From Anaerolineae bacterium (GTDB lineage Bacteria > Chloroflexota > Anaerolineae > Aggregatilineales > Phototrophicaceae): a DNA stretch of 64,000 nt. The notes below the pieces were generated by a model. The model saw only the letters and a list, made by a program, of their open reading frames with translations. It ran no database searches and was not told the DNA's origin. Both the position numbers and the translations under genes were made by a program. The stretch is taken from the NCBI GenBank assembly GCA_013360465.1, contig JABWBO010000003.1, forward strand, positions 1-64,000, written 5' to 3'. How positions within the stretch are numbered: the stretch's first letter is position 1; every line of letters begins with the position of its first letter. This document shows, in pieces, positions 1 through 64,000 of this stretch.

Positions 1-204
1 CAGTGACGATGCGCAGCGCCCACGCCGTCCACGTCCTGCCGGTGAATCCCGCAGCGACGATGCGCAGCGCCCACGCCGTCCGCGTCCTGCCGGCGAATCG
101 CGCAGTGACGATGCGCAGCGCCCACGCCGTCCACGTCCTGCCGGTGAATCCCGCAGCGACGATGCGCAGCGCCCACGCCGTCCACGTCCTGCCGGCGAAT
201 CCCG
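1..204. repeat. 51-bp tandem repeat, four copies, coding
   Basis: Four copies of a 51-bp unit start at 1, 52, 103 and 154. They differ at only a few positions, and a degenerate fifth copy continues to about 250. The unit is 17 codons, so copy-number change keeps the reading frame. The array may continue left of the window. Confidence 0.93.
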
Positions 205-436
205 CGATGACAGTACGCGCCCGCCGCGCCGTCCGCGTCCTGCCGGCGGAAATCAGGAGCGCGATGAGGATTCTCGCCCACAGCGCCGGCGAGCGCCTGA
301 TGCGCCAAAAGGACGAGCGGGCAGACCCTCCGCACCATCGACTACACGCCGCGACAGCCCCTCCAAGCCGCCTCGTCGCAAGGGACCTGGTTCTGGCTCT
401 CGACCAACGCGCGGCGGCAGAAAGAAAGAGCAGTAG
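2..436 (+). CDS. C-terminal low-complexity basic tail of a truncated gene
   Basis: This is the 3' end of a gene that begins left of the window; 144 residues are visible before TAG at 434-436. The frame starting at base 2 gives a hydrophilic Arg/Pro/Ser-rich tail made of a repeated 17-residue unit, SDDAQRPRRPRPAGESR, and ends in an Arg/Gly/Lys-rich stretch (GGRKKEQ). Such tails are known on RNA-binding proteins, for example RluB-type pseudouridine synthases and DEAD-box helicases, and rluB often lies near plsC-type genes. That identity is inference because no catalytic domain is visible. An overlapping open frame starting at base 3 covers the same repeats but lacks the charged, RNA-binding-like composition. 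The downstream acyltransferase starts 12 bases after the stop, so the two are probably co-transcribed. Confidence 0.7.
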   Translation, partial: SDDAQRPRRPRPAGESRSDDAQRPRRPRPAGESRSDDAQRPRRPRPAGESRSDDAQRPRRPRPAGESRDDSTRPPRRPRPAGGNQERDEDSRPQRRRAPDAPKGRAGRPSAPSTTRRDSPSKPPRRKGPGSGSRPTRGGRKKEQ

Positions 437-448
437 AAAGGACCGCCC

Positions 449-1171
449 ATGAGCATGAGCCTCTCAGTACAGGATTACGTCGCAATGCAGCCGCGCTTCG
501 CCTGGCGGCGGCGGGTTATGCGGGCGTTCGCGCGCTTTGTGTTTCGCCTGGCGCTTCGCCTGGAGTTTCGCGGCGTCGAAAACGTCCCGGCGAACGGCGG
601 CGCAGTCCTGATGATGAACCACATCTCTCTCCTCGATCCAATCCTGTGCATCGCCGCGGTGACCCACCGCTTTGTCGTGCCGATGTCGAAGATCGAAAAT
701 CTGCATAACCCGGTCGTCGGGCCGCTGGTTCGGGCATGGGGAGCCTTTACCGTCAATCGCGATGAAGTCGACCGCAAGGCGCTGATGAACTCGATTGAGC
801 TGCTCAAGAGCGGTGAACTGATCTTGATTGCACCTGAAGGGACGCGCCAGGAGCATGGGCTGGCGCGCCCCAAAGAGGGTTTTGCCTACGTCGTCACCAA
901 AGCGGATGCCGTCATCGTCCCGGCGGCGATTTCTGGCGCAAAAGATTGGCAGAAGAAGCTCCTTCGTTTGCAGCGTCCGCACATCGTCGTCAGTTTCGGC
1001 AAGCCGTTCAAGTTCAGGACAGATGGGCGTGTGCCGCGCGACTTGCTGCCGGTCCTCATGGACGAGGCGATGTATCAGCTTTCGGAAGCGGTCGTCGACG
1101 AGACCATGCGGGGCGTGTACGGCGATCTGAGCCAGGCGTCGGTCGAACATCTGGAGTTCGTGCAGGCTTGA
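449..1171 (+). CDS. 1-acyl-sn-glycerol-3-phosphate acyltransferase family protein
   Basis: A PlsC-type acyltransferase of 240 residues that would transfer an acyl chain to lysophosphatidate (or a related lysolipid) at the inner face of the membrane, giving phosphatidate for phospholipid synthesis. The catalytic NHxxxxD motif is seen as NHISLLD near residue 57 and the substrate-binding EGTR motif near residue 128. The N-terminus is basic with a weakly hydrophobic stretch. The start is the first of two in-frame ATGs, 6 bases after AAAGGA. It lies 12 bases after the preceding gene, consistent with an operon. The glmS promoter overlaps its stop codon. The exact acyl acceptor cannot be told from sequence. 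Confidence 0.88.
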   Translation: MSMSLSVQDYVAMQPRFAWRRRVMRAFARFVFRLALRLEFRGVENVPANGGAVLMMNHISLLDPILCIAAVTHRFVVPMSKIENLHNPVVGPLVRAWGAFTVNRDEVDRKALMNSIELLKSGELILIAPEGTRQEHGLARPKEGFAYVVTKADAVIVPAAISGAKDWQKKLLRLQRPHIVVSFGKPFKFRTDGRVPRDLLPVLMDEAMYQLSEAVVDETMRGVYGDLSQASVEHLEFVQA

Positions 1172-1196
1172 CGGTTCGTCCAGCAGCGGTTAGGAT
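1168..1196 (+). promoter_or_regulatory. sigma70-type promoter for glmS leader
   Basis: TTGACG at 1168-1173, a 17-base spacer and TAGGAT at 1191-1196. The -35 box overlaps the stop codon of the acyltransferase gene. The predicted start site near 1203 lies about 58 bases upstream of the ribozyme cleavage site, as expected for a self-cleaving leader. Confidence 0.55.
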
Positions 1197-1257
1197 CGCG
1201 CTGAGCGGTAAAACTATGGATTACAGGAGGTGCAGCGTCAGAATCGCCGGGGGCGAG

Positions 1258-1495
1258 AGAGCGCATGGACTTGCGCGCGGTTCTTACAAACCAACGAGCC
1301 GCCCACAAGTTGACGAGGTGACGGTTGCACATGTCGAAGTGTGCTTAAGCCCGCATGACAGGGCGCGGGCGAAAATCGAGCGATCAGCGGATGCCGTCGG
1401 AGGCGATCCACCGCCTCAGTCTGGTCCCCCACCCAACAACTTAAGCGCACCGTGAAACCGCCGGGCGACCGAGCGAACAGCCGCTGCGCGTGTGG
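1258..1495 (+). ncRNA. glmS ribozyme/riboswitch
   Basis: A self-cleaving RNA that uses glucosamine-6-phosphate as cofactor and lowers expression of the downstream glmS. The conserved parts are present in order. The cleavage region AGCGCATGGACTTG puts the predicted cut between A1260 and G1261. P1 pairs ACTTG (1269-1273) with CAAGT (1306-1310). The core GTTGACGAGG is at 1309-1318. P2 pairs TGACGG (1319-1324) with CCGTCG (1394-1399). The AATCGAG segment is at 1374-1380, GCGGATGCC at 1387-1395, a P3 hairpin GAGGCG/CGCCTC at 1400-1417, and a P4-like GCGCA/TGCGC closes around GTGAAACCG (1444-1490). Unusually, about 46 bases with two extra hairpins (1327-1344 and 1349-1370) are inserted between the 5' strand of P2 and AATCGAG. 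Identification rests on the core motifs plus the position directly before glmS. Confidence 0.93.
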
Positions 1496-1500
1496 ACTTT

Positions 1501-1529
1501 CATCTGGCTCAGCAGGGCTGTGCCAGATG
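1501..1529 (+). promoter_or_regulatory. hairpin between glmS ribozyme and glmS start
   Basis: CATCTGGC (1501-1508) pairs perfectly with GCCAGATG (1522-1529) across a 13-base loop. No T-tract follows, so it is unlikely to be a terminator. It could protect or expose the 5' end left by ribozyme cleavage. Confidence 0.5.
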
Positions 1530-1569
1530 GTGTATGTCTGCGTCCTGGTGACTCTTGGGAGAACTGATT

Positions 1570-3417
1570 ATGTGCGGAATCGTCGGTTATATCGGCAGTG
1601 GCAACGCCACCCCTATCATCGTAGAAGGACTCGCCCGGCTTGAATACCGAGGCTATGACTCGGCGGGCGTCGCCGTCATTCGCGAAGGCAAGGTCAACGT
1701 TCGGCGCGATGTCGGCAAGCTGAGCAACCTGCGTGCCAGACTGGAAACGGACCCCATCGCCGGGCACATCGGCATCGGGCACACCCGTTGGGCAACTCAC
1801 GGCGTGCCGGCTGAACACAACGCCCATCCTCATATCAGCATGGACGGCGAGTTCGTCGTCGTCCACAACGGCATCGTCGAGAACTACCTTGAACTGCGCG
1901 ATGAACTGACTGCGGAAGGCGTCGTCTTCAGTTCGGAGACCGATACTGAGGTGATCGTCCAGCTGGTCGCCCGTTTCGCCCAGGATGGCGCGCATGGCGA
2001 TGTCGCCGAAGCGACGCGCCTGGCGGTTCGTCATCTGCGCGGCGCGCACGCTATCGTCGTGATGAGCCGCCGTCAGCCGGATCGGTTAGTGGCTGTGCGC
2101 ATCGGCAATGCCGGCGGCGTTGCCCTCGGACTGGGTGAAGGCGAGATGTACATCGCCTCAGATATCCCCGCCATCCTCGAACACACCCGCAGGATGGTCT
2201 TTCTGGAGAGCCGTCAAATGGCGATCCTGACCGCCGATGGCTATCACGTCCAGGACCTCGACGGGACCCCCGCCCCAACTGCGATCCATGATATTCCCTA
2301 CGACCCGGTCAGCGCAGCAAAGGGTGAGTATCGCCACTTCATGCAGAAGGAAATCTTCGAACAGGCGCGCAGCATTACCGACACGCTGCGCGGGCGTGTC
2401 GATTTCGACCATGAAATGGTACATCTGCCAGACCTCAATCTGACCGAGGAGAGCGCCAAGGCACTGCGCCGGTTGGTCACGGTCGCCTGCGGCACAAGCT
2501 TCTACAGCGGGCTGGTCGGCAAGTTCTTTATCGAACAGATCGCACGGCTCAACGTCGAGGTCGATTATGGCAGCGAATACCGCTACCGCCGCCCAATCCT
2601 CGACGAGTACACGGCGGTCCTGGCGATCACACAGAGCGGCGAAACCGTCGATACGCTCGCAGCGGTGGAAGAGGCGCGCGACCAGCGGGCGACCGTCTGG
2701 AGCATCGTCAACGCCATCGGCAGCCAGGCGATGCGCGTATCTGACGGATACATCACCATGAACGCCGGACCAGAGATCGGCGTCGCCTCGACTAAAGCCT
2801 TCACCGCCAGCATCGTCGATCAATATCTGCTGGCGGTATACCTGGGACAGCTGCGCGGCACACTCAGCGACGAGCAGCGCCACGAACACGTCCATACCCT
2901 GGCGCGCCTGCCCGATCTGGTCGGGCACGTCCTGGATCGCGAAGCCGAAGTACGTGAACTGGCGCATCACGTTCACCAATACACGAACTTCCTCTTCCTC
3001 GGACGCGGGATCAACTACCCCATTGCCCTGGAAGGCGCGCTGAAGCTCAAGGAAATCAGCTATATTCACGCCGAAGGCTACCCGGCGGGCGAGATGAAGC
3101 ACGGACCGATTGCGCTGATCGACGAGAAGATGCCCGTACTGACCATCGCCCTGAAGGATACGCTGTACGAGAAGATGATCAGTCAGATCGAGCAGGCGAA
3201 GGCGCGCGGCGGGCTGGTCATCGCGCTGGCAACCGAAGGCGACCAGTTCATCACCACCAAGGCGGATCACGTCCTCTACATCCCGGAAGCGCCCTGGTCG
3301 CTGACTCCGATCCTGTCGGTGATCCCGCTCCAGATGCTTGCCTATTCGGTCGCCGTCCTGCGCGGTGCCGATGTCGATCAGCCGCGAAACCTGGCGAAGA
3401 GCGTCACCGTCGAATGA
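1570..3417 (+). CDS. glmS: glutamine-fructose-6-phosphate aminotransferase (isomerising)
   Basis: Makes glucosamine-6-phosphate from fructose-6-phosphate and glutamine in the cytoplasm, the first committed step to UDP-GlcNAc for peptidoglycan. The 615-residue protein has the expected layout: an N-terminal class II glutaminase domain beginning MCGIVGY, whose Cys becomes the N-terminal nucleophile, followed by two SIS sugar-isomerase domains and the conserved C-terminal tail PRNLAKSVTVE. The start is fixed by that Cys: an in-frame TTG at 1555 would add five residues and block the nucleophile, whereas ATG 1570 follows GGGAGA at a good distance. Regulation is predicted to be by the glmS ribozyme just upstream. 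The fructose-6-phosphate supply genes pfkA and pgi are elsewhere in this window. Confidence 0.97.
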   Translation: MCGIVGYIGSGNATPIIVEGLARLEYRGYDSAGVAVIREGKVNVRRDVGKLSNLRARLETDPIAGHIGIGHTRWATHGVPAEHNAHPHISMDGEFVVVHNGIVENYLELRDELTAEGVVFSSETDTEVIVQLVARFAQDGAHGDVAEATRLAVRHLRGAHAIVVMSRRQPDRLVAVRIGNAGGVALGLGEGEMYIASDIPAILEHTRRMVFLESRQMAILTADGYHVQDLDGTPAPTAIHDIPYDPVSAAKGEYRHFMQKEIFEQARSITDTLRGRVDFDHEMVHLPDLNLTEESAKALRRLVTVACGTSFYSGLVGKFFIEQIARLNVEVDYGSEYRYRRPILDEYTAVLAITQSGETVDTLAAVEEARDQRATVWSIVNAIGSQAMRVSDGYITMNAGPEIGVASTKAFTASIVDQYLLAVYLGQLRGTLSDEQRHEHVHTLARLPDLVGHVLDREAEVRELAHHVHQYTNFLFLGRGINYPIALEGALKLKEISYIHAEGYPAGEMKHGPIALIDEKMPVLTIALKDTLYEKMISQIEQAKARGGLVIALATEGDQFITTKADHVLYIPEAPWSLTPILSVIPLQMLAYSVAVLRGADVDQPRNLAKSVTVE

Positions 3418-3428
3418 GAAATGACCGC

Positions 3429-3466
3429 CCTCCCCGCTCTGGCGATCTATCGTCGGAGTGGGGAGG
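3429..3466. terminator. hairpin between convergent glmS and glycosyltransferase genes
   Basis: CCTCCCC-GCTC (3429-3439) pairs with GAG-T-GGGGAGG (3456-3466) with one mismatch or bulge. It lies between two convergent genes and could serve both strands. There is no strong T-tract, so efficiency is uncertain. Confidence 0.5.
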
Positions 3467-3477
3467 TCTGGGCGGGA

Positions 3478-5049
3478 TCAGTTCTTGCGCGTGACACGGA
3501 ACTGCAGGGGCACACCCATCAGCAGGCGAGTCTGCGCCTGGATGGTCGGCAGCGAGACAAAAATCACGGTCATCACAGGCAGCAGAGGAAAGCTGATCAG
3601 CGTGTAGACCCGCTCCATAAACGTCTGTGGGCGCGTTCGCGGCGGGCGCACAACCACATCCTGCGCCCAGAAAACGATGCCCAGGATCGACACCAGCCCG
3701 AAAGCGATTTGCAGCAGCAGGAAGATCCAGCGATCTTCGCCGCTGGTGATCTGCTGCAACAGCGGTGGATTCAGCAGCAGCGGGAGCTGCGATCCGAGCG
3801 TGATGATCACCCACCCTGCCCCCGCCAGGAAAATGTCGTGCGAGATGCGAAAGAACAGGCGAAACCCCCGCCGGAATTCGATCTCCGGGTGTTCCAGCAG
3901 TTTAGCCAGCGTGAAGCCGACTTCTTTCGTCCCCCAGGCGTGGCGCAGCGTCTGCTGGTAACGGTTGCGCGCCGCTACCCACAGAGTTTCTCCGGTCGTC
4001 GCCTGAGCCAGGAAGGGCAGGAAGACCCGCTCCAGTTTTACGCTGCCATCTCGTAAGAAGAATGACTTGATGAACATGTGCCATTCGTCGGCGATCACGT
4101 CCGTGTCCCAGAACCCGCTCGATTCCAGAAGTCGCAGGCTAAGCGAGTAAGACGACATGGGCATCGGCATCATCCAGGGAGCGGCAAGATATGCCAGCTC
4201 CAGGGCGCTGGAGTAGGCATTGATCAGCCGCATGAGTGGGTTGATCTCCCAGATGTTTCCGTGATAGCGAATCGGACTCTGCCAGAAGCGCAGGTAGCGA
4301 TCAGGGTTGACCGCGAAGAGATGGGTGAGCGCGTAAAAGTGCTGCGGATGCCACAGCGTATCGGCGTCCATCGTGGTCACCAGGATGTGATCCAGACAGT
4401 AGCCCAGTTCATCGACCAACCGCCGTTTCACCCAGCGCGCCGCCCATGCCTGATTGGCAGATTTGCACTGCATCTCGCTTGGAAGCCCGCGCGGATGTAC
4501 GGTGTAGTAGATGTGCGCGAAGGCATGGGTGTAGTCGGCGACCAGCATCTCCGCCTTAGCGATGGAGGTGTCCTCAGCCGCCTCCATCGCCAGGATGATG
4601 GTCATGCGCTGCCGCGCTTCGTGCTGCCCGGCAAGGCAGTCCAGTGTCCGCCGCAGCACCGCTTCCGGTTCCTTGTAGTTCGGAATGATCACCACATGGT
4701 GAACATCATCCCATGCCAGGGCATCCGGCGGCGCGGATTGACGATAGACCTCGCGCCAGTTCGTCGCCTCCCACCGCCTGATCTTGCGCAGTCCCAGGAC
4801 ATTGGCAAAGCCGGCAACAGCGAAGCGCAACGCCGAATACAGGGTGAAGGCGACGGCGATCAGCAGCAACAGGCGCGGGAATGCCACCGCCCCCACTACC
4901 GAGAGCAGCAGCGACAGCCAGGTGATGCATCCAGGGAGACCATCGAAGACACGTTCCGGGATTGCTGTCGGCGCGCTGCCTGTCCAGATGGATTGTCCCA
5001 CTCCAAATTGAACGTTGTTCCGGCGCACGCCGCTGGTTTGATACGGCAC
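3478..5049 (-). CDS. membrane family-2 glycosyltransferase
   Basis: A 523-residue integral membrane GT2 enzyme. A hydrophobic N-terminal segment (about residues 40-80) is followed by the GT-A catalytic domain, with VVIIPNYKEPE at the nucleotide-binding strand, the metal-binding DADT motif, DEWHM as the likely catalytic-base region and QQTLRHAWG resembling the Q/RxxRW acceptor motif of processive enzymes. Three or so transmembrane helices follow at the C-terminus. The GTG start is preceded by GAGGAAG and lies 26 bases after ddl, so it probably shares the lysA-ddl operon. It may add or polymerise a cell-surface sugar; neither donor nor product can be inferred. Confidence 0.82.
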   Translation of the reverse strand: MPYQTSGVRRNNVQFGVGQSIWTGSAPTAIPERVFDGLPGCITWLSLLLSVVGAVAFPRLLLLIAVAFTLYSALRFAVAGFANVLGLRKIRRWEATNWREVYRQSAPPDALAWDDVHHVVIIPNYKEPEAVLRRTLDCLAGQHEARQRMTIILAMEAAEDTSIAKAEMLVADYTHAFAHIYYTVHPRGLPSEMQCKSANQAWAARWVKRRLVDELGYCLDHILVTTMDADTLWHPQHFYALTHLFAVNPDRYLRFWQSPIRYHGNIWEINPLMRLINAYSSALELAYLAAPWMMPMPMSSYSLSLRLLESSGFWDTDVIADEWHMFIKSFFLRDGSVKLERVFLPFLAQATTGETLWVAARNRYQQTLRHAWGTKEVGFTLAKLLEHPEIEFRRGFRLFFRISHDIFLAGAGWVIITLGSQLPLLLNPPLLQQITSGEDRWIFLLLQIAFGLVSILGIVFWAQDVVVRPPRTRPQTFMERVYTLISFPLLPVMTVIFVSLPTIQAQTRLLMGVPLQFRVTRKN

Positions 5050-5075
5050 AACCGATCTTCCTCAAGCTAACGCTG

Positions 5076-6263
5076 CTACTTCTTCATCCCTTTGAGTCCC
5101 CGCTCAGCCGTGAGCGCGACCAGGCTTGTCTGGTAATTATACGTGTTCCGACGCTTTTCAGCGTAGGCATCGCGCGCCACCTGAACGAGACGTTCGACCA
5201 GCGCCGTCTGAGATATGCCGGTCTCCTTCCACAGGTAGAAGGACAGCGACCCCGGCATGGTGTTGATCTCGTTCAGAAAGACGACACCGGCGTCCGGCTG
5301 GATCAGAAAATCGATTCGGGCGATCCCTCGCCCACCAATGGCGCGGAAAGCGTCCAGCGCAAGCTGCTGAACGCGCTCGGTCAGTTCAGGCGTGAGCGGC
5401 GCAGGGATGATCCGTTCGGCGCTCTTCATGCCCTCGCCGCCGCGCAGGTATTTCTCTTCGTAGGTGAGGAATTCCTGCCACGAGAGCGGTTGTTCCAGGA
5501 CGGACGCCTGCATAGCGGAACCCATGCCGAGGACCGAGCAGTTGATCTCGACGGCGTTCTCAACGGCGCTTTCCACCAGCAGGTGTTCATCAAAACCAGC
5601 GGCGAGGTCGATGTAGGCGCGCAGCATGGGTTCGTCGACAGCGCGCCCGATACCGATGCTGGAGCCGAGCGTCGCGGGTTTGACGAAGAGCGGATACTTG
5701 AGCGCCGAACCCGCTCTGGCGATCACCTGCTCCGGGTTCGTCAGCCATTCCGAGCGCGTAAAGTTCACGGAGTCGACGACGGGTATGCCGGCAGCACGCA
5801 GGAGAGTCTTGGTCATGGCTTTGTCGTTGGCGATAGCGGATGCCAGCACACCGCAGCCAACATAAGGAATATCTGCCAGTTCCAACAGCCCCTGAAGCGT
5901 CCCGTCTTCCCCGTGAGTCCCATGAATCGCCGGGAACACCACGTCGATTCGCTTGACGGCGCTCTTGGCAAGTAAGCCAGACGGGGTCGGGTTGACGATC
6001 AAGCCGTGGTGCTGCACCGCCGGCGAGAGTACCGCCTGGACGACTCCCGCCAGGTTTTGCGCGTCGTTCTTGAAGGCGTTCAGCTCGAGCAGAGGCTCGC
6101 CGGTGAACCAGCGCCCTTCGCGGTCGATATACACCGGCGTAACATCATGGCGGTTCCTATCGAACGCCCGCATGATCTGATGGGCGGTGACAATGCTGAC
6201 ATCATGTTCCACGCTGCGACCGCCGAAGACGACCGCAACGGACGTTTTGCGCTGTGCGCTCAT
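5076..6263 (-). CDS. ddl: D-alanine-D-alanine ligase
   Basis: ATP-grasp enzyme joining two D-alanines in the cytoplasm for the peptidoglycan stem peptide. At 395 residues it is slightly longer than the usual 310-370. The N-terminal VVFGGRSVEHDVS motif, the central GEDGTLQG and VKPATLGSSIGI nucleotide-binding segments and the C-terminal metal and substrate loop FLNEINTMPGS are all present. Translation starts 9 bases after the lysA stop codon, with AGGGA as the ribosome-binding site lying across that stop, so the two are translationally coupled. Pairing with lysA supports a meso-diaminopimelate- or lysine-containing wall. Confidence 0.95.
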   Translation of the reverse strand: MSAQRKTSVAVVFGGRSVEHDVSIVTAHQIMRAFDRNRHDVTPVYIDREGRWFTGEPLLELNAFKNDAQNLAGVVQAVLSPAVQHHGLIVNPTPSGLLAKSAVKRIDVVFPAIHGTHGEDGTLQGLLELADIPYVGCGVLASAIANDKAMTKTLLRAAGIPVVDSVNFTRSEWLTNPEQVIARAGSALKYPLFVKPATLGSSIGIGRAVDEPMLRAYIDLAAGFDEHLLVESAVENAVEINCSVLGMGSAMQASVLEQPLSWQEFLTYEEKYLRGGEGMKSAERIIPAPLTPELTERVQQLALDAFRAIGGRGIARIDFLIQPDAGVVFLNEINTMPGSLSFYLWKETGISQTALVERLVQVARDAYAEKRRNTYNYQTSLVALTAERGLKGMKK

Positions 6264-6272
6264 GCAGATTCC

Positions 6273-7514
6273 CTAGCTTTCGAGGGCAACAAGGTCGTCC
6301 CAGGATTCACGCCGTCGTGCGATTCGCCAGTTCTTGCCATCGGGTTCGACGACGACTTCCGGGGGGCGGGGGCGAGCGTTGTAGTTGTTGGACATCACCA
6401 TGCCATATGCACCGGCGGTGAGCAGCGCCAGGTAGTCGTTCGGCGCGACCGGGGGCATCTCCCTGGCGCGCGCCAGCACGTCGGTTGTCTCGCAGACCGG
6501 ACCCACCACATTGACCTGTCGACGCGGCGCATCGGGGTTAGCTTCGTAAACCGGGACAACAGCGTGATAGGCGTCGTACAACGCCGGGCGGAGGAGTTCG
6601 GTCATGCCGGAATCGACGATGACCTGTGCCGTTCCCCCCTGCTCCTTGAGGTAAAGTACCCGCGTGACCAGGACACCGGCGTCGGCGATGATCGATCTGC
6701 CGGGTTCGAGCAGGACCTGATACCCCGCCAGGATGGGTACTAACGCGGCGGCGAACGCGCCAACATCCGGCATCACCGTGTCCGGTCTGTAAGCGACCGG
6801 GAACCCGCCTCCGATGTCGATGGTGGTGACGCTGGGCAGCGTGCGAGCTAGATCGACCGCAGCCCGAGCCGCCCGGCAGGTCGCTTCGACATCGCCGAGC
6901 TGGCTTCCGATGTGAATGTGCAGACCTTCGAAGCGCAGCGCCGGAAACTCTGCCCGACGGGCATACAGCGCCAGGACGGCATCGGCGGTCATCCCGAACT
7001 TCGCTCCACCATGCCCGGTGGCGATGTGCGGGTGAGTCTGCGCGTGAACTTCGGGGTTCAGCCGCACGGAGATGCGCATCGTCTTGCCCGCAGTCAGGGC
7101 GATGCTGTTGAGGAGTTCCGCTTCGCGCACATTTTCGAGGTTGATCCAGCCAATATTCTGCTGGACGGCGAAGTACAGCTCATACATGGTCTTGCCGACG
7201 CCGGCGAACACGATGTTCTCAGCAGAAGCGCCGGCTTTCAGGGCGAGAAAGACCTCGCCCCCGCTCACAGCGTCGATCCCGGCGCCGGCGCCGATCAGCG
7301 CGCGAAGCACGGCAAGGCTACCATTCGCCTTGGCGCTGAAATGAACATGCGCATCGAGCGGCGCAAAAGCCGCCCGAATGCGCTCGTAGTTTTCCAACGC
7401 TCGCTTCAGACTGTAGATATAGACCGGCGTCCCGACTTCTGCCGCGATGTCTGTAACGCGGATGTCATCGCAGAACAGGTGACCTGCGGTACGACGGATG
7501 GAGGAATTGAACAT
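6273..7514 (-). CDS. lysA: diaminopimelate decarboxylase
   Basis: PLP enzyme of alanine-racemase fold III that converts meso-diaminopimelate to L-lysine. The 413-residue protein carries the PLP lysine in FSAKANG (about residue 62), the HIHIGSQ helix, the phosphate-binding IGGGFP loop, EPGRSI, and the substrate motifs CETTDVLA and GAYGMVMSNNYNARPRP expected of LysA. It sits in a minus-strand run between a small membrane protein and ddl, spaced 21 and 9 bases, so lysine or diaminopimelate balance and peptidoglycan precursor synthesis are probably co-regulated. The family also includes carboxynorspermidine and ornithine decarboxylases, but the CETTD and YNARPRP motifs favour LysA. Confidence 0.95.
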   Translation of the reverse strand: MFNSSIRRTAGHLFCDDIRVTDIAAEVGTPVYIYSLKRALENYERIRAAFAPLDAHVHFSAKANGSLAVLRALIGAGAGIDAVSGGEVFLALKAGASAENIVFAGVGKTMYELYFAVQQNIGWINLENVREAELLNSIALTAGKTMRISVRLNPEVHAQTHPHIATGHGGAKFGMTADAVLALYARRAEFPALRFEGLHIHIGSQLGDVEATCRAARAAVDLARTLPSVTTIDIGGGFPVAYRPDTVMPDVGAFAAALVPILAGYQVLLEPGRSIIADAGVLVTRVLYLKEQGGTAQVIVDSGMTELLRPALYDAYHAVVPVYEANPDAPRRQVNVVGPVCETTDVLARAREMPPVAPNDYLALLTAGAYGMVMSNNYNARPRPPEVVVEPDGKNWRIARRRESWDDLVALES

Positions 7515-7535
7515 GGTGCGCGGTGAAAGAGCGCA

Positions 7536-7835
7536 TCAGAGGCGCTCGTCCATCAGCTTCCCGGTGCGCTGGAGAATCTTGGTCATCGCGCGCGTGTTCA
7601 TCTCGATTGCCATCAACACATCGAGCAGCTGCCCGATCCCGAAGAGCAGCACCGTCCCGATGATCGCCGCCACAGCAGCGCCACCGATCACCGGCAGCTT
7701 CGAGTCGATGGTCGGGAAATCCGTCGCGTCGATGAGGATGATCACAATCGCCCCGATCATGGCAATCAGATTGACGATGGCGAGGAGCTTGAAAGCGGCG
7801 CTCAGCAAACGCAGGGCAAAAAAACGTCCAGACAT
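7536..7835 (-). CDS. small two-helix membrane protein, unknown
   Basis: A 99-residue protein starting MSGRFF, preceded by GGGGGTTGG. Two hydrophobic segments (about residues 15-35 and 48-70) flank a short loop, and the C-terminus is amphipathic and charged (QRTGKLMDERL). A longer in-frame reading upstream to 8174 runs antisense into the dynamin gene and is not supported. I do not recognise a family. It is the first gene of the lysA-ddl-glycosyltransferase run and is divergent from the first dynamin-like gene, with about 100 bases between them for both promoters. Confidence 0.7.
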   Translation of the reverse strand: MSGRFFALRLLSAAFKLLAIVNLIAMIGAIVIILIDATDFPTIDSKLPVIGGAAVAAIIGTVLLFGIGQLLDVLMAIEMNTRAMTKILQRTGKLMDERL

Positions 7836-7934
7836 GAACCAACCCCCAGTTGCACAGGTGTCGATTAACCTGTTGGCAATGATATAGTAGAATTCAAACA
7901 GGTACAAATTCCGCACTAGCGAAGCGAGAAGCTT

Positions 7935-9788
7935 TTGGCGAACCCAAGCCTGGAATCGAAGCTCGCGGCAGACTATGAAGCAGTTCGACACCGCGAATAC
8001 GAACTCATCACGAGCTTGTTGGAAGTTGTCCCGCGCATCGACGGTTTGCAAGAAAACAGCGCAGCCCATCTGCGTGACGCGCTCTTCCATGCGGACCACC
8101 CCTACATGATCGTCTTCGTCGGTCCCTTCAATGCCGGAAAATCCAGCCTGATTAACGCCCTGCTGGGCGAACATGACCTGCTGCCAATCGGTCCGACGCC
8201 GACAACCGACCGGATCAGCATCCTACGCTGGGGCGATGAGCTGACGCGCAGCCGAAGCGGTGATGTCGAAACAGTGTTTTACCCATCGCCTCTGCTGCAC
8301 AAGGTCAGCTTTGTCGATACGCCGGGGCTGGAATCGGTCTTTCAGAAGCACGAGGATATCACCCGCCGCTTTCTGCATCGCAGCGACACCGTTCTGCTGG
8401 TCATGCTGGCGACTCAGGCGATGACCCAGGGTAATCTGGACAACCTCCAGTTCCTGAAAGAGTATGGCAAGAACGTCATCCTGGTCCTGAACCAGATCGA
8501 CCTGCTTTCAACTGACGAAATCGAGACAGTGCGCCAGTACGTGCTGGATCAAAGCCAGAGCAAGTTGGGCTTCAAGCCTGAACTTTGGCTGACTTCATCG
8601 AAGATCGCCACTTCTGCGCGCCTTCCCGATGGCAGCATCGACGAAGTTCGGTGGAAAGAAAGCGGGCTGCACCAGATCGAAGCCTTCGTCGACCGGCAGC
8701 TGAATGACACCGCGCGGCTGCGGCAGAAATTGCAGACGCCGCTGCAGATCATTCAGAATGTGCATCAGCAGTCGCTGACGGCGCTGAAAGCGAACCAATC
8801 GGCGCTCGACCACTACCAGAGCATCGCCCAGAATATCGAGGGACAAGTCACCGTCTGCAAGCGCGAGCAGGAGCGTACCGTCAAGACAGTCAGCGACGAT
8901 TTGCACGGAAGGTTCGATGCGGCAGCCGAACGCGGCGGTGAGGCGCTGCGGGAACAGTTCCATCCCGCCCGCGCTTTTGCCTCGATAGGGCGCGGCATTC
9001 TGGAACTGGTCGGTTTGAGCGGATTGGCGCGTGCGCGTTCTGGCGGCTCTTACGTTCGCGCGGCGTTCGAGAAGCACAAGGTATTTGAAGCGGTGCGCGA
9101 GATTCCAGGCGTGGCGGATCAGCTTGCGCCGCGCCTGGAAGGAAGAGACATCCAGGACCTGGACGATCTTGTCAAGTATGCGCGCCGGGAAGTCGATGCG
9201 CTGCCTGCGGTCATTCAGCAGAAGGTGATCGGCGTGATTCAGACGCCGGTTCGCTACGAGCGCGCCGCCCTAATCAACATCCGTAAGGACCTGGATGCGC
9301 TGGTAGACGAAGCGAGTACGCTAGAGACGGAAGATGTCGAGCGCGCCCTGCGTAACACCATCCTTTACCTCGCCGCCTATGAGCTTTTGCTGCTGGTTTT
9401 CCTGGTCTTTTCGATCATCGCCTTTCCCATCGGCGAGCCGAATTCACCCCTGCCAGCCATCATCATCATCCTGTTGGCGCTGGCGCTCTTCGGAATCGCC
9501 TTTCTGCCCCTGCGCGGTCGGCTGACCGAAAACCGCTTCCGCAAGCGTATCGCGGATATTGAGTCGCGCTATATCGAAGTGCTGCGACAGGCGGCGAACA
9601 AGCAGATCGCCTACGGTTTGCAGCTGCGCCGCGACGCGGTCGCCCCGGTGACGCGTATGCTGGAAGCGCAGACCGAGACGCAGATGGACCAGATGAAACG
9701 GTTGCAAGCCGCCGGGCAGGAGTTGACCGCCATTGAAGGCGCGGTTGGCGCCATCGGTAAGTCTGTGCTGTCGATACTGAGAGGATAA
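7935..9788 (+). CDS. bacterial dynamin-like GTPase, first of a pair
   Basis: A 617-residue large GTPase. The GTPase motifs are clear: P-loop GPFNAGKSS at about 63-71, switch threonines in TPTTD near 88-92, DTPG at about 128-131 and NQID at about 186-189. Long helical stalk regions follow, and a two-helix hydrophobic hairpin lies near residues 475-535 as in the membrane-inserting paddle of bacterial dynamins, then a coiled tail. Family members bind and remodel membranes by GTP-driven assembly. The TTG start follows GCGAGAAG. The second dynamin gene begins 4 bases after this stop. Its role here is unknown; known pairs act in membrane repair, vesicle release or phage tolerance. Confidence 0.9.
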   Translation: MANPSLESKLAADYEAVRHREYELITSLLEVVPRIDGLQENSAAHLRDALFHADHPYMIVFVGPFNAGKSSLINALLGEHDLLPIGPTPTTDRISILRWGDELTRSRSGDVETVFYPSPLLHKVSFVDTPGLESVFQKHEDITRRFLHRSDTVLLVMLATQAMTQGNLDNLQFLKEYGKNVILVLNQIDLLSTDEIETVRQYVLDQSQSKLGFKPELWLTSSKIATSARLPDGSIDEVRWKESGLHQIEAFVDRQLNDTARLRQKLQTPLQIIQNVHQQSLTALKANQSALDHYQSIAQNIEGQVTVCKREQERTVKTVSDDLHGRFDAAAERGGEALREQFHPARAFASIGRGILELVGLSGLARARSGGSYVRAAFEKHKVFEAVREIPGVADQLAPRLEGRDIQDLDDLVKYARREVDALPAVIQQKVIGVIQTPVRYERAALINIRKDLDALVDEASTLETEDVERALRNTILYLAAYELLLLVFLVFSIIAFPIGEPNSPLPAIIIILLALALFGIAFLPLRGRLTENRFRKRIADIESRYIEVLRQAANKQIAYGLQLRRDAVAPVTRMLEAQTETQMDQMKRLQAAGQELTAIEGAVGAIGKSVLSILRG

Positions 9789-9792
9789 GCTG

Positions 9793-11574
9793 GTGGAATC
9801 CCCTGTTCTCACGCCGGTTGAGGGTCAACTGGCAGCACTGCGCGAGCGCGAGATAACGGCTGTGGTCGAAGCCGCCGGAACCCTGGCAGAACTGGGCGAT
9901 ACGGCGGTAGAAGATCGCAAACGCCTGCTCGACATAGCAGAAGATTTGCGCGATCTGTTTTTTCTCGTCGTAGTCATCGGCGAATTCAATGCCGGTAAAT
10001 CGACGTTCATTAATGCGCTCCTGGCGGATGAACTGCTGGCGATGGGCATCACGCCGACAACCGAGGCGATACATATCATCAAGCACGGCGACAGCGGCAC
10101 GCGCAAACCGAACATGCGCCCCGATGGGCTGTATGAGTGGCGGCATCCTAATACCGGCGCGCCGGGAGTCGCCCTGGTCGATACTCCGGGTACCGGTTCG
10201 GTCTTTCAGAAGCATGAACAGACCGCCAAAGCCTTCCTGCACCGCAGCGATCTGGTCATCTTCGTGATTTCGGCAAAGCGCGCCTTCGCCGAGACAGAAC
10301 GCCTCTACCTGAGCATCGCCCGCGACTTCGGTAAGAAGATCATCCTTGTCGTCAATCAGACTGATCTTCTGGAACCATCGGAACGGCAGCAGGTGCGGCG
10401 CTTCGTCGAGCAGCAGGTTGAGGAGCTGCTCGACATCAAACCGCTGATCTTCATGACCTCCTCTAAAGAGGCGCTGCGCGCCGCCCGCGCCGGGGAATCT
10501 GATCAGCAGGGCATCGAAGCCGTGCGTGCCCATCTGCGCGGCATGTTCAGCGAAGCTCCACCAGCGCGGCAGAAGCTCCTCGCACAGCTTTCCACCGCTG
10601 AACGCATCGTGAATCGGCATTACGAAGCGGTCAAGGGAAACGCTGATCTCGTCGGTGTCGATAAGAACCGGCTTGAGGACATTCAGCGCGAGATCGATCA
10701 GCAGTCAACCGGACTTTCAGGACAGCTCTCCGCCGCACGCGCTCAGATCGACTCGGTGTTCGAGGCGATGCGCCTGCGCGGGTTGAACTTCATCACCAGG
10801 AATCTATCCATTCGCAATATGGCACGCCCCACCTCGCGCGAGATGCTGCAAACTCAGTTTCAGGATGAGGTGGTCGGTCGAGCGCTGCGTGATGTCGGCG
10901 AAGCGACCGACAGCTATGTCAACGCGCTGGTAGACAGCAGCCGCGCCTACTGGCGCGGGGTCATTGACCGTTTGAATCAGCTTCAGCGGCTGCTGGATCA
11001 GGAGTTGAGTGGGCTGGATGCCGGCATCTACGCGGAGCAGCGCGAAGCCCTGCAAGAGGCGATTCGAATCGCCGATGCGGAACTTAAATCGTATTCCACA
11101 GGTAGAGTCATCGCCGGCATACAGGAAACCTTCAGGACCAACCTGAACGGCTTCGCGCTCAGCAGCGGCGCAGCCGTCGTCGGTTTGATCATCACCCTGC
11201 TGGGTGTTGGCGCGCCCGGTCCCCTGATCGGCGTCGGCGCGGCGGTGCTGGCGCTCCCGGCGGTGCTGGTCGGCGCACCGATCACGTTGGTGGGCGGCGT
11301 CGTCGCGGTGCGTTATCTGCGCCGCGTCTCGGAAGATTCCAAGCGCGAGCTGAACGGCAAGATCGATGCGCTGCTGCTGACCTACCACCAGGCGCTTGAT
11401 GATCTCACACAAAAGGAGCGCAATCGGCTCTCCCAGTACGGCGCGCAGGTACTCGCACCGATCTTCAGCCGGCTGCGCGTACTCAATGAGCGCTACCAGA
11501 CCCAATTGGACCGTGTTTCCGACAATCGGACGACGCTGGAGACGCTGCGCAGGGAGATCGATACCGCATCCTGA
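9793..11574 (+). CDS. bacterial dynamin-like GTPase, second of a pair
   Basis: A 593-residue paralogue of the preceding gene. P-loop GEFNAGKST is at about 63-71, TPTTE follows as switch I, then DTPGTGSVFQKHE, and NQTD as the G4 motif. The hydrophobic hairpin, near residues 450-510, is Gly/Ala-rich and differs from that of its partner, so the two probably insert differently. Both proteins share FNAGKS and SVFQKHE around the nucleotide site, which suggests duplication. The GTG start overlaps no coding sequence and is preceded by AGGAT. Tight spacing suggests equal expression and a hetero-oligomer, as for other paired bacterial dynamins; that is inference. Confidence 0.9.
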   Translation: MESPVLTPVEGQLAALREREITAVVEAAGTLAELGDTAVEDRKRLLDIAEDLRDLFFLVVVIGEFNAGKSTFINALLADELLAMGITPTTEAIHIIKHGDSGTRKPNMRPDGLYEWRHPNTGAPGVALVDTPGTGSVFQKHEQTAKAFLHRSDLVIFVISAKRAFAETERLYLSIARDFGKKIILVVNQTDLLEPSERQQVRRFVEQQVEELLDIKPLIFMTSSKEALRAARAGESDQQGIEAVRAHLRGMFSEAPPARQKLLAQLSTAERIVNRHYEAVKGNADLVGVDKNRLEDIQREIDQQSTGLSGQLSAARAQIDSVFEAMRLRGLNFITRNLSIRNMARPTSREMLQTQFQDEVVGRALRDVGEATDSYVNALVDSSRAYWRGVIDRLNQLQRLLDQELSGLDAGIYAEQREALQEAIRIADAELKSYSTGRVIAGIQETFRTNLNGFALSSGAAVVGLIITLLGVGAPGPLIGVGAAVLALPAVLVGAPITLVGGVVAVRYLRRVSEDSKRELNGKIDALLLTYHQALDDLTQKERNRLSQYGAQVLAPIFSRLRVLNERYQTQLDRVSDNRTTLETLRREIDTAS

Positions 11575-11598
11575 CAGGATCGGCTGCCAACGGGGGTA

Positions 11599-11618
11599 GC
11601 GGCGGGGACTTCCGCCGC
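11599..11618 (+). terminator. hairpin after the dynamin operon
   Basis: GCGGCGG (11599-11605) pairs perfectly with CCGCCGC (11612-11618) over a 6-base loop, followed by CCTTC. The T-run is weak, but the position 25 bases after the stop fits a terminator. Confidence 0.5.
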
Positions 11619-11620
11619 CC

Positions 11621-11649
11621 TTCAGAAACACAGGACGCTGTGTTATGCT
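11621..11649 (+). promoter_or_regulatory. candidate promoter for aspS
   Basis: TTCAGA at 11621-11626, a 17-base spacer and TATGCT at 11644-11649, each matching four of six consensus bases. It lies directly after the upstream hairpin and about 40 bases before the aspS start. Confidence 0.4.
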
Positions 11650-11691
11650 TTGCCCTGCTTAAGCCAAACCCACGCAGGAGCAGTATTTTCC

Positions 11692-13491
11692 ATGTTAAAG
11701 ACTCATCACTGCGGCGAGCTGCGGCTCGAACATGTTGGACAGCACGTTTCCGTGGCAGGTTGGGTTCATCGCCGGCGCGACCAGGGTGGATTGATCTTCC
11801 TCGACCTGCGCGACCGATCCGGCATCGTCCAGGTGCGAATCGATGAGCAAGATCAGCCTGCTGCGCACGCTGCCGGCAGCAGCCTGCGCAGCGAATTCGT
11901 CGTCCAGGTCATCGGCACCGTGGTGGCGCGTCCAGAGGGAACAGCTAATCCTGAGCTGCCAACCGGCGAGGTCGAAGTCGTGCCGGAATCGGTCGTGGTG
12001 TTGAATGCTTCGAAGGTTCCCCCCTTCCTGGTCAACCGTGAAGACGTGGTCGATGAAGAAGCGAAGATGCGCTTTCGCTATCTCTATCTGCGCCGTCCTA
12101 ATGTGCAGAAGAACATCATCCTGCGCCATCAGGTCGTGAAGTTCATTCGCGATTATCTGGATGAGCGCGGTTTCGTCGAGATCGAAACACCGATCCTCTT
12201 CAAGACGACGCCTGAGGGCGCGCGCGATTTTCTCGTGCCCAGCCGCCTGAACCCCGGCACGTTCTACGCGCTGCCGCAAAGCCCGCAGCAGTTGAAGCAG
12301 CTGCTCATGGTGGCGGGTTATGAACGCTACTTCCAGATCGCCCGCTGCTTCCGCGACGAGGACCTACGTGGCAACCGCCAGCCGGAGTTCACTCAGCTTG
12401 ACCTGGAAATGAGCTTCGTTCAGCGCGACGATGTTATGGCGCTGATCGAAGGACTGATGACCACGATGGCGAACAAATTCGTGCCGGAAAAGCAGCTCCT
12501 CACCCGCCCCTTCCAGCGCCTCACGTACACCGAGGTAATGGAAAAGTATGGGTCTGATAAGCCCGACCTGCGCTATGATCTGGCGGCGGTCGATGTCACG
12601 GATATTGCCGGCAAGAGCGGTTTTCCGATCTTCGTGCAGAACGCCGGCGAGGGCAAGCCGATCAAGGCGATTCGTGTGCCCAAGATGGGCGCGAACAGCG
12701 GTATGCAGCTGCGCAAAGAGACGGCGAACCTCGAAGATCTGGTGCGCACCGTCGGCGCTAAAGGCTTGGCGTGGATGGCGATACCCGAAAAAGAAGATGA
12801 AGAGGTCAAGGGACCGATCGGCAAGTATTTCACCGTCGATCAGAAGCTTGAACTCTTCGCACGCGTCGGCATCCAGCCCGGCGACCTGGTACTCTTTACC
12901 TCGGACCAGCGCGACATTGTCTATGCAGTGGTCGATACTCTGCGCCGTCATCTTGCCGAAAAGCTCGAGCTTGCTGATCCGAACGTCCTGGCGTTCGCCT
13001 GGGTGATCGACTTTCCGCTGTTCTTTTGGAGCGAGGAAGAGCAGCGCTGGGACCCATCGCAGCACATGTTCACCATGCCGGTTCCCGAAGACGTGCCGTA
13101 TCTGGACAGCGATCCTGGCAAAGCGCGCGGCTCGCAGTATGACCTGATCTGCAATGGTCAGGAAGTGGCGGGCGGCAGCATCCGCATTCATGAGCGTGCC
13201 GTCCAGGAGAAGATCTTCCCACTGATCGGGCAAACTATGGAGCGCGCCAAGGAACAGTTCGGGCACATGCTGGAAGCGTTCGAATATGGAACGCCGCCGC
13301 ACGGTGGCATCGCTTCCGGCATCGACCGGCTGATCATGGTGCTGAGCGGAGAAACCAACATCCGCGAGGTGATGGCGTTCCCTAAGACGCAGAACGGCGC
13401 GGACTTGATGGCTGGTGCGCCGTCTCCAGCGGAAGCACGCCAGCTTGCGGACCTCTTCATCCGGGTCGTCGAGCCGGCAAAGAAAAGCTGA
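11692..13491 (+). CDS. aspS: aspartyl-tRNA synthetase
   Basis: Class II synthetase charging tRNA-Asp (possibly also tRNA-Asn). At 599 residues it has bacterial-type length: an OB-fold anticodon-binding domain (GWVHRRRDQGGLIFLDLRDRSG region), the catalytic core with motif 2 FRDEDLRGNRQPEFTQLDLE, the bacterial GAD insertion and motif 3 GIASGIDRL. The start chosen is ATG 11692, 11 bases after GGAG; a GTG/ATG extension from 11650 lacks a binding site and adds residues not typical of the family. gatCAB is not in the window, so discriminating versus non-discriminating activity cannot be judged. Confidence 0.96.
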   Translation: MLKTHHCGELRLEHVGQHVSVAGWVHRRRDQGGLIFLDLRDRSGIVQVRIDEQDQPAAHAAGSSLRSEFVVQVIGTVVARPEGTANPELPTGEVEVVPESVVVLNASKVPPFLVNREDVVDEEAKMRFRYLYLRRPNVQKNIILRHQVVKFIRDYLDERGFVEIETPILFKTTPEGARDFLVPSRLNPGTFYALPQSPQQLKQLLMVAGYERYFQIARCFRDEDLRGNRQPEFTQLDLEMSFVQRDDVMALIEGLMTTMANKFVPEKQLLTRPFQRLTYTEVMEKYGSDKPDLRYDLAAVDVTDIAGKSGFPIFVQNAGEGKPIKAIRVPKMGANSGMQLRKETANLEDLVRTVGAKGLAWMAIPEKEDEEVKGPIGKYFTVDQKLELFARVGIQPGDLVLFTSDQRDIVYAVVDTLRRHLAEKLELADPNVLAFAWVIDFPLFFWSEEEQRWDPSQHMFTMPVPEDVPYLDSDPGKARGSQYDLICNGQEVAGGSIRIHERAVQEKIFPLIGQTMERAKEQFGHMLEAFEYGTPPHGGIASGIDRLIMVLSGETNIREVMAFPKTQNGADLMAGAPSPAEARQLADLFIRVVEPAKKS

Positions 13492-13520
13492 GCCAGTGAG
13501 CGATTTGGAAGCTAGGAGAC

Positions 13521-13550
13521 GGGGGAGCCGCTCGCACGAGCGGCTCCCCC
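13521..13550 (+). terminator. rho-independent terminator after aspS
   Basis: A perfect 14-bp stem, 13521-13534 with 13537-13550, is followed by GTTCTTGTTC. It lies 30 bases after the aspS stop and could also act on the convergent channel gene. Confidence 0.85.
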
Positions 13551-13592
13551 GTTCTTGTTCGGGAAGTCGGTTGATGAGGGACAGATGGCAGC

Positions 13593-14249
13593 CTACTTGC
13601 TGTCCGCCGTCAGGATGAATCCGTGTACCAGCGCCGCGATGATAGCGCCGGCGAAAATACCCACCAGGTAGGGAATAACATAGCTGAGGTCGCCGGCAAT
13701 CAGCGCCGGTCCCAGCGTCCGCGCCGGGTTCAGCGATGCGCCGGTGAAGACGCCTCCGGCGAGGATGCTGCCGGCGAGCGCCAAGCCAATCGCCACACCC
13801 GCCAGGTCGCCGCCGTGTCCGTGAACAGCGGTCTGCCATACTGCCGTCGCCAGGAAAAAGGTCAGCACTGCCTCGAACAGCGCCGCCGTCCAGACAGCAC
13901 TCTCGGTCAGGCTGCCCTTGGTCTGCCCTGCTGCCACGATGTCGCCCGATAGAACACCCGCGACAGCCGCCGCGACGACCGCGCCGAGTAACTGGGCGAC
14001 GATATAGTACATCGCGCGGTCAATCTTGATCTTGCCGCCGATGAGCAGGCTCACAGTGATTGCCGGGTTGACATGCGCGCCGGAGATCTTGCCGAAACTG
14101 TAGGCGATACCCACCAGAATCAGTCCGTGTCCGAGTGCCGCCACGGCCACGCCCTGCTGTCCGGCGATTCCGGCGGCAAAAATGCCGACAAAGACCAGCA
14201 TGAACGTCCCGATGAACTCCGCGATACTCGCTCTGATTGATTCGCTCAT
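13593..14249 (-). CDS. MIP/aquaporin-family channel
   Basis: A 218-residue six-helix channel protein with both NPA boxes, HVNPAITVS and SLNPARTLG, including the selectivity-filter arginine after the second box. By alignment to AqpZ by eye, the filter position normally occupied by His in water-specific aquaporins (helix 5, IGLALTLIHL) is not His here (IGLALAGSIL). This suggests a wider or non-water pore such as glycerol or another small neutral solute; that is inference. The start chosen is ATG 14249, which follows GGGAGAGG, rather than the GTG two codons upstream. It is convergent with aspS across a strong terminator. Confidence 0.9.
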   Translation of the reverse strand: MSESIRASIAEFIGTFMLVFVGIFAAGIAGQQGVAVAALGHGLILVGIAYSFGKISGAHVNPAITVSLLIGGKIKIDRAMYYIVAQLLGAVVAAAVAGVLSGDIVAAGQTKGSLTESAVWTAALFEAVLTFFLATAVWQTAVHGHGGDLAGVAIGLALAGSILAGGVFTGASLNPARTLGPALIAGDLSYVIPYLVGIFAGAIIAALVHGFILTADSK

Positions 14250-14369
14250 TGCCACCTCTCCCTAAAGAACCCCGCCTCATTGTCTGCGGCATACTATATC
14301 GAAACGAGCATCGAGCATCCAGCGCCAGTTAACGTTTGGTAAAGCCGCCCACGCTCCGGGCGTTGCCCC

Positions 14370-14398
14370 TTTACGCCTAGTAAGTCCGCTGATATAAA
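14370..14398 (+). promoter_or_regulatory. promoter of the structured RNA
   Basis: TTTACG at 14370-14375, a 17-base spacer and TATAAA at 14393-14398. The predicted start site near 14404 coincides with the beginning of a long base-paired element, and no protein-coding gene follows on this strand before a strong terminator. Confidence 0.55.
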
Positions 14399-14403
14399 AG
14401 AGG

Positions 14404-14580
14404 ACATCCTGCTGTGTGCGTGATGTTGCGCCAACGTTTTGAGCCAACACTCCATTAACGGGATTTGGCACTGTGGCGGCAAGGTGATAGGCACGCGCTG
14501 CCAAGACCTCAACGCTAACTCAAGTCCCACCTGCGAAAGCAGGTTCAAAACTCCGCACACACGGCACAGCAGGGGTTTTT
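14404..14580 (+). ncRNA. candidate structured non-coding RNA, 6S-like shape
   Basis: About 175 bases folded by long-range pairing. A closing stem pairs CCTGCTGTG (14408-14416) with CACAGCAGG (14565-14573) perfectly, continued by TGCG (14417-14420) with CGCA (14554-14557). A second stem pairs GTTTTGAGCC (14436-14445) with GGTTCAAAAC (14542-14551) with one G-T pair. Inside are TTGGCA/TGCCAA pairing and a CCTGC-GAAA-GCAGG tetraloop hairpin, which competes with the second stem for two bases. A 9-bp outer stem followed by GGTTTTT would also help end the transcript. Size, closed ends and an internal bubble resemble 6S RNA, but I cannot match conserved 6S bases with confidence. It is not a tRNA, RNase P or SRP RNA by motif. 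No credible reading frame lies in it. Confidence 0.5.
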
Positions 14581-14582
14581 CA

Positions 14583-14598
14583 GGCGAGCATTCTCGCC
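14583..14598 (+). other. short hairpin downstream of the structured RNA
   Basis: GGCGAG (14583-14588) pairs with CTCGCC (14593-14598) over a CATT loop, directly after the T-run that ends the RNA element. It may be part of the transcript's 3' end or a processing site. Confidence 0.4.
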
Positions 14599-14617
14599 CC
14601 CAGGGAATAAATCAGGC

Positions 14618-14652
14618 GAAGGACGCGGCAGTTGCCGCGTCCTTCTTTTTTT
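14618..14652 (+). terminator. strong rho-independent terminator
   Basis: A near-perfect stem, 14618-14630 with 14633-14645, is followed by TTTTTTTG. It ends the non-coding transcript predicted from 14404 and lies just beyond the stop of the convergent AAA ATPase gene. Confidence 0.88.
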
Positions 14653-14672
14653 GCTCAACCCTTTATCAGGCA

Positions 14673-16073
14673 TCAATCGCTGTCGGATGTCGCCTTCGGA
14701 CGACGCACTGCCGCCCCTACCAGCGAAATCGGGTGGCGCTGCGTCAGAAAATCGCGCTCAGACCGAAGCTGCTTCAGCAGGCTTTGCACCGATCTTTCCA
14801 GCATATCCAGCGTGACTTCCGTCTGCCGCTCATGTGCTGCGATCATGCGCGCGTGCAGCGCCACCTCACGCACAAATGCCCCCGGCTGATTCACCAGATC
14901 GGGCACGACGGCGGCATGATTATCCTGCCAGTGTTCCCTCATGTAGTGCCTCAGCATCAGGACTGCCTGTTCCTCATCCTCGATGGTGGGAATGACGAAA
15001 ATGCGGTCGAGTCGCCCCGGTCGCTTGGAGATGCGCTCATCTATCGCTTCTGGATAGTTGGTCGTCGCCAGCAGCAGCGCCCCTTTGGGGTTGTTCGGCG
15101 ATTCGATGCCGTCGAGTACGTTCAGGACTCGCGCCTTGTCATCGCCCCGCAGATAGGCGTCGAACTCCTCCACGATCAGCAGCACCGGAAAGCGCGCCGC
15201 CGCCACCGCCTGCAGCGCCCGCTGAATCTTCTCGAAAGATGCCCCGTCGCGATCTGAACCCGAGACGTAAACGACAACGCGACCATGCCGAATAGCCAGG
15301 CGTGCCAGCGCCGCACACAACATCGTCTTGCCGGTGCCGGGGACGCCAGCAAGGAGCAGCTTTCGGAACGGCGGCAGTTTCAATTGGCGATAGATATCGA
15401 CGCCTTCATCGAAGAACGCCTCGATATCCTCCAGGATTTTAGTTTTCAGGGCGTCAGGAAGGATGACGTCGGTCCATTCGACAGTTGGGTCGAAGAAAGC
15501 GTCCGTACCGCCGATGATGTAGACATCGCGGCGGCGGCGAATGCGTGGGCGGACAGCACGGGCGCAGGCAAGCTCAAACGCCGCCCACGCCTGAAGCCGG
15601 TTTTCCGGGACGATAGCCACAGCGCTCAACTCCTGGGCATCGTCGCTCATATAGGCGCTGGCATAGACAACTTCGAAGGAAGAATCGTTTTCAGTGAAGT
15701 GAAAGATATAGGCGCCGGCGCTGGCGGTCAGCACCATCTGCCGACCGCGTGCGCCGTAATCGCTGATCGGGACGATCAGCGGGCAGTCCAGGTACTCCAT
15801 ACCACCATAACGCGCCTTCGCCCGCAGCCTACGCCCGGCTTTTACCTGTTTCTGCGCGACGCGATTGCTGCATTCCGATGATGCCCAGATTGTCACCGCT
15901 TCGACGCCGGAGTGGCGCTCGTCCCAGACTTCGCGCGCCCAGCCCACCAGCTTCTCGTAAAACATCCTGTCCACCTTTACGCGACGCCGCGCCGGGGCGA
16001 ATAGAGTCTCTAGCTCGCGTCGCGGGGTCGCAGAGCGCGGTTTTTCTTGCGCAATTCGCTTCAGGAGACTCAT
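14673..16073 (-). CDS. AAA family ATPase with N-terminal domain of unknown function
   Basis: A 466-residue protein. The N-terminal 200 residues form an uncharacterised alpha/beta region. The C-terminal half is a classic AAA module: Walker A GVPGTGKT, Walker B LLIVEEFDAY, sensor-1 ATTNYPEAID, arginine-finger region KRPGRLD and a helical lid. The first acidic residue of Walker B is Glu rather than the usual Asp, so the pair reads EE. Related proteins are the BCS1/FtsH-like unfoldase group, but no protease or membrane domain is attached. Its partner and substrate are unknown. It is divergent from the deacetylase-like gene, sharing a 74-base spacer that contains the palindromic -10-like ATTATAAT at 16091-16098. 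Confidence 0.8.
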   Translation of the reverse strand: MSLLKRIAQEKPRSATPRRELETLFAPARRRVKVDRMFYEKLVGWAREVWDERHSGVEAVTIWASSECSNRVAQKQVKAGRRLRAKARYGGMEYLDCPLIVPISDYGARGRQMVLTASAGAYIFHFTENDSSFEVVYASAYMSDDAQELSAVAIVPENRLQAWAAFELACARAVRPRIRRRRDVYIIGGTDAFFDPTVEWTDVILPDALKTKILEDIEAFFDEGVDIYRQLKLPPFRKLLLAGVPGTGKTMLCAALARLAIRHGRVVVYVSGSDRDGASFEKIQRALQAVAAARFPVLLIVEEFDAYLRGDDKARVLNVLDGIESPNNPKGALLLATTNYPEAIDERISKRPGRLDRIFVIPTIEDEEQAVLMLRHYMREHWQDNHAAVVPDLVNQPGAFVREVALHARMIAAHERQTEVTLDMLERSVQSLLKQLRSERDFLTQRHPISLVGAAVRRPKATSDSD

Positions 16074-16147
16074 CGGCGGTCGTTCGTCCCATTATAATTG
16101 TTTTCGATGATTCTCTATTCGACAGTCATGTGAAGGGTCAGCGCCTC

Positions 16148-17182
16148 GTGTCCATTCTGTTCGTCACTCACCCCCGGTATCTAGAACATGATCTTGCGCA
16201 GCATCCCGAACATGCCGGACGCATTCGTGCAGTCTGGCGCGCCATGGAAGACTCTGGAGCCGCCGCCGTGGTGCAGTCCCTCGAAGCACCACTTGCCGAC
16301 TTGCCGACTCTTCGTGCCGTACACGCCGATGACTATCTTGAACTCCTACGGTCACTCGAAGGCTTCAACCGGACCGTACGGCTCGACCCAGACACCTATG
16401 CTAACCCCATCTCCTACGAAATCGCCAGGCTTTCGGCGGGCGGCGTCGTGCGCGCCGTCGACGGCGTACTGAGCGGCGAGAGCGCGTCAAGCCTGGCGGT
16501 TGTCCGTCCACCAGGACACCACGCTCTCCCACAGCGCGCGATGGGCTTCTGCCTGCTCGGCAACGTCGCCATCGCCGCACGCCACGCGCAGCGCATGTAC
16601 GGACTAGAGCGACTCCTGATTGTCGATTATGACGTGCATCACGGAAATGGCACAGAGGCGGTTTTCTACGATGACCCTGGAGTACTGTTCATCTCCACGC
16701 ATCAGGTCAACATCTTTCCAGGCACAGGAGCCGTGCGCGACACGGGCAAAGGCAGAGGTGAAGGTTTTACCATCAACATTCCCATGCCGGGTGGGTGTGG
16801 CGATAGCAGCTATGCGAGTGTATTCGATGAAATTGTCGAGCCGGCTGCGCGGCGTTTTCAACCGCAGATGATCCTGGTCTCTGTAGGACACGATGCCCAC
16901 TGGGCAGATCCGCTGGCGTCAATGCAGCTCAGTCTGCGGGGTTACGCCGACCTCGCTTCCAGGCTTCATGCGCTGGCGGGTGAACTATGCGGCGGAAAAA
17001 TCGCCTTCGTCATGGAGGGAGGGTATCACCTCGATGCGTTGGGGTACGGCATCGCCAACATTGCCCTCCTTCTCGCCGGCAGACCGGTTCACGATCCGCT
17101 CGGTGCGCCGCCCCAAGCTTTTCGAGAACCAGACATCAGCCGCCTGATCGCCGAGGTCAGACGAGTCCATCGCCTGACCTGA
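16148..17182 (+). CDS. histone deacetylase-like amidohydrolase
   Basis: A 344-residue arginase/deacetylase-fold zinc hydrolase of the AcuC/APAH/class II HDAC group. The catalytic His pair is in PPGHHA (about 124-125), zinc ligands in DYDVHHGNGT (about 160-168) and GHDAHWADPL, and the transition-state tyrosine in EGGYH. FPGTG, conserved in class II enzymes, is also present. Bacterial members remove acetyl groups from acetyl-CoA synthetase, polyamines or other small amides. The start chosen is GTG 16148, preceded by GAAGGG; the open frame extends 270 bases upstream antisense to the AAA gene and has no family similarity there. No acetyltransferase or acs lies nearby, so the substrate is unknown. 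Confidence 0.9.
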   Translation: MSILFVTHPRYLEHDLAQHPEHAGRIRAVWRAMEDSGAAAVVQSLEAPLADLPTLRAVHADDYLELLRSLEGFNRTVRLDPDTYANPISYEIARLSAGGVVRAVDGVLSGESASSLAVVRPPGHHALPQRAMGFCLLGNVAIAARHAQRMYGLERLLIVDYDVHHGNGTEAVFYDDPGVLFISTHQVNIFPGTGAVRDTGKGRGEGFTINIPMPGGCGDSSYASVFDEIVEPAARRFQPQMILVSVGHDAHWADPLASMQLSLRGYADLASRLHALAGELCGGKIAFVMEGGYHLDALGYGIANIALLLAGRPVHDPLGAPPQAFREPDISRLIAEVRRVHRLT

Positions 17183-17198
17183 CGGCGAGTACCACAGT

Positions 17199-17921
17199 CT
17201 ATACGTAGCGATACTGGCTGCCGGCAAGCTGCCGATCGATCCAGCGGCTGATGTACGGATAGCGGAAATCTCGCCCGCGGAAGCATTCGACTGCGCCGAG
17301 AGTGCCGTAAAACACCATGATCAGCGGCAGCAGGACGACCACCGCCAGCAGACCGAGACCGACCAGCCCCCAAAGCGGGACCAGGACGAAACCCACCAGC
17401 GCCAGCACGGCGAGAAGCGCCACGATCATGCCCACGCCCCACACAACGCCGCCCACCGCCAGCAGCGCGGCAGCGCCGACGGTCCCGATCAGCTGCAGCA
17501 CGAAGGCTTGCAGCGCATGAAAGGCGATGTAGTCGGATTTCTTGCGAAAGATGAAGTAGATCGCCAGCGGGATGAAGATGCTGAGCGGCAGCACCGCACC
17601 GACGCTGACGATTCCGCCAAAGAGCGTAATCCAGGCGCTCGCGTGGGCGACAGCCGCCCACAGACGTTCATCATCCGTGACCCGCATGGTGCTGTAACTC
17701 CGCGGCGCGCGTGACCCGCTTCCACCGACGCCGCGCGCGGCGTCCGGTCGTGGGTTTCGCGGCGCGTAGACTTCGTCATCTCGGAGCGCCCCCTGCACGG
17801 TCAACCGCCGGGAGCGGTCGGTCTCTTCGCCGATCTGTCTTTCAACCGCTTCACCACCTCCGGACGACAAACGAGTAACCCGGTCGAGGTCGTCATGGGG
17901 CAGTATTGGTTCGTCCGTCAC
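17199..17921 (-). CDS. DUF4870-like membrane protein with charged N-terminal region
   Basis: A 240-residue protein with an N-terminal 90-residue hydrophilic, probably disordered Arg/Asp-rich segment followed by a DUF4870/Tic20-like membrane domain. That domain has DERLWAAVAHASAW, then hydrophobic helices, then FRKKSDYIAFHALQAFVLQL, the hallmark of the family, two further helices and a basic tail. The start is taken as GTG 17921, preceded by GGAG at 8 bases; in-frame ATGs exist upstream at 17954 and 17975. The function of the family is not established. It is convergent with the deacetylase-like gene, with 16 bases between stops. Confidence 0.72.
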   Translation of the reverse strand: MTDEPILPHDDLDRVTRLSSGGGEAVERQIGEETDRSRRLTVQGALRDDEVYAPRNPRPDAARGVGGSGSRAPRSYSTMRVTDDERLWAAVAHASAWITLFGGIVSVGAVLPLSIFIPLAIYFIFRKKSDYIAFHALQAFVLQLIGTVGAAALLAVGGVVWGVGMIVALLAVLALVGFVLVPLWGLVGLGLLAVVVLLPLIMVFYGTLGAVECFRGRDFRYPYISRWIDRQLAGSQYRYV

Positions 17922-18047
17922 GTCGTTCTCTCCTCGGTCAAGCAGTTTCCTCATTGACAGTGTACGCAGCCGCACGCAAGATCGTTGCAGTCAGCGCGAT
18001 CCGGTGGGGCTGCGTGGCGTACTGGTTATGAGCATTGATTACGCACG

Positions 18048-18263
18048 ATGATCTCAAAACGTTTCACATTGAGCAAGCGCCTTCTTGGGATTCTCATGTT
18101 CGTCGGGGGACTCGGCGCATTCACGGCGATCATCGGCATCGACATCATCGATGTCGGTCGCGAAGGCGGCATCGGACCTGCCCAGCAAATTGCGCTGGGT
18201 CTTGCGCTGGGGCTGGCAGTCGTCGGCGTGACGCTGATCCCGCTGGGTGATGCACCGGCATGA
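18048..18263 (+). CDS. small two-helix membrane protein, unknown
   Basis: A 71-residue protein with a basic start (MISKRFTLSKRLL) and two hydrophobic segments, about residues 13-35 and 45-65, with a short acidic-Gly loop. No family recognised. Its stop lies inside the start region of the following glycosyltransferase-like gene, which suggests translational coupling and perhaps a joint role. No strong ribosome-binding site is visible. Confidence 0.5.
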   Translation: MISKRFTLSKRLLGILMFVGGLGAFTAIIGIDIIDVGREGGIGPAQQIALGLALGLAVVGVTLIPLGDAPA

Positions 18264-19920
18264 GGCGTTCCATACTCGTTTCCGACGCCGGCAGCGCAGC
18301 CTCATGATCCGGCGAGATATGCTGCTGCCCACTCTGCACCGCGTCCTGATGGTCGCGGCGCTGGTGATCCTGTTCGCCTATCTGCTGATCTACGGGGTTT
18401 ACGCCGGCAACCTGATCGCCTTTCCATTCGATTACGACCAGGGTGAGGGCTTTGAACTGGTCGATACCATCCTGTTCAGCCGCGGCGAGTTCCCCTACAA
18501 AGACACGAACCTCTATCCTTTCTATTCCAGCAACTATCCGCCGCTCTTTCATGTGATCGCCGCACCTTTCGTGTGGCTGTTCGGACCCGCCTACTGGTAC
18601 GGCAGGCTTCTCGGTTTTCTCGGCACGCTGGTCACTGCCGGAGCTATCGGGCTGGCGGTCTACCGCGAAGGACGCCGCCCCGCAATTGCCCTGCTGGCAG
18701 GGCTGGCGTTCCTCGCCTCCAACACCGTCTATCACATCGGACCGCTGTTCCGCCAGCATATGACGATGGTCATGTTCGAAACTCTGGCGGTCGTGGTGCT
18801 GGCGCACGTCAGCGAGATCGAAGACGACCGCCGGCGACGCAGAATGATGCTGGTCGGGCTGGCACTGATCCTGGCTGCCGGCTACACCAAGCAGTTAGCC
18901 TTCGCGACAGCGCTGGCGGTCTTCGCGTTCCTGTTCATCCGCAATCCGCGCCGGTCGCTGGTCTGGGGCGCCGGTTTTGCGCTGGTCGGAATCGGGATAT
19001 TCTTGTGGATGAATTCCGCCACCGAAGGTCAATGGTGGCTGCAAACCATCAGCGCCAACGTCAACGAATTCATCCCGGCGCAGACAATAGGTTTGTATCG
19101 CCTTTGGTTCAGTCTGCACGGCTTTCTGGTCGTGCCGGCGCTCCTCATGGTGGCTTATGAACTGTATTTTTCGCGTCTGTCCGTCTACAGTTTGTGGCTG
19201 GTCGCCGGCATTGCTGTCGGCGTTCTGAGCGGCAAATGGGGGGCGGGCGACAGCTACTTCGCCACCGCAATCGCCGGTCTGTGTCTGGTCAGCGGAATCT
19301 TCCTGTCGCGGTTCCTGAACGGCGATCTTGCTTTTCCTCCAACCAACTTCTACGCCCGGCTGTTCGTCGTCCCACTGCGGCGCGGCACGCCGCTCGTGCG
19401 CGCCTTCTCGCTCCTGCTAGTCCCCCTGCTCTACATCGGCTACGGGCGTGCCGTACTACACCTGCCAACTGAAGGACCGATATTCACGCCTGCCGCCGAC
19501 CTGCTCGGCGTGTCGGCGAACGCGCTGAACGGTTTCTACGATTCGGCGGGACGAATTGCGGGAGGATATGCCGACATCGGACACCTGACAACCCCGGCAG
19601 ACGTAGACGCCGGATGGCAAATCGTCGAACGTGTTCGGGAAGCTTCAGGACCGGTGTTGAGCGAAGAAGCAGCCTTCACACTGCTGGCAGATAAAGAGGT
19701 CATCACCAATCCGACCCAGCTCCTAAATCTCGCCAACAACGGGCAGTTCGATTCATCGCAGCTGGTCGAGATGATTGAAAATCAGGCGTTCGGGCTGGTC
19801 GTTCTCCGCGCTCAGTTCTACCCGCCGGATGTCCTGATTGCTATCGCCGAACATTATCGCCAGGAGGAGGTCATTCACATGAACGGGTTCGCTTATCTCC
19901 TGCTGCGCCCGATCCCGTGA
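18247..19920 (+). CDS. GT-C fold membrane glycosyltransferase-like protein
   Basis: A protein of up to 557 residues with ten or more transmembrane segments. After the first helix comes FPFDYDQGEG, an acidic loop in the position of the catalytic Asp of GT-C (ArnT/PMT-like) enzymes, and then YPPLFHVIAAP, a motif typical of that superfamily's first periplasmic loop. These enzymes transfer sugars from polyprenyl-phosphate donors at the outer face of the membrane. The C-terminal 150 residues form a soluble domain. Several starts are possible (GTG 18247, ATG 18250, ATG 18304, ATG 18319), none with a strong ribosome-binding site. Donor and acceptor are unknown. Confidence 0.7.
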   Translation: MMHRHEAFHTRFRRRQRSLMIRRDMLLPTLHRVLMVAALVILFAYLLIYGVYAGNLIAFPFDYDQGEGFELVDTILFSRGEFPYKDTNLYPFYSSNYPPLFHVIAAPFVWLFGPAYWYGRLLGFLGTLVTAGAIGLAVYREGRRPAIALLAGLAFLASNTVYHIGPLFRQHMTMVMFETLAVVVLAHVSEIEDDRRRRRMMLVGLALILAAGYTKQLAFATALAVFAFLFIRNPRRSLVWGAGFALVGIGIFLWMNSATEGQWWLQTISANVNEFIPAQTIGLYRLWFSLHGFLVVPALLMVAYELYFSRLSVYSLWLVAGIAVGVLSGKWGAGDSYFATAIAGLCLVSGIFLSRFLNGDLAFPPTNFYARLFVVPLRRGTPLVRAFSLLLVPLLYIGYGRAVLHLPTEGPIFTPAADLLGVSANALNGFYDSAGRIAGGYADIGHLTTPADVDAGWQIVERVREASGPVLSEEAAFTLLADKEVITNPTQLLNLANNGQFDSSQLVEMIENQAFGLVVLRAQFYPPDVLIAIAEHYRQEEVIHMNGFAYLLLRPIP

Positions 19921-19953
19921 TGGCACTCAAACAGCGGCGTCAGGCATAAGGAC

Positions 19954-20775
19954 TTGAGCGCGTTGGAACAGTGGCGGTTGATCGTGGATGCGCCGGCAGC
20001 GGGGGCGCACAATATGGCGGTCGATCATGCCATCCTGGAGGCGGTGATCGCCGGTGCAGCCCCGCCAACTCTCCGCCTCTACCAATGGCGTCCCACCTGC
20101 CTGTCGCTGGGTTATGGACAGCGCGCCCGTGAAACCGATCTTGAGCGCCTGGCGGAATACGGATTTGGGATCGTGCGCCGCCCAACCGGAGGGCAGGCGG
20201 TCCTGCACGCCAACGAACTCACCTACAGCATTGCCCTGCCCGCCTCGCACCCACTGGCGCAGGGCAGCATCGTCGAAAGCTACCGCCGGCTCAGCGACGG
20301 ATTGATCGCCGGGCTGAAGGGGCTTGGCATGGTAGTGCGCGCAGAGCCGCTTCTGGCGCGGCTCCCTTCTCATCCGCCGGTCGTCTGTTTCGAAAGCGCG
20401 TCGGACTACGAGATCACCTGCAACGGTCGCAAACTGGTCGGCAGCGCCCAGATGCGTAAGCGCGGCGGCATCCTTCAGCATGGCTCGCTTCCCCTGTTCG
20501 GCGATACTGCGCAGATCTGCGAAGTCCTGCGCTACGATACGGAGACTGCTCGTCAAGATGCCAGAGAATCCGTACGTGATCGGGCGACAACCCTGGCGGC
20601 GGAAACCCACGCCGCCCCATCTTTCGATCAGGTTGCGGCGTCTCTGGCGGAAGCGCTGGCGGCTGCCTATGAGGTTCAGTTTGCGCGCCAGGCGCTCGAC
20701 GAAGATGAGCGGGCGCGCGCGCTGGTACTCGAAGAGCAGGTCTACGACAGCAACAGTTGGACTTTCCGCCGCTAG
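19954..20775 (+). CDS. LipM-like octanoyltransferase / lipoate-protein ligase family
   Basis: A 273-residue BPL/LplA/LipB superfamily protein. RRPTGGQAVLHANELTYS forms the lipoyl/acyl binding loop, GRKLVGSAQMRKRGG carries the conserved Lys, and VVCFESASDYEI holds a Cys in the position of the acyl-carrying Cys of Bacillus LipM. That Cys favours an octanoyl-ACP:protein transferase over an ATP-dependent lipoate ligase. It would modify E2 or GcvH subunits with octanoate before LipA adds sulfur. No lipA is nearby. The start is TTG; 19963 has a better-spaced AAGGA than 19954. The stop overlaps the end of the convergent next gene. Confidence 0.85.
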   Translation: MSALEQWRLIVDAPAAGAHNMAVDHAILEAVIAGAAPPTLRLYQWRPTCLSLGYGQRARETDLERLAEYGFGIVRRPTGGQAVLHANELTYSIALPASHPLAQGSIVESYRRLSDGLIAGLKGLGMVVRAEPLLARLPSHPPVVCFESASDYEITCNGRKLVGSAQMRKRGGILQHGSLPLFGDTAQICEVLRYDTETARQDARESVRDRATTLAAETHAAPSFDQVAASLAEALAAAYEVQFARQALDEDERARALVLEEQVYDSNSWTFRR

Positions 20776-21806
20776 AGCCGACCATCCAGCTCGCTCAGCT
20801 GCCCGATGGTCATGTTCCAAATCTCCTCGCGTCGGTCGAGCGCGCCCGACGCCACCGCACGATCCGCAAGATGCAGCATTTCGTTGCGCATATGAGCAAA
20901 GGCGAACATAGTCCGACGGCGGAACTCCAGACGTAGAAAGCTCACCTCGCTCACCCAGCGAAGCGGGGGGATCATCCCTATCCCCGGAAGCTGAATGCCG
21001 CGCTGATACCGCGCCGCACTGCCGGCTGAAGCAGCGCTTGCGGTGTTCATACTGGCGAGGAGCTGTTCAGGCATCTCGAAGAATCGCGGGCTGGCGATGT
21101 CGATCTCGTCCGGCGCGCGGTGTCCCTGCTGATCCAGAATTTCAGCCCAGAGGCTCTGAAACTCGTCGTGATCGGGAATCCGTCCCTGCTCCAGCGCCTC
21201 ACCCGCCGCTGCATCTCCCTGGACACTCCGGCGCAGCAGCGCGTGAGTCTGCGCCTGTATTCGAAGCATCGTGAACGTGCTGCGCTGCACCCGACCGGCA
21301 GAGAATCCCAGGTGCAGCGCCAGCGCTACCGCCAATGTGGTGGCGACCTCCAGCTCGGTCGAGGCGACGGCGAACCTCGTATACATCGTCTCCATCGCCG
21401 TGACCGCCGAGTCAAAACGCTCATATGGCTGGCAGGTATCACGCACTATGCCGTGCGCCACCGCCATCACCCGTCTTGGTGCGCGTAACCGCGCGTGCGC
21501 CAGTCGCACCGCCAACCATGAGGGGCGCAGCGCGGCGGCGTCATCGATTCTGTCGCCGCCGACCAGCCATGCAACAGGCACGCGCCAGCGCCGCGCCAGC
21601 GATTCCAGCGCTGCGCCGTTCCATGCCAGGCGTCCCCCCCGATGGACGAACAACGCCGATTCATACGGCAGGCGGGCGTCAAAGCGCCGGAACAGCCTTT
21701 CATGTATCTGTTCGCCGCACGACAGGATCAGGCTGCTTGTGAAGGTAGACGGCTGCGCCGGAAGCGCCAGGTTTATGTTGTCAAATCGAACATTTGTGTG
21801 TATCAT
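20772..21806 (-). CDS. uncharacterised protein with PEP-synthase-like C-terminal helix
   Basis: A 344-residue protein, Arg- and Ala-rich, mostly helical, with no signal or membrane segment. Its last 45 residues (FAHMRNEMLHLADRAVASG, then IWNMTIGQLSELDG) resemble the helix-plus-EL motif found near the linker of PEP-utilising phosphotransferases, but the ATP-grasp, phosphohistidine and PEP domains are absent. I do not recognise a full family. The start is ATG 21806, only 6 bases from the divergent radical SAM gene start at 21813, so each promoter must lie inside the other gene. A longer open frame to 21905 would overlap that gene and is disfavoured. Confidence 0.5.
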   Translation of the reverse strand: MIHTNVRFDNINLALPAQPSTFTSSLILSCGEQIHERLFRRFDARLPYESALFVHRGGRLAWNGAALESLARRWRVPVAWLVGGDRIDDAAALRPSWLAVRLAHARLRAPRRVMAVAHGIVRDTCQPYERFDSAVTAMETMYTRFAVASTELEVATTLAVALALHLGFSAGRVQRSTFTMLRIQAQTHALLRRSVQGDAAAGEALEQGRIPDHDEFQSLWAEILDQQGHRAPDEIDIASPRFFEMPEQLLASMNTASAASAGSAARYQRGIQLPGIGMIPPLRWVSEVSFLRLEFRRRTMFAFAHMRNEMLHLADRAVASGALDRREEIWNMTIGQLSELDGRL

Positions 21807-21812
21807 TAGGGT

Positions 21813-22970
21813 ATGTTGATACGTTCCTCGCTTGACCCTATAGAGAAGATCGCCCTGATGGGCGATGTCACCAGCGATGAACCGGCTGGTGACATCCCCG
21901 TGCAAGAGCGCAGACCACAGCGTTACCAGTCTACCAGCCTCGAAGAATGTATTGCCAACGTCAGCACGCCCAAGGGCAAGAAACCAGTCCTGAAGACGAT
22001 GATGACGACAGCTTGCGAGCGCAACTGCTTCTACTGCCCGTTTCGCGCGGGGCGCGGCAAAACGCAGCGCGTCACCATCCGGCCGGAGGAGATGGCGAAG
22101 GCATTCGACCAGCTTCAGCGGGCGGGCAAGGTCGATGGTCTCTTTCTGTCATCCGGCATCGTCAGAGGCGGAGTGACAGCACAGGACAGAATCCTCGATA
22201 CGGTAGACATTATCCGCAGCCGCCAGGCATACCGGGGTTACGTTCATCTCAAGCTGATGCCGGGCGCGGAAACGGATCAGATTCGCCGCGCGCTCGAACT
22301 CGCCGACCGCGTTTCGATCAACCTTGAAGGTCCGACCAGCGAACGCCTGAAGGCGCTTGCCCCCAAGAAAGACCTTGACGGCGAACTGCTGAAGACGCTG
22401 CGAACGGCGCATCGACTCCGCCAGACAATGCCGGGCAAACGCGCCAGCCTGGTGACCCAGTTCGTCGTCGGCGCGGTAGGCGATACCGATTTGGAGCTGT
22501 TAAGCCTGAGTTCGCATCTGTACCGTCAAATGCACCTGAGCCGAATCTACTATTCCGGGTTCAACCCTATCCTGGATACGCCGCTTGAGAACGTTCAGAA
22601 GGCTGATCCGCTGCGGGAACATCGGCTGTATCAGGCAAGCTTCCTGCTCCGTGACTACGGATGGGATGTGGAGGACCTGAATTTTGTCGGCGGTGGATTC
22701 CTTAACCTTGAAGTGGACCCCAAGCGCGCCTGGGCAGAGACGCACCTGCGCTGTCAGCCCATCGAAATCAACCGGGCTTCGCGAGAACAGCTGATGCGCG
22801 TGCCAGGAATCGGCAGCAAGGGGGCAGAGGCGATTCTGCGGGCACGCCGGAACGGTCACCTGGACAGCCTGGACGACCTGCGCAAGATTGGCGTGGTCGG
22901 GGCGGAGCGCGCCGCCGAGTTCATCACCCTGTCGGGAAAACGTCCAGAACGTCAGATGCGCCTATTTTAG
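21813..22970 (+). CDS. radical SAM protein with C-terminal helix-hairpin-helix (DNA modification/repair type)
   Basis: A 385-residue protein. The 4Fe-4S cluster motif CxxxCxxC is at TACERNCFYCPF near residue 70, followed by a radical SAM barrel with FLSSGIVRGG and HLKLMPGA. The C-terminal 70 residues contain a ComEA/UvrC-type helix-hairpin-helix, INRASREQLMRVPGIGSK, that usually binds DNA. This matches the family named putative DNA modification/repair radical SAM protein, which is usually encoded beside a uracil-DNA-glycosylase-like partner. No such partner is adjacent here. The start is ATG 21813, with a second in-frame ATG at 21858. The chemistry is unknown. Confidence 0.85.
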   Translation: MLIRSSLDPIEKIALMGDVTSDEPAGDIPVQERRPQRYQSTSLEECIANVSTPKGKKPVLKTMMTTACERNCFYCPFRAGRGKTQRVTIRPEEMAKAFDQLQRAGKVDGLFLSSGIVRGGVTAQDRILDTVDIIRSRQAYRGYVHLKLMPGAETDQIRRALELADRVSINLEGPTSERLKALAPKKDLDGELLKTLRTAHRLRQTMPGKRASLVTQFVVGAVGDTDLELLSLSSHLYRQMHLSRIYYSGFNPILDTPLENVQKADPLREHRLYQASFLLRDYGWDVEDLNFVGGGFLNLEVDPKRAWAETHLRCQPIEINRASREQLMRVPGIGSKGAEAILRARRNGHLDSLDDLRKIGVVGAERAAEFITLSGKRPERQMRLF

Positions 22971-22991
22971 CCCGAAGCGCGCCGACCGCCC

Positions 22992-23019
22992 TTGACGCGG
23001 CACAGCCTTGCTTTATAAT
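22992..23019 (+). promoter_or_regulatory. strong promoter of rpmF
   Basis: TTGACG at 22992-22997, a 16-base spacer and TATAAT at 23014-23019. The predicted start near 23026 gives a leader of about 60 bases containing a hairpin. Confidence 0.8.
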
Positions 23020-23039
23020 CCCATACAAAATACACACGC

Positions 23040-23062
23040 CGCCGGTCACCTGAGGACCGGCG
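23040..23062 (+). promoter_or_regulatory. leader hairpin upstream of rpmF
   Basis: CGCCGGTC (23040-23047) pairs perfectly with GACCGGCG (23055-23062) over a 7-base loop, within the predicted 5' leader and 22 bases before the GTG start. No T-run follows. It could be a site for autoregulation or message stability. Confidence 0.5.
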
Positions 23063-23084
23063 TTATCATGTCAGGAGCAATCTT

Positions 23085-23267
23085 GTGGGTCCGCTTCCGA
23101 AGCGCAAACACTCTCGCAGCCGCCGTGACCGCCGCCGTGCTCACGATGCGCTGTCGCTCAACCACCTGGTCGCTTGCGAAAACTGCGGCGAATATCACAT
23201 CTCGCACCGAGTCTGCCCGAAGTGCGGCACGTATCACGGCAGGATCGTGGTTGAAGTCAAGTCCTAG
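23085..23267 (+). CDS. rpmF: 50S ribosomal protein bL32
   Basis: A 60-residue ribosomal protein with the family's opening PLPKRKHSRSRRDRRRAHD and a zinc ribbon formed by CENCGEYH and CPKCGTYHG. Both CxxC pairs are intact, so this is the zinc-binding form. The GTG start is preceded by AGGAG. rpmF commonly sits next to fatty-acid genes, and fabD follows here, though a terminator lies between them. Confidence 0.96.
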   Translation: MGPLPKRKHSRSRRDRRRAHDALSLNHLVACENCGEYHISHRVCPKCGTYHGRIVVEVKS

Positions 23268-23294
23268 TAATTCGCTATTTCGGCTGCACCTTTG

Positions 23295-23330
23295 AACGAG
23301 CCGCTCTCGCCTTGTCCTGAGCGGCTCGTT
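23295..23330 (+). terminator. terminator after rpmF
   Basis: AACGAGCCGCTC (23295-23306) pairs perfectly with GAGCGGCTCGTT (23319-23330), followed by CTGTAG. It separates rpmF from fabD. Confidence 0.75.
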
Positions 23331-23374
23331 CTGTAGTACACTAGGTCTGGCGTACATCACGGAGCATATTCTGC

Positions 23375-24319
23375 ATGGTGGACTGGTCAAAATCCGCATT
23401 CCTGTTCCCTGGTCAGGGGTCTCAGGTCGTGGGCATGGGCAAAGATGTCGCTAAAGCCTACCCGGCGGCTCGGCAGTTGTTCGAGCGCGCGGACGCATAC
23501 CTGGGCTTCGCCCTGTCAGCCATATGCTTCGAAGGTCCCTCCGAAGTTCTGAACGATACCATCAATACACAACCGGCACTCTATGTGTGCAGCCTGGCGC
23601 TGCTCGCTGCCCTGCGCACGGAACTTCCAGAGGCGACTCCGCGCGCAGTCGCCGGGCACAGCTTCGGCGAGTTCACTGCGCTGGCGGCTGTAGATGCCCT
23701 GGACTTCGAGGATGGGCTTCGCCTGGTGAGGGAGCGTGGTCGTCTGATGCAGGAAGCAGGCAAAGTCTCGCCCGGCGCGATGGCGGCGCTCCTGGCGCTC
23801 GAAATCGAAGCGGTTCGCGCCATCTGTGCCCAGGCTGCTGCTGAGGTTAATGGAATCCTGGTAGTCGCCAACGACAACTGTCCGGGTCAAATCGTCATCT
23901 CTGGCGAAGATGCGGCGCTGGAACGAGGGCTGGTGCTGGCAAAGGAAGCTGGCGCGCGGCGCGCCATCAAGTTGGCAGTAAGCATTGCCGCCCACTCACC
24001 GCTGATGGCTCCTGCTGCCGAAGCCTTCGCAGTCGCCATTCACGAGACCCGCATCAAAGCGCCAACGGCTCCGGTTTACGCCAATGTCAGCGCCATGCCG
24101 CTGACCGCTGTCGCCGATATCCAGCAGGAACTGGAAGCGCAGCTCACGAATCCGGTTCGCTGGCGCGAATCGATGAATGCGATGATCGCCGACGGTCTGG
24201 AAGTCTTCATCGAGATCGGACCAAAAGATGTACTCAGCGGTCTGATGAAGCGCATCACTGCCGAGAATACCACCGTCGCGGTAAACAGCATCGACACACT
24301 GCGTAGTTTTTTGAATTAA
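23375..24319 (+). CDS. fabD: malonyl-CoA:ACP transacylase
   Basis: Moves malonate from CoA to acyl carrier protein for fatty acid elongation in the cytoplasm. The 314-residue protein has FPGQGSQ near residue 11, the catalytic serine in GHSFGE (Ser about 96), the malonyl-binding Arg segment near RERGRLMQEAG and the catalytic His in AAHSPLM. Length is normal. The start is ATG 23375, after CGGAG about ten bases upstream. No other fab genes lie in the window. Confidence 0.96.
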   Translation: MVDWSKSAFLFPGQGSQVVGMGKDVAKAYPAARQLFERADAYLGFALSAICFEGPSEVLNDTINTQPALYVCSLALLAALRTELPEATPRAVAGHSFGEFTALAAVDALDFEDGLRLVRERGRLMQEAGKVSPGAMAALLALEIEAVRAICAQAAAEVNGILVVANDNCPGQIVISGEDAALERGLVLAKEAGARRAIKLAVSIAAHSPLMAPAAEAFAVAIHETRIKAPTAPVYANVSAMPLTAVADIQQELEAQLTNPVRWRESMNAMIADGLEVFIEIGPKDVLSGLMKRITAENTTVAVNSIDTLRSFLN

Positions 24320-24409
24320 GAAACTTCTTGCGAGTGCGTTCTTCCCAACTATTGGGACTGAACCAGCGATCATTCTTTTCGTTTGCTGCTCGCCCGGAGG
24401 AAATATCCC

Positions 24410-25567
24410 ATGAAGTACAGCACAAAAAACCTGGTTTCGGTGCTGCTGATCATCGTGTTAGTGCTGGCTGCCTGCCAGCCGGCATCGCCGACGCCGACCG
24501 CTACACCGCTGCCGACTGCGACGGAGCCGGAACCAACCGTCGAGGCGACCACCGTCGCTGTCGAGGAAGCGACCGAGGCGGTTGAAGAAGCAGAACTCAC
24601 CGAGGAAGCGCCGGTTGAGGCGACCGAGGTCGTCGAAGAAGCAGAACCCACCGAGGAAGCCGCTCTCGATGATGTGGAAGCGACCGAGGAAAGCGCGGCA
24701 GGCGCTCTTGCTGCGGAAGCCACCGTCGAGGCATCAGCCGAAGTGACGGAAGAACCTCGCGCCACCGACGTTCCTACCGAAGAGCCGACCGCCACCGACG
24801 TTCCTACCGAAGAGCCGACTGCCACTTCCGAGCCGACCGCCACCGACGTTCCCACCGAAGAGCCGACCGCCACTTCCGAGCCGACCGCCACCGACGTTCC
24901 CACCGAAGAGCCGACTGCCACTTCCGAGCCGACCGCCACCGACGTTCCCACCGAAGAGCCAACCGCTACTTCCGAGCCGACCGCCACCGACGTTCCTACC
25001 GAAGAGCCGACCGTAGTGGTAGAAGCCACGGCTGAAGCAACCGAAGCGGTAGCTGAAGCAACCGAGGTCGTGGCGACCGAAGTCGCGATTGAGGCAACTG
25101 AAGAAGCCGCCCAACCGCTGACCGTCGCGGAAATCGCAGCGCAGGGTGACGAATTTACGATCCTGCTGCAAGCCGTCGAGGCAGCGGGTCTGACCGAAGC
25201 CCTCAGCGGCAGCGGACCGCTCACCGTGTTCGCACCTACGGATGCCGCCTTCGAAGCGCTGCTGGAGACGCTGGAAATTACCTCTGAAGAGCTGCTGGAG
25301 CGCGAAGACCTGACCGCCATCCTGCTCTATCATGTGGTGGGCGGGGCAGTACCTGCCGATACCCTGCTGACACTGCTGGCGCGTCAGGATGATGGCGCGC
25401 TCGATGTTCAGTCGTTGCTGGAAGATCAGGCGCTTGTCTTCACCACTGCCGAAGATGGCAGCATCGTCATCAACGGCAGCGCCAAGGTCGTGGTCGCCGA
25501 TGTGCGCGCCTCTAACGGCGTGGTCCACGTCATCGACACAGTGCTTCTGCCAGCCGCTGCCGAATAA
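24410..25567 (+). CDS. FAS1-domain lipoprotein with Pro/Thr/Glu repeat linker
   Basis: A 385-residue surface lipoprotein. The N-terminal signal ends in lipobox LVLAAC (Cys about residue 23), so it should be acylated and anchored in the membrane. A long acidic linker (about residues 25-240), rich in Pro, Thr, Glu and Val, contains tandem copies of a 16-residue unit built from TATDVPTEEPTATSEP. The C-terminal 135 residues are a fasciclin (FAS1) adhesion domain with LTVFAPTDAAFEAL and the closing segment NGVVHVIDTVLLP. FAS1 domains mediate cell-cell or matrix adhesion. The start is ATG 24410, preceded by CGGAGGA. The linker would hold the adhesion domain beyond the wall. Confidence 0.9.
   Translation: MKYSTKNLVSVLLIIVLVLAACQPASPTPTATPLPTATEPEPTVEATTVAVEEATEAVEEAELTEEAPVEATEVVEEAEPTEEAALDDVEATEESAAGALAAEATVEASAEVTEEPRATDVPTEEPTATDVPTEEPTATSEPTATDVPTEEPTATSEPTATDVPTEEPTATSEPTATDVPTEEPTATSEPTATDVPTEEPTVVVEATAEATEAVAEATEVVATEVAIEATEEAAQPLTVAEIAAQGDEFTILLQAVEAAGLTEALSGSGPLTVFAPTDAAFEALLETLEITSEELLEREDLTAILLYHVVGGAVPADTLLTLLARQDDGALDVQSLLEDQALVFTTAEDGSIVINGSAKVVVADVRASNGVVHVIDTVLLPAAAE
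24761..25015. repeat. 48-bp coding tandem repeat in the lipoprotein linker
   Basis: Four full 48-bp units start at 24791, 24839, 24887 and 24935, with partial copies on both sides. Synonymous differences (cct/ccc, gact/gacc) distinguish copies, which argues that the array is old enough to drift. The unit is a multiple of three, so length can vary in frame. Confidence 0.93.
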
Positions 25568-25636
25568 GCGCTGTACGTCGAACCGCGTACGCTGATAGAT
25601 TCAGCCGACCGGTCCGAATCACCCATTGCAGCAAAA

Positions 25637-25672
25637 AAGACGGTGAGCCGCTGTGCTATGGCTCGCCGTCTT
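25637..25672. terminator. bidirectional terminator
   Basis: A 13-bp stem, 25637-25649 with 25660-25672, is flanked by an A-run on the left and TTCTTTAT on the right. It can therefore terminate both the lipoprotein gene and the convergent Bax-inhibitor-1 gene. Confidence 0.85.
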
Positions 25673-25702
25673 CTTTATACACCCGCCAGGCGCGTCGCAG
25701 CG

Positions 25703-26422
25703 CTAGTCGCGGCTGCTGCCGAAAAGCCGGAGCAGGAAGATGAACAGGTTCACGAAGTCGAGATAGAGTTCAAGCGCCATGAAGATGCTCATCTTGGCGA
25801 CTGCCGAGCCATTCTCTTGAAATTCCGGAGATGCCGCCAGGCGCTTCAGCTTCTGCGTATCAAAGGCGATCAGCGCGGTGAAGATCAGGACCCCGATGAT
25901 GCTGATCAGCCATTCGAGCGCGCCGCTGCCCACAAACATGTTGACGACCATCGCAATCAGCAGACCGACCAAGCCGACGAACAGGTAGTTCTGCCAGCGC
26001 GTGAGATCGATCTGGGTAGTGAATGCGAATACCGACAGCGCGCCGAACAAACCGGCGGTCGCCAGGAACGCCGTCGTGACCGCAGCCTCGGCGTAAACCA
26101 ACAGCAGGACCGATAGTGTGAAGCCGTTGAGCGCCGCATAGACGATGAACATGATCGCCGCCACGCCCGCCGACAATCGGGGCATCGCCCACGACAGGGC
26201 AATCACCAGGATGAACTCGACGATGATCGCGCCGAACACGATACCGGTTGAGGCGCGCAGCTGCAGCAGCATGTCCGTGTTGACCGTCAGATACGCCACA
26301 ACGGTGGTGACCACCAGCCCCAGCACCATCCAGACGTACGTCCACTGCATGAGCGGGCGCACCTGCTCATAACTCACCACCGGGTTATAGTCACGCTTTC
26401 GCATGACATCTACAAATGCCAT
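25703..26422 (-). CDS. Bax inhibitor-1/YccA family membrane protein
   Basis: A 239-residue protein with seven hydrophobic segments. The family signature is clear at the C-terminus: the pore-associated FDTQ, followed by MALELYLDFVNLFIFLLRLFG. Bacterial members of this family act as pH-sensitive calcium leak channels or modulate membrane-protease activity; which applies here is not known. It starts MAFVDVMRKRDYNP and is transcribed alone, between a terminator and the aminotransferase gene. Confidence 0.92.
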   Translation of the reverse strand: MAFVDVMRKRDYNPVVSYEQVRPLMQWTYVWMVLGLVVTTVVAYLTVNTDMLLQLRASTGIVFGAIIVEFILVIALSWAMPRLSAGVAAIMFIVYAALNGFTLSVLLLVYAEAAVTTAFLATAGLFGALSVFAFTTQIDLTRWQNYLFVGLVGLLIAMVVNMFVGSGALEWLISIIGVLIFTALIAFDTQKLKRLAASPEFQENGSAVAKMSIFMALELYLDFVNLFIFLLRLFGSSRD

Positions 26423-26515
26423 AGCCTCATCTCCTCATTACCGTCTCATCGCATGTCGTAATCGATCATACGATGAAAGGGGCATGGACAAGCGACTCCC
26501 TTTTTTGAGGGGTTT

Positions 26516-27832
26516 CTATTTGCCCGCCTTCATGGCATTCAAACCTTCGAACAATCGCTGCACGGCTCCGGCGGTCTTCTCCGGCGACTGCGCATAAGAG
26601 AAGCGTATCCAGTTGGCTCCCGGCGGAGAGAAGTACACACCGGCGACGATAGCAAGTCCGTGTTCCCCCGCGAGATAGGTCAGCACATCCTCAGAATCTT
26701 TTTTGCCCGCTGCTTCGATATACGGCGAGCAGTCGATGAAGGCGTAGTAGCCGTCGCCCATGATATGACGGATGCCAGACGCCGCCAGCGCATCGCGCAG
26801 GATGCGGCGGCTGTGACGGGTCGGCTCGATGATCGTGGCAGCGGCACGCTCAAACCCCATCTCGTAAGCGGCGATAGCTACCGCCTGCGAATAGAAAGAG
26901 GGGATGACGCCGTGCGATGCCTGCGCGACGACGAAATCAACGACCGCCTTGCCCGCCACCAGATGTGCGCTGCGGACGTTCGACGCGCCGAGGCTCTTGG
27001 TCAAGCCATCCAGGAAGATCAGTCGTTCGCGCTCTTCCGGGGCGAACGCCTGGAGCATGGCGTTGATGTCCGAATGCCCGCCATCGGTGACCCAGTGATA
27101 AATCCAGTCGAAGAGGACGAACGGATAGCCGGCATCCAGCGCCGCCTTACCCAGTTCGATCTGCTCTTCAACCGGGATCGTCCGTCCAGTCGGGTTATCC
27201 GGCGAGGTGATCACCAAGCCGGCGAGCTTTCGCCCCTCGGCGGCGGCGAATGCAGCAGTCGCCCGAATCGAGTCCGGGGTGAAACGCCAGCCCTCTGCCG
27301 GGTCTCCCGGCGCAAGCAGCACGTTCGCCCCGACGTTGTACGGTCCCCAGTTGTAGCTGATCCAGGGCACGCGCGAGACGACTACCAGACTGCCGATCTC
27401 TTTCGGACCCAGCGCGATCATCGCGCCATAGGCTTTTTGCAGTCCGTCGCGCCCTCCCTGAACGAAGACGAGGTTGTTCGGTCCCCAGCCGCTCGCTGCG
27501 TCGAACTGCCAGTACAGCTCCGCCGCCGCCTTGCGGAACTGCACCGTCCCGAACGGTTGATCGTACGCCGAGCCATGCTCGATTTGCAGCGCCAGCGCCC
27601 GTTCCAGGATTTCGCGCGGAACGCCGGGCAGGCTCGCGCCGCCGTCTCCCTGCGAGGCATCGAACGTCACCGCATCCACACCATACTTCTCACGATACCC
27701 CTTCAGCGCCTCGCGAATCAGAAACATGCGCGACGGCGGCGTCTGCGACATCTGGGCGGGATAGCCGTTCACCGGAACGCGCTTCTCGGACGGCACGACA
27801 TACAGCGGGGTGTCATTGTTCATTTGCGTCAA
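26516..27832 (-). CDS. class I/II PLP-dependent aminotransferase
   Basis: A 438-residue fold-type I aminotransferase. It shows the substrate loop GSAYDQPFGTVQFRKAAAE, SPDNPTG, the PLP lysine in LDGLTKSLGASN and the C-terminal carboxylate-binding arginine in WIRFSYAQS. The substrate is unclear; the aspartate/aromatic/alanine group is closest in style. The TTG start at 27832 is nine bases after AAGGAG, better placed than the ATG three codons further on. It stands between Bax-inhibitor-1 and a sugar-nucleotide reductase with long gaps on both sides, so it is probably a single-gene unit. Confidence 0.85.
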   Translation of the reverse strand: MTQMNNDTPLYVVPSEKRVPVNGYPAQMSQTPPSRMFLIREALKGYREKYGVDAVTFDASQGDGGASLPGVPREILERALALQIEHGSAYDQPFGTVQFRKAAAELYWQFDAASGWGPNNLVFVQGGRDGLQKAYGAMIALGPKEIGSLVVVSRVPWISYNWGPYNVGANVLLAPGDPAEGWRFTPDSIRATAAFAAAEGRKLAGLVITSPDNPTGRTIPVEEQIELGKAALDAGYPFVLFDWIYHWVTDGGHSDINAMLQAFAPEERERLIFLDGLTKSLGASNVRSAHLVAGKAVVDFVVAQASHGVIPSFYSQAVAIAAYEMGFERAAATIIEPTRHSRRILRDALAASGIRHIMGDGYYAFIDCSPYIEAAGKKDSEDVLTYLAGEHGLAIVAGVYFSPPGANWIRFSYAQSPEKTAGAVQRLFEGLNAMKAGK

Positions 27833-28039
27833 CAGATTTCACTCCTTACGATCAGTCTCAACCCTGACTCGCCCAGAGCATCCGCCGACCAAGGTCGCGA
27901 AGTCAGGGGCGTTAACGAAACTCCGGGATGATTGTGCCAAACCTCGTTCGGGTTTCCATATGACGATGCGCCAAGTCGCGTCGTGCAGATCATACACACC
28001 GGCTGGTACGCCTCCGATGCCGCCCCACACCGCAGATCC

Positions 28040-28993
28040 TCACCGATGCGACGACATTCCGACCCGCGTCCGGAATTCGTCCAAGACATCCCTCAGGGTT
28101 TGCCGGAGATCGATCTGCGGCTGCCATCCCGTCAGACGCTGCAAGCTGCCGGCGTCGCCCCAGGTACGGGGCTGGCTGTTGGGACGGAAGCGAGCGGGAT
28201 CCACCTCCTGAGTGATACGCACCGTGGACTGCGCCATGAGCATATCGAGGATCGCCTGAATGGTGGTCACTCTTCCGCTGGCGACGTTGTAGACCTGTCC
28301 CGGTTCGCCATGCGCCATGATCAGGATGTAAGCGCGCACGACATCGCGGACATCCAGAAAGTCGCGTTCTGCCGACAGATTCCCGACCCGCATCACCGGC
28401 GGCTGAAACCCGGCTTCGATGCGGGCGATCTGCATGGCAAAATCCGGCACGACGAAGCCCGTCCGCTGCCCTGGACCGAAGTGATTAAATGGGCGAGCGC
28501 GCAGGAAGGGCAGCCCGTGACTGCGGAAATACTGAATCGCCAGCATCTCCTGAGCGATCTTACTGACTCCGTAAGGATTGGAAGGAGAAAGCGCCATCGT
28601 TTCCAAGAAAGGCTTCTCGCTGGCGGCTCCGGCGTCATAGACCTCGCCGGAACTGATGACCAGGATGCGCGGGCTAATCCCGGCATACAGCGCCGCCAGA
28701 GTCAGATTCAGCTGCGGGCGCAGGTTGTGTTCGAGGGTATCCCAGGGCGAGTCGAGCGACTGGCGTACGTTCGCCTGTCCGGCAAGGTGGTAGATCTGAT
28801 CGGGGCGGATTTCGCCGATCAGGCGGCGGACTTCTATTTCATCGCGCAGGTCCAGGACGTGCGCTGTGACCGGGGGGGCGTCTATCGGGGCGATATATAC
28901 CCCATGCAGATCGGCGTCCGGGTGATGGCTACGCAGAATCTCGACGAGATGCCCGCCGACAAAACCGCCTACCCCGGTGATAAGAATACGCAC
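28040..28993 (-). CDS. NAD(P)-dependent sugar-nucleotide epimerase/reductase, GDP-4-keto-6-deoxymannose reductase-like
   Basis: A 317-residue extended short-chain dehydrogenase. The nucleotide loop is TGVGGFVGGH, the catalytic triad is seen in ISSGEVYDAG and YGVSK, and RPFNHFGPGQR followed by RDFLDVRDVVRAY is typical of Rmd and close relatives that make GDP-D-rhamnose. The gmd dehydratase is not in the window, so the product is inferred from similarity only. It lies 65 bases after rarA on the same strand and may be transcribed with it. Confidence 0.8.
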   Translation of the reverse strand: MRILITGVGGFVGGHLVEILRSHHPDADLHGVYIAPIDAPPVTAHVLDLRDEIEVRRLIGEIRPDQIYHLAGQANVRQSLDSPWDTLEHNLRPQLNLTLAALYAGISPRILVISSGEVYDAGAASEKPFLETMALSPSNPYGVSKIAQEMLAIQYFRSHGLPFLRARPFNHFGPGQRTGFVVPDFAMQIARIEAGFQPPVMRVGNLSAERDFLDVRDVVRAYILIMAHGEPGQVYNVASGRVTTIQAILDMLMAQSTVRITQEVDPARFRPNSQPRTWGDAGSLQRLTGWQPQIDLRQTLRDVLDEFRTRVGMSSHR

Positions 28994-29058
28994 AGATCAT
29001 CCCTTGATCGCACTATGCTCTTCGCCTGAGCGATTATAAGGGGCTTCGCCCGCTGCCG

Positions 29059-30267
29059 CTAATCCTTGTCGGCATAGTAGACTCGACCATGCAGCGCGTC
29101 AGGCAAAAGAGAACCATCGTCGTCCGGGGCGGCTTTGCCATAGCCCAGGGATTTCATCAGCGCCGTCGGGGCGTTGCGCAGTTTCATCGGTATGGGCAGC
29201 TCGCCATGTCGATCCACATCTTCCAGCGCCGCGAAGAAGGCATCGCAAGAAGCGCGGCTTTTCGGCGCTTTCGCCAGATAAACCGCTCCATGTGCCAGGT
29301 TGATCTGGCATTCGGGATAGCCGATCGTCTCGACGGCGCGAAAGACGGCGTTAGCAACCGTCAGAGCATTGGCATCTGCCATGCCAACATCTTCGCTGGC
29401 GAAGATGACCATCCGCCGGGCGATGAACTTCGGGTCTTCGCCCGCATGGACCATCCGCGCCAGATAATGCAGGGCGGCATTCGGGTCGCTGGCACGCATA
29501 CTCTTGATGAAGGCGCTGATGGTGTTGTAATGTTCTTCCGCCTGTTTGTCATAGCGCAGAAAGCGCGATTGCAGCGCGTTTTTCAGGTTGTCGATGCTGA
29601 CAGCCCCGTCATAGAGCGTCGCCGTCGTCTCCAGAAGGTTGAGCGCCTGACGCGCATCGCCCGACGACATGCGGATCAGGAATTCTTCAGCGTCGGCATC
29701 CAAGGTCACGCCCAAGACCTGCGCGCCGCGCCCGATGATCTGGCGAACTTCGCCCTCGTCTAGCGGGCTGAGGACGAACACACGCGAACGTGAGAGCAGC
29801 GCCGCGATCACTTCGAAGGATGGGTTTTCCGTCGTCGCGCCGATGAGAACGATGGTCCCTGCCTCAACATGCGGAAGTAGAAAGTCCTGCTGCGCTTTAT
29901 TGAACCGATGAATTTCATCGAGAAAGAGGATGGGCGCTGTTCGTTCCTGTTTGGGCTGATTCATATTGAACAGATCGCGGACCGGCTCTTCGCTCGCCAG
30001 GGCGATCACCCGACGCATTTCGTCCTTGCCAGCCGAAACCGCCGAAAGCTCAAAGAATTCTCGCCCAGTGCCATGCGCAATGATCCGCGCCAGAGTCGTC
30101 TTACCTACGCCGGTCGGTCCCCACAAGATCATCGAACCAGGACGATTGGATTCGATCATCTTGCGGATGGGCTTGTTGGGGCCGACCAGGTGTGCCTGTC
30201 CGATGAACTCATTGAGCGTCTGCGGACGAATGCGATCCGCCAGCGGGCTGCGCGCCGCTTCCGCCAT
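29059..30267 (-). CDS. rarA: replication-associated recombination ATPase RarA/MgsA
   Basis: A 402-residue clamp-loader-like AAA+ ATPase that acts at stalled replication forks. It has Walker A WGPTGVGKTT, Walker B ILFLDEIHRFNKAQQD, sensor-1 IGATTENPSFEV and the RarA-specific C-terminal tetramerisation region (INLAHGAVYLAKAPKS). It ends at GRVYYADKD, where many homologues continue about 30 residues further, so it is slightly short at the C-terminus. It starts 17 bases after the GH31 gene stop, an unusual pairing that probably reflects shared transcription only. Confidence 0.93.
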   Translation of the reverse strand: MAEAARSPLADRIRPQTLNEFIGQAHLVGPNKPIRKMIESNRPGSMILWGPTGVGKTTLARIIAHGTGREFFELSAVSAGKDEMRRVIALASEEPVRDLFNMNQPKQERTAPILFLDEIHRFNKAQQDFLLPHVEAGTIVLIGATTENPSFEVIAALLSRSRVFVLSPLDEGEVRQIIGRGAQVLGVTLDADAEEFLIRMSSGDARQALNLLETTATLYDGAVSIDNLKNALQSRFLRYDKQAEEHYNTISAFIKSMRASDPNAALHYLARMVHAGEDPKFIARRMVIFASEDVGMADANALTVANAVFRAVETIGYPECQINLAHGAVYLAKAPKSRASCDAFFAALEDVDRHGELPIPMKLRNAPTALMKSLGYGKAAPDDDGSLLPDALHGRVYYADKD

Positions 30268-30284
30268 GAAGATGACTCCTGACG

Positions 30285-32444
30285 TTAGGAACCCGACGGT
30301 GAGCGTGTGTCCGAAAATACGCGGTGGTCGATGACGCCGTCTTCGGCAAGGGCGATGGATGCTCCGGCGCGGACGAACACCGGAATTCGCGCCATCGGAG
30401 TGTCAACCACCACTTCCTGCCCCCCATCATAGATCGTTCCGCTGTAGAAATCGACCCAGACCGATCCGTGCCCCCCCGCCGGTAGATACACCCGCCGCGA
30501 AATCATCCCCGGTTCCAGCACCGGCGCGATCAGCATGTCGCCGCCCAACATGAAATCGAAGGATTCGCCCCGGCATCGGGCATCCTCGGCATAGTGATAG
30601 ACCAGTGGGCGCATAATCGGGTGTCCAGTCGCGTGCGCTTCACGCATCAGCGCAGCAAGATGCGGCTTCAGGCGATAGCGCAGATTGATCGCCTCGCGGA
30701 TGAGCGGCAGAACTTCGGGGTACATCCAGGGTTCGTTGACAGTCCCGTCGGTATTCCATGAGTGAATGGCGAACCTAGGGAAGAAAACGCCTGCCTGTAC
30801 CCAGCGAACGAAAAGTTCCGGGTCGGGGGCGGGACCAAAAAAACCACCGATATCATGTCCGGTGTTCGGGACGCCAGACAGGCTCAAGCCCAATCCCATC
30901 GGCATGTTCCAGCGCAGCGTCTCCCAGGAGGTGGAGTTATCACCCGACCAGGTCTGCGCATAACGCTGAATCCCCGGTACACCGGCACGGCTCAGCACAA
31001 ACGGCTGGCGGTGCGGGTAGAATTCGCGCAGCGCCTCGAACGATGCGCGCCCCATGAGCAGGGTTTGTAAGCCGCGCCCACCCAATCCGATACGAAACGG
31101 CACGTCAAACCCATCACAGGTGGCATCGTCGTCGTCCATCTCGAATTCGTTATTGTCGTTCCAGATCGCATCTATGCCATAGGACAGCAGATGCGCCTTG
31201 ATCTGCGCCTTCCACCAGTCGTAGGTCTGCGGATCGGTGAAGTCCAGCAGAGCGCCGTCCTCGACTTCGTACAGCCCGCCGCTCCAGAACGGATGGCTGG
31301 CAGGCGCGCCGCTCTCCGGGTCGCTGAGGAAACCGCCCCGTTCAGCAATTTCGGCATAACGGGGATGCGACTTCAGAAGGTGCGGCTTAATATTGGGGGC
31401 GACAAGGATTCCGGCGTCGTGGAAGGTCTGCACCATCTGGGTAGGATCAGGAACGCGCTCACGGTTCCAGTTGAAAACATAGCGCTTGCCGTTACTTCCG
31501 GTCGTATAGCCCGACGACATGTGAAATAAGTCACACGGGATATCGTGTTCTTGACAAAGTTGAGCGAACTTGGCGAGCTGTGCCTGAGCGTCTGGCGCTT
31601 CGGTGTAGGTCATGGTCGATCCAAGGTAGCCGAGCGCTGCCTCCGGCAGAAGCGCCGGGCGTCCGGTCAGCCAGGTGTACTGCTCGATCACCCGTTCGAT
31701 GCTCGGACCATAGATCAGGTAGTAATCGAGATCGCCATCTTCCGCCTGATAGTAGTGGAATGCCGATCCAAACGTGCCGTTCAGTTCCCGTCCCATGTCG
31801 AATGTCGTAGCGGCGAGGTTATCGTAGAACAGACCGTACGCCAGATGTTGGTCGGGCAGATAAGTGATGTAGAACGGGATGTGCTTGTAAAGCGGATCGG
31901 TCACCCGCGCGTCGTAAACCGCCGCATCGACGTTCGCCATGCGGATGCGCGACTGACGTTTGTCCAGCGCACCGACAACCTCCCCAAACCCGTAGTAGTG
32001 TTCATCGGGACGCTGCTTCATATAGTGATAGATCGAACGCCCCGCCCGATCATACATAAGGGCGCGCAGCGGCAGGTCGCCGGCGAACTCTGCGCCGCTG
32101 TTCCTGGCGGTCCAGGTCAGCGCGCCAGTTCGCAGATCAAGCGCAGCCTCGATAGTATTTGTCCGCAGACGGCACGTTGCCGACGTAGTCTCGACCTCCG
32201 CCGCCAGCGCATCGTAGCCCGCCCGATCCTCTCGCTTCCGTCCTTCGAGCGGTGTATCTGCCTCCCCGGCAACAATCGACCAGGTGCGGTCCAGGCGGTA
32301 GCGCCCATCCGGCAGATGTTCAACACGAATGAGGGTCGATGTCAGCGCCGTAATTCGCAGCTGCTCGCCTCGCATCCCCCGGAGAGATACCCCGCTGTCA
32401 GTCTGGGACTCGACGTGAAACGGCGCAGGGTTGGTCAGTCTCAT
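30285..32444 (-). CDS. GH31 family alpha-glycosidase
   Basis: A 719-residue retaining glycoside hydrolase with an N-terminal beta-sandwich, a (beta/alpha)8 barrel and C-terminal beta domains. The nucleophile Asp is in IWNDNNEFE (about residue 427) and the acid/base Asp in QTWSGDNST (about residue 500). HSWNTDG and HPIMRPLVYHYAED match the family. It has no signal peptide, so it acts inside the cell on imported oligosaccharides. It lacks the QxWxGxR arrangement of sulfoquinovosidases, so alpha-glucosidase or a related specificity is more likely. The start is ATG 32444 after AAGGATGAG. A UroD-family gene lies 118 bases upstream. Confidence 0.9.
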   Translation of the reverse strand: MRLTNPAPFHVESQTDSGVSLRGMRGEQLRITALTSTLIRVEHLPDGRYRLDRTWSIVAGEADTPLEGRKREDRAGYDALAAEVETTSATCRLRTNTIEAALDLRTGALTWTARNSGAEFAGDLPLRALMYDRAGRSIYHYMKQRPDEHYYGFGEVVGALDKRQSRIRMANVDAAVYDARVTDPLYKHIPFYITYLPDQHLAYGLFYDNLAATTFDMGRELNGTFGSAFHYYQAEDGDLDYYLIYGPSIERVIEQYTWLTGRPALLPEAALGYLGSTMTYTEAPDAQAQLAKFAQLCQEHDIPCDLFHMSSGYTTGSNGKRYVFNWNRERVPDPTQMVQTFHDAGILVAPNIKPHLLKSHPRYAEIAERGGFLSDPESGAPASHPFWSGGLYEVEDGALLDFTDPQTYDWWKAQIKAHLLSYGIDAIWNDNNEFEMDDDDATCDGFDVPFRIGLGGRGLQTLLMGRASFEALREFYPHRQPFVLSRAGVPGIQRYAQTWSGDNSTSWETLRWNMPMGLGLSLSGVPNTGHDIGGFFGPAPDPELFVRWVQAGVFFPRFAIHSWNTDGTVNEPWMYPEVLPLIREAINLRYRLKPHLAALMREAHATGHPIMRPLVYHYAEDARCRGESFDFMLGGDMLIAPVLEPGMISRRVYLPAGGHGSVWVDFYSGTIYDGGQEVVVDTPMARIPVFVRAGASIALAEDGVIDHRVFSDTRSPSGS

Positions 32445-32562
32445 GCTCGACTCATCCTTAATGAAAATGCCAGGCTGCACTTGTCCGCCGAATTATAGCC
32501 GGGATCAGCGACACCCGGAACGCCAAGCACAGGACCCCGAAAACACAGCGGCGATGTGTGCC

Positions 32563-33624
32563 TTAGCGGTACGAACCATACTGCCGCGCAGTCTCGTACA
32601 ACGCCAGCACATTCTCGACCGGTGTTTCGACCAGCACATAATCGTGACTCGGCGAAGCGACGTAGCCGCCGCCCGATTTCATGATATCCAGAACTCGGCG
32701 CGTTTCCGCGCGAACCGCATCCGGCGTCCCTTCGATGATCAGCTGCGTGTTGATCGATCCGATCAACACGATTTTGCCGCCAAATGCCGATTTGAGCATC
32801 GCCGGGTCCATGCCGCGGCAGTTAGGCTGCAATGCCTGAAGCCCGTCGACTCCCGCCTCGATGAGTGCCGGAATCAGCGGCGCATACCCGCCGCAGCAGT
32901 GCAGCAGCACTTTCAGGTTGAAGTCGTGACCGAGATCGATCAGGCGCTTCAGAGGAGGTATCAGGAATCTGCGGAACAAGGCATCCCCAAGCAGGGGTCC
33001 AGTCTGTGAGCCAAAATCGTTGCCGATGAAGAAGATGTCGATCAGATCCGCTGCTTCATTAAAGATGCGGGCGCTCACCGCTTCGTAGTAATCGAGCAGG
33101 TGTTCGAACAGCGCGTCAACCAGTTCTGGCGCATCGAACATCTTGATCATCAGGGTATCCATGCCCATCAGGTCGATGGCATCGTGCCAGAACGGCGACC
33201 ACTCGCCGCCCAGAATCGCATAATGGTTGCTGTAGGGAAGTGCCTGGGCGCGGAGGTTCGTCACATCGATCCAGCGCGGATCGGGCCAGGCATACCCATG
33301 AATCTCGTCCAGCGTGGTCGCCTCTCCCAGAGGATGAGAGGTCGGCTGTCCACCTTCGTAGCCGTGCCGCAGGATGCCGAATGGAGACCGAAAGGTGACG
33401 CCCGGCGGCAGATTAGCATAAGGCGCAGCAGCCTCTGGTCCGGCGAATTGCGCCGTGATGCGGCGAAAGTCATCGCCCACCAGCGCTGACAGGCTTTCCT
33501 CATCCGCCAAGCCAAGTTGTTTGACTGCTTTCTCTCGAAAGCGCGGTGACGCGCCTAACCATACCGGCACATGATCCGGTTCCTGAAACGCAAAGGTGGT
33601 CAGAACCCTTTCTTTCGAATTCAT
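32563..33624 (-). CDS. UroD/MtaA-family protein
   Basis: A 353-residue uroporphyrinogen-decarboxylase-fold protein. The likely zinc site LLHCCGGYAPLIPALIEAG and the following LQALQPNCRGMD are characteristic of the methyltransferase-like branch (MtaA/CmuA relatives) rather than HemE, whose N-terminal porphyrin-binding Arg motif is not evident. No corrinoid protein or heme gene is near. In carbohydrate-linked neighbourhoods members of this family have unassigned roles, and it precedes a GH31 glycosidase here. The start is ATG 33624, preceded by GGAG; an in-frame TTG 5 codons upstream overlaps that site. Confidence 0.75.
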   Translation of the reverse strand: MNSKERVLTTFAFQEPDHVPVWLGASPRFREKAVKQLGLADEESLSALVGDDFRRITAQFAGPEAAAPYANLPPGVTFRSPFGILRHGYEGGQPTSHPLGEATTLDEIHGYAWPDPRWIDVTNLRAQALPYSNHYAILGGEWSPFWHDAIDLMGMDTLMIKMFDAPELVDALFEHLLDYYEAVSARIFNEAADLIDIFFIGNDFGSQTGPLLGDALFRRFLIPPLKRLIDLGHDFNLKVLLHCCGGYAPLIPALIEAGVDGLQALQPNCRGMDPAMLKSAFGGKIVLIGSINTQLIIEGTPDAVRAETRRVLDIMKSGGGYVASPSHDYVLVETPVENVLALYETARQYGSYR

Positions 33625-33842
33625 CACACTTGTCTCCAAATCCCACGATCCTGCGCACTATACCGCAAACGCTGCAGCAACTCACAGCCTCATTCCGCGC
33701 GATCTACGCCATCCCGCCGTTTCCGTCGATAATATGCGCCTTTTTTCGTTTGCTGCTATCCTCTGTCTCGTGTACCGGTATGCTGGTGGGAGGATCCTGT
33801 CCGCGCGTTCTGCGCCTGACGCGGACCTGCGCCATCTGACTA

Positions 33843-33866
33843 AACCGATATCGTGGAAAATCGGTT
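33843..33866 (+). other. hairpin upstream of comM-like gene
   Basis: AACCGAT (33843-33849) pairs with ATCGGTT (33860-33866), 31 bases before the start codon. The remaining spacer, 33640-33842, shows no convincing promoter or reading frame. Confidence 0.4.
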
Positions 33867-33897
33867 CAACTGCGAGTCAACTATCACGGAGCGTTTA

Positions 33898-35433
33898 ATG
33901 CTTGCGATTGTCCGTGCTTGCGCCATCGTAGGGATTGAAGGACAGATCGTCGATGTCGAAGTGGACTTCAACCCTCGTGCGGCGCTGCCCAATTTTACTA
34001 TTGTCGGGCTGCCGGACAGCGCAGTGCGCGAAAGCCGCGAGCGCGTGCGCGCGGCGATCAAGAACAGCGCGCTGAGCTTCCCCAACAAATCCTACGTGGT
34101 CAATCTGAGTCCGGCGGACCTGTTGAAGCAGGGTCCCGCCTATGATCTGAGCGTCGCCGTCGGGGTACTCGCCGCCACCGACCAGGTTCCGCTGGAATCA
34201 CTGGACGGCGCGCTGTTCGTCGGAGAGCTTTCTCTCGATGGTTCGGTGCGTCATGTCAAAGGCGTGATGTCGATGACCCTGGCGGCAGCGGCGGCAGAGA
34301 TGAAGACGATCTACGTGCCTATGGAAGATGTATACGAGGCGGCGCTGGTCGAAGGCATCGATGTGATCCCGGTGAGTTCCCTGGGGCAGCTGGTCGAGCA
34401 TCTCTACAAGCTCGCGCCGATTCCGCCGTTCACGCTTGACGCCGACCAACTGCTGCGTGCCGACGGCGATCTGCCCGCAGGCTTGACCGATTTCGCCGAC
34501 ATTCGCGGGCAGGAGATGGCGAAACGGGCGCTGGAAATCGCTGCGGCGGGCAATCACAATTTGCGCATGAGCGGTCCGCCGGGGTCGGGCAAGACCCTGC
34601 TGGCGCGCGCCCTGCCGGGAATCCTGCCCTATCTTTCCCTTGAAGAAGCGCTGGAGGTCACGCGCATCTACTCCGTCGCCGACATGCTGCCAGGCGACCG
34701 CTCACTGATGCGCGTGCGCCCTTTCCGCGCGCCGCATCACACCATCAGCCAGGCAGGCATGGTCGGCGGCGGGACCATGCCCCGTCCCGGCGAGGTGACG
34801 CTGGCGCATCGCGGCGTACTCTTCCTCGATGAAGTCAATGAGCATGGGCAGCACACGCTTGAGGCGCTGCGCCAGCCCATCGAGGACAAGATCGTCACCA
34901 TCAGCCGCGCCAGAGGCGCGCTGACCTTCCCCGCCAATTTTTTGCTCGTCCTGGCGCACAACCCCTGCCCGTGCGGCTTCTTTGGCGACCCGGTTAAAGC
35001 CTGCACCTGCACCCCGACGATGATCGCCCGCTATCAGAGCAAACTCTCTGGTCCCCTGCTCGACCGCATCGACATCCACATCGACGTGCCGCGCGTGGAG
35101 TATGACAAGCTGCTGGGGAATGAGCGCGCCGAGACATCGGCGCAGGTGCGGAATCGAATTGAAGCGGCACGGGCGCGCCAGCGGGAGCGCTTCGCCGGGA
35201 GCGGATTGGTCGCCAACGCCGACATGGGGGTGAGCGAGATTCAGGCGTTTTGTGCCCTCAGGTCCGATGCCAAGCAGATGCTCGACATCGCCGTGCGCCG
35301 CATGAACCTGAGCGCCCGGTCATACCACCGCGTCGTCAAGCTCAGCCGGACGATTGCCGACCTCGCCGACTGCGATCTGATCCAGGTCGAGCATGTCGCC
35401 GAGGCGATTCAGTACCGCCCGAAGACGCAGTGA
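33898..35433 (+). CDS. comM: YifB/ComM family Mg-chelatase-like AAA ATPase
   Basis: A 511-residue protein. The N-terminal Lon-protease-like domain (residues 1-170, NFTIVGLPDSAVRESRERVRAAI) is followed by an MCM/Mg-chelatase AAA core with Walker A SGPPGSGKT, Walker B GVLFLDEVNE, the RAPHHTIS motif and a Cys cluster (NPCPCGFFGDPVKACTC), then a C-terminal Mg-chelatase lid. ComM is a hexameric helicase promoting branch migration during natural transformation. Other competence genes are not seen here. The start is ATG 33898, with CGGAG eight bases upstream. It is convergent with pfkA. Confidence 0.93.
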   Translation: MLAIVRACAIVGIEGQIVDVEVDFNPRAALPNFTIVGLPDSAVRESRERVRAAIKNSALSFPNKSYVVNLSPADLLKQGPAYDLSVAVGVLAATDQVPLESLDGALFVGELSLDGSVRHVKGVMSMTLAAAAAEMKTIYVPMEDVYEAALVEGIDVIPVSSLGQLVEHLYKLAPIPPFTLDADQLLRADGDLPAGLTDFADIRGQEMAKRALEIAAAGNHNLRMSGPPGSGKTLLARALPGILPYLSLEEALEVTRIYSVADMLPGDRSLMRVRPFRAPHHTISQAGMVGGGTMPRPGEVTLAHRGVLFLDEVNEHGQHTLEALRQPIEDKIVTISRARGALTFPANFLLVLAHNPCPCGFFGDPVKACTCTPTMIARYQSKLSGPLLDRIDIHIDVPRVEYDKLLGNERAETSAQVRNRIEAARARQRERFAGSGLVANADMGVSEIQAFCALRSDAKQMLDIAVRRMNLSARSYHRVVKLSRTIADLADCDLIQVEHVAEAIQYRPKTQ

Positions 35434-35487
35434 TCACTGCGCCCCACCCGGCAAATCCTCTGAAGAGATCCTTCAGCCTGTACGGCG

Positions 35488-36588
35488 TCAGTCGCCCAGG
35501 TTGATCCCCAGGTTGCGCGCAGTCTCGATCCAGGGGTGGTCCAGCGGAACCGTCTTGCGCTTGCCGACCACCTCTTCCAGCGGAACCGGTTCGGTCGAAT
35601 CGCCCCGTGCCGCAACCATCACGCCGAAGACGCCTTCGTGGATATAACGCGCACACGCCGATCCCAGACGGGTCGCCAGCAGGCGGTCGGCAGGCGACGG
35701 AATGCCGCCGCGCTGAACGTGGCCGAGGATCGTCACGCGCGACTCCAACCCGGTCAGCCCTTCCAACTGCTGCGTGAGCTTCTGCGTGCTGTTCAGCCGT
35801 TCGGCTTCCAGGGCGGCGAGTTCAGCCTTGGCGTCCTTGCCCTTGCCGTTCTTGCTGGCTTCCAGAATTCGCTCGTGCAGTTCCTGCGGGACCGCCCCTT
35901 CCGAGACGGCGACGATGCTGAACCCCTTCCCGTCGCGCACCCGCTGACGGATCGAGGTCGCCACTTTCTCGGCACTGTAGGGAATCTCCGGGATCAGGAT
36001 GACATCCGCGCCGCCGGCGATACCCGCACCGAGCGCCAGCCAGCCGGCATTATGCCCCATCACTTCCACCACGATGATGCGGTGATGGCTGTGCGCGGTG
36101 CTGTGCAGGCGGTCGATTGCCTCGGTAGCGATGGTCAGCGCCGTGTCATAGCCAAACGTGATGTCGGTCATCGCCACGTCGTTGTCGATGGTTTTCGGCA
36201 GCGTGATGATGTTCAGCCCCTGCTTCATCAGGTGAAAAGCGTTCTTCACTGTGCCGCCGCCGCCCAGGCAGACCAGCACATCCAAATGATGGTTATGGTA
36301 GGTTTCCACCATCACGTCGGTCATGTCCATCGTCTTGCTGCCGATGGGCATCTTCTGTGGTTTATCGCGACTCGTCCCCAGGATCGTCCCGCCGATGGTG
36401 AGAATTCCCGAAAGCGCAGCGCTGTTCAGAGTCACAGTCCGGTTTTCCATCAAGCCGCGAAAACCGTCGCGAAAACCGATGATCTGCATCCCATAGGCGT
36501 TCAACCCCGCCTTACCCACGCCGCGAATCGCGGCGTTCAATCCGGGACTATCGCCACCTGCCGTCAAGATTCCGATGTACTGAGTCAT
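35488..36588 (-). CDS. pfkA: 6-phosphofructokinase
   Basis: A 366-residue phosphofructokinase that phosphorylates fructose-6-phosphate in glycolysis. [17 protein letters not shown] opens the protein; [13 protein letters not shown] and [12 protein letters not shown] hold catalytic and substrate residues. The nucleotide loop reads GGGGT where most family members have GGDGT/S or GGDD, so the usual acidic residue is Gly. Lys precedes TIDND, a feature shared with PPi-dependent and actinobacterial-type enzymes. The phosphoryl donor is therefore uncertain. The start is ATG 36588. The frame extends 48 codons upstream without family similarity. It is divergent from pgi across 170 bases. Confidence 0.9.
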
Positions 36589-36624
36589 GGTCACACGCTC
36601 TTCATCATTTCCCCTGCACTGATG

Positions 36625-36654
36625 ATAACACTTTGCGGCGTTTCGCCGATACAA
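36625..36654 (-). promoter_or_regulatory. candidate pfkA promoter with inverted repeat in spacer
   Basis: On the minus strand, TTGTAT (36654-36649), an 18-base spacer and TGTTAT (36630-36625). The spacer contains the inverted repeat CGGCG-AAA-CGCCG (36636-36648), which could bind a regulator. Confidence 0.35.
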
Positions 36655-36758
36655 GACGCCATCGGCGGCTTCAGGCTTCGGGGCAAGATTCGATCTTCGC
36701 GCGAACTGAGCGATAATATCCTCCTGAATCACGCCAACCGTTATCCTGGGGAGACTCC

Positions 36759-38405
36759 ATGACTGCGCTCAGTAGTTCGCCCACCTGGCTCCGTTTGCAG
36801 CAGCATCATCAAACGATGCGCGCCGTCCACATGCGCGATCTGTTCGTGCAGGACCCGCAGCGTTTTGAACGCTTCTCTATCCGTTTCGGGGACATTCTTT
36901 TTGACTATTCCAAAAACCGTATCACCCCTGAAACCATGCGCCTGCTGCTCGAACTGGCACGTGAAGCCGATCTCTCAGCTCGCATCGAAGCCATGTTCTC
37001 TGGATCGAAAATCAACGTCACCGAAGATCGCGCCGTGCTGCACGTCGCTCTGCGCAACCGAAGCAGCACGCCTATCCTGGTCGATGGCGTTGATGTCATG
37101 CCGGACGTGAATCGCGTCTTAAGCCGGATGCGAGCCTTCAGCGAGGCGGTACGTTCCGGGTCCTGGCGCGGTTTCACCGGCAAACCGATCTCCGATGTGG
37201 TGAATATAGGCATCGGCGGTTCCGACCTGGGACCCAAGATGGTCACGCTGGCGCTGGCGCACTATGCCAAGCCCGATCTGCACATGCACTTCGTCTCTAA
37301 CGTCGATGGCACAGACATCGCTGAGGTCCTGAAGCAGGTCAGCCCGGAAACGACGCTCTTCCTCGTCGCTTCCAAGACCTTCACGACGCAGGAGACGATG
37401 ACCAACGCCCACAGCGCGCGCCGGTGGTTCCTGAATGCCGCCCAAGACGAGACGGCGGTCGCCAAACACTTCGCCGCTCTCTCCACCAATACCGAGAAGG
37501 TCCGAGCCTTCGGCATCGACCCGCAGAACATGTTCGAATTCTGGGATTGGGTCGGCGGGCGCTATTCCCTGTGGTCCGCCATCGGGCTGTCCATCGCTCT
37601 GGCGGTCGGCATGGACAACTTCGAAGCGCTGTTGAGCGGGGCGCATCACGCAGATCAGCACTTCCGTCAAACCCCTCTCGATCAGAATATCCCGGTCATC
37701 ATGGCGCTGCTGGGCATCTGGTACAACAATTTCTTCGGGGCAGAGACAGCCGCCATCCTGCCCTATGACCAGTATCTCTCACGCTTCCCTGCCTACTTCC
37801 AGCAGGGAGATATGGAGAGTAACGGCAAGACCGTCACCCTGACCGGCGAGCGAGTCGATTACAGCACTGGACCGGTGATCTGGGGCGAACCGGGGACGAA
37901 CGGTCAGCATGCTTTCTATCAGCTCATCCATCAGGGAACCAAACTCATCCCCTGCGACTTTCTCGCTCCGGCGCAGACGCTCAACCCCCTGGGCGACCAT
38001 CATCCGATTCTGCTGGCGAACTTTTTCGCTCAGACCGAGGCGCTGATGAAAGGTAAGACTCCCGACGAAGCGCGCGTCGAGCTGATCGCCGCCGGCGACC
38101 CGAATCCTTCGGAACGCCTCGTCGCGGCGAAGACCTTCGAAGGCAACAAACCTTCGAACTCCATCCTGTTCGACAGACTGACACCACAGATCCTCGGCGC
38201 GCTCATCGCCCTTTACGAACACAAAATCTTCACCCAGGGGGTGATCTGGCGGATCAACTCCTTCGACCAGTGGGGCGTCGAACTGGGCAAACAGCTCGCC
38301 AAAGCCATCGAACCAGAACTCAAAGGGGAGATTCCGGTGACCAGCCACGATTCCTCGACGAACGGGCTGATTAACGCCTATAAACGGATGCGCGATGTCC
38401 GGTGA
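36759..38405 (+). CDS. pgi: glucose-6-phosphate isomerase
   Basis: Interconverts glucose-6-phosphate and fructose-6-phosphate. The 548-residue protein is of the long eukaryotic/proteobacterial type: [12 protein letters not shown], the [10 protein letters not shown] segment, [28 protein letters not shown], the catalytic Glu region [19 protein letters not shown], and the C-terminal [13 protein letters not shown]. The ATG start follows GGGGAGA. It is divergent from pfkA, so adjacent steps of glycolysis share an intergenic control region. It supplies the substrate of GlmS. Confidence 0.97.
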
Positions 38406-38435
38406 ACTGACAGCGCGCAGCGCTGAAGCATAGCC

Positions 38436-39149
38436 ATGCTGTACGTCAGCATCGCCCTGGTCATCTTCGCCGCCATCCTCATCCAAAGCATCGCCGGCTT
38501 CGGCGTTGCTTTGGTCGCCATGCCCTTCCTGACCAGCCTGATCGCACCGGTCGAAGCCAGCACCCTGATGGCGATCACCGCAGTGCCGCTCCAGATCATC
38601 ATCCTTCGGCGCTATTGGCATGCGCTGGAAGCGCGTTCCCTCTGGCGGTTGATCCTCGGCGCGGTGGTCGGCATTCCTGTCGGAGTGCTGGCAATTGCCC
38701 GTCTGGACGAGCAGATCATCCTGTTCATCCTCGGCATCGTCCTGGTCGTCTACTCCCTGTACAGTATGGCGCGCTTCCGGTTGCCTCCCGTCGAGTCGCC
38801 TCGATGGGGCTACCTGTTCGGTTTAGCCTCTGGACTGCTGAGCGGGGCGTTCAACACGGGAGGTCCCCCGCTCGTCGTCTATGGGACCGCTCGCGAATGG
38901 CGTCCCGATGTCTTTCGCGCCAACCTGCAGATGCTGCTGATGGTCAACAGCACCGTCGTGATCATCGCTCATCTCATCGCCGGTCACATGACCGAGGCGG
39001 TACTCAGCTACTACGTCGTCACGCTGCCAGTCGTATTCATCGGCACAGCGCTGGGTTTTCGCATCAGCAGCCGCGTCAACGAATCAGTCTTTCGCCGTAT
39101 CGTACTCGTGCTGCTGCTGTTGATCGGCATTCGCCTGCTGTTTCCGTAA
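38436..39149 (+). CDS. TSUP family transporter (TauE/SafE)
   Basis: A 237-residue protein with about eight transmembrane helices. The N-terminal QSIAGFGVALVAMPFL and the central GLLSGAFNTGGPPLVVYG are the paired motifs of the TauE/SafE family, which exports or imports sulfite, sulfoacetate, taurine products or other organic anions. It starts 30 bases after pgi and is probably read through from it. The substrate cannot be named from sequence. Confidence 0.9.
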   Translation: MLYVSIALVIFAAILIQSIAGFGVALVAMPFLTSLIAPVEASTLMAITAVPLQIIILRRYWHALEARSLWRLILGAVVGIPVGVLAIARLDEQIILFILGIVLVVYSLYSMARFRLPPVESPRWGYLFGLASGLLSGAFNTGGPPLVVYGTAREWRPDVFRANLQMLLMVNSTVVIIAHLIAGHMTEAVLSYYVVTLPVVFIGTALGFRISSRVNESVFRRIVLVLLLLIGIRLLFP

Positions 39150-39166
39150 CGGCAGGTGAATGCTGC

Positions 39167-40573
39167 TCAGGCGAACTGAGGCAGATACTCGGCGAATTCC
39201 GCCAGCAGGTCATCCAGCATGGCGCGCGCGACGGCGATATCGGTCACCATCGGGTCGAGCAGCAGCGCTTGCAGCGCCAGGAAGCGGTCGCCTTTCACCG
39301 CTGCTTCGACGACGATCTCGGTGCGCTGCAGCTCGCGGCGGCAGAGTTCGGCAATTGCCGGAGGCAGCGGCGGAAAGCTCAACCCCTGAATCCCCATTGC
39401 TGAGACCACGCCAGGGACTTCGATGATGGCGTCACCGGGCAGGTTGGGGATCAACCCGCCGTTGTTGGGGATATTGAGCTGGTGGCTGTAGTAGTCGGTA
39501 TCCCAATGGAGCGCCTCGATGATTTCGGGGATCGGCTCCTCAAGGATGGCGAACCGTGACAGATTCGCCAGTTCTTCCACCGCCATCTCGCCGCTGACGA
39601 TGGACCGCGCCAGCGCCCACCGTTCGGCACGCCGTTTGCGGTTCCCATCCCAGCTTTGCAGTTTCAGATCATACTTCACCCAGGGCTGCGTGACCGGATC
39701 ATGCGTATAGGCGATATACTCACACATGTGACTGTCGCCCGCCGTCGGCATCATGCCGAAGATCTGGAACATGTCGCGGGAGAGCGGTTCGAATTCGGCA
39801 TATTGCTCGCTGAACCAGCGTTCGCGCAGCAGCGGGTAAAGATCTTCTCCTGTATGACGATCTGTGATGCTGTAGACCCAGGAGAAGTGATTGATGCCGG
39901 CAGCCTTGATGTTGAGATGTTCAAGCCCTGCCAGCGCCACCGGGATGAACCGGGGCATGTTCGAGGCGTCGGTATGCACGTGGAAGTGTTCCGGCGCTTC
40001 CAATCCCCAGCGGTCGCCAAGGACATGCGCCGCCATCGCGTATCCCCACAGCAGTTGGTGACACAACCCCAGTACCTTGATGCGTGTGTACTTGTGGACG
40101 GCATAGCTCAGGCGGATCAGCGGATTGGTGACGTTGAGATACCAGGCATCCGGGCACAGCCTTTCCATGTCCCTGGCGATATCCAGGATAACCGGCAGGT
40201 TGCGCGCTGTGTGCGAGAACGCCCCTGGACCGCCGTTTTCGGCATAGGGCTGCCGTACGCCATGACGCAGAGGAATCTGCCAGTCCATCTCCCAGACTGT
40301 CTCACGGGGTCCCACCTGAATGGACACGATCACGAAATCTGCGCCGGGCAGAACTTCTTCACGACGGGTGGAACTGGTGATCGTCATCTGTCCACCCCAC
40401 GCCTGGTTCATCTTCTCCGCCAGGCGGGTCATCAACGCCAATCCCTCTTCGTTGATGTCCACCAGTGCCAGTTCCGCGCCGCGCAAACGCGGATGGCGAA
40501 TGATCCGCGCCAGCGCGCCCAAACCGAAAATCGCGCTTCCCGCGCCAATGATGACGATCTTGGGTGGCTTCAT
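39167..40573 (-). CDS. GH4 family NAD-dependent glycosidase
   Basis: A 468-residue glycoside hydrolase family 4 enzyme. The Rossmann loop IIGAGSAIFG binds NAD; NVTNPLIRLSY, GLCHQ (metal-binding Cys-His) and INHFSWV follow in family order. These enzymes open glycosides by transient oxidation at C3, needing NAD and usually Mn2+, and accept alpha- or beta-glucosides, galactosides or uronides. The exact specificity is not evident. The start is ATG 40573; the frame continues 18 codons upstream without similarity. It is the last gene of the ABC transporter operon, so it probably cleaves the imported sugar in the cytoplasm. Confidence 0.9.
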   Translation of the reverse strand: MKPPKIVIIGAGSAIFGLGALARIIRHPRLRGAELALVDINEEGLALMTRLAEKMNQAWGGQMTITSSTRREEVLPGADFVIVSIQVGPRETVWEMDWQIPLRHGVRQPYAENGGPGAFSHTARNLPVILDIARDMERLCPDAWYLNVTNPLIRLSYAVHKYTRIKVLGLCHQLLWGYAMAAHVLGDRWGLEAPEHFHVHTDASNMPRFIPVALAGLEHLNIKAAGINHFSWVYSITDRHTGEDLYPLLRERWFSEQYAEFEPLSRDMFQIFGMMPTAGDSHMCEYIAYTHDPVTQPWVKYDLKLQSWDGNRKRRAERWALARSIVSGEMAVEELANLSRFAILEEPIPEIIEALHWDTDYYSHQLNIPNNGGLIPNLPGDAIIEVPGVVSAMGIQGLSFPPLPPAIAELCRRELQRTEIVVEAAVKGDRFLALQALLLDPMVTDIAVARAMLDDLLAEFAEYLPQFA

Positions 40574-40646
40574 GGTCTTTCGGGATTCTCCTCGACTATC
40601 GGGCGGTCGTTTCGGTATGCCGCCCATCGATTCTCTGCTTCAGGGC

Positions 40647-41687
40647 TTAAGGCTTGATATAGCGGGTCAGCGCATCGAACTGAGCGTCGCGATGGGCGGC
40701 GGCTGCCGCCGGCGCATCATCAGCGCTCAGCGAATGGTAGACGATACCGTATACCGCGCGGGCGACAGCAGCCGGGTCTTCGCTGCCGGGATACGTGACA
40801 TTGCGCCCGACCATCACGCCGCGCACATTCGGGCGCGCCTTCATGCCGACGGCGAAGGAGGCATACATCATGCTGGGGTCTTCCTCGGAAGGTCCTCCCA
40901 GAAGGATGATCGGCAGCGTCGTCGCCTGGGCTACGCGGTCAAACCCCTCACAGTAAGGCAGCTTGAGCCAGATGTAGCGCGAAGAATCGCCAAAAGAAGC
41001 GCACACGCCAACCAGCTTGATCAGTTCCTCCATCGTGTTTTTCAGGACATACCTGCCGTCCACTTTTTCGGTGCGGAGCGGCTCGACGAAGGACGGCAGA
41101 TGATGCCGGTTGAGATCGGTCACGGCGCGCGCACAGTAATCCACCGTGTCGAGCGTTCGCTCATCACTCGGATCAAAGCGCAGCAGCATCTTGCCGCCGT
41201 CGAGCCGCTGTTCAGCAATCGCTTCGGCGCTGTATGCGCCGAAACGATCATCGATCTCGCCGACGACGCCGGCGACACCGCCGCGCTGCATACACCCGAT
41301 GAGGACGCGACCGTCCAGGAACGAGGGTCCCCCACCCTGCTGGATCAGATGATCGACGATCAGAAGTTCGTCGATCATGTCGGGCGTACTCATGAAGCCG
41401 TCAAATTCGGTCGCCAGCAGCACGCGCAGGATACGCCCAAGGTACTGCTGGCGGTCGCCCATCGCGAACGGCTGTCCGCCGATGTTGGTCACCCCCCGCC
41501 CCGGATGATCGGCGGCGAGGATTGTCAGCTTGCCGCGCGGGGCAAGGTGCGCACGCTGTTTGCGCGACTGCGCCTGTCGGCTGATGATCTCCGGGTCATT
41601 TACCCGCGACTCGGTAATCCGGTCAAAGATGTAATCGGGGAAGAATGCCTTGAGATCGAAGTGGTACGACTTTGCACCTTTTTTCAT
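40647..41687 (-). CDS. Cgl0159-type (beta/alpha)8 aldolase
   Basis: A 346-residue protein of the DeoC/LacD/FbaB-like aldolase superfamily, the group named after Corynebacterium Cgl0159. AADHPGRG near the N-terminus and IWLKLPYCEGFDRVAQ followed by ILLGGPS (strands 6 and 7) hold the expected Schiff-base lysine and phosphate-binding glycines. It would cleave a phosphorylated ketose or deoxyketose to a triose phosphate and an aldehyde. The start is ATG 41687, after GGAGAG. It sits between a phosphofructokinase-like gene and a GH4 gene in the sugar operon, matching the isomerase-kinase-aldolase logic. Confidence 0.8.
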   Translation of the reverse strand: MKKGAKSYHFDLKAFFPDYIFDRITESRVNDPEIISRQAQSRKQRAHLAPRGKLTILAADHPGRGVTNIGGQPFAMGDRQQYLGRILRVLLATEFDGFMSTPDMIDELLIVDHLIQQGGGPSFLDGRVLIGCMQRGGVAGVVGEIDDRFGAYSAEAIAEQRLDGGKMLLRFDPSDERTLDTVDYCARAVTDLNRHHLPSFVEPLRTEKVDGRYVLKNTMEELIKLVGVCASFGDSSRYIWLKLPYCEGFDRVAQATTLPIILLGGPSEEDPSMMYASFAVGMKARPNVRGVMVGRNVTYPGSEDPAAVARAVYGIVYHSLSADDAPAAAAAHRDAQFDALTRYIKP

Positions 41688-41765
41688 GAACGTCTCTCCT
41701 GTTAAGCCGCCGGATCGGGCAGCCATCGTTGTGGTGCAGTCAGGAGCGCTGATTGCGCTCCCTCA

Positions 41766-42974
41766 TCAGAACAGCTTCTTGGGAATCGAACGATTCGGCA
41801 AACGGACCAGAGGCGGGGGCATCTCGCCGATAAGCGGCGCGGCATAGCTGATGAATTCGGGCGTCACCATCGTGCCAGCCTCGTTCATATAAGCGCGCGG
41901 CAGCCGTTTCTCCCGGTTGAAGACCTGCTCCAGCGGAATCGTGCCGGTGCGCGCCAGGTATGGCACGGTGGAGAGGCGCTCCAACGTGACCATGAAATCC
42001 GTGCGATCCTGCGCCATCTGGCGGACCGCCTCCACGCCAACCCGCCAAGCTTCGCTCACGTCGATCTCACTCAGGCAGGCGCTCAGTGAGCGCCCGATCA
42101 AGCCGGGGCGCAGGGTTCGTGCCTGCAGGCTGAGGCGTTCGCGCACCCGCCGGGCAAGGTATGCCGACACACCAGCGCCCAGCGTGAAGATCGGGCGTCC
42201 CATGCTGTCCGCTGCGCTGTTCGCCTCCTGCCCGATGGGCACACCTGCCGCGTCGCGCAGTCCCTCGGCGACGACGACGAAAACGCGCCCCAGACGCGCA
42301 TACGCCGCGCTGACCGCGTCCAGGAAGCGATCTTCCTCAAAAGGGATTTCCGGCACATAGACTAGGTGTGGAGCGTCTTCCGGGTCATGTCGTAACAGCG
42401 CCGACGAGGCGGCAAGCCATCCGGCGTCGCGTCCCATCGCCTCAAGGATGCTGACGGAATCAAAGGTCGCCATCGCCTCAAGGTCGCGCCCGGTGTCGCG
42501 CGCTGCCAGCGCCAGAAAGCGCGCGGCGCTGCCAAAGCCGGGCGAATGATCGGTGGCGGCAATGTCATTGTCGATGGTTTTCGGCGCGCCGGCGACCAGC
42601 AGGGGATAGCTGAATGTCTCGGCAGCCTGGGCGATGCGGTGGCAGACGAACATCGACCCATTGCCGCCGATCTGCAGGACGAAACGGATATTGTGCGCCC
42701 GGAGCGCCGTGAACAGGCGCTCGTAATCGTCGTCGCGCAGTTTATGGCGGCTTGTCCCCAGAGCAGCAGCGGGAGTCCGCGCCAGCGCGTGCAGATCGAG
42801 ATCGCGCGACAGATCGATGAGCGTCTCGCTCAAGATGCCCTCGACTCCGTGCCGCGCGCCGTAGACAGCGTGGAAACAATTGTAGCGCTGAGCTTCGGCA
42901 AGCGCGCCGGCAAGCGTCGCATTGATAACCGGCGACGAACCGCCGGACTGCATGATCAGCAGGACGCCGCGCAA
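41766..42974 (-). CDS. phosphofructokinase-like sugar kinase
   Basis: A 402-residue PFK-A superfamily enzyme. It matches the branch usually annotated PPi-dependent: QSGGSSPVIN, PKTIDNDIAATDHSPGFGSA, EAMGRDAGWLAAS and VYVPEIPFEED. The donor loop reads GGNGS; family relatives usually have GGNDS, where the Asp favours pyrophosphate, so Gly there may allow ATP. TTG 42974 lies eight bases after GAGG; the GTG three codons upstream is too close to that site. It is embedded in a sugar transporter operon, apart from the housekeeping pfkA, so its substrate may be a ketose phosphate or free ketose other than fructose-6-phosphate. Confidence 0.82.
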   Translation of the reverse strand: MRGVLLIMQSGGSSPVINATLAGALAEAQRYNCFHAVYGARHGVEGILSETLIDLSRDLDLHALARTPAAALGTSRHKLRDDDYERLFTALRAHNIRFVLQIGGNGSMFVCHRIAQAAETFSYPLLVAGAPKTIDNDIAATDHSPGFGSAARFLALAARDTGRDLEAMATFDSVSILEAMGRDAGWLAASSALLRHDPEDAPHLVYVPEIPFEEDRFLDAVSAAYARLGRVFVVVAEGLRDAAGVPIGQEANSAADSMGRPIFTLGAGVSAYLARRVRERLSLQARTLRPGLIGRSLSACLSEIDVSEAWRVGVEAVRQMAQDRTDFMVTLERLSTVPYLARTGTIPLEQVFNREKRLPRAYMNEAGTMVTPEFISYAAPLIGEMPPPLVRLPNRSIPKKLF

Positions 42975-43032
42975 GCTGGACACCTCATCTCGAACCCACT
43001 GACAGACAATACGGCATTCACCACCTCGCAGA

Positions 43033-44085
43033 TCATTTCATGCCGGTTGTGGCGATACCGCTCGTGATGTAGCGCTGCAAGAAGGCGAAAATGAACGTGA
43101 TCGGCAGCAGCGTCAGGACGGTCATCGCCAGGAGCAGGTCCCACTGGACCTGCAGTTCACCGCCAAACGACGCCAGCCCTACCTGAAGCGTAAACAGTTC
43201 GCTCTTGGAAAGCACAATCTTCGGCCATAGAAAATCATTCCAGCGCCACATGATCGAAAAGATCGTCAGCACTGCCAGCGCCGGTCGCGCCAGCGGCAGG
43301 ATGATTTGCAGGTAGATTCGCCACTCGCTCGCCCCGTCGATGCGCGCCGATTCCAGCAGTTCATCCGGGATGGTGAGCATGTACTGACGCAGCAGAAAGA
43401 CTCCCGTCGGTGTCGCCGCCGCCGGGACGATGACGCCAAGCAGGTTGTTGAGCATCCCCAGGTTCTGGAGGACGAGGAAGACCGGGATCAGGATGACCGA
43501 CAGCGGGACGAGCAGCGTGCCGATAGTGGTGACCAATACGGCATCACGACCAGGAAACTGGTACTTGCTGAGGGCGAACGCCGCCATGCTGTTGATCAGC
43601 AGCGTGAGCGCGGTCGCTACGACCGTGACGACGACGCTGTTACCCAGATACGTCCAGAAGTTGAACCGCTCCGCCCCCAGCGTGTAGTTTTCGAGCGAGA
43701 AGTAGATCGACTCGACGGGCGTGCGCTGGTTGATGTTCACACGGATGATCTCCTCCGGCGCGGCAGGATCGACCATCTGCGCTTCGATGCCGACCCGCCG
43801 CACCTGGGCGAGACGCCGTATCGTGCCGTCCTCCAGGGTCACATCGTATAGCGCCAGCGGCTCATCATAGCCGACAACCGCTGCGACCTCCTGCCGATAA
43901 GGCATCAGGCGGGGGGGGAAACGGATCAAGTCCGCCTGGGTCTTGAAGGATGACATCACCAGCCATATGACGGGACCAAACATCAGGAACGTCCCAAACA
44001 GCAGATAGCCGTAGGTCAGCCAGTCGCTCAAAGAGAGGCGCTTCTTGCCGCGCGTATTCGTCAGAAAGGTCCGCACTGTTCGCAT
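43033..44085 (-). CDS. CUT1 sugar ABC transporter permease, MalG-like
   Basis: A 350-residue inner-membrane permease with six transmembrane helices. The cytoplasmic EAA loop that contacts the ATPase is ESARIDGASEWRIYLQIILP. Between the first and second helices is an extra-cytoplasmic, beta-rich insertion of about 75 residues (roughly 60-135) containing YDVTLEDGTIRRLAQVRRVG; this makes it longer than the usual 275-300. The start is ATG 44085, after AGGAGGCGAGG. It pairs with the next gene upstream. No ATPase gene lies in the operon, so a shared MsmK/UgpC-type ATPase elsewhere is assumed. Confidence 0.9.
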   Translation of the reverse strand: MRTVRTFLTNTRGKKRLSLSDWLTYGYLLFGTFLMFGPVIWLVMSSFKTQADLIRFPPRLMPYRQEVAAVVGYDEPLALYDVTLEDGTIRRLAQVRRVGIEAQMVDPAAPEEIIRVNINQRTPVESIYFSLENYTLGAERFNFWTYLGNSVVVTVVATALTLLINSMAAFALSKYQFPGRDAVLVTTIGTLLVPLSVILIPVFLVLQNLGMLNNLLGVIVPAAATPTGVFLLRQYMLTIPDELLESARIDGASEWRIYLQIILPLARPALAVLTIFSIMWRWNDFLWPKIVLSKSELFTLQVGLASFGGELQVQWDLLLAMTVLTLLPITFIFAFLQRYITSGIATTGMK

Positions 44086-44101
44086 GTCGTCGCCTCGCCT
44101 C

Positions 44102-45136
44102 CTAGGAGATGTCACCTCTGCGACCAAGCCGAAGCTGAATCAGGGTGAGGATCAGCAGGAGGGCTGCCATCACCAGCGACGCAGCAGCAGCCAAACCATA
44201 TTCTTTCGTCTGGTTGGCAAAACCGGTCGTATAGACGTACTGCACCATGTAGGTCGTTGCCGTCCCCGGTCCACCGCCGGTGAAGTTAAAGACCTGATCG
44301 AAGACCTGCACGGCGCGAATGAGCGAGAGTACCAGCACCACAAACAGGTTGGGCATCAGCAGCGGCAGGGTGACGTTCCAGAATGACTGCCAGGCAGTCG
44401 CCCCATCAATCCCCGCCGCTTCGTAGAATTCCGTCGGTATCGCCTGCAAGCCCGCCAGCAGGATAAGGGTGAAGAAACCCATCTGCGCCCAGACGCTGAT
44501 GATGATGACCCAGAACTGCGCCCATTGGGCATTGAGCAAAAACGAGATTCGCTCAAATCCCAGGCTCACCAGGATAGCGTTCAACACGCCATCCTGAAGC
44601 AGAATCCAGCGCCAGATCAGCGCGACGACGACCGGCGACAGCAGCACCGGGTAAAAGAAGACGCTTCGAAAGAATCCCCGTCCGCGTATGTTGCGATTCA
44701 GCGCCAGCGCCGTGATCAGCGCCATGAAGACCAGCAGCGCCACCTGCGATATGACGTAGCCGCCGGTGTTGAGTATCGCTCGCCAGAAAAGATCTTCCCT
44801 GCAAGAGTTCGGATCGAGGAAATCCTCGCAGGTGAACAGCTGATTCAGATTATCCATGCCCACAAAGGGGCGGTTCTCTGGAAACAGCTCGGTCCCGCCG
44901 GTGAAGGCATAATAGAAGTTCAGCAGCATCGGAAAGAGGATGAAGATGCCGAAGACCAGGAGGTTAGGCAGGATGAAGACATACGCCATGCCCCGCACGC
45001 CCAGGGCATTTTGCAGCGGGCGCATGAGGATATCAACCAGATCGATGATCAGATGGTAGACCGTTGAAAGCAGCCAGTTGAAGGGGGACAGAATAAGTTT
45101 GATCACCACCGGGTCCTCCAGAAAGGCTGCCATCAC
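44102..45136 (-). CDS. CUT1 sugar ABC transporter permease, MalF-like
   Basis: A 344-residue permease. An N-terminal amphipathic/hydrophobic segment (residues 10-45) precedes the usual six-helix core; the EAA loop is YEAAGIDGATAWQSFWNVTLP and FTGGGPGTATTYMVQYVY is conserved in MalF-type partners. It forms the channel with the MalG-like protein encoded 16 bases downstream. The start is GTG 45136 or ATG 45133; no clear binding site is visible, consistent with readthrough from the upstream gene past the intercistronic hairpin. Confidence 0.9.
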   Translation of the reverse strand: MMAAFLEDPVVIKLILSPFNWLLSTVYHLIIDLVDILMRPLQNALGVRGMAYVFILPNLLVFGIFILFPMLLNFYYAFTGGTELFPENRPFVGMDNLNQLFTCEDFLDPNSCREDLFWRAILNTGGYVISQVALLVFMALITALALNRNIRGRGFFRSVFFYPVLLSPVVVALIWRWILLQDGVLNAILVSLGFERISFLLNAQWAQFWVIIISVWAQMGFFTLILLAGLQAIPTEFYEAAGIDGATAWQSFWNVTLPLLMPNLFVVLVLSLIRAVQVFDQVFNFTGGGPGTATTYMVQYVYTTGFANQTKEYGLAAAASLVMAALLLILTLIQLRLGRRGDIS

Positions 45137-45209
45137 GGACAGGGGTACAGCGGACCATCAAGACGGCAAGCTGCGCCGCAGGGTGTGGAATTCTGTTTCG
45201 ACAACAGGC

Positions 45210-45240
45210 AGGGGCATGACGGCATGCGCCATGCCCCTGG
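45210..45240 (-). promoter_or_regulatory. intercistronic hairpin after the binding-protein gene
   Basis: A perfect 10-bp stem, CAGGGGCATG (45210-45219) with CATGCCCCTG (45231-45240), lies 10 bases downstream of the binding-protein stop and 73 bases before the permease start. No T-run follows. Such elements stabilise the upstream message and reduce readthrough, giving more binding protein than permease. Confidence 0.7.
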
Positions 45241-45250
45241 GCTTTAACGC

Positions 45251-46540
45251 TTAGCTGGAAGCCGCCGCCGCCAGCGCGTCTTCAACATCCTGCTGGATGC
45301 GCGCAACAGCGTCATCCAACGTCAGTTCGCCGGTGATCACCTGCGTCAGGCGGTCGCGAATGGGATTGTTGATGGCAAACGCCTGCCCGCCGAACTGAAG
45401 CTGGTACGCCTGCTCGCTCAGCTTCGGCACTTCGTTGGCGAATGTGACCAGCGCCGCCTGCGCAGCCGCCGAATCGGTCTGGAAGTTCAGTTCACCCAGT
45501 CCGAGGTGCGCCGGGATGAACAGCGTGCGCTCGGTGAATTCCTTCAGCACATCCACCTGCACCAGATAATCCATGACGCGCGCCACTTCTGCCGGATGCT
45601 CAGTTTCGGCGAAGGCGACCATCATCGTGCCGCCAGGCATACCGGTGCTGCCGCCAGGACCGGACGGGTTCGGGACCGCCTGCCAGTCGAAGGCATCGCC
45701 AACATCGCGCACCAGCGCGCCGATCTGCCAGCTGCCCGACATATACATGACCAACTGACCGTTGATGAAAAACGGCAGACCAGGGCTGTAGGAGCCGCCC
45801 GCACCAACCCAGACTTCTGCGGGGGTCAGGTTTTCCTGATGCCAGCGCACCAGCAGTTCCGCCATCGAGCGGAAGCCTGGGGTATCGATGGTGATGCTGC
45901 CATCGTCGTTGAACAGCGTCGCGCCCTGGCTGAACGCTGGACCGGCAAATCGATGCCCCGTGCGATCCATCGCGATGGCATACTGGGTCTCGGTCGCCTC
46001 GGCGACAGCCTGAGCAGCCGCAGTCCATTCTTCCCAGGTCACCGCGTCCATGGTATCGCTCGGCACTTCTACACCCGCCTGCTCGAACAGCGTGCGGTTG
46101 ATGTAGGGACCGGTCACGGTAAATTGATTCGGGAAGCCGAACAGCGCGTCAGCGGGATCATCAGCCGTGCGCAGCGCCGCCAGGACGGACGGTGCGAAGC
46201 TGGCTTCCCAGTAGGCGGCGTCGGCAACGTAGGGGCGAAGGTCGAGATAGAACCCCTTGTAGGCGTCGAAGTTGGTCACGCGCGCCATATCGGGACCTTC
46301 GCCGGCTTCCACCTGCAGGGGCAGCTGTTCAAGGATCGACTGGTACGCTATGGTATCGACAACGACCTTGATGTCGGGGTTTTCCGCCTCGAAGCGGTCG
46401 AGGAGGTCGCGCAGCACCGCGCCTTCGCTGCCATCGTCATACCAGGTGATGCGCAGTTCGACCGGGGCATCCTGCGCCGCAACCGAGGTCGCCAGCACGA
46501 TCAGCGCCAGCAGTGTCACCAGTGTCAGCAGTTTCTTCAC
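45251..46540 (-). CDS. extracellular sugar-binding protein of ABC transporter
   Basis: A 429-residue family 1 solute-binding protein. The N-terminal signal (MKKLLTLVTLLALIVLA) ends at AQDAPVE without a lipobox Cys, unusual for a single-membrane cell, where anchoring is expected. The mature part has ELRITWYDDGSEG, EAGEGPDMARV and the C-terminal hinge typical of CUT1 sugar receptors. The GTG start follows AAGGAG. It is the second gene of the operon and delivers the sugar to the two permeases. The ligand is unknown. Confidence 0.92.
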   Translation of the reverse strand: MKKLLTLVTLLALIVLATSVAAQDAPVELRITWYDDGSEGAVLRDLLDRFEAENPDIKVVVDTIAYQSILEQLPLQVEAGEGPDMARVTNFDAYKGFYLDLRPYVADAAYWEASFAPSVLAALRTADDPADALFGFPNQFTVTGPYINRTLFEQAGVEVPSDTMDAVTWEEWTAAAQAVAEATETQYAIAMDRTGHRFAGPAFSQGATLFNDDGSITIDTPGFRSMAELLVRWHQENLTPAEVWVGAGGSYSPGLPFFINGQLVMYMSGSWQIGALVRDVGDAFDWQAVPNPSGPGGSTGMPGGTMMVAFAETEHPAEVARVMDYLVQVDVLKEFTERTLFIPAHLGLGELNFQTDSAAAQAALVTFANEVPKLSEQAYQLQFGGQAFAINNPIRDRLTQVITGELTLDDAVARIQQDVEDALAAAASS

Positions 46541-46630
46541 GAGTTTCTCCTTGAAATTTGAATGCCTAAGTATGCTGAGAGATCGCCGAGGATCGCGTCT
46601 TCCCTTTTCAAAATACAGCCGATACGCCTC

Positions 46631-47959
46631 CTATAACTCTAACACAGGGAGTTCGAGCATCTGCGCCAGCGCCAGCAGCGCGGGCAGGTGATCGCCATAG
46701 GTCAGGGCAATGTGATGTTCCAAGCCCTCAGATAGAATTGTCCTAAGAACCTCTTGCGCCGGACGCGCGAAACGTATCAAGCCAGTTGTCCCGGAAAACG
46801 GCTTCTCGCCGCGAACGATTTCACCGCGACCGAGGACCAGCCGCATCTCCCCGCCCGCCTCGCTCAGACGCGCCACCGTGACGACTCCCGGCTTCAGCAT
46901 AAAATCCATCAGCAGAGGCAGCTTCCGATTGCTGTGGAGGGTCGCCTTCGGCTGTTCCACCTCATCCGCCATCGACAGCGGAGCCAGCCCACAGTGCCAC
47001 AACACCAGCGCATCGCGAGCAGCATCCAGTGACACAATGTCGCTGCCAAACGCCGCCTCACCGCTGGCTTCCGCCAGAATGACCTGGGTGATCGTCCCAT
47101 TGACATCCGCCTCGCATGACGCGGGGATGCCGCCATCGGTCAGCATCGACATTGCGCCGCATGCTGCACAGCCCAGTTCCGTGAAGAATTCGGGCCAGCA
47201 GCGCACTGCACAGCCGTTCAAGGCTTCTTCCCCGGCGATCTTCTCCAGCGCGGCGTAGGTCGCCAGCGTGCCGCGTGTCGGCGCATCGTCACTCATCCCC
47301 TGCAGACGCCCCTGCATCTCGGTCATCAGCGCATCGACCGCGCCAACCTCGACGGCGCGGGCTTCGGCAAAGATCCGCTCCCGCAGCGGCACAGGCACGA
47401 TTTCGACGCCAAGGCGCGTCCGAAGCTCGGCGGCATCGTAACGACAGGTGTCGAAGCCTGTGGGATGTTCGCCGATCACCCCGATCCGGGCAGATGACAG
47501 CGCTCGACGAATGCGATTTGCCCGCACCAAAGAATCGAGCTGGCTGAGTACTGCTGGATCGGCTGGATCGGCATAGGCAGTGTGATAACGCAGCCCGGCA
47601 CGGCGCAGAGCATGCGCGCCCAGGTTGATTCCGCACAGAGAATTCAAACGAAGTCGTCCACCGGTGTGCGGTTCTGGGAGCGCCCACAGCAGCAGAGGCA
47701 CGTCGATCTGTTCGGCAACAGCACGCACCATCGTGCTGTCGGCAAATGTCGCCTGCAAAAGAACAACCGCGTCAATTTCCAGCTCAGCAAGCTGATGTCC
47801 ACAGCGAATCGCCGCGTCGGCATCCATCACCGGATCAGCACCGCCAACCAATCGGAATCCGTGCGACTCCAGGCTGCCGCGCACCGCAGCGATCATCTGC
47901 TCTGCATAGGGGACGTCAAACGTAGTACGCAGCAGTGCAGCAAATCCAACTGAAAACAT
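46631..47959 (-). CDS. FucI/AraA-like sugar isomerase family protein
   Basis: A 442-residue member of the L-fucose/L-arabinose isomerase superfamily. Metal-ligand regions are seen as ASCEADVNG (Glu/Asp) and VLWHCGLAP (His), with CWPEFFTELG preceding them as in the family core. It would interconvert an aldose and a ketose using Mn2+. It lacks close resemblance to true AraA or FucI at the N-terminus. It is the first gene after a good promoter and opens the transporter operon, so its substrate is presumably the imported monosaccharide or the sugar released by the GH4 enzyme. Confidence 0.82.
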   Translation of the reverse strand: MFSVGFAALLRTTFDVPYAEQMIAAVRGSLESHGFRLVGGADPVMDADAAIRCGHQLAELEIDAVVLLQATFADSTMVRAVAEQIDVPLLLWALPEPHTGGRLRLNSLCGINLGAHALRRAGLRYHTAYADPADPAVLSQLDSLVRANRIRRALSSARIGVIGEHPTGFDTCRYDAAELRTRLGVEIVPVPLRERIFAEARAVEVGAVDALMTEMQGRLQGMSDDAPTRGTLATYAALEKIAGEEALNGCAVRCWPEFFTELGCAACGAMSMLTDGGIPASCEADVNGTITQVILAEASGEAAFGSDIVSLDAARDALVLWHCGLAPLSMADEVEQPKATLHSNRKLPLLMDFMLKPGVVTVARLSEAGGEMRLVLGRGEIVRGEKPFSGTTGLIRFARPAQEVLRTILSEGLEHHIALTYGDHLPALLALAQMLELPVLEL

Positions 47960-47980
47960 AAGTCATCCACAAAATCAATC

Positions 47981-47988
47981 GAACGTTC
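47981..47988. promoter_or_regulatory. palindrome at the operon start site
   Basis: The perfect palindrome GAACGTTC has a central CG, the style of LacI-family operators, and overlaps the predicted transcription start of the isomerase-transporter operon. No regulator gene is adjacent. It is a short site and could be chance. Confidence 0.35.
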
Positions 47989-48017
47989 ATTATGCCGTGC
48001 CGAACGGTATTCCGCAA
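47989..48017 (-). promoter_or_regulatory. promoter of the isomerase-ABC transporter operon
   Basis: On the minus strand, TTGCGG (48017-48012), a 17-base spacer and CATAAT (47994-47989). The predicted start near 47983 gives a leader of about 25 bases before ATG 47959. Confidence 0.6.
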
Positions 48018-48050
48018 ACTCCTTAAACTAGGCAGCGCCGGTGAAAACCT

Positions 48051-49616
48051 TCATCCTCCGAGAGGATTGAAAAACGCCTGCCGGATCGGACGAATGAGTT
48101 CCATCTGCTCGTCGGTCAGAAGCATCCAGAACTGATCAGCATCGACAATTCGGTTAGCGCCAACCTCGCTGTATCGCCGCAGCCAGTCAAAAAAGGCATC
48201 GGTCCCCAGAGCTTCGCGGCACTCGTGCAGCATCAGCGCGCCGCGCAGGTAGACGGCATTGATATACTCGCGCACGGTCGCAAACTCGTAGACGGTGCTG
48301 TCTACCCGTTTCCCGATATAGCTGGGAGGCACAAACGAAGCCACGCGGTAATTCCACCACCACTCCTTCAGATCAGGGTGAAACTCCTCGTAAAACACGT
48401 ATTCGCTGTAGGTCGCCAGCGCTTCGTCAAGCCAGGGCGTCAGCGCCTGATCATTCCCGACACGCGCGTACCACCACTGATGCGCCGCCTCATGCACGGT
48501 GATGATCGTCAGATAGGACTCCGCTGTTCCAGGGTTCGTGCGAAACCACTGATCGCTGACGAAGACCATCTGGGTGAATTCCATGCCGTCGGGAAAGTCC
48601 CCCTGTACGATCACGAAGCGATTGCGGCTCATCTCACCATAGAGATCGGCATACATGGTCAGGCTTTGGATGGCAGCTTCGAGCGCCTGCTGCGCGCCAT
48701 CGACCGGGCCTGCCGGCGTATTGACCACCGCATTGTCGAACGTGAAAATCTCGACCTCGACACCCTGCTCGGTAAATGTCGCAGTTCTGCGAAAAAAAGG
48801 GCTGAAACTGACGACGAAGTCTCGGCTGGCTTCGAGCAGGACGCGCCAGCGCCCATCCTCTTCCTGGGTGACTGTACCCGGACCCGCCATCACCAGGTTG
48901 TCCGGCGGGTCGCTGACCGTCAGCGTGACATCCCAGTCGGCAATGTCGCTCACAAGCTGCTCGCCGATCACCGTGACATCATGTGTGACCCATCCGCCGT
49001 CGCGATAGACTGCAGGGGTCGCCAGCCAGTGCCCTAGATTGAGCTGACGATTGCTGTAACCGAAATAGCCGATCAGCCCGCTGATCCCGGACGAGATCTG
49101 CGGCAGCGTCAAGCTGTAGGACAGGGCGATCTCAATGTCACATCCCGGCAGCAGCGGCTCGACCAGGTTGAGCGTCATGCGGCGACCGATGACCTCCACC
49201 ATCTCAAGGGGCTGGTTGGCGCTTGCCGCAACCAGCGTGAACGCTGCGGGTAGTCGATTCGGCTCGATGTTGAGCAGTATTTGCTCAAAGGCATCGCTGG
49301 TGCGGTTGACCATGCGAATCACATGCTGAACATCCACCGTCCGCCTGGCATAATTCACCTCCGCCTCGATGACATGGGCAGCGGTAGGCGCTTCACCGCC
49401 AGGGATACAGTCAGCATCGGCTAACGTCGGAGTCGGCTCAGGAATGCGGCTTGGCGCCGCCTGGAAGCCGCGCGTGGGCGCGGCGGCGAGGCTCGCCTGT
49501 GCCAGACGAAAAACCGTCGAAGTCGGCGGCGCTGTTTCATCCGGGCGTCCCAGGCTGCATGCCGCCAGGACGAAGACAGAAAGAAGAAACCATCGAGTAT
49601 TTTGCAGCGTAAGCAT
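48051..49616 (-). CDS. M1-family zinc peptidase lipoprotein
   Basis: A 521-residue secreted lipoprotein. The signal (NTRWFLLSVFVLAACS) carries lipobox VLAAC. The middle is a beta-sandwich like the N-terminal domain of M1 aminopeptidases. The catalytic site HEAAHQWWYARVG followed by LDEALATYSEY gives HExxH plus the third-ligand Glu, and GMEFTQMVFV stands in for the GAMEN substrate motif. It should cleave peptides at the cell surface. The C-terminal ERAP-type helical domain is absent. The start is ATG 49616; the frame extends 28 codons further upstream without a signal. Confidence 0.88.
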   Translation of the reverse strand: MLTLQNTRWFLLSVFVLAACSLGRPDETAPPTSTVFRLAQASLAAAPTRGFQAAPSRIPEPTPTLADADCIPGGEAPTAAHVIEAEVNYARRTVDVQHVIRMVNRTSDAFEQILLNIEPNRLPAAFTLVAASANQPLEMVEVIGRRMTLNLVEPLLPGCDIEIALSYSLTLPQISSGISGLIGYFGYSNRQLNLGHWLATPAVYRDGGWVTHDVTVIGEQLVSDIADWDVTLTVSDPPDNLVMAGPGTVTQEEDGRWRVLLEASRDFVVSFSPFFRRTATFTEQGVEVEIFTFDNAVVNTPAGPVDGAQQALEAAIQSLTMYADLYGEMSRNRFVIVQGDFPDGMEFTQMVFVSDQWFRTNPGTAESYLTIITVHEAAHQWWYARVGNDQALTPWLDEALATYSEYVFYEEFHPDLKEWWWNYRVASFVPPSYIGKRVDSTVYEFATVREYINAVYLRGALMLHECREALGTDAFFDWLRRYSEVGANRIVDADQFWMLLTDEQMELIRPIRQAFFNPLGG

Positions 49617-49771
49617 CACAGGTAAAGCAGACCTCAAAGACTTCAACGGAACGCCAGCCTCGCGTCGAAATATTGCACCACAGAAACCACCGTAACACAA
49701 GCAAAGGAGTTATGCTATTCTTGTTTTAAGCTCATCTCGTTCTCATCTAGTGGTCAGCATGGAGGATTCCA

Positions 49772-50692
49772 TTGCAGCAGCGAGGCTATTCCGACTCTTT
49801 CTTCGGTCTCATTCAGCTCACGCGATGGAAGGAGTACATCCCTTTTGTAATTCCCCTGACGCTTCTCGGCGCACTGCTCGCCGCCCGCCCACACGGCATT
49901 CATCTTGACCTGCGGCTTGCCGCCGTCACCATCGCCAATATCCTGGCAGTCGCCTATGCCTTCATGATCAACGACATCGAGGACGCGCCCGACGATGCGC
50001 GTGACCCGGCGCGTGCTGCCCGCAACCCTATCACCAGCGGACGCATCAGCGCCCGTGTTGGTTATACGGCGTGCCGGCTCGTCGCAGCGATCACGTTGAT
50101 CCTTTACGCGCTGGGCGGCGTCTGGGTGCTGCTCATCGGCGTTGTCACCATCCTGCTTTCGCACCTTTACTCCTGGCGTCCAGTACGTCTGAAAGCCTGG
50201 CCCGTCACCGATATCCTGTCCCACTCGCTGATGCTCAGCGGTCTGCTGCTGCTCGCCGGCTATTTCCTCTATGACAGCAGCCCCGGCATTGTCTGGTTTG
50301 TCGCGCTGGCTGCTACGCTGGTATCGGTCTACGGACAGCTTTACAACCAGCTTCGCGATTATGATATGGATCGCGCCGCCGGACTTTTCAACACAGCAAT
50401 TGTCCTGGGCGAGGTGAACACCAAGCGCGCCATGTATCTCGCCATCGGACTGGCGCTCACCTGCCTGATCGCCGCCGCAGTTCAGGGGGTATTCCCGCTT
50501 TGGCTCGGCTTGGTCGTGCTGGTGAGCATTCCGATCAGCATGTTTTTCCGCACCAAGACCGACATGCGCGGCGGCGGTGGTGTCGTCGTTGACGCCAGCG
50601 GTGCGATGCAGCTGCAATCGCTTGTCATGCTGAACATCATCATCGCCGCATGGATGATCGAGTCATTGTATATCCAGACATTCCTGGGCTAA
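49772..50692 (+). CDS. UbiA-family prenyltransferase
   Basis: A 306-residue polytopic enzyme with about nine helices. Both Mg-diphosphate motifs are present: NDIEDAPDDARD near residue 67 and DYDMDRAAG near residue 203. It would attach a prenyl chain to an aromatic ring, heme, chlorophyllide or glycerol lipid. Neither quinone nor heme genes adjoin, so the acceptor is unknown. The TTG start is five to six bases after GGAGGA. It is followed 13 bases later by a small membrane protein. Confidence 0.88.
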   Translation: MQQRGYSDSFFGLIQLTRWKEYIPFVIPLTLLGALLAARPHGIHLDLRLAAVTIANILAVAYAFMINDIEDAPDDARDPARAARNPITSGRISARVGYTACRLVAAITLILYALGGVWVLLIGVVTILLSHLYSWRPVRLKAWPVTDILSHSLMLSGLLLLAGYFLYDSSPGIVWFVALAATLVSVYGQLYNQLRDYDMDRAAGLFNTAIVLGEVNTKRAMYLAIGLALTCLIAAAVQGVFPLWLGLVVLVSIPISMFFRTKTDMRGGGGVVVDASGAMQLQSLVMLNIIIAAWMIESLYIQTFLG

Positions 50693-50705
50693 GACTGCAA
50701 AGACT

Positions 50706-51095
50706 GTGAACGACATTCACGGCATCCTGTTCAACGCGCACATCCTGTTCTCGATCATTATGGGTGTGTGGTCAGCGCTGATGGCAGCACGCAATCAAAC
50801 CATTTCGGGAAACTTCTGGGGTGCCGTCGCGACAATCACGATCATGGCGGTGCTGGTGCTGATCGTGGGCGTCGTTATGACAATTCAGGGTCTGCGCCCG
50901 GAACGACTTCTCACCTACTATCTCTACATGGCATGGCTCGTCGTCATCATGCCCGGATTATTCACCCTGCTGCGAGGTCGCGATGATCGCAGCGCCGCCA
51001 TCGCCTTTTCGCTGCTGAGCTTCTTCAACGCGACAACTTCGATCAGCATGTGGCAGCGGAGCATCATCGGACCCTGGCTGCCCGGCAATGCGTAG
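50706..51095 (+). CDS. four-helix membrane protein, unknown
   Basis: A 129-residue hydrophobic protein with about four transmembrane helices and little else. No family recognised. GTG 50706 is 13 bases after the prenyltransferase stop, and its own stop overlaps the start of the following lipoprotein (ATGCGTAG), so all three are probably one operon. Confidence 0.68.
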   Translation: MNDIHGILFNAHILFSIIMGVWSALMAARNQTISGNFWGAVATITIMAVLVLIVGVVMTIQGLRPERLLTYYLYMAWLVVIMPGLFTLLRGRDDRSAAIAFSLLSFFNATTSISMWQRSIIGPWLPGNA

Positions 51096-51840
51096 CACGC
51101 TGAGGATTGCGGCGCTGCTTCTGGCTCTGGCGGGATGCGAGTCGGCAGCAACGCCGCTCCCGGCAGCGCTGATACCCACTCCGTCTCCTCTTTCCGCAAC
51201 AGCTGTCCCCAGCCTGCATTATGCTTTTTCGCCGGAGGCGTTTGCCTACTGGGGGTCAGAGCTGCCAGCCGGCGCGGTTCAGTTCCAACCCGGCATCGAC
51301 GATCTGGCGCAGGTGGACATCGCGGTGGCGTTCGGAAACCCTCCCGGCATGTCATCGACGCCGGCGGCGCTGGTCGTCGGGCTGCGCCTGAACGCGGAGT
51401 CTCCCCCATTGGACGATTCGCAGGTCGCGGACTTGGTGGTTCAGGCGTTCCAACCCCAGGTCATCGCCGCTGCGCTGGCGGACCTGGGCGCCGTGCCTGC
51501 GATCTCCGCAGCAGCGGACGAAGCGGCATCACCTGGGTCCCTGCGAACGGCGCTTGCTAACGCAGGCTACCCCGATAGGCTGCCTCTGACACTGACAGCG
51601 CATCTGCCCGGCGCGGAAAGACTGCCCCAGATCGTGCAGCCCTACGGCATCGACTTACGCCTTGTCGAGCCATCCGCAGCTTCATCGCGAAGTCTGGTTC
51701 ACGGCGAAATCACTGCGGGGACGGCGCAGCCGTCCGGGAACGGCTGGATTGCCCTGCTGCGGATTCCGATCAGCATACGGGTGCGTGAAGGGCTGAATGT
51801 TCGCTATGACGACTCCGGCTTGCCCAGGATCGGGGAGTAA
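51088..51840 (+). CDS. lipoprotein of unknown function
   Basis: A 250-residue protein with a signal ending in lipobox LALAGC (Cys about residue 17), a Pro/Ser/Thr linker and a 200-residue alpha/beta domain. I recognise no catalytic motif. The domain is a possible substrate-binding-like fold but this cannot be supported further. The start overlaps the preceding gene by eight bases; the next gene starts five bases after its stop, so expression is tightly coupled on both sides. Confidence 0.72.
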   Translation: MRSTLRIAALLLALAGCESAATPLPAALIPTPSPLSATAVPSLHYAFSPEAFAYWGSELPAGAVQFQPGIDDLAQVDIAVAFGNPPGMSSTPAALVVGLRLNAESPPLDDSQVADLVVQAFQPQVIAAALADLGAVPAISAAADEAASPGSLRTALANAGYPDRLPLTLTAHLPGAERLPQIVQPYGIDLRLVEPSAASSRSLVHGEITAGTAQPSGNGWIALLRIPISIRVREGLNVRYDDSGLPRIGE

Positions 51841-51844
51841 TAGC

Positions 51845-54460
51845 GTGAAGACCGAGATGCATGTCGTCCTGTGCCACGAAAATGCCGACTTCGATGCGAT
51901 TGCCGCCATGCTCGCCGTCACGCTGCTCAAGCCGGACGCGCTGGCGATCCTGCCAGAACGGCTGAATCGGAATGTACACTCCTTCCTGACGCTGTACGGC
52001 AATGGTCTGCCTTTCATCACGCGCGAAGAGATCAAGCGCCGCCGTATCCGCCACGTGACGCTGGTGGACACCCAGAAACTGCCGCCGCTCAAGGGGCTGC
52101 GCGATACCACGTCGGTGCATATCGTCGATCACCACGCAGCGGCGCGCACTTTTGCCGATCACGAAACCGTTCAGATCGAGCAGGTTGGTGCAACCACCAC
52201 GCTTCTAGTCGAAGCGCTCCTGGAAGCGGGGCTTCCTCTTGAAAGTCTTCAGGCGACGCTGCTGGCGCTCGGAATCTACGAAGATACCGGCTCACTCGTC
52301 TACCGTCAGACCACGCCTCGTGACATTCGCGCTGCGGCATGGCTGGTCGAAAACGGCGCGGTGCTGGACAACGTGCGCCGCTTCCTCGAACCACCGCTCA
52401 CCGAAGATCAGCAGGCGCTCCTGGAAGTGCTGATGCAGCGGGCGGAAACCCGTGTGATACAGGGCTATTCGGTCCTCGTGGGCACGGCGTCGCTCGGAGT
52501 GGTCATGCCAGAGATCAACGCGGTAGCGCACCGCCTGCGCGACGCGCTTGATCCGGCAGCGGTATTCCTGCTGGTGGAAATGCCCGGCATGATTCAGCTT
52601 GTCTGCCGCTCCACCGAGGATGCTATCGACGCCGGCGCGGTTGCCAGGGCATTTGGCGGCGGGGGGCATATCCGCGCCGCCGCCGCGCTGGTCAAGGACC
52701 ACAGCCTCGCCGATGCCCTCGATGTATTATGGCGGCTGATCTTGACCAGCGCTCAACCCTCGGTGCGGGTCTCCGATCTGATGTCGCGCGGCGTACACAC
52801 GGTACGCCCAGACGCCGAACTCGGCGCGATGGTCAGTATGCTCCGGCGGATCGGACACGAAGGCTACCCGGTCGTCGAGACGGGACGAGTAATCGGGCTG
52901 CTGACCCGGCGTGACATGGACCGCGCCGTCGAGCATGGGCTGGGCGATCTGCACGTGCGCGATGTGATGAATGTCGGCGAAGTGATCCTTCATCCGGAAG
53001 AACCGGTCGCTCTGCTCGAACAGAAGATGGTCGAGAGCGGTTGGGGACAAATTCCGGTGGTCAGCAAAGACGGCGATCTGATCGGCATTGTCACCCGCAC
53101 GGACCTGATCAAACACTGGGCAGCGAGCCATCCCAGCCAGACGCCAACAACCCCGCAGCAGGTCCCGCTCAGTCTGATCGAAAGCGTGCTGGGACTGCGC
53201 GCCGCACGATTGATCGCCCTCGTCAGTGATGCCGCGCGCGCCAAAGGATCGAACGTCTATCTGGTCGGAGGAGTCGTGCGCGATCTGCTCCTGGGGCGTA
53301 CCAATCTGGACATCGATTTCGTCGTCGAAGGCGATGCGATCGCCTTCGCCCAGGCGCTCAGTGCAGAATTCGGCGGCGGACTGACGCTGTTTCGCCCGTT
53401 CGCTACGGCAAAGTGGCTGCTGCGCGATTTGAAACTGCCGCCTGGGGGGTTGAGCGGAGACCTGCCAGATCATATCGATTTCGCCACCTCGCGCAATGAA
53501 TTCTATGAACGCCCCACCGCCCTGCCAAATGTCTACAGCGGTTCGATCAAGCTCGATCTGGCGCGGCGCGACTTCACCATCAACACGCTGGCGGTGCAGA
53601 TCAGCCCGACGCTTGGGAGTCTCCTGGATTTCTTCGGCGGTTCAGCCGATCTCGATGCGCGGCTCATCCGCGTCCTGCACAATCTCAGTTTCGTCGATGA
53701 TCCAACACGCATTCTGCGCGCCGTGCGCTTCGAACGACGGTTGGGCTTTACGCTGGAGCGGCGCACCGCCGAGCTGATGCACACGGCGCTGCCCATGCTT
53801 CGACGAGTCAGCGGCGAGCGAGTCCGCAATGAACTGACCCTGATCCTGCAAGAATCCGAACCCGCAGAGGCGTTCCTCCTGATGCAGGAACGCGGCATCC
53901 TGAAGGCGATTCATCCTGATTTTGTGGCGGACGGGTCGTTGCAGGAGAAGCTGCGTCTGCTGGAGACACCCCTTCCCGCCGAATTCGCATCGATTCGCCG
54001 TGACGATCTGCGCTGGATGCTCCTTCTCACCGCGCTTCCGCTCGGTACTGTCGGCAGCATCTGCAGCCGACTGATGTTCGGCAAGGCGTTTACCGAATCA
54101 GCGCTGGCGCTGAACGCGCTGCGCGAGTCACAGGACATCCTCCACCAGCGAGAAGCGCGACCCAGCGGGATCGCCAGCCGTCTCGCCGGGATCAGCGATG
54201 AGGCGCTGGGGGCAGGTTGGCTCCTATCCGGCGGCTCCCTCGGGCGAACCTTCATAGAGCAGTACGTCACCCGTTGGCGAAACCTCCGCCCCATCGTCGA
54301 TGGTAACGTCCTGCAGACGCGCGGGCTGCGCCCCGGACCCTGCTTCCGCATCCTGCTGGATCGCCTCCGATCGGCGTGGCTGGATGGCGAAGTGCAGGAT
54401 GCAGCAGGTGAAAATGCCCTGCTGGAGTCGCTCATCGCCGCAGGAATCTGTGATGAATAG
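51845..54460 (+). CDS. DHH-CBS-CBS-tRNA nucleotidyltransferase fusion
   Basis: An 871-residue multidomain protein. The first 300 residues form a DHH/DHHA1 phosphoesterase (HENADFDAIAAML, VDHH, EDTGS, GGGGHIRAAA). Two CBS domains follow at about 305-425 (VRVSDLMSRGVHTVRPDAE). The remainder is a poly(A) polymerase/CCA-adding module with VGGVVRDLLLG near 474 and RRDFTINTLAV near 574. Proteins with this layout add A, or CCA, to tRNA 3' ends; the DHH part may degrade nano-RNA or cyclic dinucleotides, and the CBS pair may sense adenine nucleotides. GTG 51845 follows GGGGAG. Whether a separate CC-adding enzyme exists cannot be seen here. Confidence 0.9.
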   Translation: MKTEMHVVLCHENADFDAIAAMLAVTLLKPDALAILPERLNRNVHSFLTLYGNGLPFITREEIKRRRIRHVTLVDTQKLPPLKGLRDTTSVHIVDHHAAARTFADHETVQIEQVGATTTLLVEALLEAGLPLESLQATLLALGIYEDTGSLVYRQTTPRDIRAAAWLVENGAVLDNVRRFLEPPLTEDQQALLEVLMQRAETRVIQGYSVLVGTASLGVVMPEINAVAHRLRDALDPAAVFLLVEMPGMIQLVCRSTEDAIDAGAVARAFGGGGHIRAAAALVKDHSLADALDVLWRLILTSAQPSVRVSDLMSRGVHTVRPDAELGAMVSMLRRIGHEGYPVVETGRVIGLLTRRDMDRAVEHGLGDLHVRDVMNVGEVILHPEEPVALLEQKMVESGWGQIPVVSKDGDLIGIVTRTDLIKHWAASHPSQTPTTPQQVPLSLIESVLGLRAARLIALVSDAARAKGSNVYLVGGVVRDLLLGRTNLDIDFVVEGDAIAFAQALSAEFGGGLTLFRPFATAKWLLRDLKLPPGGLSGDLPDHIDFATSRNEFYERPTALPNVYSGSIKLDLARRDFTINTLAVQISPTLGSLLDFFGGSADLDARLIRVLHNLSFVDDPTRILRAVRFERRLGFTLERRTAELMHTALPMLRRVSGERVRNELTLILQESEPAEAFLLMQERGILKAIHPDFVADGSLQEKLRLLETPLPAEFASIRRDDLRWMLLLTALPLGTVGSICSRLMFGKAFTESALALNALRESQDILHQREARPSGIASRLAGISDEALGAGWLLSGGSLGRTFIEQYVTRWRNLRPIVDGNVLQTRGLRPGPCFRILLDRLRSAWLDGEVQDAAGENALLESLIAAGICDE

Positions 54461-54525
54461 CTTAGGAGTTCCCTGACAATCGGCGCTGGCGAAGCGATCT
54501 TCTCTCGTGGGATGATGAAATGGTC

Positions 54526-54554
54526 TTGGCAGAGACTCGCTGCTGCGCTACAAT
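54526..54554 (+). promoter_or_regulatory. promoter of the cupin gene
   Basis: TTGGCA at 54526-54531, a 17-base spacer and TACAAT at 54549-54554, each with five of six consensus bases. The start codon lies 40 bases downstream. Confidence 0.7.
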
Positions 54555-54593
54555 GCCTAGTGCTGTGCCACAAAATTACGGGGTCGTAATCAT

Positions 54594-54923
54594 ATGGCAA
54601 TACAACAGGACGCTGTGCGGGTCGTTCGATGGACGGGAGGGCAGCACCCTACCCTTTCGAACATCACTCGCCAGATGCAACATGAAGGGCTTCGTCCTTA
54701 TGCCTGGGACAACCGCCCGAACTATCGTTATGCCGTTCGCAGCCACGGTTTCTCCAAAATCATGTATGTCGTCGATGGGATGCTGGAAATCACCCTCCCA
54801 GACAGCAATCAACGAGTCAGACTGCGCGCCGGAGACCGCATCGAAATCCCCGCCGGCATTCGTCACGGCGCGATCATCGGCAGCAGCGGCGCGAAATGCG
54901 TCGAAGCCGCAGCGCAGCGCTAA
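54594..54923 (+). CDS. single-domain cupin protein
   Basis: A 109-residue protein with one cupin beta-barrel: MYVVDGMLEITLP as motif 1 region and LRAGDRIEIPAGIRHGAII as motif 2. The motif-2 His is present; the first motif lacks the usual HxH pair, so metal binding is doubtful. Cupins of this size are often small-molecule sensors or isomerases. It has its own promoter and a hairpin downstream, so it is probably a single-gene unit. Confidence 0.82.
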   Translation: MAIQQDAVRVVRWTGGQHPTLSNITRQMQHEGLRPYAWDNRPNYRYAVRSHGFSKIMYVVDGMLEITLPDSNQRVRLRAGDRIEIPAGIRHGAIIGSSGAKCVEAAAQR

Positions 54924-54954
54924 GCGCGGCATGGTGGTCCCTCTCTATCGGCTC

Positions 54955-54977
54955 GCTGCCGGACTTCATCCGGCAGC
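54955..54977 (+). terminator. hairpin after the cupin gene
   Basis: GCTGCCGGA (54955-54963) pairs perfectly with TCCGGCAGC (54969-54977) over a 5-base loop. No T-run follows, so it may be a weak or factor-dependent terminator. Confidence 0.5.
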
Positions 54978-55037
54978 ATACGCATCGCCACAGATATTCG
55001 CGTTCAATCCCGTCTTAAGACCGCGCAAGCTCTGAAG

Positions 55038-55826
55038 ATGGCGATTCGCCAGCGCATCGGTGCGCCGACCATCGTACAGACGCAGTTCTGGTCCTTCGCT
55101 ATCACCGGAATGGTACGGCACGTCGCTGTCTGGTCACATGCCGAGATCACAGCGCTCCCCCGGCAGTCAGTCACGGTACTGGTGGCGTGCAGCGCAGAAT
55201 CTCACCCCGCCCAGGATGTCAGGGTTTCGGCTTGGCGGGGCGTTCCTCTGGCTGCGCTTCTCTCTTCGGTGCAGATCACCCCGTCGGCGCACTTCGCCCG
55301 CCTGCATTGCGCCGATGGTTTCACAAGTGTGCTTCCCCGCGAGCTGCTTGATCGGGCGGTGCTGGCGCTCGAACACGCCGATGCGCCGTCCTGCCTGGAA
55401 GAGGGATTCCCCGCGCGCCTTGTGCTTCCGGGGTGCTACGGCTACAAGCAGGCAAAATGGCTTGAACGGATCGAGATGATCGCTGCGCCAGCCGGCGGCA
55501 CATGGGAGGAACGTGGAGCGCCACTCGATGGACGGCTTCAGGCAACAAGCTCTTTTCGTTCCGTGCTGGAGGGACGCCGCCTGAATCTGAGCGGGACGGC
55601 ATTCGCCCTGGGAGGGTTCAGCGAGATTCAGATCAGCGTTGGTGAAGGCGGCTGGATGCCCCTGACAATTACCCCAGAGCTGACGGACGATGGCGGCATC
55701 TCGGCGGTGAATTGGAACGTCCTCTGGACGCCGCCTCACGCGGGAAGCCACATCGTTCGCCTACATCTCTGCCCGGCGCAGGGTGGCGCACCTCGTTCGA
55801 TAGTCAGGATCGTTACCACCCCATGA
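55038..55826 (+). CDS. sulfite-oxidase-type molybdopterin protein without signal peptide
   Basis: A 262-residue member of the oxidoreductase molybdopterin-binding family. The core is recognisable: FWSFAITGMV, the strand with the candidate Mo-ligand Cys (VTVLVACSAE), AWRGVPLAALL, FPARLVLPGCYGYKQAKWLERI, then a C-terminal Ig-like dimerisation domain. It lacks the Arg/Asn residues often found after the Cys and has no Tat or Sec signal, although the family normally works outside the membrane. It overlaps the next gene by ATGA, and that product does carry a Tat signal. It may be exported as a passenger, or act in the cytoplasm. Confidence 0.75.
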   Translation: MAIRQRIGAPTIVQTQFWSFAITGMVRHVAVWSHAEITALPRQSVTVLVACSAESHPAQDVRVSAWRGVPLAALLSSVQITPSAHFARLHCADGFTSVLPRELLDRAVLALEHADAPSCLEEGFPARLVLPGCYGYKQAKWLERIEMIAAPAGGTWEERGAPLDGRLQATSSFRSVLEGRRLNLSGTAFALGGFSEIQISVGEGGWMPLTITPELTDDGGISAVNWNVLWTPPHAGSHIVRLHLCPAQGGAPRSIVRIVTTP

Positions 55827-56701
55827 CCCTCTCGCGGCGCGACTTTCTAAGGGTATTCGGTGTTTCCGCGGCCGCTGTCGGCGGCTTCGCACTGCCACTT
55901 TCGCCGATGGTTCCGACGATCAGCGATTCAGACCTGGTGAGCCTTCAGGCGCGCGCGCTGCACACCGCCCCGATTCGAGAAACACCTTCCCCTGAAGCGC
56001 CCGTCGTCAGACACCTGTGGGAAGATGAGATCTTCGATATTCGGGCAGCGGTCGGGCGGTGGATACACTCGTCCGAAGGCTTCGTCGCCGCGCATGACGC
56101 TCAACCAATGCTGGTGACTGCACCGCTGGAAATATCCGAAGCTCCCTGCTGGGCGGCGGCGGCTGGCGCAGCGGCAGCGGTGCGCGCCTGGGCAAGCGAC
56201 TCTGCGCCGCTCATCGAAAAGATCGGTCATGGCGGCGTCATGCGCATCCTCGACCGTCTCACGCCAAGAGCGGCGGCTGATGACTGGATCGCCATCGCCG
56301 ATGAACACGACAGATTGATCGGCTGGTCACGAAATACGCTGTGGTCCGCAATTGATTGGCGCACAACTGCCGACGCTGATCTGATCGTCGATGCCGCGCT
56401 GCGCCGCGCCGCGCTGTGGGAATCCGGCACTGAACGAATGCGCGCCGATCTGACGGTGGGGCGGCTGCTCGTCCCCGGCGAGTATCCGGTCACACTGCTG
56501 CAGCCAGGGGCGACCGTCACGGCGGCAAGGCAAACCCGACTCGGAGTCCCCTATGTTCAGCGCGCAGGTAATGAACTGAGCCTTGGCGGCGTCTACTGGC
56601 ATAATCACTTCGGCGCTGCACTGAACGGGATGGATATTCAACTGCCTGTGCATATCGCGCGGGCGTGGTTCGGACGTCTGCGGCGAGTCATCGTTCGCTA
56701 A
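55823..56701 (+). CDS. Tat-exported protein with degenerate L,D-transpeptidase-like C-terminus
   Basis: A 292-residue protein that opens MTLSRRDFLRVFG, a twin-arginine signal, followed by a hydrophobic stretch and an alanine-rich cleavage region. Two SH3-like regions appear to follow. Near the C-terminus WHNHFGAALNGMDIQLPV aligns in style with the YkuD (L,D-transpeptidase) active site, in which a His-Gly-Cys triplet precedes Ile/Val-Asn-Leu; here the His and Cys are replaced (NGM), so it cannot be an active transpeptidase. The start is ATG 55823, overlapping the previous stop; the frame is open 37 codons upstream but lacks a signal there. Confidence 0.65.
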   Translation: MTLSRRDFLRVFGVSAAAVGGFALPLSPMVPTISDSDLVSLQARALHTAPIRETPSPEAPVVRHLWEDEIFDIRAAVGRWIHSSEGFVAAHDAQPMLVTAPLEISEAPCWAAAAGAAAAVRAWASDSAPLIEKIGHGGVMRILDRLTPRAAADDWIAIADEHDRLIGWSRNTLWSAIDWRTTADADLIVDAALRRAALWESGTERMRADLTVGRLLVPGEYPVTLLQPGATVTAARQTRLGVPYVQRAGNELSLGGVYWHNHFGAALNGMDIQLPVHIARAWFGRLRRVIVR

Positions 56702-56756
56702 TCAATTGCTGCTACACTCGGTTTACGATCAAGCGTAGCAAGAGCAGCAGGTCACT

Positions 56757-58370
56757 ATGGAAGTCACATTAGCACTTGCCTTCATCGCGGGTCTGGCGTC
56801 GTTCCTTTCGCCGTGCGTCCTCCCGCTCGTCCCGGCATACATCGGTTACATGGGTGGCAGGGTGACGTACACGGTCGCGGCTCAGACTGCGTCCGGCGGA
56901 ACGGCCGTGCTGAAACCCTCGCTTGGCGCGCGTTTCAGCACGCTCCTGCACAGCCTCGCTTTCGTCGCCGGTTTCTCGCTGGTGTTCGTCAGCATCGGAC
57001 TGCTGAGTACAGCCTTCGTGTCGGTCATCGGCAGGCAGAACGTCAGCGCCGTCACCGGCATTATCAGCCGCGCCGGAGGGGTGCTGATCATCTTCTTCGG
57101 ACTGCATTTCATGGGCGTCATCAACCGCCTGTTCACGGCGATTTTGAAGCGCCCTAAATCGCTGAACACCCCTATCATCAGCATCGCTTTCATCGCCGCA
57201 CTCAGCTTCCTGACCCTCTGGGTCTTCGAAGACTGGCTTCCCGCACTGCCCGTCGCAGCGCTGCTGACTGTGTGGCTGGTACTCTCCGGCGCATTCACCG
57301 AGCCAGAGAAGTTCTGGACCACCACCATTGGGAAGGTCCAGGCTTGGCTGTATACCGACACACGCCGGCAGATGGTGGCGCAGGGTCAGCAGAGCTACCT
57401 GAGTTCTCTGGTGATGGGCGTCGTCTTTTCCGCCGGGTGGACACCGTGCATTGGACCGATCTACGGGACTATTCTGACGATGGCTGCCGCCGGCGGCGAT
57501 GTCGGTCAGGCAGGCAGTCAGCTCGCCGCCTACTCGCTCGGTCTTGGCATCCCCTTCATCCTCGCCGCCCTCATGCTCGACAGCGCCCAGGGCATTCTGC
57601 GCCGCTTGCAGCGCTATCTGCACGCCATTGAGCTGGCGGCAGGCACTTTCCTGGTTGTGATTGGCATCCTGGTGGCAAGCGGACAGCTGCAATCGCTGAG
57701 CCAGAACTTCGCTAATCAGTTCGCCGATTTCTCCTATCGCCTGGAGGAGTGCGCAGTTGATCTCTACGAAGGGCGTTTGGACTTTGGCGGGTTTCTGAGC
57801 TGCGCCAGCGCTGCGCAGGCGGATGAAACCGATCCGGTTGGCAGCACCAGCAGCGACACTGCCGCACCGCTGGAAGTCGTCAGCATCACCGACCTGGCGG
57901 GCAGCCTGCCGTCTGCCGATTCATCAACGGCAGAACCGTTGCAAACCGGCACCGCCATCGGCAGCCTTGCACCGCTGTTCAGCGCTCTCGACGATTCAGG
58001 GCAGCCCTTCACTCTGGAAGATGTACGCGGTCAGACGGTACTTCTCAACTTCTGGGCGACCTGGTGCGGACCGTGCCGCATCGAAATGCCGGAACTTCAG
58101 CGAACCTACGAGGCGTATTCGGAGCGCAAGGTACTCGTAGTCGGGGTCAACAATCGCGAGACGCCTGAAGATGTCGCTGGCTTCCGGTTGGAACGAGGTC
58201 TGACCTTCCCGCTGCTGATGGACGAAGCAGGCAGCATTCAGGACGCCTACGGCATCCAGGCATATCCGAGTACATTCGTGATCGACAGCACAGGCATCAT
58301 TCGGGGGATTCATTATGGTCCGTTGACCGGAGGGCAAATTCAGGCGCTCCTTGACGAAGCGCTCTCGTGA
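56757..58370 (+). CDS. CcdA-thioredoxin (TlpA) fusion, thiol-disulfide relay
   Basis: A 537-residue protein. Residues 1-310 form a CcdA/DsbD-type membrane domain with the redox Cys pair in FLSPCVLPLVPAYIGYMGG (Cys20) and AGWTPCIGPIYG (Cys231), plus an insertion of about 80 residues between helices. A 90-residue acidic Ser/Thr linker leads to a TlpA/ResA-like thioredoxin domain with WCGPC at about 436-440 and the cis-Pro region AYPSTFV. It would carry electrons from cytoplasmic thioredoxin to outside proteins within one chain, for cytochrome c or other thiol maturation. A second TlpA follows directly. Confidence 0.93.
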   Translation: MEVTLALAFIAGLASFLSPCVLPLVPAYIGYMGGRVTYTVAAQTASGGTAVLKPSLGARFSTLLHSLAFVAGFSLVFVSIGLLSTAFVSVIGRQNVSAVTGIISRAGGVLIIFFGLHFMGVINRLFTAILKRPKSLNTPIISIAFIAALSFLTLWVFEDWLPALPVAALLTVWLVLSGAFTEPEKFWTTTIGKVQAWLYTDTRRQMVAQGQQSYLSSLVMGVVFSAGWTPCIGPIYGTILTMAAAGGDVGQAGSQLAAYSLGLGIPFILAALMLDSAQGILRRLQRYLHAIELAAGTFLVVIGILVASGQLQSLSQNFANQFADFSYRLEECAVDLYEGRLDFGGFLSCASAAQADETDPVGSTSSDTAAPLEVVSITDLAGSLPSADSSTAEPLQTGTAIGSLAPLFSALDDSGQPFTLEDVRGQTVLLNFWATWCGPCRIEMPELQRTYEAYSERKVLVVGVNNRETPEDVAGFRLERGLTFPLLMDEAGSIQDAYGIQAYPSTFVIDSTGIIRGIHYGPLTGGQIQALLDEALS

Positions 58371-58380
58371 CGAAACACCC

Positions 58381-58923
58381 GTGCGCAAGCCGCTGCTGCT
58401 GCTGGGATCCTTCGTAAGCTGGCTCATCGCGCTGCTGTTGATCGTCAGCGCCGGACTGCCGGAGCGGGCGATTTACACCGGCGTCTCTCAGGGCGATGGT
58501 CCGCGCGTCGCACCGGAGATCGGCTCCCTGGCTCCCCCTTTTCAGGCGGCGACGCTTGACGGCAGCATCGACTCGGCGCGACTGCTGGGACAACCTCTTC
58601 TGCTAAACTTCTGGGCAACCTGGTGCGCGCCGTGCGCCCTCGAAATGGCGGAACTTCAGCGACTCCACGAAACCCTCCAGTCCGCTGTCGTGATCGGCGT
58701 CAACCTTGGGGAGTCCGCGTCGGCGGTGAGCGCCTGGGCGGAGGCGTATCATCTGACTTTCGATCTTGTGGTCGATCCTGGCGGCAGCATTGCCCGTCTT
58801 TACGCCCTGCGGGGTCAGCCATCAACCTATGTGATCGCGCCTGATGGTACAATTCGACACATCTTCTTCGGCGCGGCGGACGCGGCGGCGTTCATTGAAG
58901 CGCTGCTTCCGCTGATCGGCTGA
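58381..58923 (+). CDS. membrane-anchored TlpA-family thioredoxin
   Basis: A protein of about 180 residues with one N-terminal transmembrane anchor and an outward thioredoxin fold. The redox motif is FWATWCAPC and the cis-Pro loop is GQPSTYV. It begins 10 bases after the CcdA-TlpA stop from GTG 58381, or overlaps it if TTG 58351 is used. It is probably an electron acceptor of the CcdA domain encoded upstream, with its own target protein. Confidence 0.87.
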   Translation: MRKPLLLLGSFVSWLIALLLIVSAGLPERAIYTGVSQGDGPRVAPEIGSLAPPFQAATLDGSIDSARLLGQPLLLNFWATWCAPCALEMAELQRLHETLQSAVVIGVNLGESASAVSAWAEAYHLTFDLVVDPGGSIARLYALRGQPSTYVIAPDGTIRHIFFGAADAAAFIEALLPLIG

Positions 58924-58972
58924 AGAGGCTGACGGACATGGCTGAAGAAACGCCAAAGGATACGCCGCTCGT

Positions 58973-59773
58973 ATGACGACGCCATCATCTGAACGCCGCA
59001 GCACCGCGCTGCGTCTGAACCTCTGGCTGCTCTGGCTGTCGCGGCATTGGCTGCGCGTCGCCCTGATCGTCCTCGGCATCTACGCCGCCCTGCCCTGGGT
59101 TGCGCCGACTTTGATGCACTTCGGGCTGACGGGTCCGGCGCGGGTGCTGTACTTCGCCTACGGTCCCTTCTGCCATCAATTTGCCTTCCGGTCTGTCTTC
59201 CTTTTTGGCGATCAAGCCGCTTATCCTCGCGAGATTGCCGGGACCGATCTGACGCCCTACGAGGCGTATATCGATGATTCGCCGGAGTTCGATGACGCCC
59301 TGAAGAACTGGGTCGCACGTCCGCAGAGCCGATACGACAGCCTCGATGCGTTCGATCCCAGGGAGTGGACGTTCGATCTCCAGTTCGCCTCCAAAGATTT
59401 CTTCGGCACGCCGCAGATGGGCTACAAAACTACGCTTTGCCAGCGCGACCTGGCGCTCTATGCTGCGATGTTCGCCGGCGGGTTGATCTACAGCCGCCCG
59501 TTCATCCGGCGTCGCCTGCGTCCGATTCCCCTGCTGCTCTACGTCTTCGCCGGCGGGCTGCCCATCGCCATCGATGGCTTCAGCCAGCTCCTCGGCTATC
59601 CTCCGATCTCGCTGTGGGAACCGCGCGAGACCAGCCCAATGTTCCGTATCCTCACCGGGGCAATTTTTGGCTTGATGACCGCCTGGCTGGCTTTCCCTTA
59701 TCTGGAAGAGTCCTTCAGGGAGACGCGCCGAGAGTTGGAAGCGAAGCTGCGGCGGGCCGGCATCGACGTGTAA
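58973..59773 (+). CDS. DUF2085 family membrane protein
   Basis: A 266-residue membrane protein. FCHQFAFRSVFLFG, TTLCQRDLALYAAMFAGGLIY and LPIAIDGFSQLLG are the DUF2085 hallmarks, with conserved Cys-His that might bind metal or heme. A hydrophilic insertion of about 80 residues separates the first and second parts. The family has no assigned function. It follows the TlpA gene by 49 bases on the same strand, which hints at a redox-linked role. Confidence 0.82.
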   Translation: MTTPSSERRSTALRLNLWLLWLSRHWLRVALIVLGIYAALPWVAPTLMHFGLTGPARVLYFAYGPFCHQFAFRSVFLFGDQAAYPREIAGTDLTPYEAYIDDSPEFDDALKNWVARPQSRYDSLDAFDPREWTFDLQFASKDFFGTPQMGYKTTLCQRDLALYAAMFAGGLIYSRPFIRRRLRPIPLLLYVFAGGLPIAIDGFSQLLGYPPISLWEPRETSPMFRILTGAIFGLMTAWLAFPYLEESFRETRRELEAKLRRAGIDV

Positions 59774-59787
59774 TCCTGCAGCCGTAC

Positions 59788-62283
59788 TCAACGCCATCCC
59801 CGCCAGGCAGTCACCATCTGAGCGATTCGTGCAGCAGCGGCGTCGCGCTGTGTCTCTACAATCCGCGATGCCGTCAGCAGCAGCGCGCCCCCAACCAGAG
59901 GGATCAACCAGGAGTTGAGGCGCGCCGTCAGGAACAGAATACCGAAAAGAAGCGCGCTGGCGCCCGATAGGAAGGTTCGCCGGCGGCGGAAGATCGCCCC
60001 ATGCACCGTCAGACCAACCGCTGCCGCTCCGGCAATGAGCCAATTCGATGGTTTGCTGGCGAACACCGCGTCCGAATAGGCATCGGTGTGAGCAGCGGAC
60101 GCATACACCAGCAGCCCAATCGCCAACGTCTCAAGGGATACCCTTCCCGTCTGATCAAAATGGGCAATGAGCAAGAGCAGCAGCGCAACCGGGATATTTT
60201 GCAGCGCCACGCCATCCAGCTTCACCCCATAGAGAGTCAGCCACCAGGCGCACCAGATGACGACGACTGCGCCCAACCTCCAGAGCGGCTCGCGAAGGAA
60301 AACGATCAGGACAAGGCTTGCCAGAAAAAGCACTTTGGCGATCTGAGTCACATAGGCAAACCCGCCGCTGGGACCGAAGAGATGTACGGATGCGACAGCG
60401 ATCAGCGTCCCGGCGATGATGACGGGTCGGGGCGAACCTTTCTGCTGACGCGCCAGCGCCACCGCGACGATGCCGATGGAGAGCAGTCCGAGCAGGGTGG
60501 CGGGCGGCAGACTGAGCAGTCGAGCGGCTTGCAGCACCACAAACGCGGTCTGCATCAGAGCGACCGGCAGCCAGTAGCCGCGTCGGGCGCGGAAAAGCTG
60601 TTCGGCACTGATCCCCAGCCCGAATACAGCGGCGATCACCGCTTCGCTCGGCGCGAAGAACACTTGCAGCAGCCCTATACACCACAACAGCCAGCCCGCC
60701 GAGTGTACAGTCCAGCCGACGACATCCGGGACTCGATCCAGCAGCCAACCGACCATGAACCAGGCGCTGGATATCAGGACGAGACCCAGCCCCTGGCGCT
60801 GTGCGGGCAGCCCCAGCGCACCGAGGACGATCTGAAGCCAGATGGCTGCGAACCACGCGCCAAGGAGCAGGAAGGCGCTGCGAATCATCCGGTGCGCGTA
60901 AGGTCGCCGCGCCGGCGGCGCGACCCAGGCGGCAAAGCTATCCCAGAGTGCGTATTTCCCAAGCAGGATGAGCGCTGCGCTGGTCAGAGCGGTCAGCATG
61001 GCGACGCCCAGATGGAGCGGCATCATCCGCTCGTCGGCGAGCGCCAGCCCGGCGCCGATCAGCGCATATCCTACGACAAAGAACGGAGCGCGCACCGCCG
61101 CGCCGATGCGCGCCATACCGTGACCCATAAGCAGCAGGATTACTCCGCCCACCTGCCAGGCAAGACCAAGGATCGGCAGATATGTGAAAATGAGATTGGA
61201 GCTGATCAGCCCCATGCTCAGCGGAAATGGCGCGACATAGAGCGCAAGGTGCGTGAAGACCGGCAGCCGATAGACAATGCCCTGCGCCAGCCACAGCGCC
61301 GTCAGTGCCAGCAGCGTCAGCGTCAGTGCAGTGTGATCCATCGCCGTCAGGTTGATGGCGACGGCAACCAGGCTGACGATGCTCAGACCGACGGAAACAT
61401 CGGCTGTCGTCCAGCGAAACATCGCCCCCAGCATGCCCTGGGCTTTTTTGCGCTTCCCGCCGCTAGAGCGGGTTGCCTGACCTATCAGCACCGCCAGCGC
61501 CGCCGGCAGGGTGATCCAAAGGGCAAATGTCTCGGGGTTAACCACCCAGACGCGGTGAACAAATGCCCATACGCCGGCGAAGCCCCAGGCGGAAAGATGC
61601 GCCAGTACACTCAAGCGGGTCAAAACCCCCAGAACAGCGATCAGCGCCGATGCTGCAAGCCAGGTCAGGATCGCCGCCACCGGGAAATCCATCGCAAACG
61701 CCAGCACGTGCGCCGACGCCGCAGTCAGGATCAGCAGAGCGCCCGTGCGGTAAACCCGACGCCAGAATGACGTGGCATGAGGGAATAACAGCCATAGAGC
61801 AGCGATGGAAGGCATGCCAAATGCCACCAGATATGGATATGACTGCGCCTGCGCTGGGAAAACGCTGGCAGCGGCGGCAGCGAGGTTCAGCTGAAGGAGC
61901 AGGATCATCGGCGCGATCAGCAGATTGCGGGTGCGCCTTCCAACGAGCGTCACCGCGACCGCAGCCGCCAGCGAGGCGATCAGCCAGAAGGCGTCCAACC
62001 AGCCGTCAGAGAGCGCCCGGCGGAGGTCAAGAAGCTGAATCAGCGCCACGCCTACCAGCCAGGCAGCCGCCGTCGAAAGCGCGCTGGTCACCAGGGGGGC
62101 ATTATCTGCCCGGCGCGAAAGTACGCTTAACCCCAGCAGCGCCGCGGGCATACTGATGGCGGCGGCGACGCGAACCAGAAAGGAATCCGTCTGCAACTCC
62201 TTCCCAAGGAACAGCAGTGAGATCACCAGCAGGGCACTGCCGGCGTAGGTCGTCAGCGCAAGGGTCCACCGTGAGCGTTCCAT
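59788..62283 (-). CDS. large polytopic membrane protein, unknown
   Basis: An 831-residue protein composed almost entirely of hydrophobic helices, more than twenty, with short loops and no recognised catalytic motif. It resembles the large uncharacterised multi-helix proteins common in Chloroflexota and actinobacteria. The start is ATG 62283, preceded by GGAG; the open frame extends 31 codons further upstream without hydrophobic character. It is convergent with the DUF2085 gene, with 14 bases between stops. Confidence 0.72.
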   Translation of the reverse strand: MERSRWTLALTTYAGSALLVISLLFLGKELQTDSFLVRVAAAISMPAALLGLSVLSRRADNAPLVTSALSTAAAWLVGVALIQLLDLRRALSDGWLDAFWLIASLAAAVAVTLVGRRTRNLLIAPMILLLQLNLAAAAASVFPAQAQSYPYLVAFGMPSIAALWLLFPHATSFWRRVYRTGALLILTAASAHVLAFAMDFPVAAILTWLAASALIAVLGVLTRLSVLAHLSAWGFAGVWAFVHRVWVVNPETFALWITLPAALAVLIGQATRSSGGKRKKAQGMLGAMFRWTTADVSVGLSIVSLVAVAINLTAMDHTALTLTLLALTALWLAQGIVYRLPVFTHLALYVAPFPLSMGLISSNLIFTYLPILGLAWQVGGVILLLMGHGMARIGAAVRAPFFVVGYALIGAGLALADERMMPLHLGVAMLTALTSAALILLGKYALWDSFAAWVAPPARRPYAHRMIRSAFLLLGAWFAAIWLQIVLGALGLPAQRQGLGLVLISSAWFMVGWLLDRVPDVVGWTVHSAGWLLWCIGLLQVFFAPSEAVIAAVFGLGISAEQLFRARRGYWLPVALMQTAFVVLQAARLLSLPPATLLGLLSIGIVAVALARQQKGSPRPVIIAGTLIAVASVHLFGPSGGFAYVTQIAKVLFLASLVLIVFLREPLWRLGAVVVIWCAWWLTLYGVKLDGVALQNIPVALLLLLIAHFDQTGRVSLETLAIGLLVYASAAHTDAYSDAVFASKPSNWLIAGAAAVGLTVHGAIFRRRRTFLSGASALLFGILFLTARLNSWLIPLVGGALLLTASRIVETQRDAAAARIAQMVTAWRGWR

Positions 62284-62393
62284 GAAAACGACTCCAATAC
62301 GCGCATCATCTGCCTTCAGCATAGAAGGAACGCCGGCAGGATGGAGTAGGCGCTGCGTACGCCCCGCCCATGACAAATGTCCAGAGGCGAGAC

Positions 62394-63644
62394 TCAGGAT
62401 GCGCGGTTCACCGGAAGCTCAAGCGTGAAGGTCGAACCAATGTCGGGCTGGCTGCTCAGAAGGATGTCGCCGCCATGCAGCCGGGCGATCTCCAGGGCAA
62501 TCACCAGTCCCAGTCCCGCGCCGGAGGAATCGGTCGAGAGACGAACGAACGGCAGGAACACCAGATGCGCCTGGGATTCGGCGATCCCTACACCGGTGTC
62601 CTGCACTTCGATGCGCAGGCGATCTTCGCGCAGCACGGTGCGAATCGTGATCTGTCCCTGCCGCGTGTACTTCGCAGCGTTGGTCGTCAGATTGCTGATC
62701 GCCTGTCGCAGTCGCAGCGGATCGCCGTCGATCTCGGTCAGGGCGGGATCGAACTCCGTCTCCAACCGCACTCCGGCGTGGAGCATCCGCCGGGCTTCAT
62801 CTGCCGCCTGCGCGCATAAGGCGTTGATCGAACAGCGCGCATAGTTGAGGGATAAACTCCCTGAACTCAGACGCGCGCTGTCCAGCAGATCGCCCACCAG
62901 CCGGTCGAGATGCTCCCCCTCGCTGATGATCTGCTCCAGATAAGCGCGCCCCGGTTCTGCCGATGCGCTGCGGTGCAGCAGTTTGGCGAACCCCAGCACC
63001 GAGTTCAGTGGAGTCCGCAGTTCGTGGCTGACCCGCGCCAGAAAGCGCTGGCTCTGATGGCGCACTTCTTCCGCGACGTGCGCCGTGCTGATGTCGATGG
63101 ACAGATGGCTGAGAAAGCGGAGCGTCTGGAACGTGTAAGCGGCGAGCAGGATGTCGTAACTCACTATGATGGAGCGGCTGGGTTCCAGCCGCAGCGCGCC
63201 GGGCAGCACCTCGAAGACAAGGTTGACCCAGAAGGCGGCAATGCACAGGACCTGCACGAAACCGCGCCGCCGTCCCGAATACAGCATACCGCTGATCGTG
63301 TAGGGGATGAGCGTGGTCAGCGCCGTCACCGGACCCAGCCCCAGGATGACCATCCCCTGCAAGCCAAAAACGGCGATGAGAGAGATCATCCAGAAGAGGG
63401 ATGCGCCGCCAAACCACCCCACCCCATAGATGAAAGCTACAGCCCCTGCCAGGATGCCATATGCCCAGGGATACGGCACGTCCTGATAGACCGCTGCCGT
63501 CCACAGGATGACCTCGCCCAGCACCAACTGCCAGCCGCGCGTGCGCCAGTAGCGGTCGATCTGCGCCTGCGCCGTCGCCTGGACCGGCGCTGGGAGGAGG
63601 TTATCCTGGTCTGGAAGTAACCCGCTGAAGAGTTCGCGCCACAT
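62394..63644 (-). CDS. membrane sensor histidine kinase
   Basis: A 416-residue kinase. The first 190 residues carry about five transmembrane helices with almost no extracellular loop, suggesting sensing within the membrane. The phospho-acceptor helix is FLARVSHELRTPLNSVLG; the ATPase domain shows the N box NLTTNAAKYT, G1 DTGVGIAES and G2 GAGLGLVIA. Its start lies inside the receiver gene, a 44-base overlap, so the pair is translationally coupled. The signal is unknown. Confidence 0.93.
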   Translation of the reverse strand: MWRELFSGLLPDQDNLLPAPVQATAQAQIDRYWRTRGWQLVLGEVILWTAAVYQDVPYPWAYGILAGAVAFIYGVGWFGGASLFWMISLIAVFGLQGMVILGLGPVTALTTLIPYTISGMLYSGRRRGFVQVLCIAAFWVNLVFEVLPGALRLEPSRSIIVSYDILLAAYTFQTLRFLSHLSIDISTAHVAEEVRHQSQRFLARVSHELRTPLNSVLGFAKLLHRSASAEPGRAYLEQIISEGEHLDRLVGDLLDSARLSSGSLSLNYARCSINALCAQAADEARRMLHAGVRLETEFDPALTEIDGDPLRLRQAISNLTTNAAKYTRQGQITIRTVLREDRLRIEVQDTGVGIAESQAHLVFLPFVRLSTDSSGAGLGLVIALEIARLHGGDILLSSQPDIGSTFTLELPVNRAS

Positions 63645-63960
63645 CGTCAGGGTCCAGCGGCTTTCTCAGATAGATGAACTCAAAGCCCGTCTGTCGCAGC
63701 GCGCCGGTTTGGTCGAAAGCGGAGGTGATGATCGTCGGAGCCTCATGCAGGGCGCGCAGATCCTTCGCCAGGCTGTAGCCGTCGCCATCCGGCAGATCGA
63801 GATCTATGATGTAGACATCCGGCAAATCGCTCGCTGCGCGCCGGCGTGCTTCGGCGCACGATGCGGCAGTCACCAGCCGGTACGGAGTCAGATCGCGAAT
63901 GATCGCCTCCATCAGAAAACGCGCCGGCGGATGATCTTCGACGTAGAGGATCAGGCTCAT
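63601..63960 (-). CDS. single-domain response regulator receiver
   Basis: A 119-residue CheY-like receiver without an output domain. Acidic pocket YVEDH, phospho-accepting Asp in YIIDLDLPDGDGY, switch Thr/Ser in TIITSAF and Lys in YLRKP are all present. It would pass phosphate on to, or receive it from, the overlapping kinase in a relay. Its ATG overlaps the stop of an upstream gene (ATGA). Confidence 0.9.
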   Translation of the reverse strand: MSLILYVEDHPPARFLMEAIIRDLTPYRLVTAASCAEARRRAASDLPDVYIIDLDLPDGDGYSLAKDLRALHEAPTIITSAFDQTGALRQTGFEFIYLRKPLDPDDVARTLQRVTSRPG

Positions 63961-64000
63961 CGCGTGACCTCATCGATCAGGCGGTCGACGCGCTCCGCCT
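63957..64000 (-). CDS. 3' end of a truncated upstream gene
   Basis: Only the last 13 codons are visible (ending ERVDRLIDEVTR), sharing ATGA with the receiver start. It is presumably another member of the same signalling operon; nothing more can be said. Confidence 0.45.
   Translation of the reverse strand, partial: AERVDRLIDEVTR

Follow-up and report, generated by a model that had tools for sequence, protein, structure and literature searches.

The leader of glmS in the window analysed here, i.e. the whole 64,000-nucleotide stretch of an Anaerolineae bacterium (contig JABWBO010000003.1, positions 1 to 64,000), is predicted to encode a glmS ribozyme in which the strand joining P2 to P2.1 is enlarged by two adjacent hairpins. 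As judged from the comparison of related sequences, this insert is a conserved structural domain under selection for pairing, and the two-hairpin layout prevails in Anaerolineae and Chloroflexia.

The glmS leader and the ribozyme core

A complete set of glmS ribozyme landmarks can be read between 1260 and 1496, ending 73 nt 5' of the glmS ATG at 1570, which bears out the claim of an earlier, sequence-only reading that a glmS ribozyme core precedes this gene. The product of glmS makes an amino-sugar used in cell walls. The features of the leader and of the gene are as follows.

1168-1196, +, putative sigma-70-like promoter, TTGACG-17-TAGGAT, overlapping the 3' end of the upstream acyltransferase gene
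1260/1261, +, predicted self-cleavage site between A and G in the context AGA/GCGC, aligning with the invariant AGCG of 29 relatives
1262-1265, +, P2.2 5' strand, pairing with 1386-1389 (1262-1264 with 1387-1389, A1265 opposite A1386)
1268-1311, +, P1, with 1268-1273 pairing with 1306-1311; covaries among relatives
1277-1283 with 1296-1302, +, outer extension of P1, from the window sequence alone
1312-1318, +, GACGAGG core strand, invariant among the 29 aligned relatives; CGA at 1314-1316 is the first strand of P2.1
1320-1324, +, P2 5' strand, pairing with 1394-1398; 3 of 5 pairs changed on both sides, 100% paired
1327-1344, +, inserted hairpin A, five Watson-Crick pairs and one U-G; relatives show compensatory changes at all seven pairs
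1345-1348, +, linker TTAA; in relatives CTAA (41/92) or TTAA (19/92)
1349-1370, +, inserted hairpin B, six Watson-Crick pairs and a 10-nt loop
1371-1374, +, linker GAAA, directly 5' of the cofactor-pocket AU; the insert ends in GAAA in 71/95
1375-1379, +, AUCGA, contributing the A-U of the pocket and, at 1376-1378, the second P2.1 strand, which pairs with 1314-1316; AUCG invariant in the 29 relatives
1386-1398, +, P2.2 3' strand and P2 3' strand (AGCGGATGCCGTC), from alignment and covariation of relatives
1400-1417, +, P3 hairpin, read from the window sequence
1407-1411 with 1492-1496, +, P3.1 pseudoknot between the loop UCCAC and GUGGA, five pairs by sequence reading
1445-1489, +, P4/P4.1, with a GCGA tetraloop at 1465-1468 and internal-loop adenines at 1455-1457 and 1476-1479, from the RF00234 alignment and reading
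1570-3417, +, glmS, glutamine--fructose-6-phosphate aminotransferase, 615 aa, with SIS and GATase domains and 81% identity to an Anaerolineae GlmS

Its core, its position in the glmS leader and its predicted fold place the RNA in the glmS ribozyme class. The scissile A-G is followed by GCGC, and the GACGAGG and AUCGA strands and GCGGAUGCC complete the core, with GTTGACGAGG at 1309-1318 and GCGGATGCC at 1387-1395 of the window. The strands of the P2/P2.1/P2.2 double pseudoknot are complementary in the window and in relatives; in the 29-relative alignment covariation supports P2 and has nothing to say on P2.1 and most of P2.2, which do not vary. The P3/P3.1 pseudoknot, the P4 internal-loop adenines and the GNRA tetraloop were recognized by eye. 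The numbering of the core, including the P2.1 strands, follows PMC11602151, and descriptions of the Bacillus subtilis and Thermoanaerobacter tengcongensis (Tte) ribozymes are those of PMC11602151 and PMC7125110, from which the cofactor-pocket role of the AUCGA strand is also taken; the pocket strand corresponds to Tte residues 43-45 (PMC7125110). A single base, A1375, lies between the end of the insert and U1376, the start of this pocket strand.

The fifth position of P2.2, represented in the window by A1265 and A1386, is coupled among relatives, being C-G in 25 RNAs and A.A in 86 with one exception among these two forms. The exchange implies about a dozen changes on the tree, of which only three independent pairs fall on well-supported branches, and at the border of the active site A.A apparently takes the place of C-G. 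Both combinations are seen in RNAs that have the insert and in RNAs that lack it, which rules out a dependence of the A.A pair on the insert. In many relatives, the P3-P4 joining strand holds a complement of the glmS ribosome-binding site, with up to 11 pairs (L017; also L012, L024, L115 and others), and 38 of 99 leaders score at least 18 as compared to about 10 expected when leaders are matched to the sites of other genomes, relatedness being uncontrolled in this comparison; in the window, 1421-1440 offers only five pairs to the ribosome-binding region 1555-1561.

The promoter proposed earlier at 1168-1196 is supported as a putative element, this being the sole -35/-10 match in 1000-1600, where 0.1 is expected. 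Action of the insert as a terminator or attenuator was ruled out, since the 1000-1600 region contains neither a U-run nor a terminator-like site. Elsewhere in the window, an ORF encoding tandem repeats, each of about 19 residues (RSAHAVHVLPVNPAAT...), occupies 3-300, at the window start, and a 6S RNA (74.7 bits) lies at 14403-14579 on the + strand, with a GC hairpin and T-run resembling a terminator 3' of it, near 14620-14655.

With relaxed settings, RF00234 matches 1249-1499 end to end with 26.7 bits (E 2.5e-4), below its gathering score of 37 bits, which is a curation threshold rather than a biological feature. Hence, a default Rfam scan misses the ribozyme and reports the 6S RNA as the sole hit in the window. 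The locus is nevertheless the top RF00234 match in the 5.9 Mb genome, with a chance-like runner-up at 13.2 bits, and searches with RF00234, a clade model and sequence patterns found no second copy of the RNA in the source genome, including after its 6S RNA. The clade covariance model was built from a MAFFT alignment of 29 relatives, the window being among these training sequences, and gives 93.8 bits at the ribozyme and nothing else above 12.4 bits. With RF00234, two-hairpin relatives score 58-60 bits and a compact relative 71.7 bits. A score below threshold, which the sequence-only reading had named as grounds for rejection, was thus formally obtained for the window itself with RF00234, whereas the clade model and the relatives point the other way. 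Because homologues with the same layout pass the RF00234 threshold, homology is not in doubt, and on these alignments the low score of the window reflects the Rfam model and not the RNA. Within the order of the source genome, RF00234 matches were obtained in 87 of 151 genomes and only 30 of these lie above the cut-off, and hence annotation undercounts glmS ribozymes in this order.

Structure and distribution of the two-hairpin insert

The extent of the insert was set against compact relatives (GGTT^ATCGA), giving 48 bases (1327-1374) in the strand joining P2 to P2.1, in line with the earlier estimate of about 46 once the GAAA linker is counted. Its description as two perfect hairpins holds for hairpin B, all of whose pairs are Watson-Crick, and fails for hairpin A by the one U-G pair. 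Shuffled sequences fold equally well in 1/200 cases for hairpin A, 8/200 for hairpin B and 7/200 for both together. Evidence for the fold from the window sequence by itself is therefore moderate, and it is the comparative evidence that is decisive.

In the 29-relative alignment, which was built without structure, compensatory changes are found at 7/7 pairs of hairpin A and at 5/6 pairs of hairpin B, the sixth having letters in four sequences only, which agrees with the earlier view of a structured insertion. For the whole structure, 95.3% of cells are paired; the corresponding value is 71.6% for shuffles and does not exceed 39.1% when the partner is slid by 1-3 columns as a control. RNAalifold recovers both hairpins unprompted. 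When 83 loci were aligned to the clade model, an alignment that leans to the model, 12/12 insert pairs were found to covary, including 5/5 of hairpin B. Chance hairpins were ruled out by the covariation in these 29- and 83-sequence alignments. Hairpin A is 18 nt long in 70 of 92 two-hairpin relatives, with loops of mixed sequence (GNRA in 38/92), and hairpin B is highly variable in length, from a few pairs up to about 100 nt. No helix or loop sequence is conserved across the two-hairpin relatives; the constant elements are the fold, the length of hairpin A and the linkers. Repeat-like palindromes of the GGTTTCGATACGC...CTACTCAACCACC and CCCTCACCCC...GGGTGAGG types occur in apical P1 and hairpin B at L218, L256, L259, L262, L201 and L217, suggesting that these arms accept insertions.

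The layout, taken as isolated when it was first noticed, proved to be widespread. A phylum-wide survey of 350 genomes with the clade model gave matches in 109, and among 119 parsed glmS-linked Chloroflexota ribozymes two hairpins are present in 95, one in 9 and none in 15, fractions that are biased toward the two-hairpin form as the loci were collected partly with the two-hairpin model. Examples include Roseiflexus, Promineifilum, and Caldilineaceae and Thermoflexales bins. The surveys of the order and the phylum ruled out that the insert is a genome-specific oddity or a mobile element. In the GlmS tree, every two-hairpin row falls inside one group of Anaerolineae and Chloroflexia (support 81), compact RNAs occur in lineages outside this group, and one- and zero-hairpin forms reappear inside it. 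The simplest reading of the tree would be one gain in the common ancestor of Anaerolineae and Chloroflexia followed by several losses, with the number of such events not fixed owing to the midpoint root and many weak forks.

The role of the insert

The explanation that we regard as probable, though by no means assured, is that of a Chloroflexota-architecture glmS ribozyme with a two-hairpin domain that was gained once and kept for its pairing, likely as structural bracing of the P2-P2.1 junction. By established glmS biology, glucosamine-6-phosphate would bind the P2.1/P2.2 pocket and the leader would cut itself at 1260/1261, lowering the expression of glmS. The independently folding two-hairpin domain sits in the P2-to-P2.1 joining strand, directly 5' of the pocket A-U; it was probably acquired once, in the ancestor of Anaerolineae and Chloroflexia, and covariation shows its retention by selection for pairing, with occasional later loss. 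Hairpin A, usually of seven pairs and a tetraloop, might stack at the P2-P2.1 junction and, together with the conserved UAA and GAAA linkers, stabilize a marginally stable core, with hairpin B as a free outer arm. The glmS ribozyme core is reported to be marginally stable (PMC11602151, PMC7125110), and the adjacency of the insert to cofactor-pocket residues within such a core would favour bracing. The constant length of hairpin A and the conserved linkers, combined with mixed loops, also point to a structural function close to the junction and away from binding of a factor, and it is plausible that the insert tunes folding. Counting against bracing, the same family includes relatives with a compact RNA or a single hairpin (L003, L014, L015), which indicates that the domain is dispensable, and the minority of GNRA loops in hairpin A makes no fixed docking contact evident.

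The wide range of hairpin B and the absence of one or both hairpins in several lineages would also fit tolerated ballast, i.e. a surface loop that accepts hairpins whose pairing is kept only to spare the folding of the core, and the Tte core tolerates point insertions better than deletions (PMC7125110). Such ballast is nonetheless unlikely, although it retains some weight, given that hairpin A is of one length in most relatives, the linkers are conserved and the domain persists across Anaerolineae and Chloroflexia. Less likely by far is that the two hairpins form a second sensor or a protein-binding site modulating the ribozyme: by position alone, adjacent hairpins at the pocket could pass an allosteric signal, yet no conserved loop or bulge resembling an aptamer or protein site is present and the linkers alone are conserved, so that the earlier proposal of binding another factor gained no support. 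A decayed, inactive ribozyme with the insert as a symptom, to which the low RF00234 score might point, is very improbable, since the core bases, both pseudoknots, the tetraloop and the internal-loop adenines are all in place, covariation persists in P1, P2 and the inserted hairpins of the relatives, and relatives sharing the layout score above the Rfam cut-off. Together with the large domain inserted next to the cofactor pocket, compact and one-hairpin members of a single family provide a ready-made experiment on how the periphery supports catalysis.

Relatives ahead of glnA and ada-like genes, and comparison with known systems

In two families of Anaerolineae (f9 and f12), the clade model also matches RNAs that do not precede glmS. 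These variant RNAs, identified by patterns and the first clade model (MAFFT misplaced their AAAATCG segment), have 3' of them either a type I glutamine synthetase gene, glnA (TIGR00653, 523-557 bits; L206, L207:403-515, L209, L211, L215, L268, L275), or an ada-like gene (L213, L216, L218, L221, L256, L258, L259, L262 and others). A pattern search found them in 15 of 396 genomes of the class, all in f9/f12, and not in the genome of the window. In an alignment of 11 sequences, P1, P2 and hairpin A are kept with covariation, AGCG[G/A]CUG replaces the AGCGC of glmS ribozymes, and CUG/CAG complementarity is invariant (11/11); the likeliest reading of AGCG[G/A]CUG is a longer P2.2 that contains a bulged purine. 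With RF00234, L211 (47.7 bits) and L209 (42.9 bits) exceed the Rfam glmS threshold, and hence such RNAs may already count as glmS ribozymes in databases.

In six loci (L213, L216, L258, L268, L272, L275), the variant RNA is closely preceded by a 6S RNA. By sequence reading, most f9 loci, as well as L206 and L275, have a terminator-like palindrome 3' of the variant RNA, and their P3-P4 strand contains CCCUUCC, the complement of a GGAAGGG that precedes the palindrome; a terminator scan picks out L216 and L206, a yield close to that expected from shuffled sequences. Pairing of CCCUUCC with GGAAGGG before an intrinsic terminator could constitute a riboswitch-like attenuator at several loci. Tentatively, and with nearly as much to be said for it as against it, the two-hairpin glmS fold may have been copied and repurposed ahead of glnA or the ada-like gene, with another ligand or no self-cleavage. 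Whether a ribozyme that depends on a cofactor can give rise to a different regulator could be examined in these relatives. At L203:2689-2813 (-), a two-hairpin ribozyme of ordinary core (AGCGC) is followed by a long ORF whose product by eye resembles a glutamate-synthase-type protein and not GlmS.

Literature searches, with most subscription journals outside their reach, retrieved no description of the Chloroflexota two-hairpin glmS layout and nothing relevant on glmS ribozymes before glnA. Extra stems in the glmS ribozyme core are not without precedent, as Deinococcus-Thermus variants described by McCown, Roth and Breaker in 2011 reportedly have additional stems in the catalytic core; the likeness extends to the presence of such stems in the core, and no Deinococcus was among the best matches listed in a plasmid search. 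With the RF00234 ribozymes of T. tengcongensis, Bacillus anthracis and B. subtilis, the window RNA shares the gene position, the cleavage-site context, the P2/P2.1/P2.2 double pseudoknot, P3/P3.1, the P4 internal-loop adenines and the GNRA tetraloop, and it differs from them in the 48-nt two-hairpin domain of the P2-P2.1 strand, the A.A at the fifth position of P2.2 and a long P1 arm. The glnA/ada-linked RNAs resemble the window ribozyme in the two hairpins, the UAA linker, P2, P1 and the P2.1 strand and, where read, P3, P4 and the GNRA loop, but differ in having AGCG[G/A]CUG at the cleavage-site helix, other genes and, in several cases, a transcription terminator instead of the glmS start site. 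Thus, the Chloroflexota layout represents a new form within the known glmS ribozyme class, and the glnA/ada-linked RNAs are the more novel lead.
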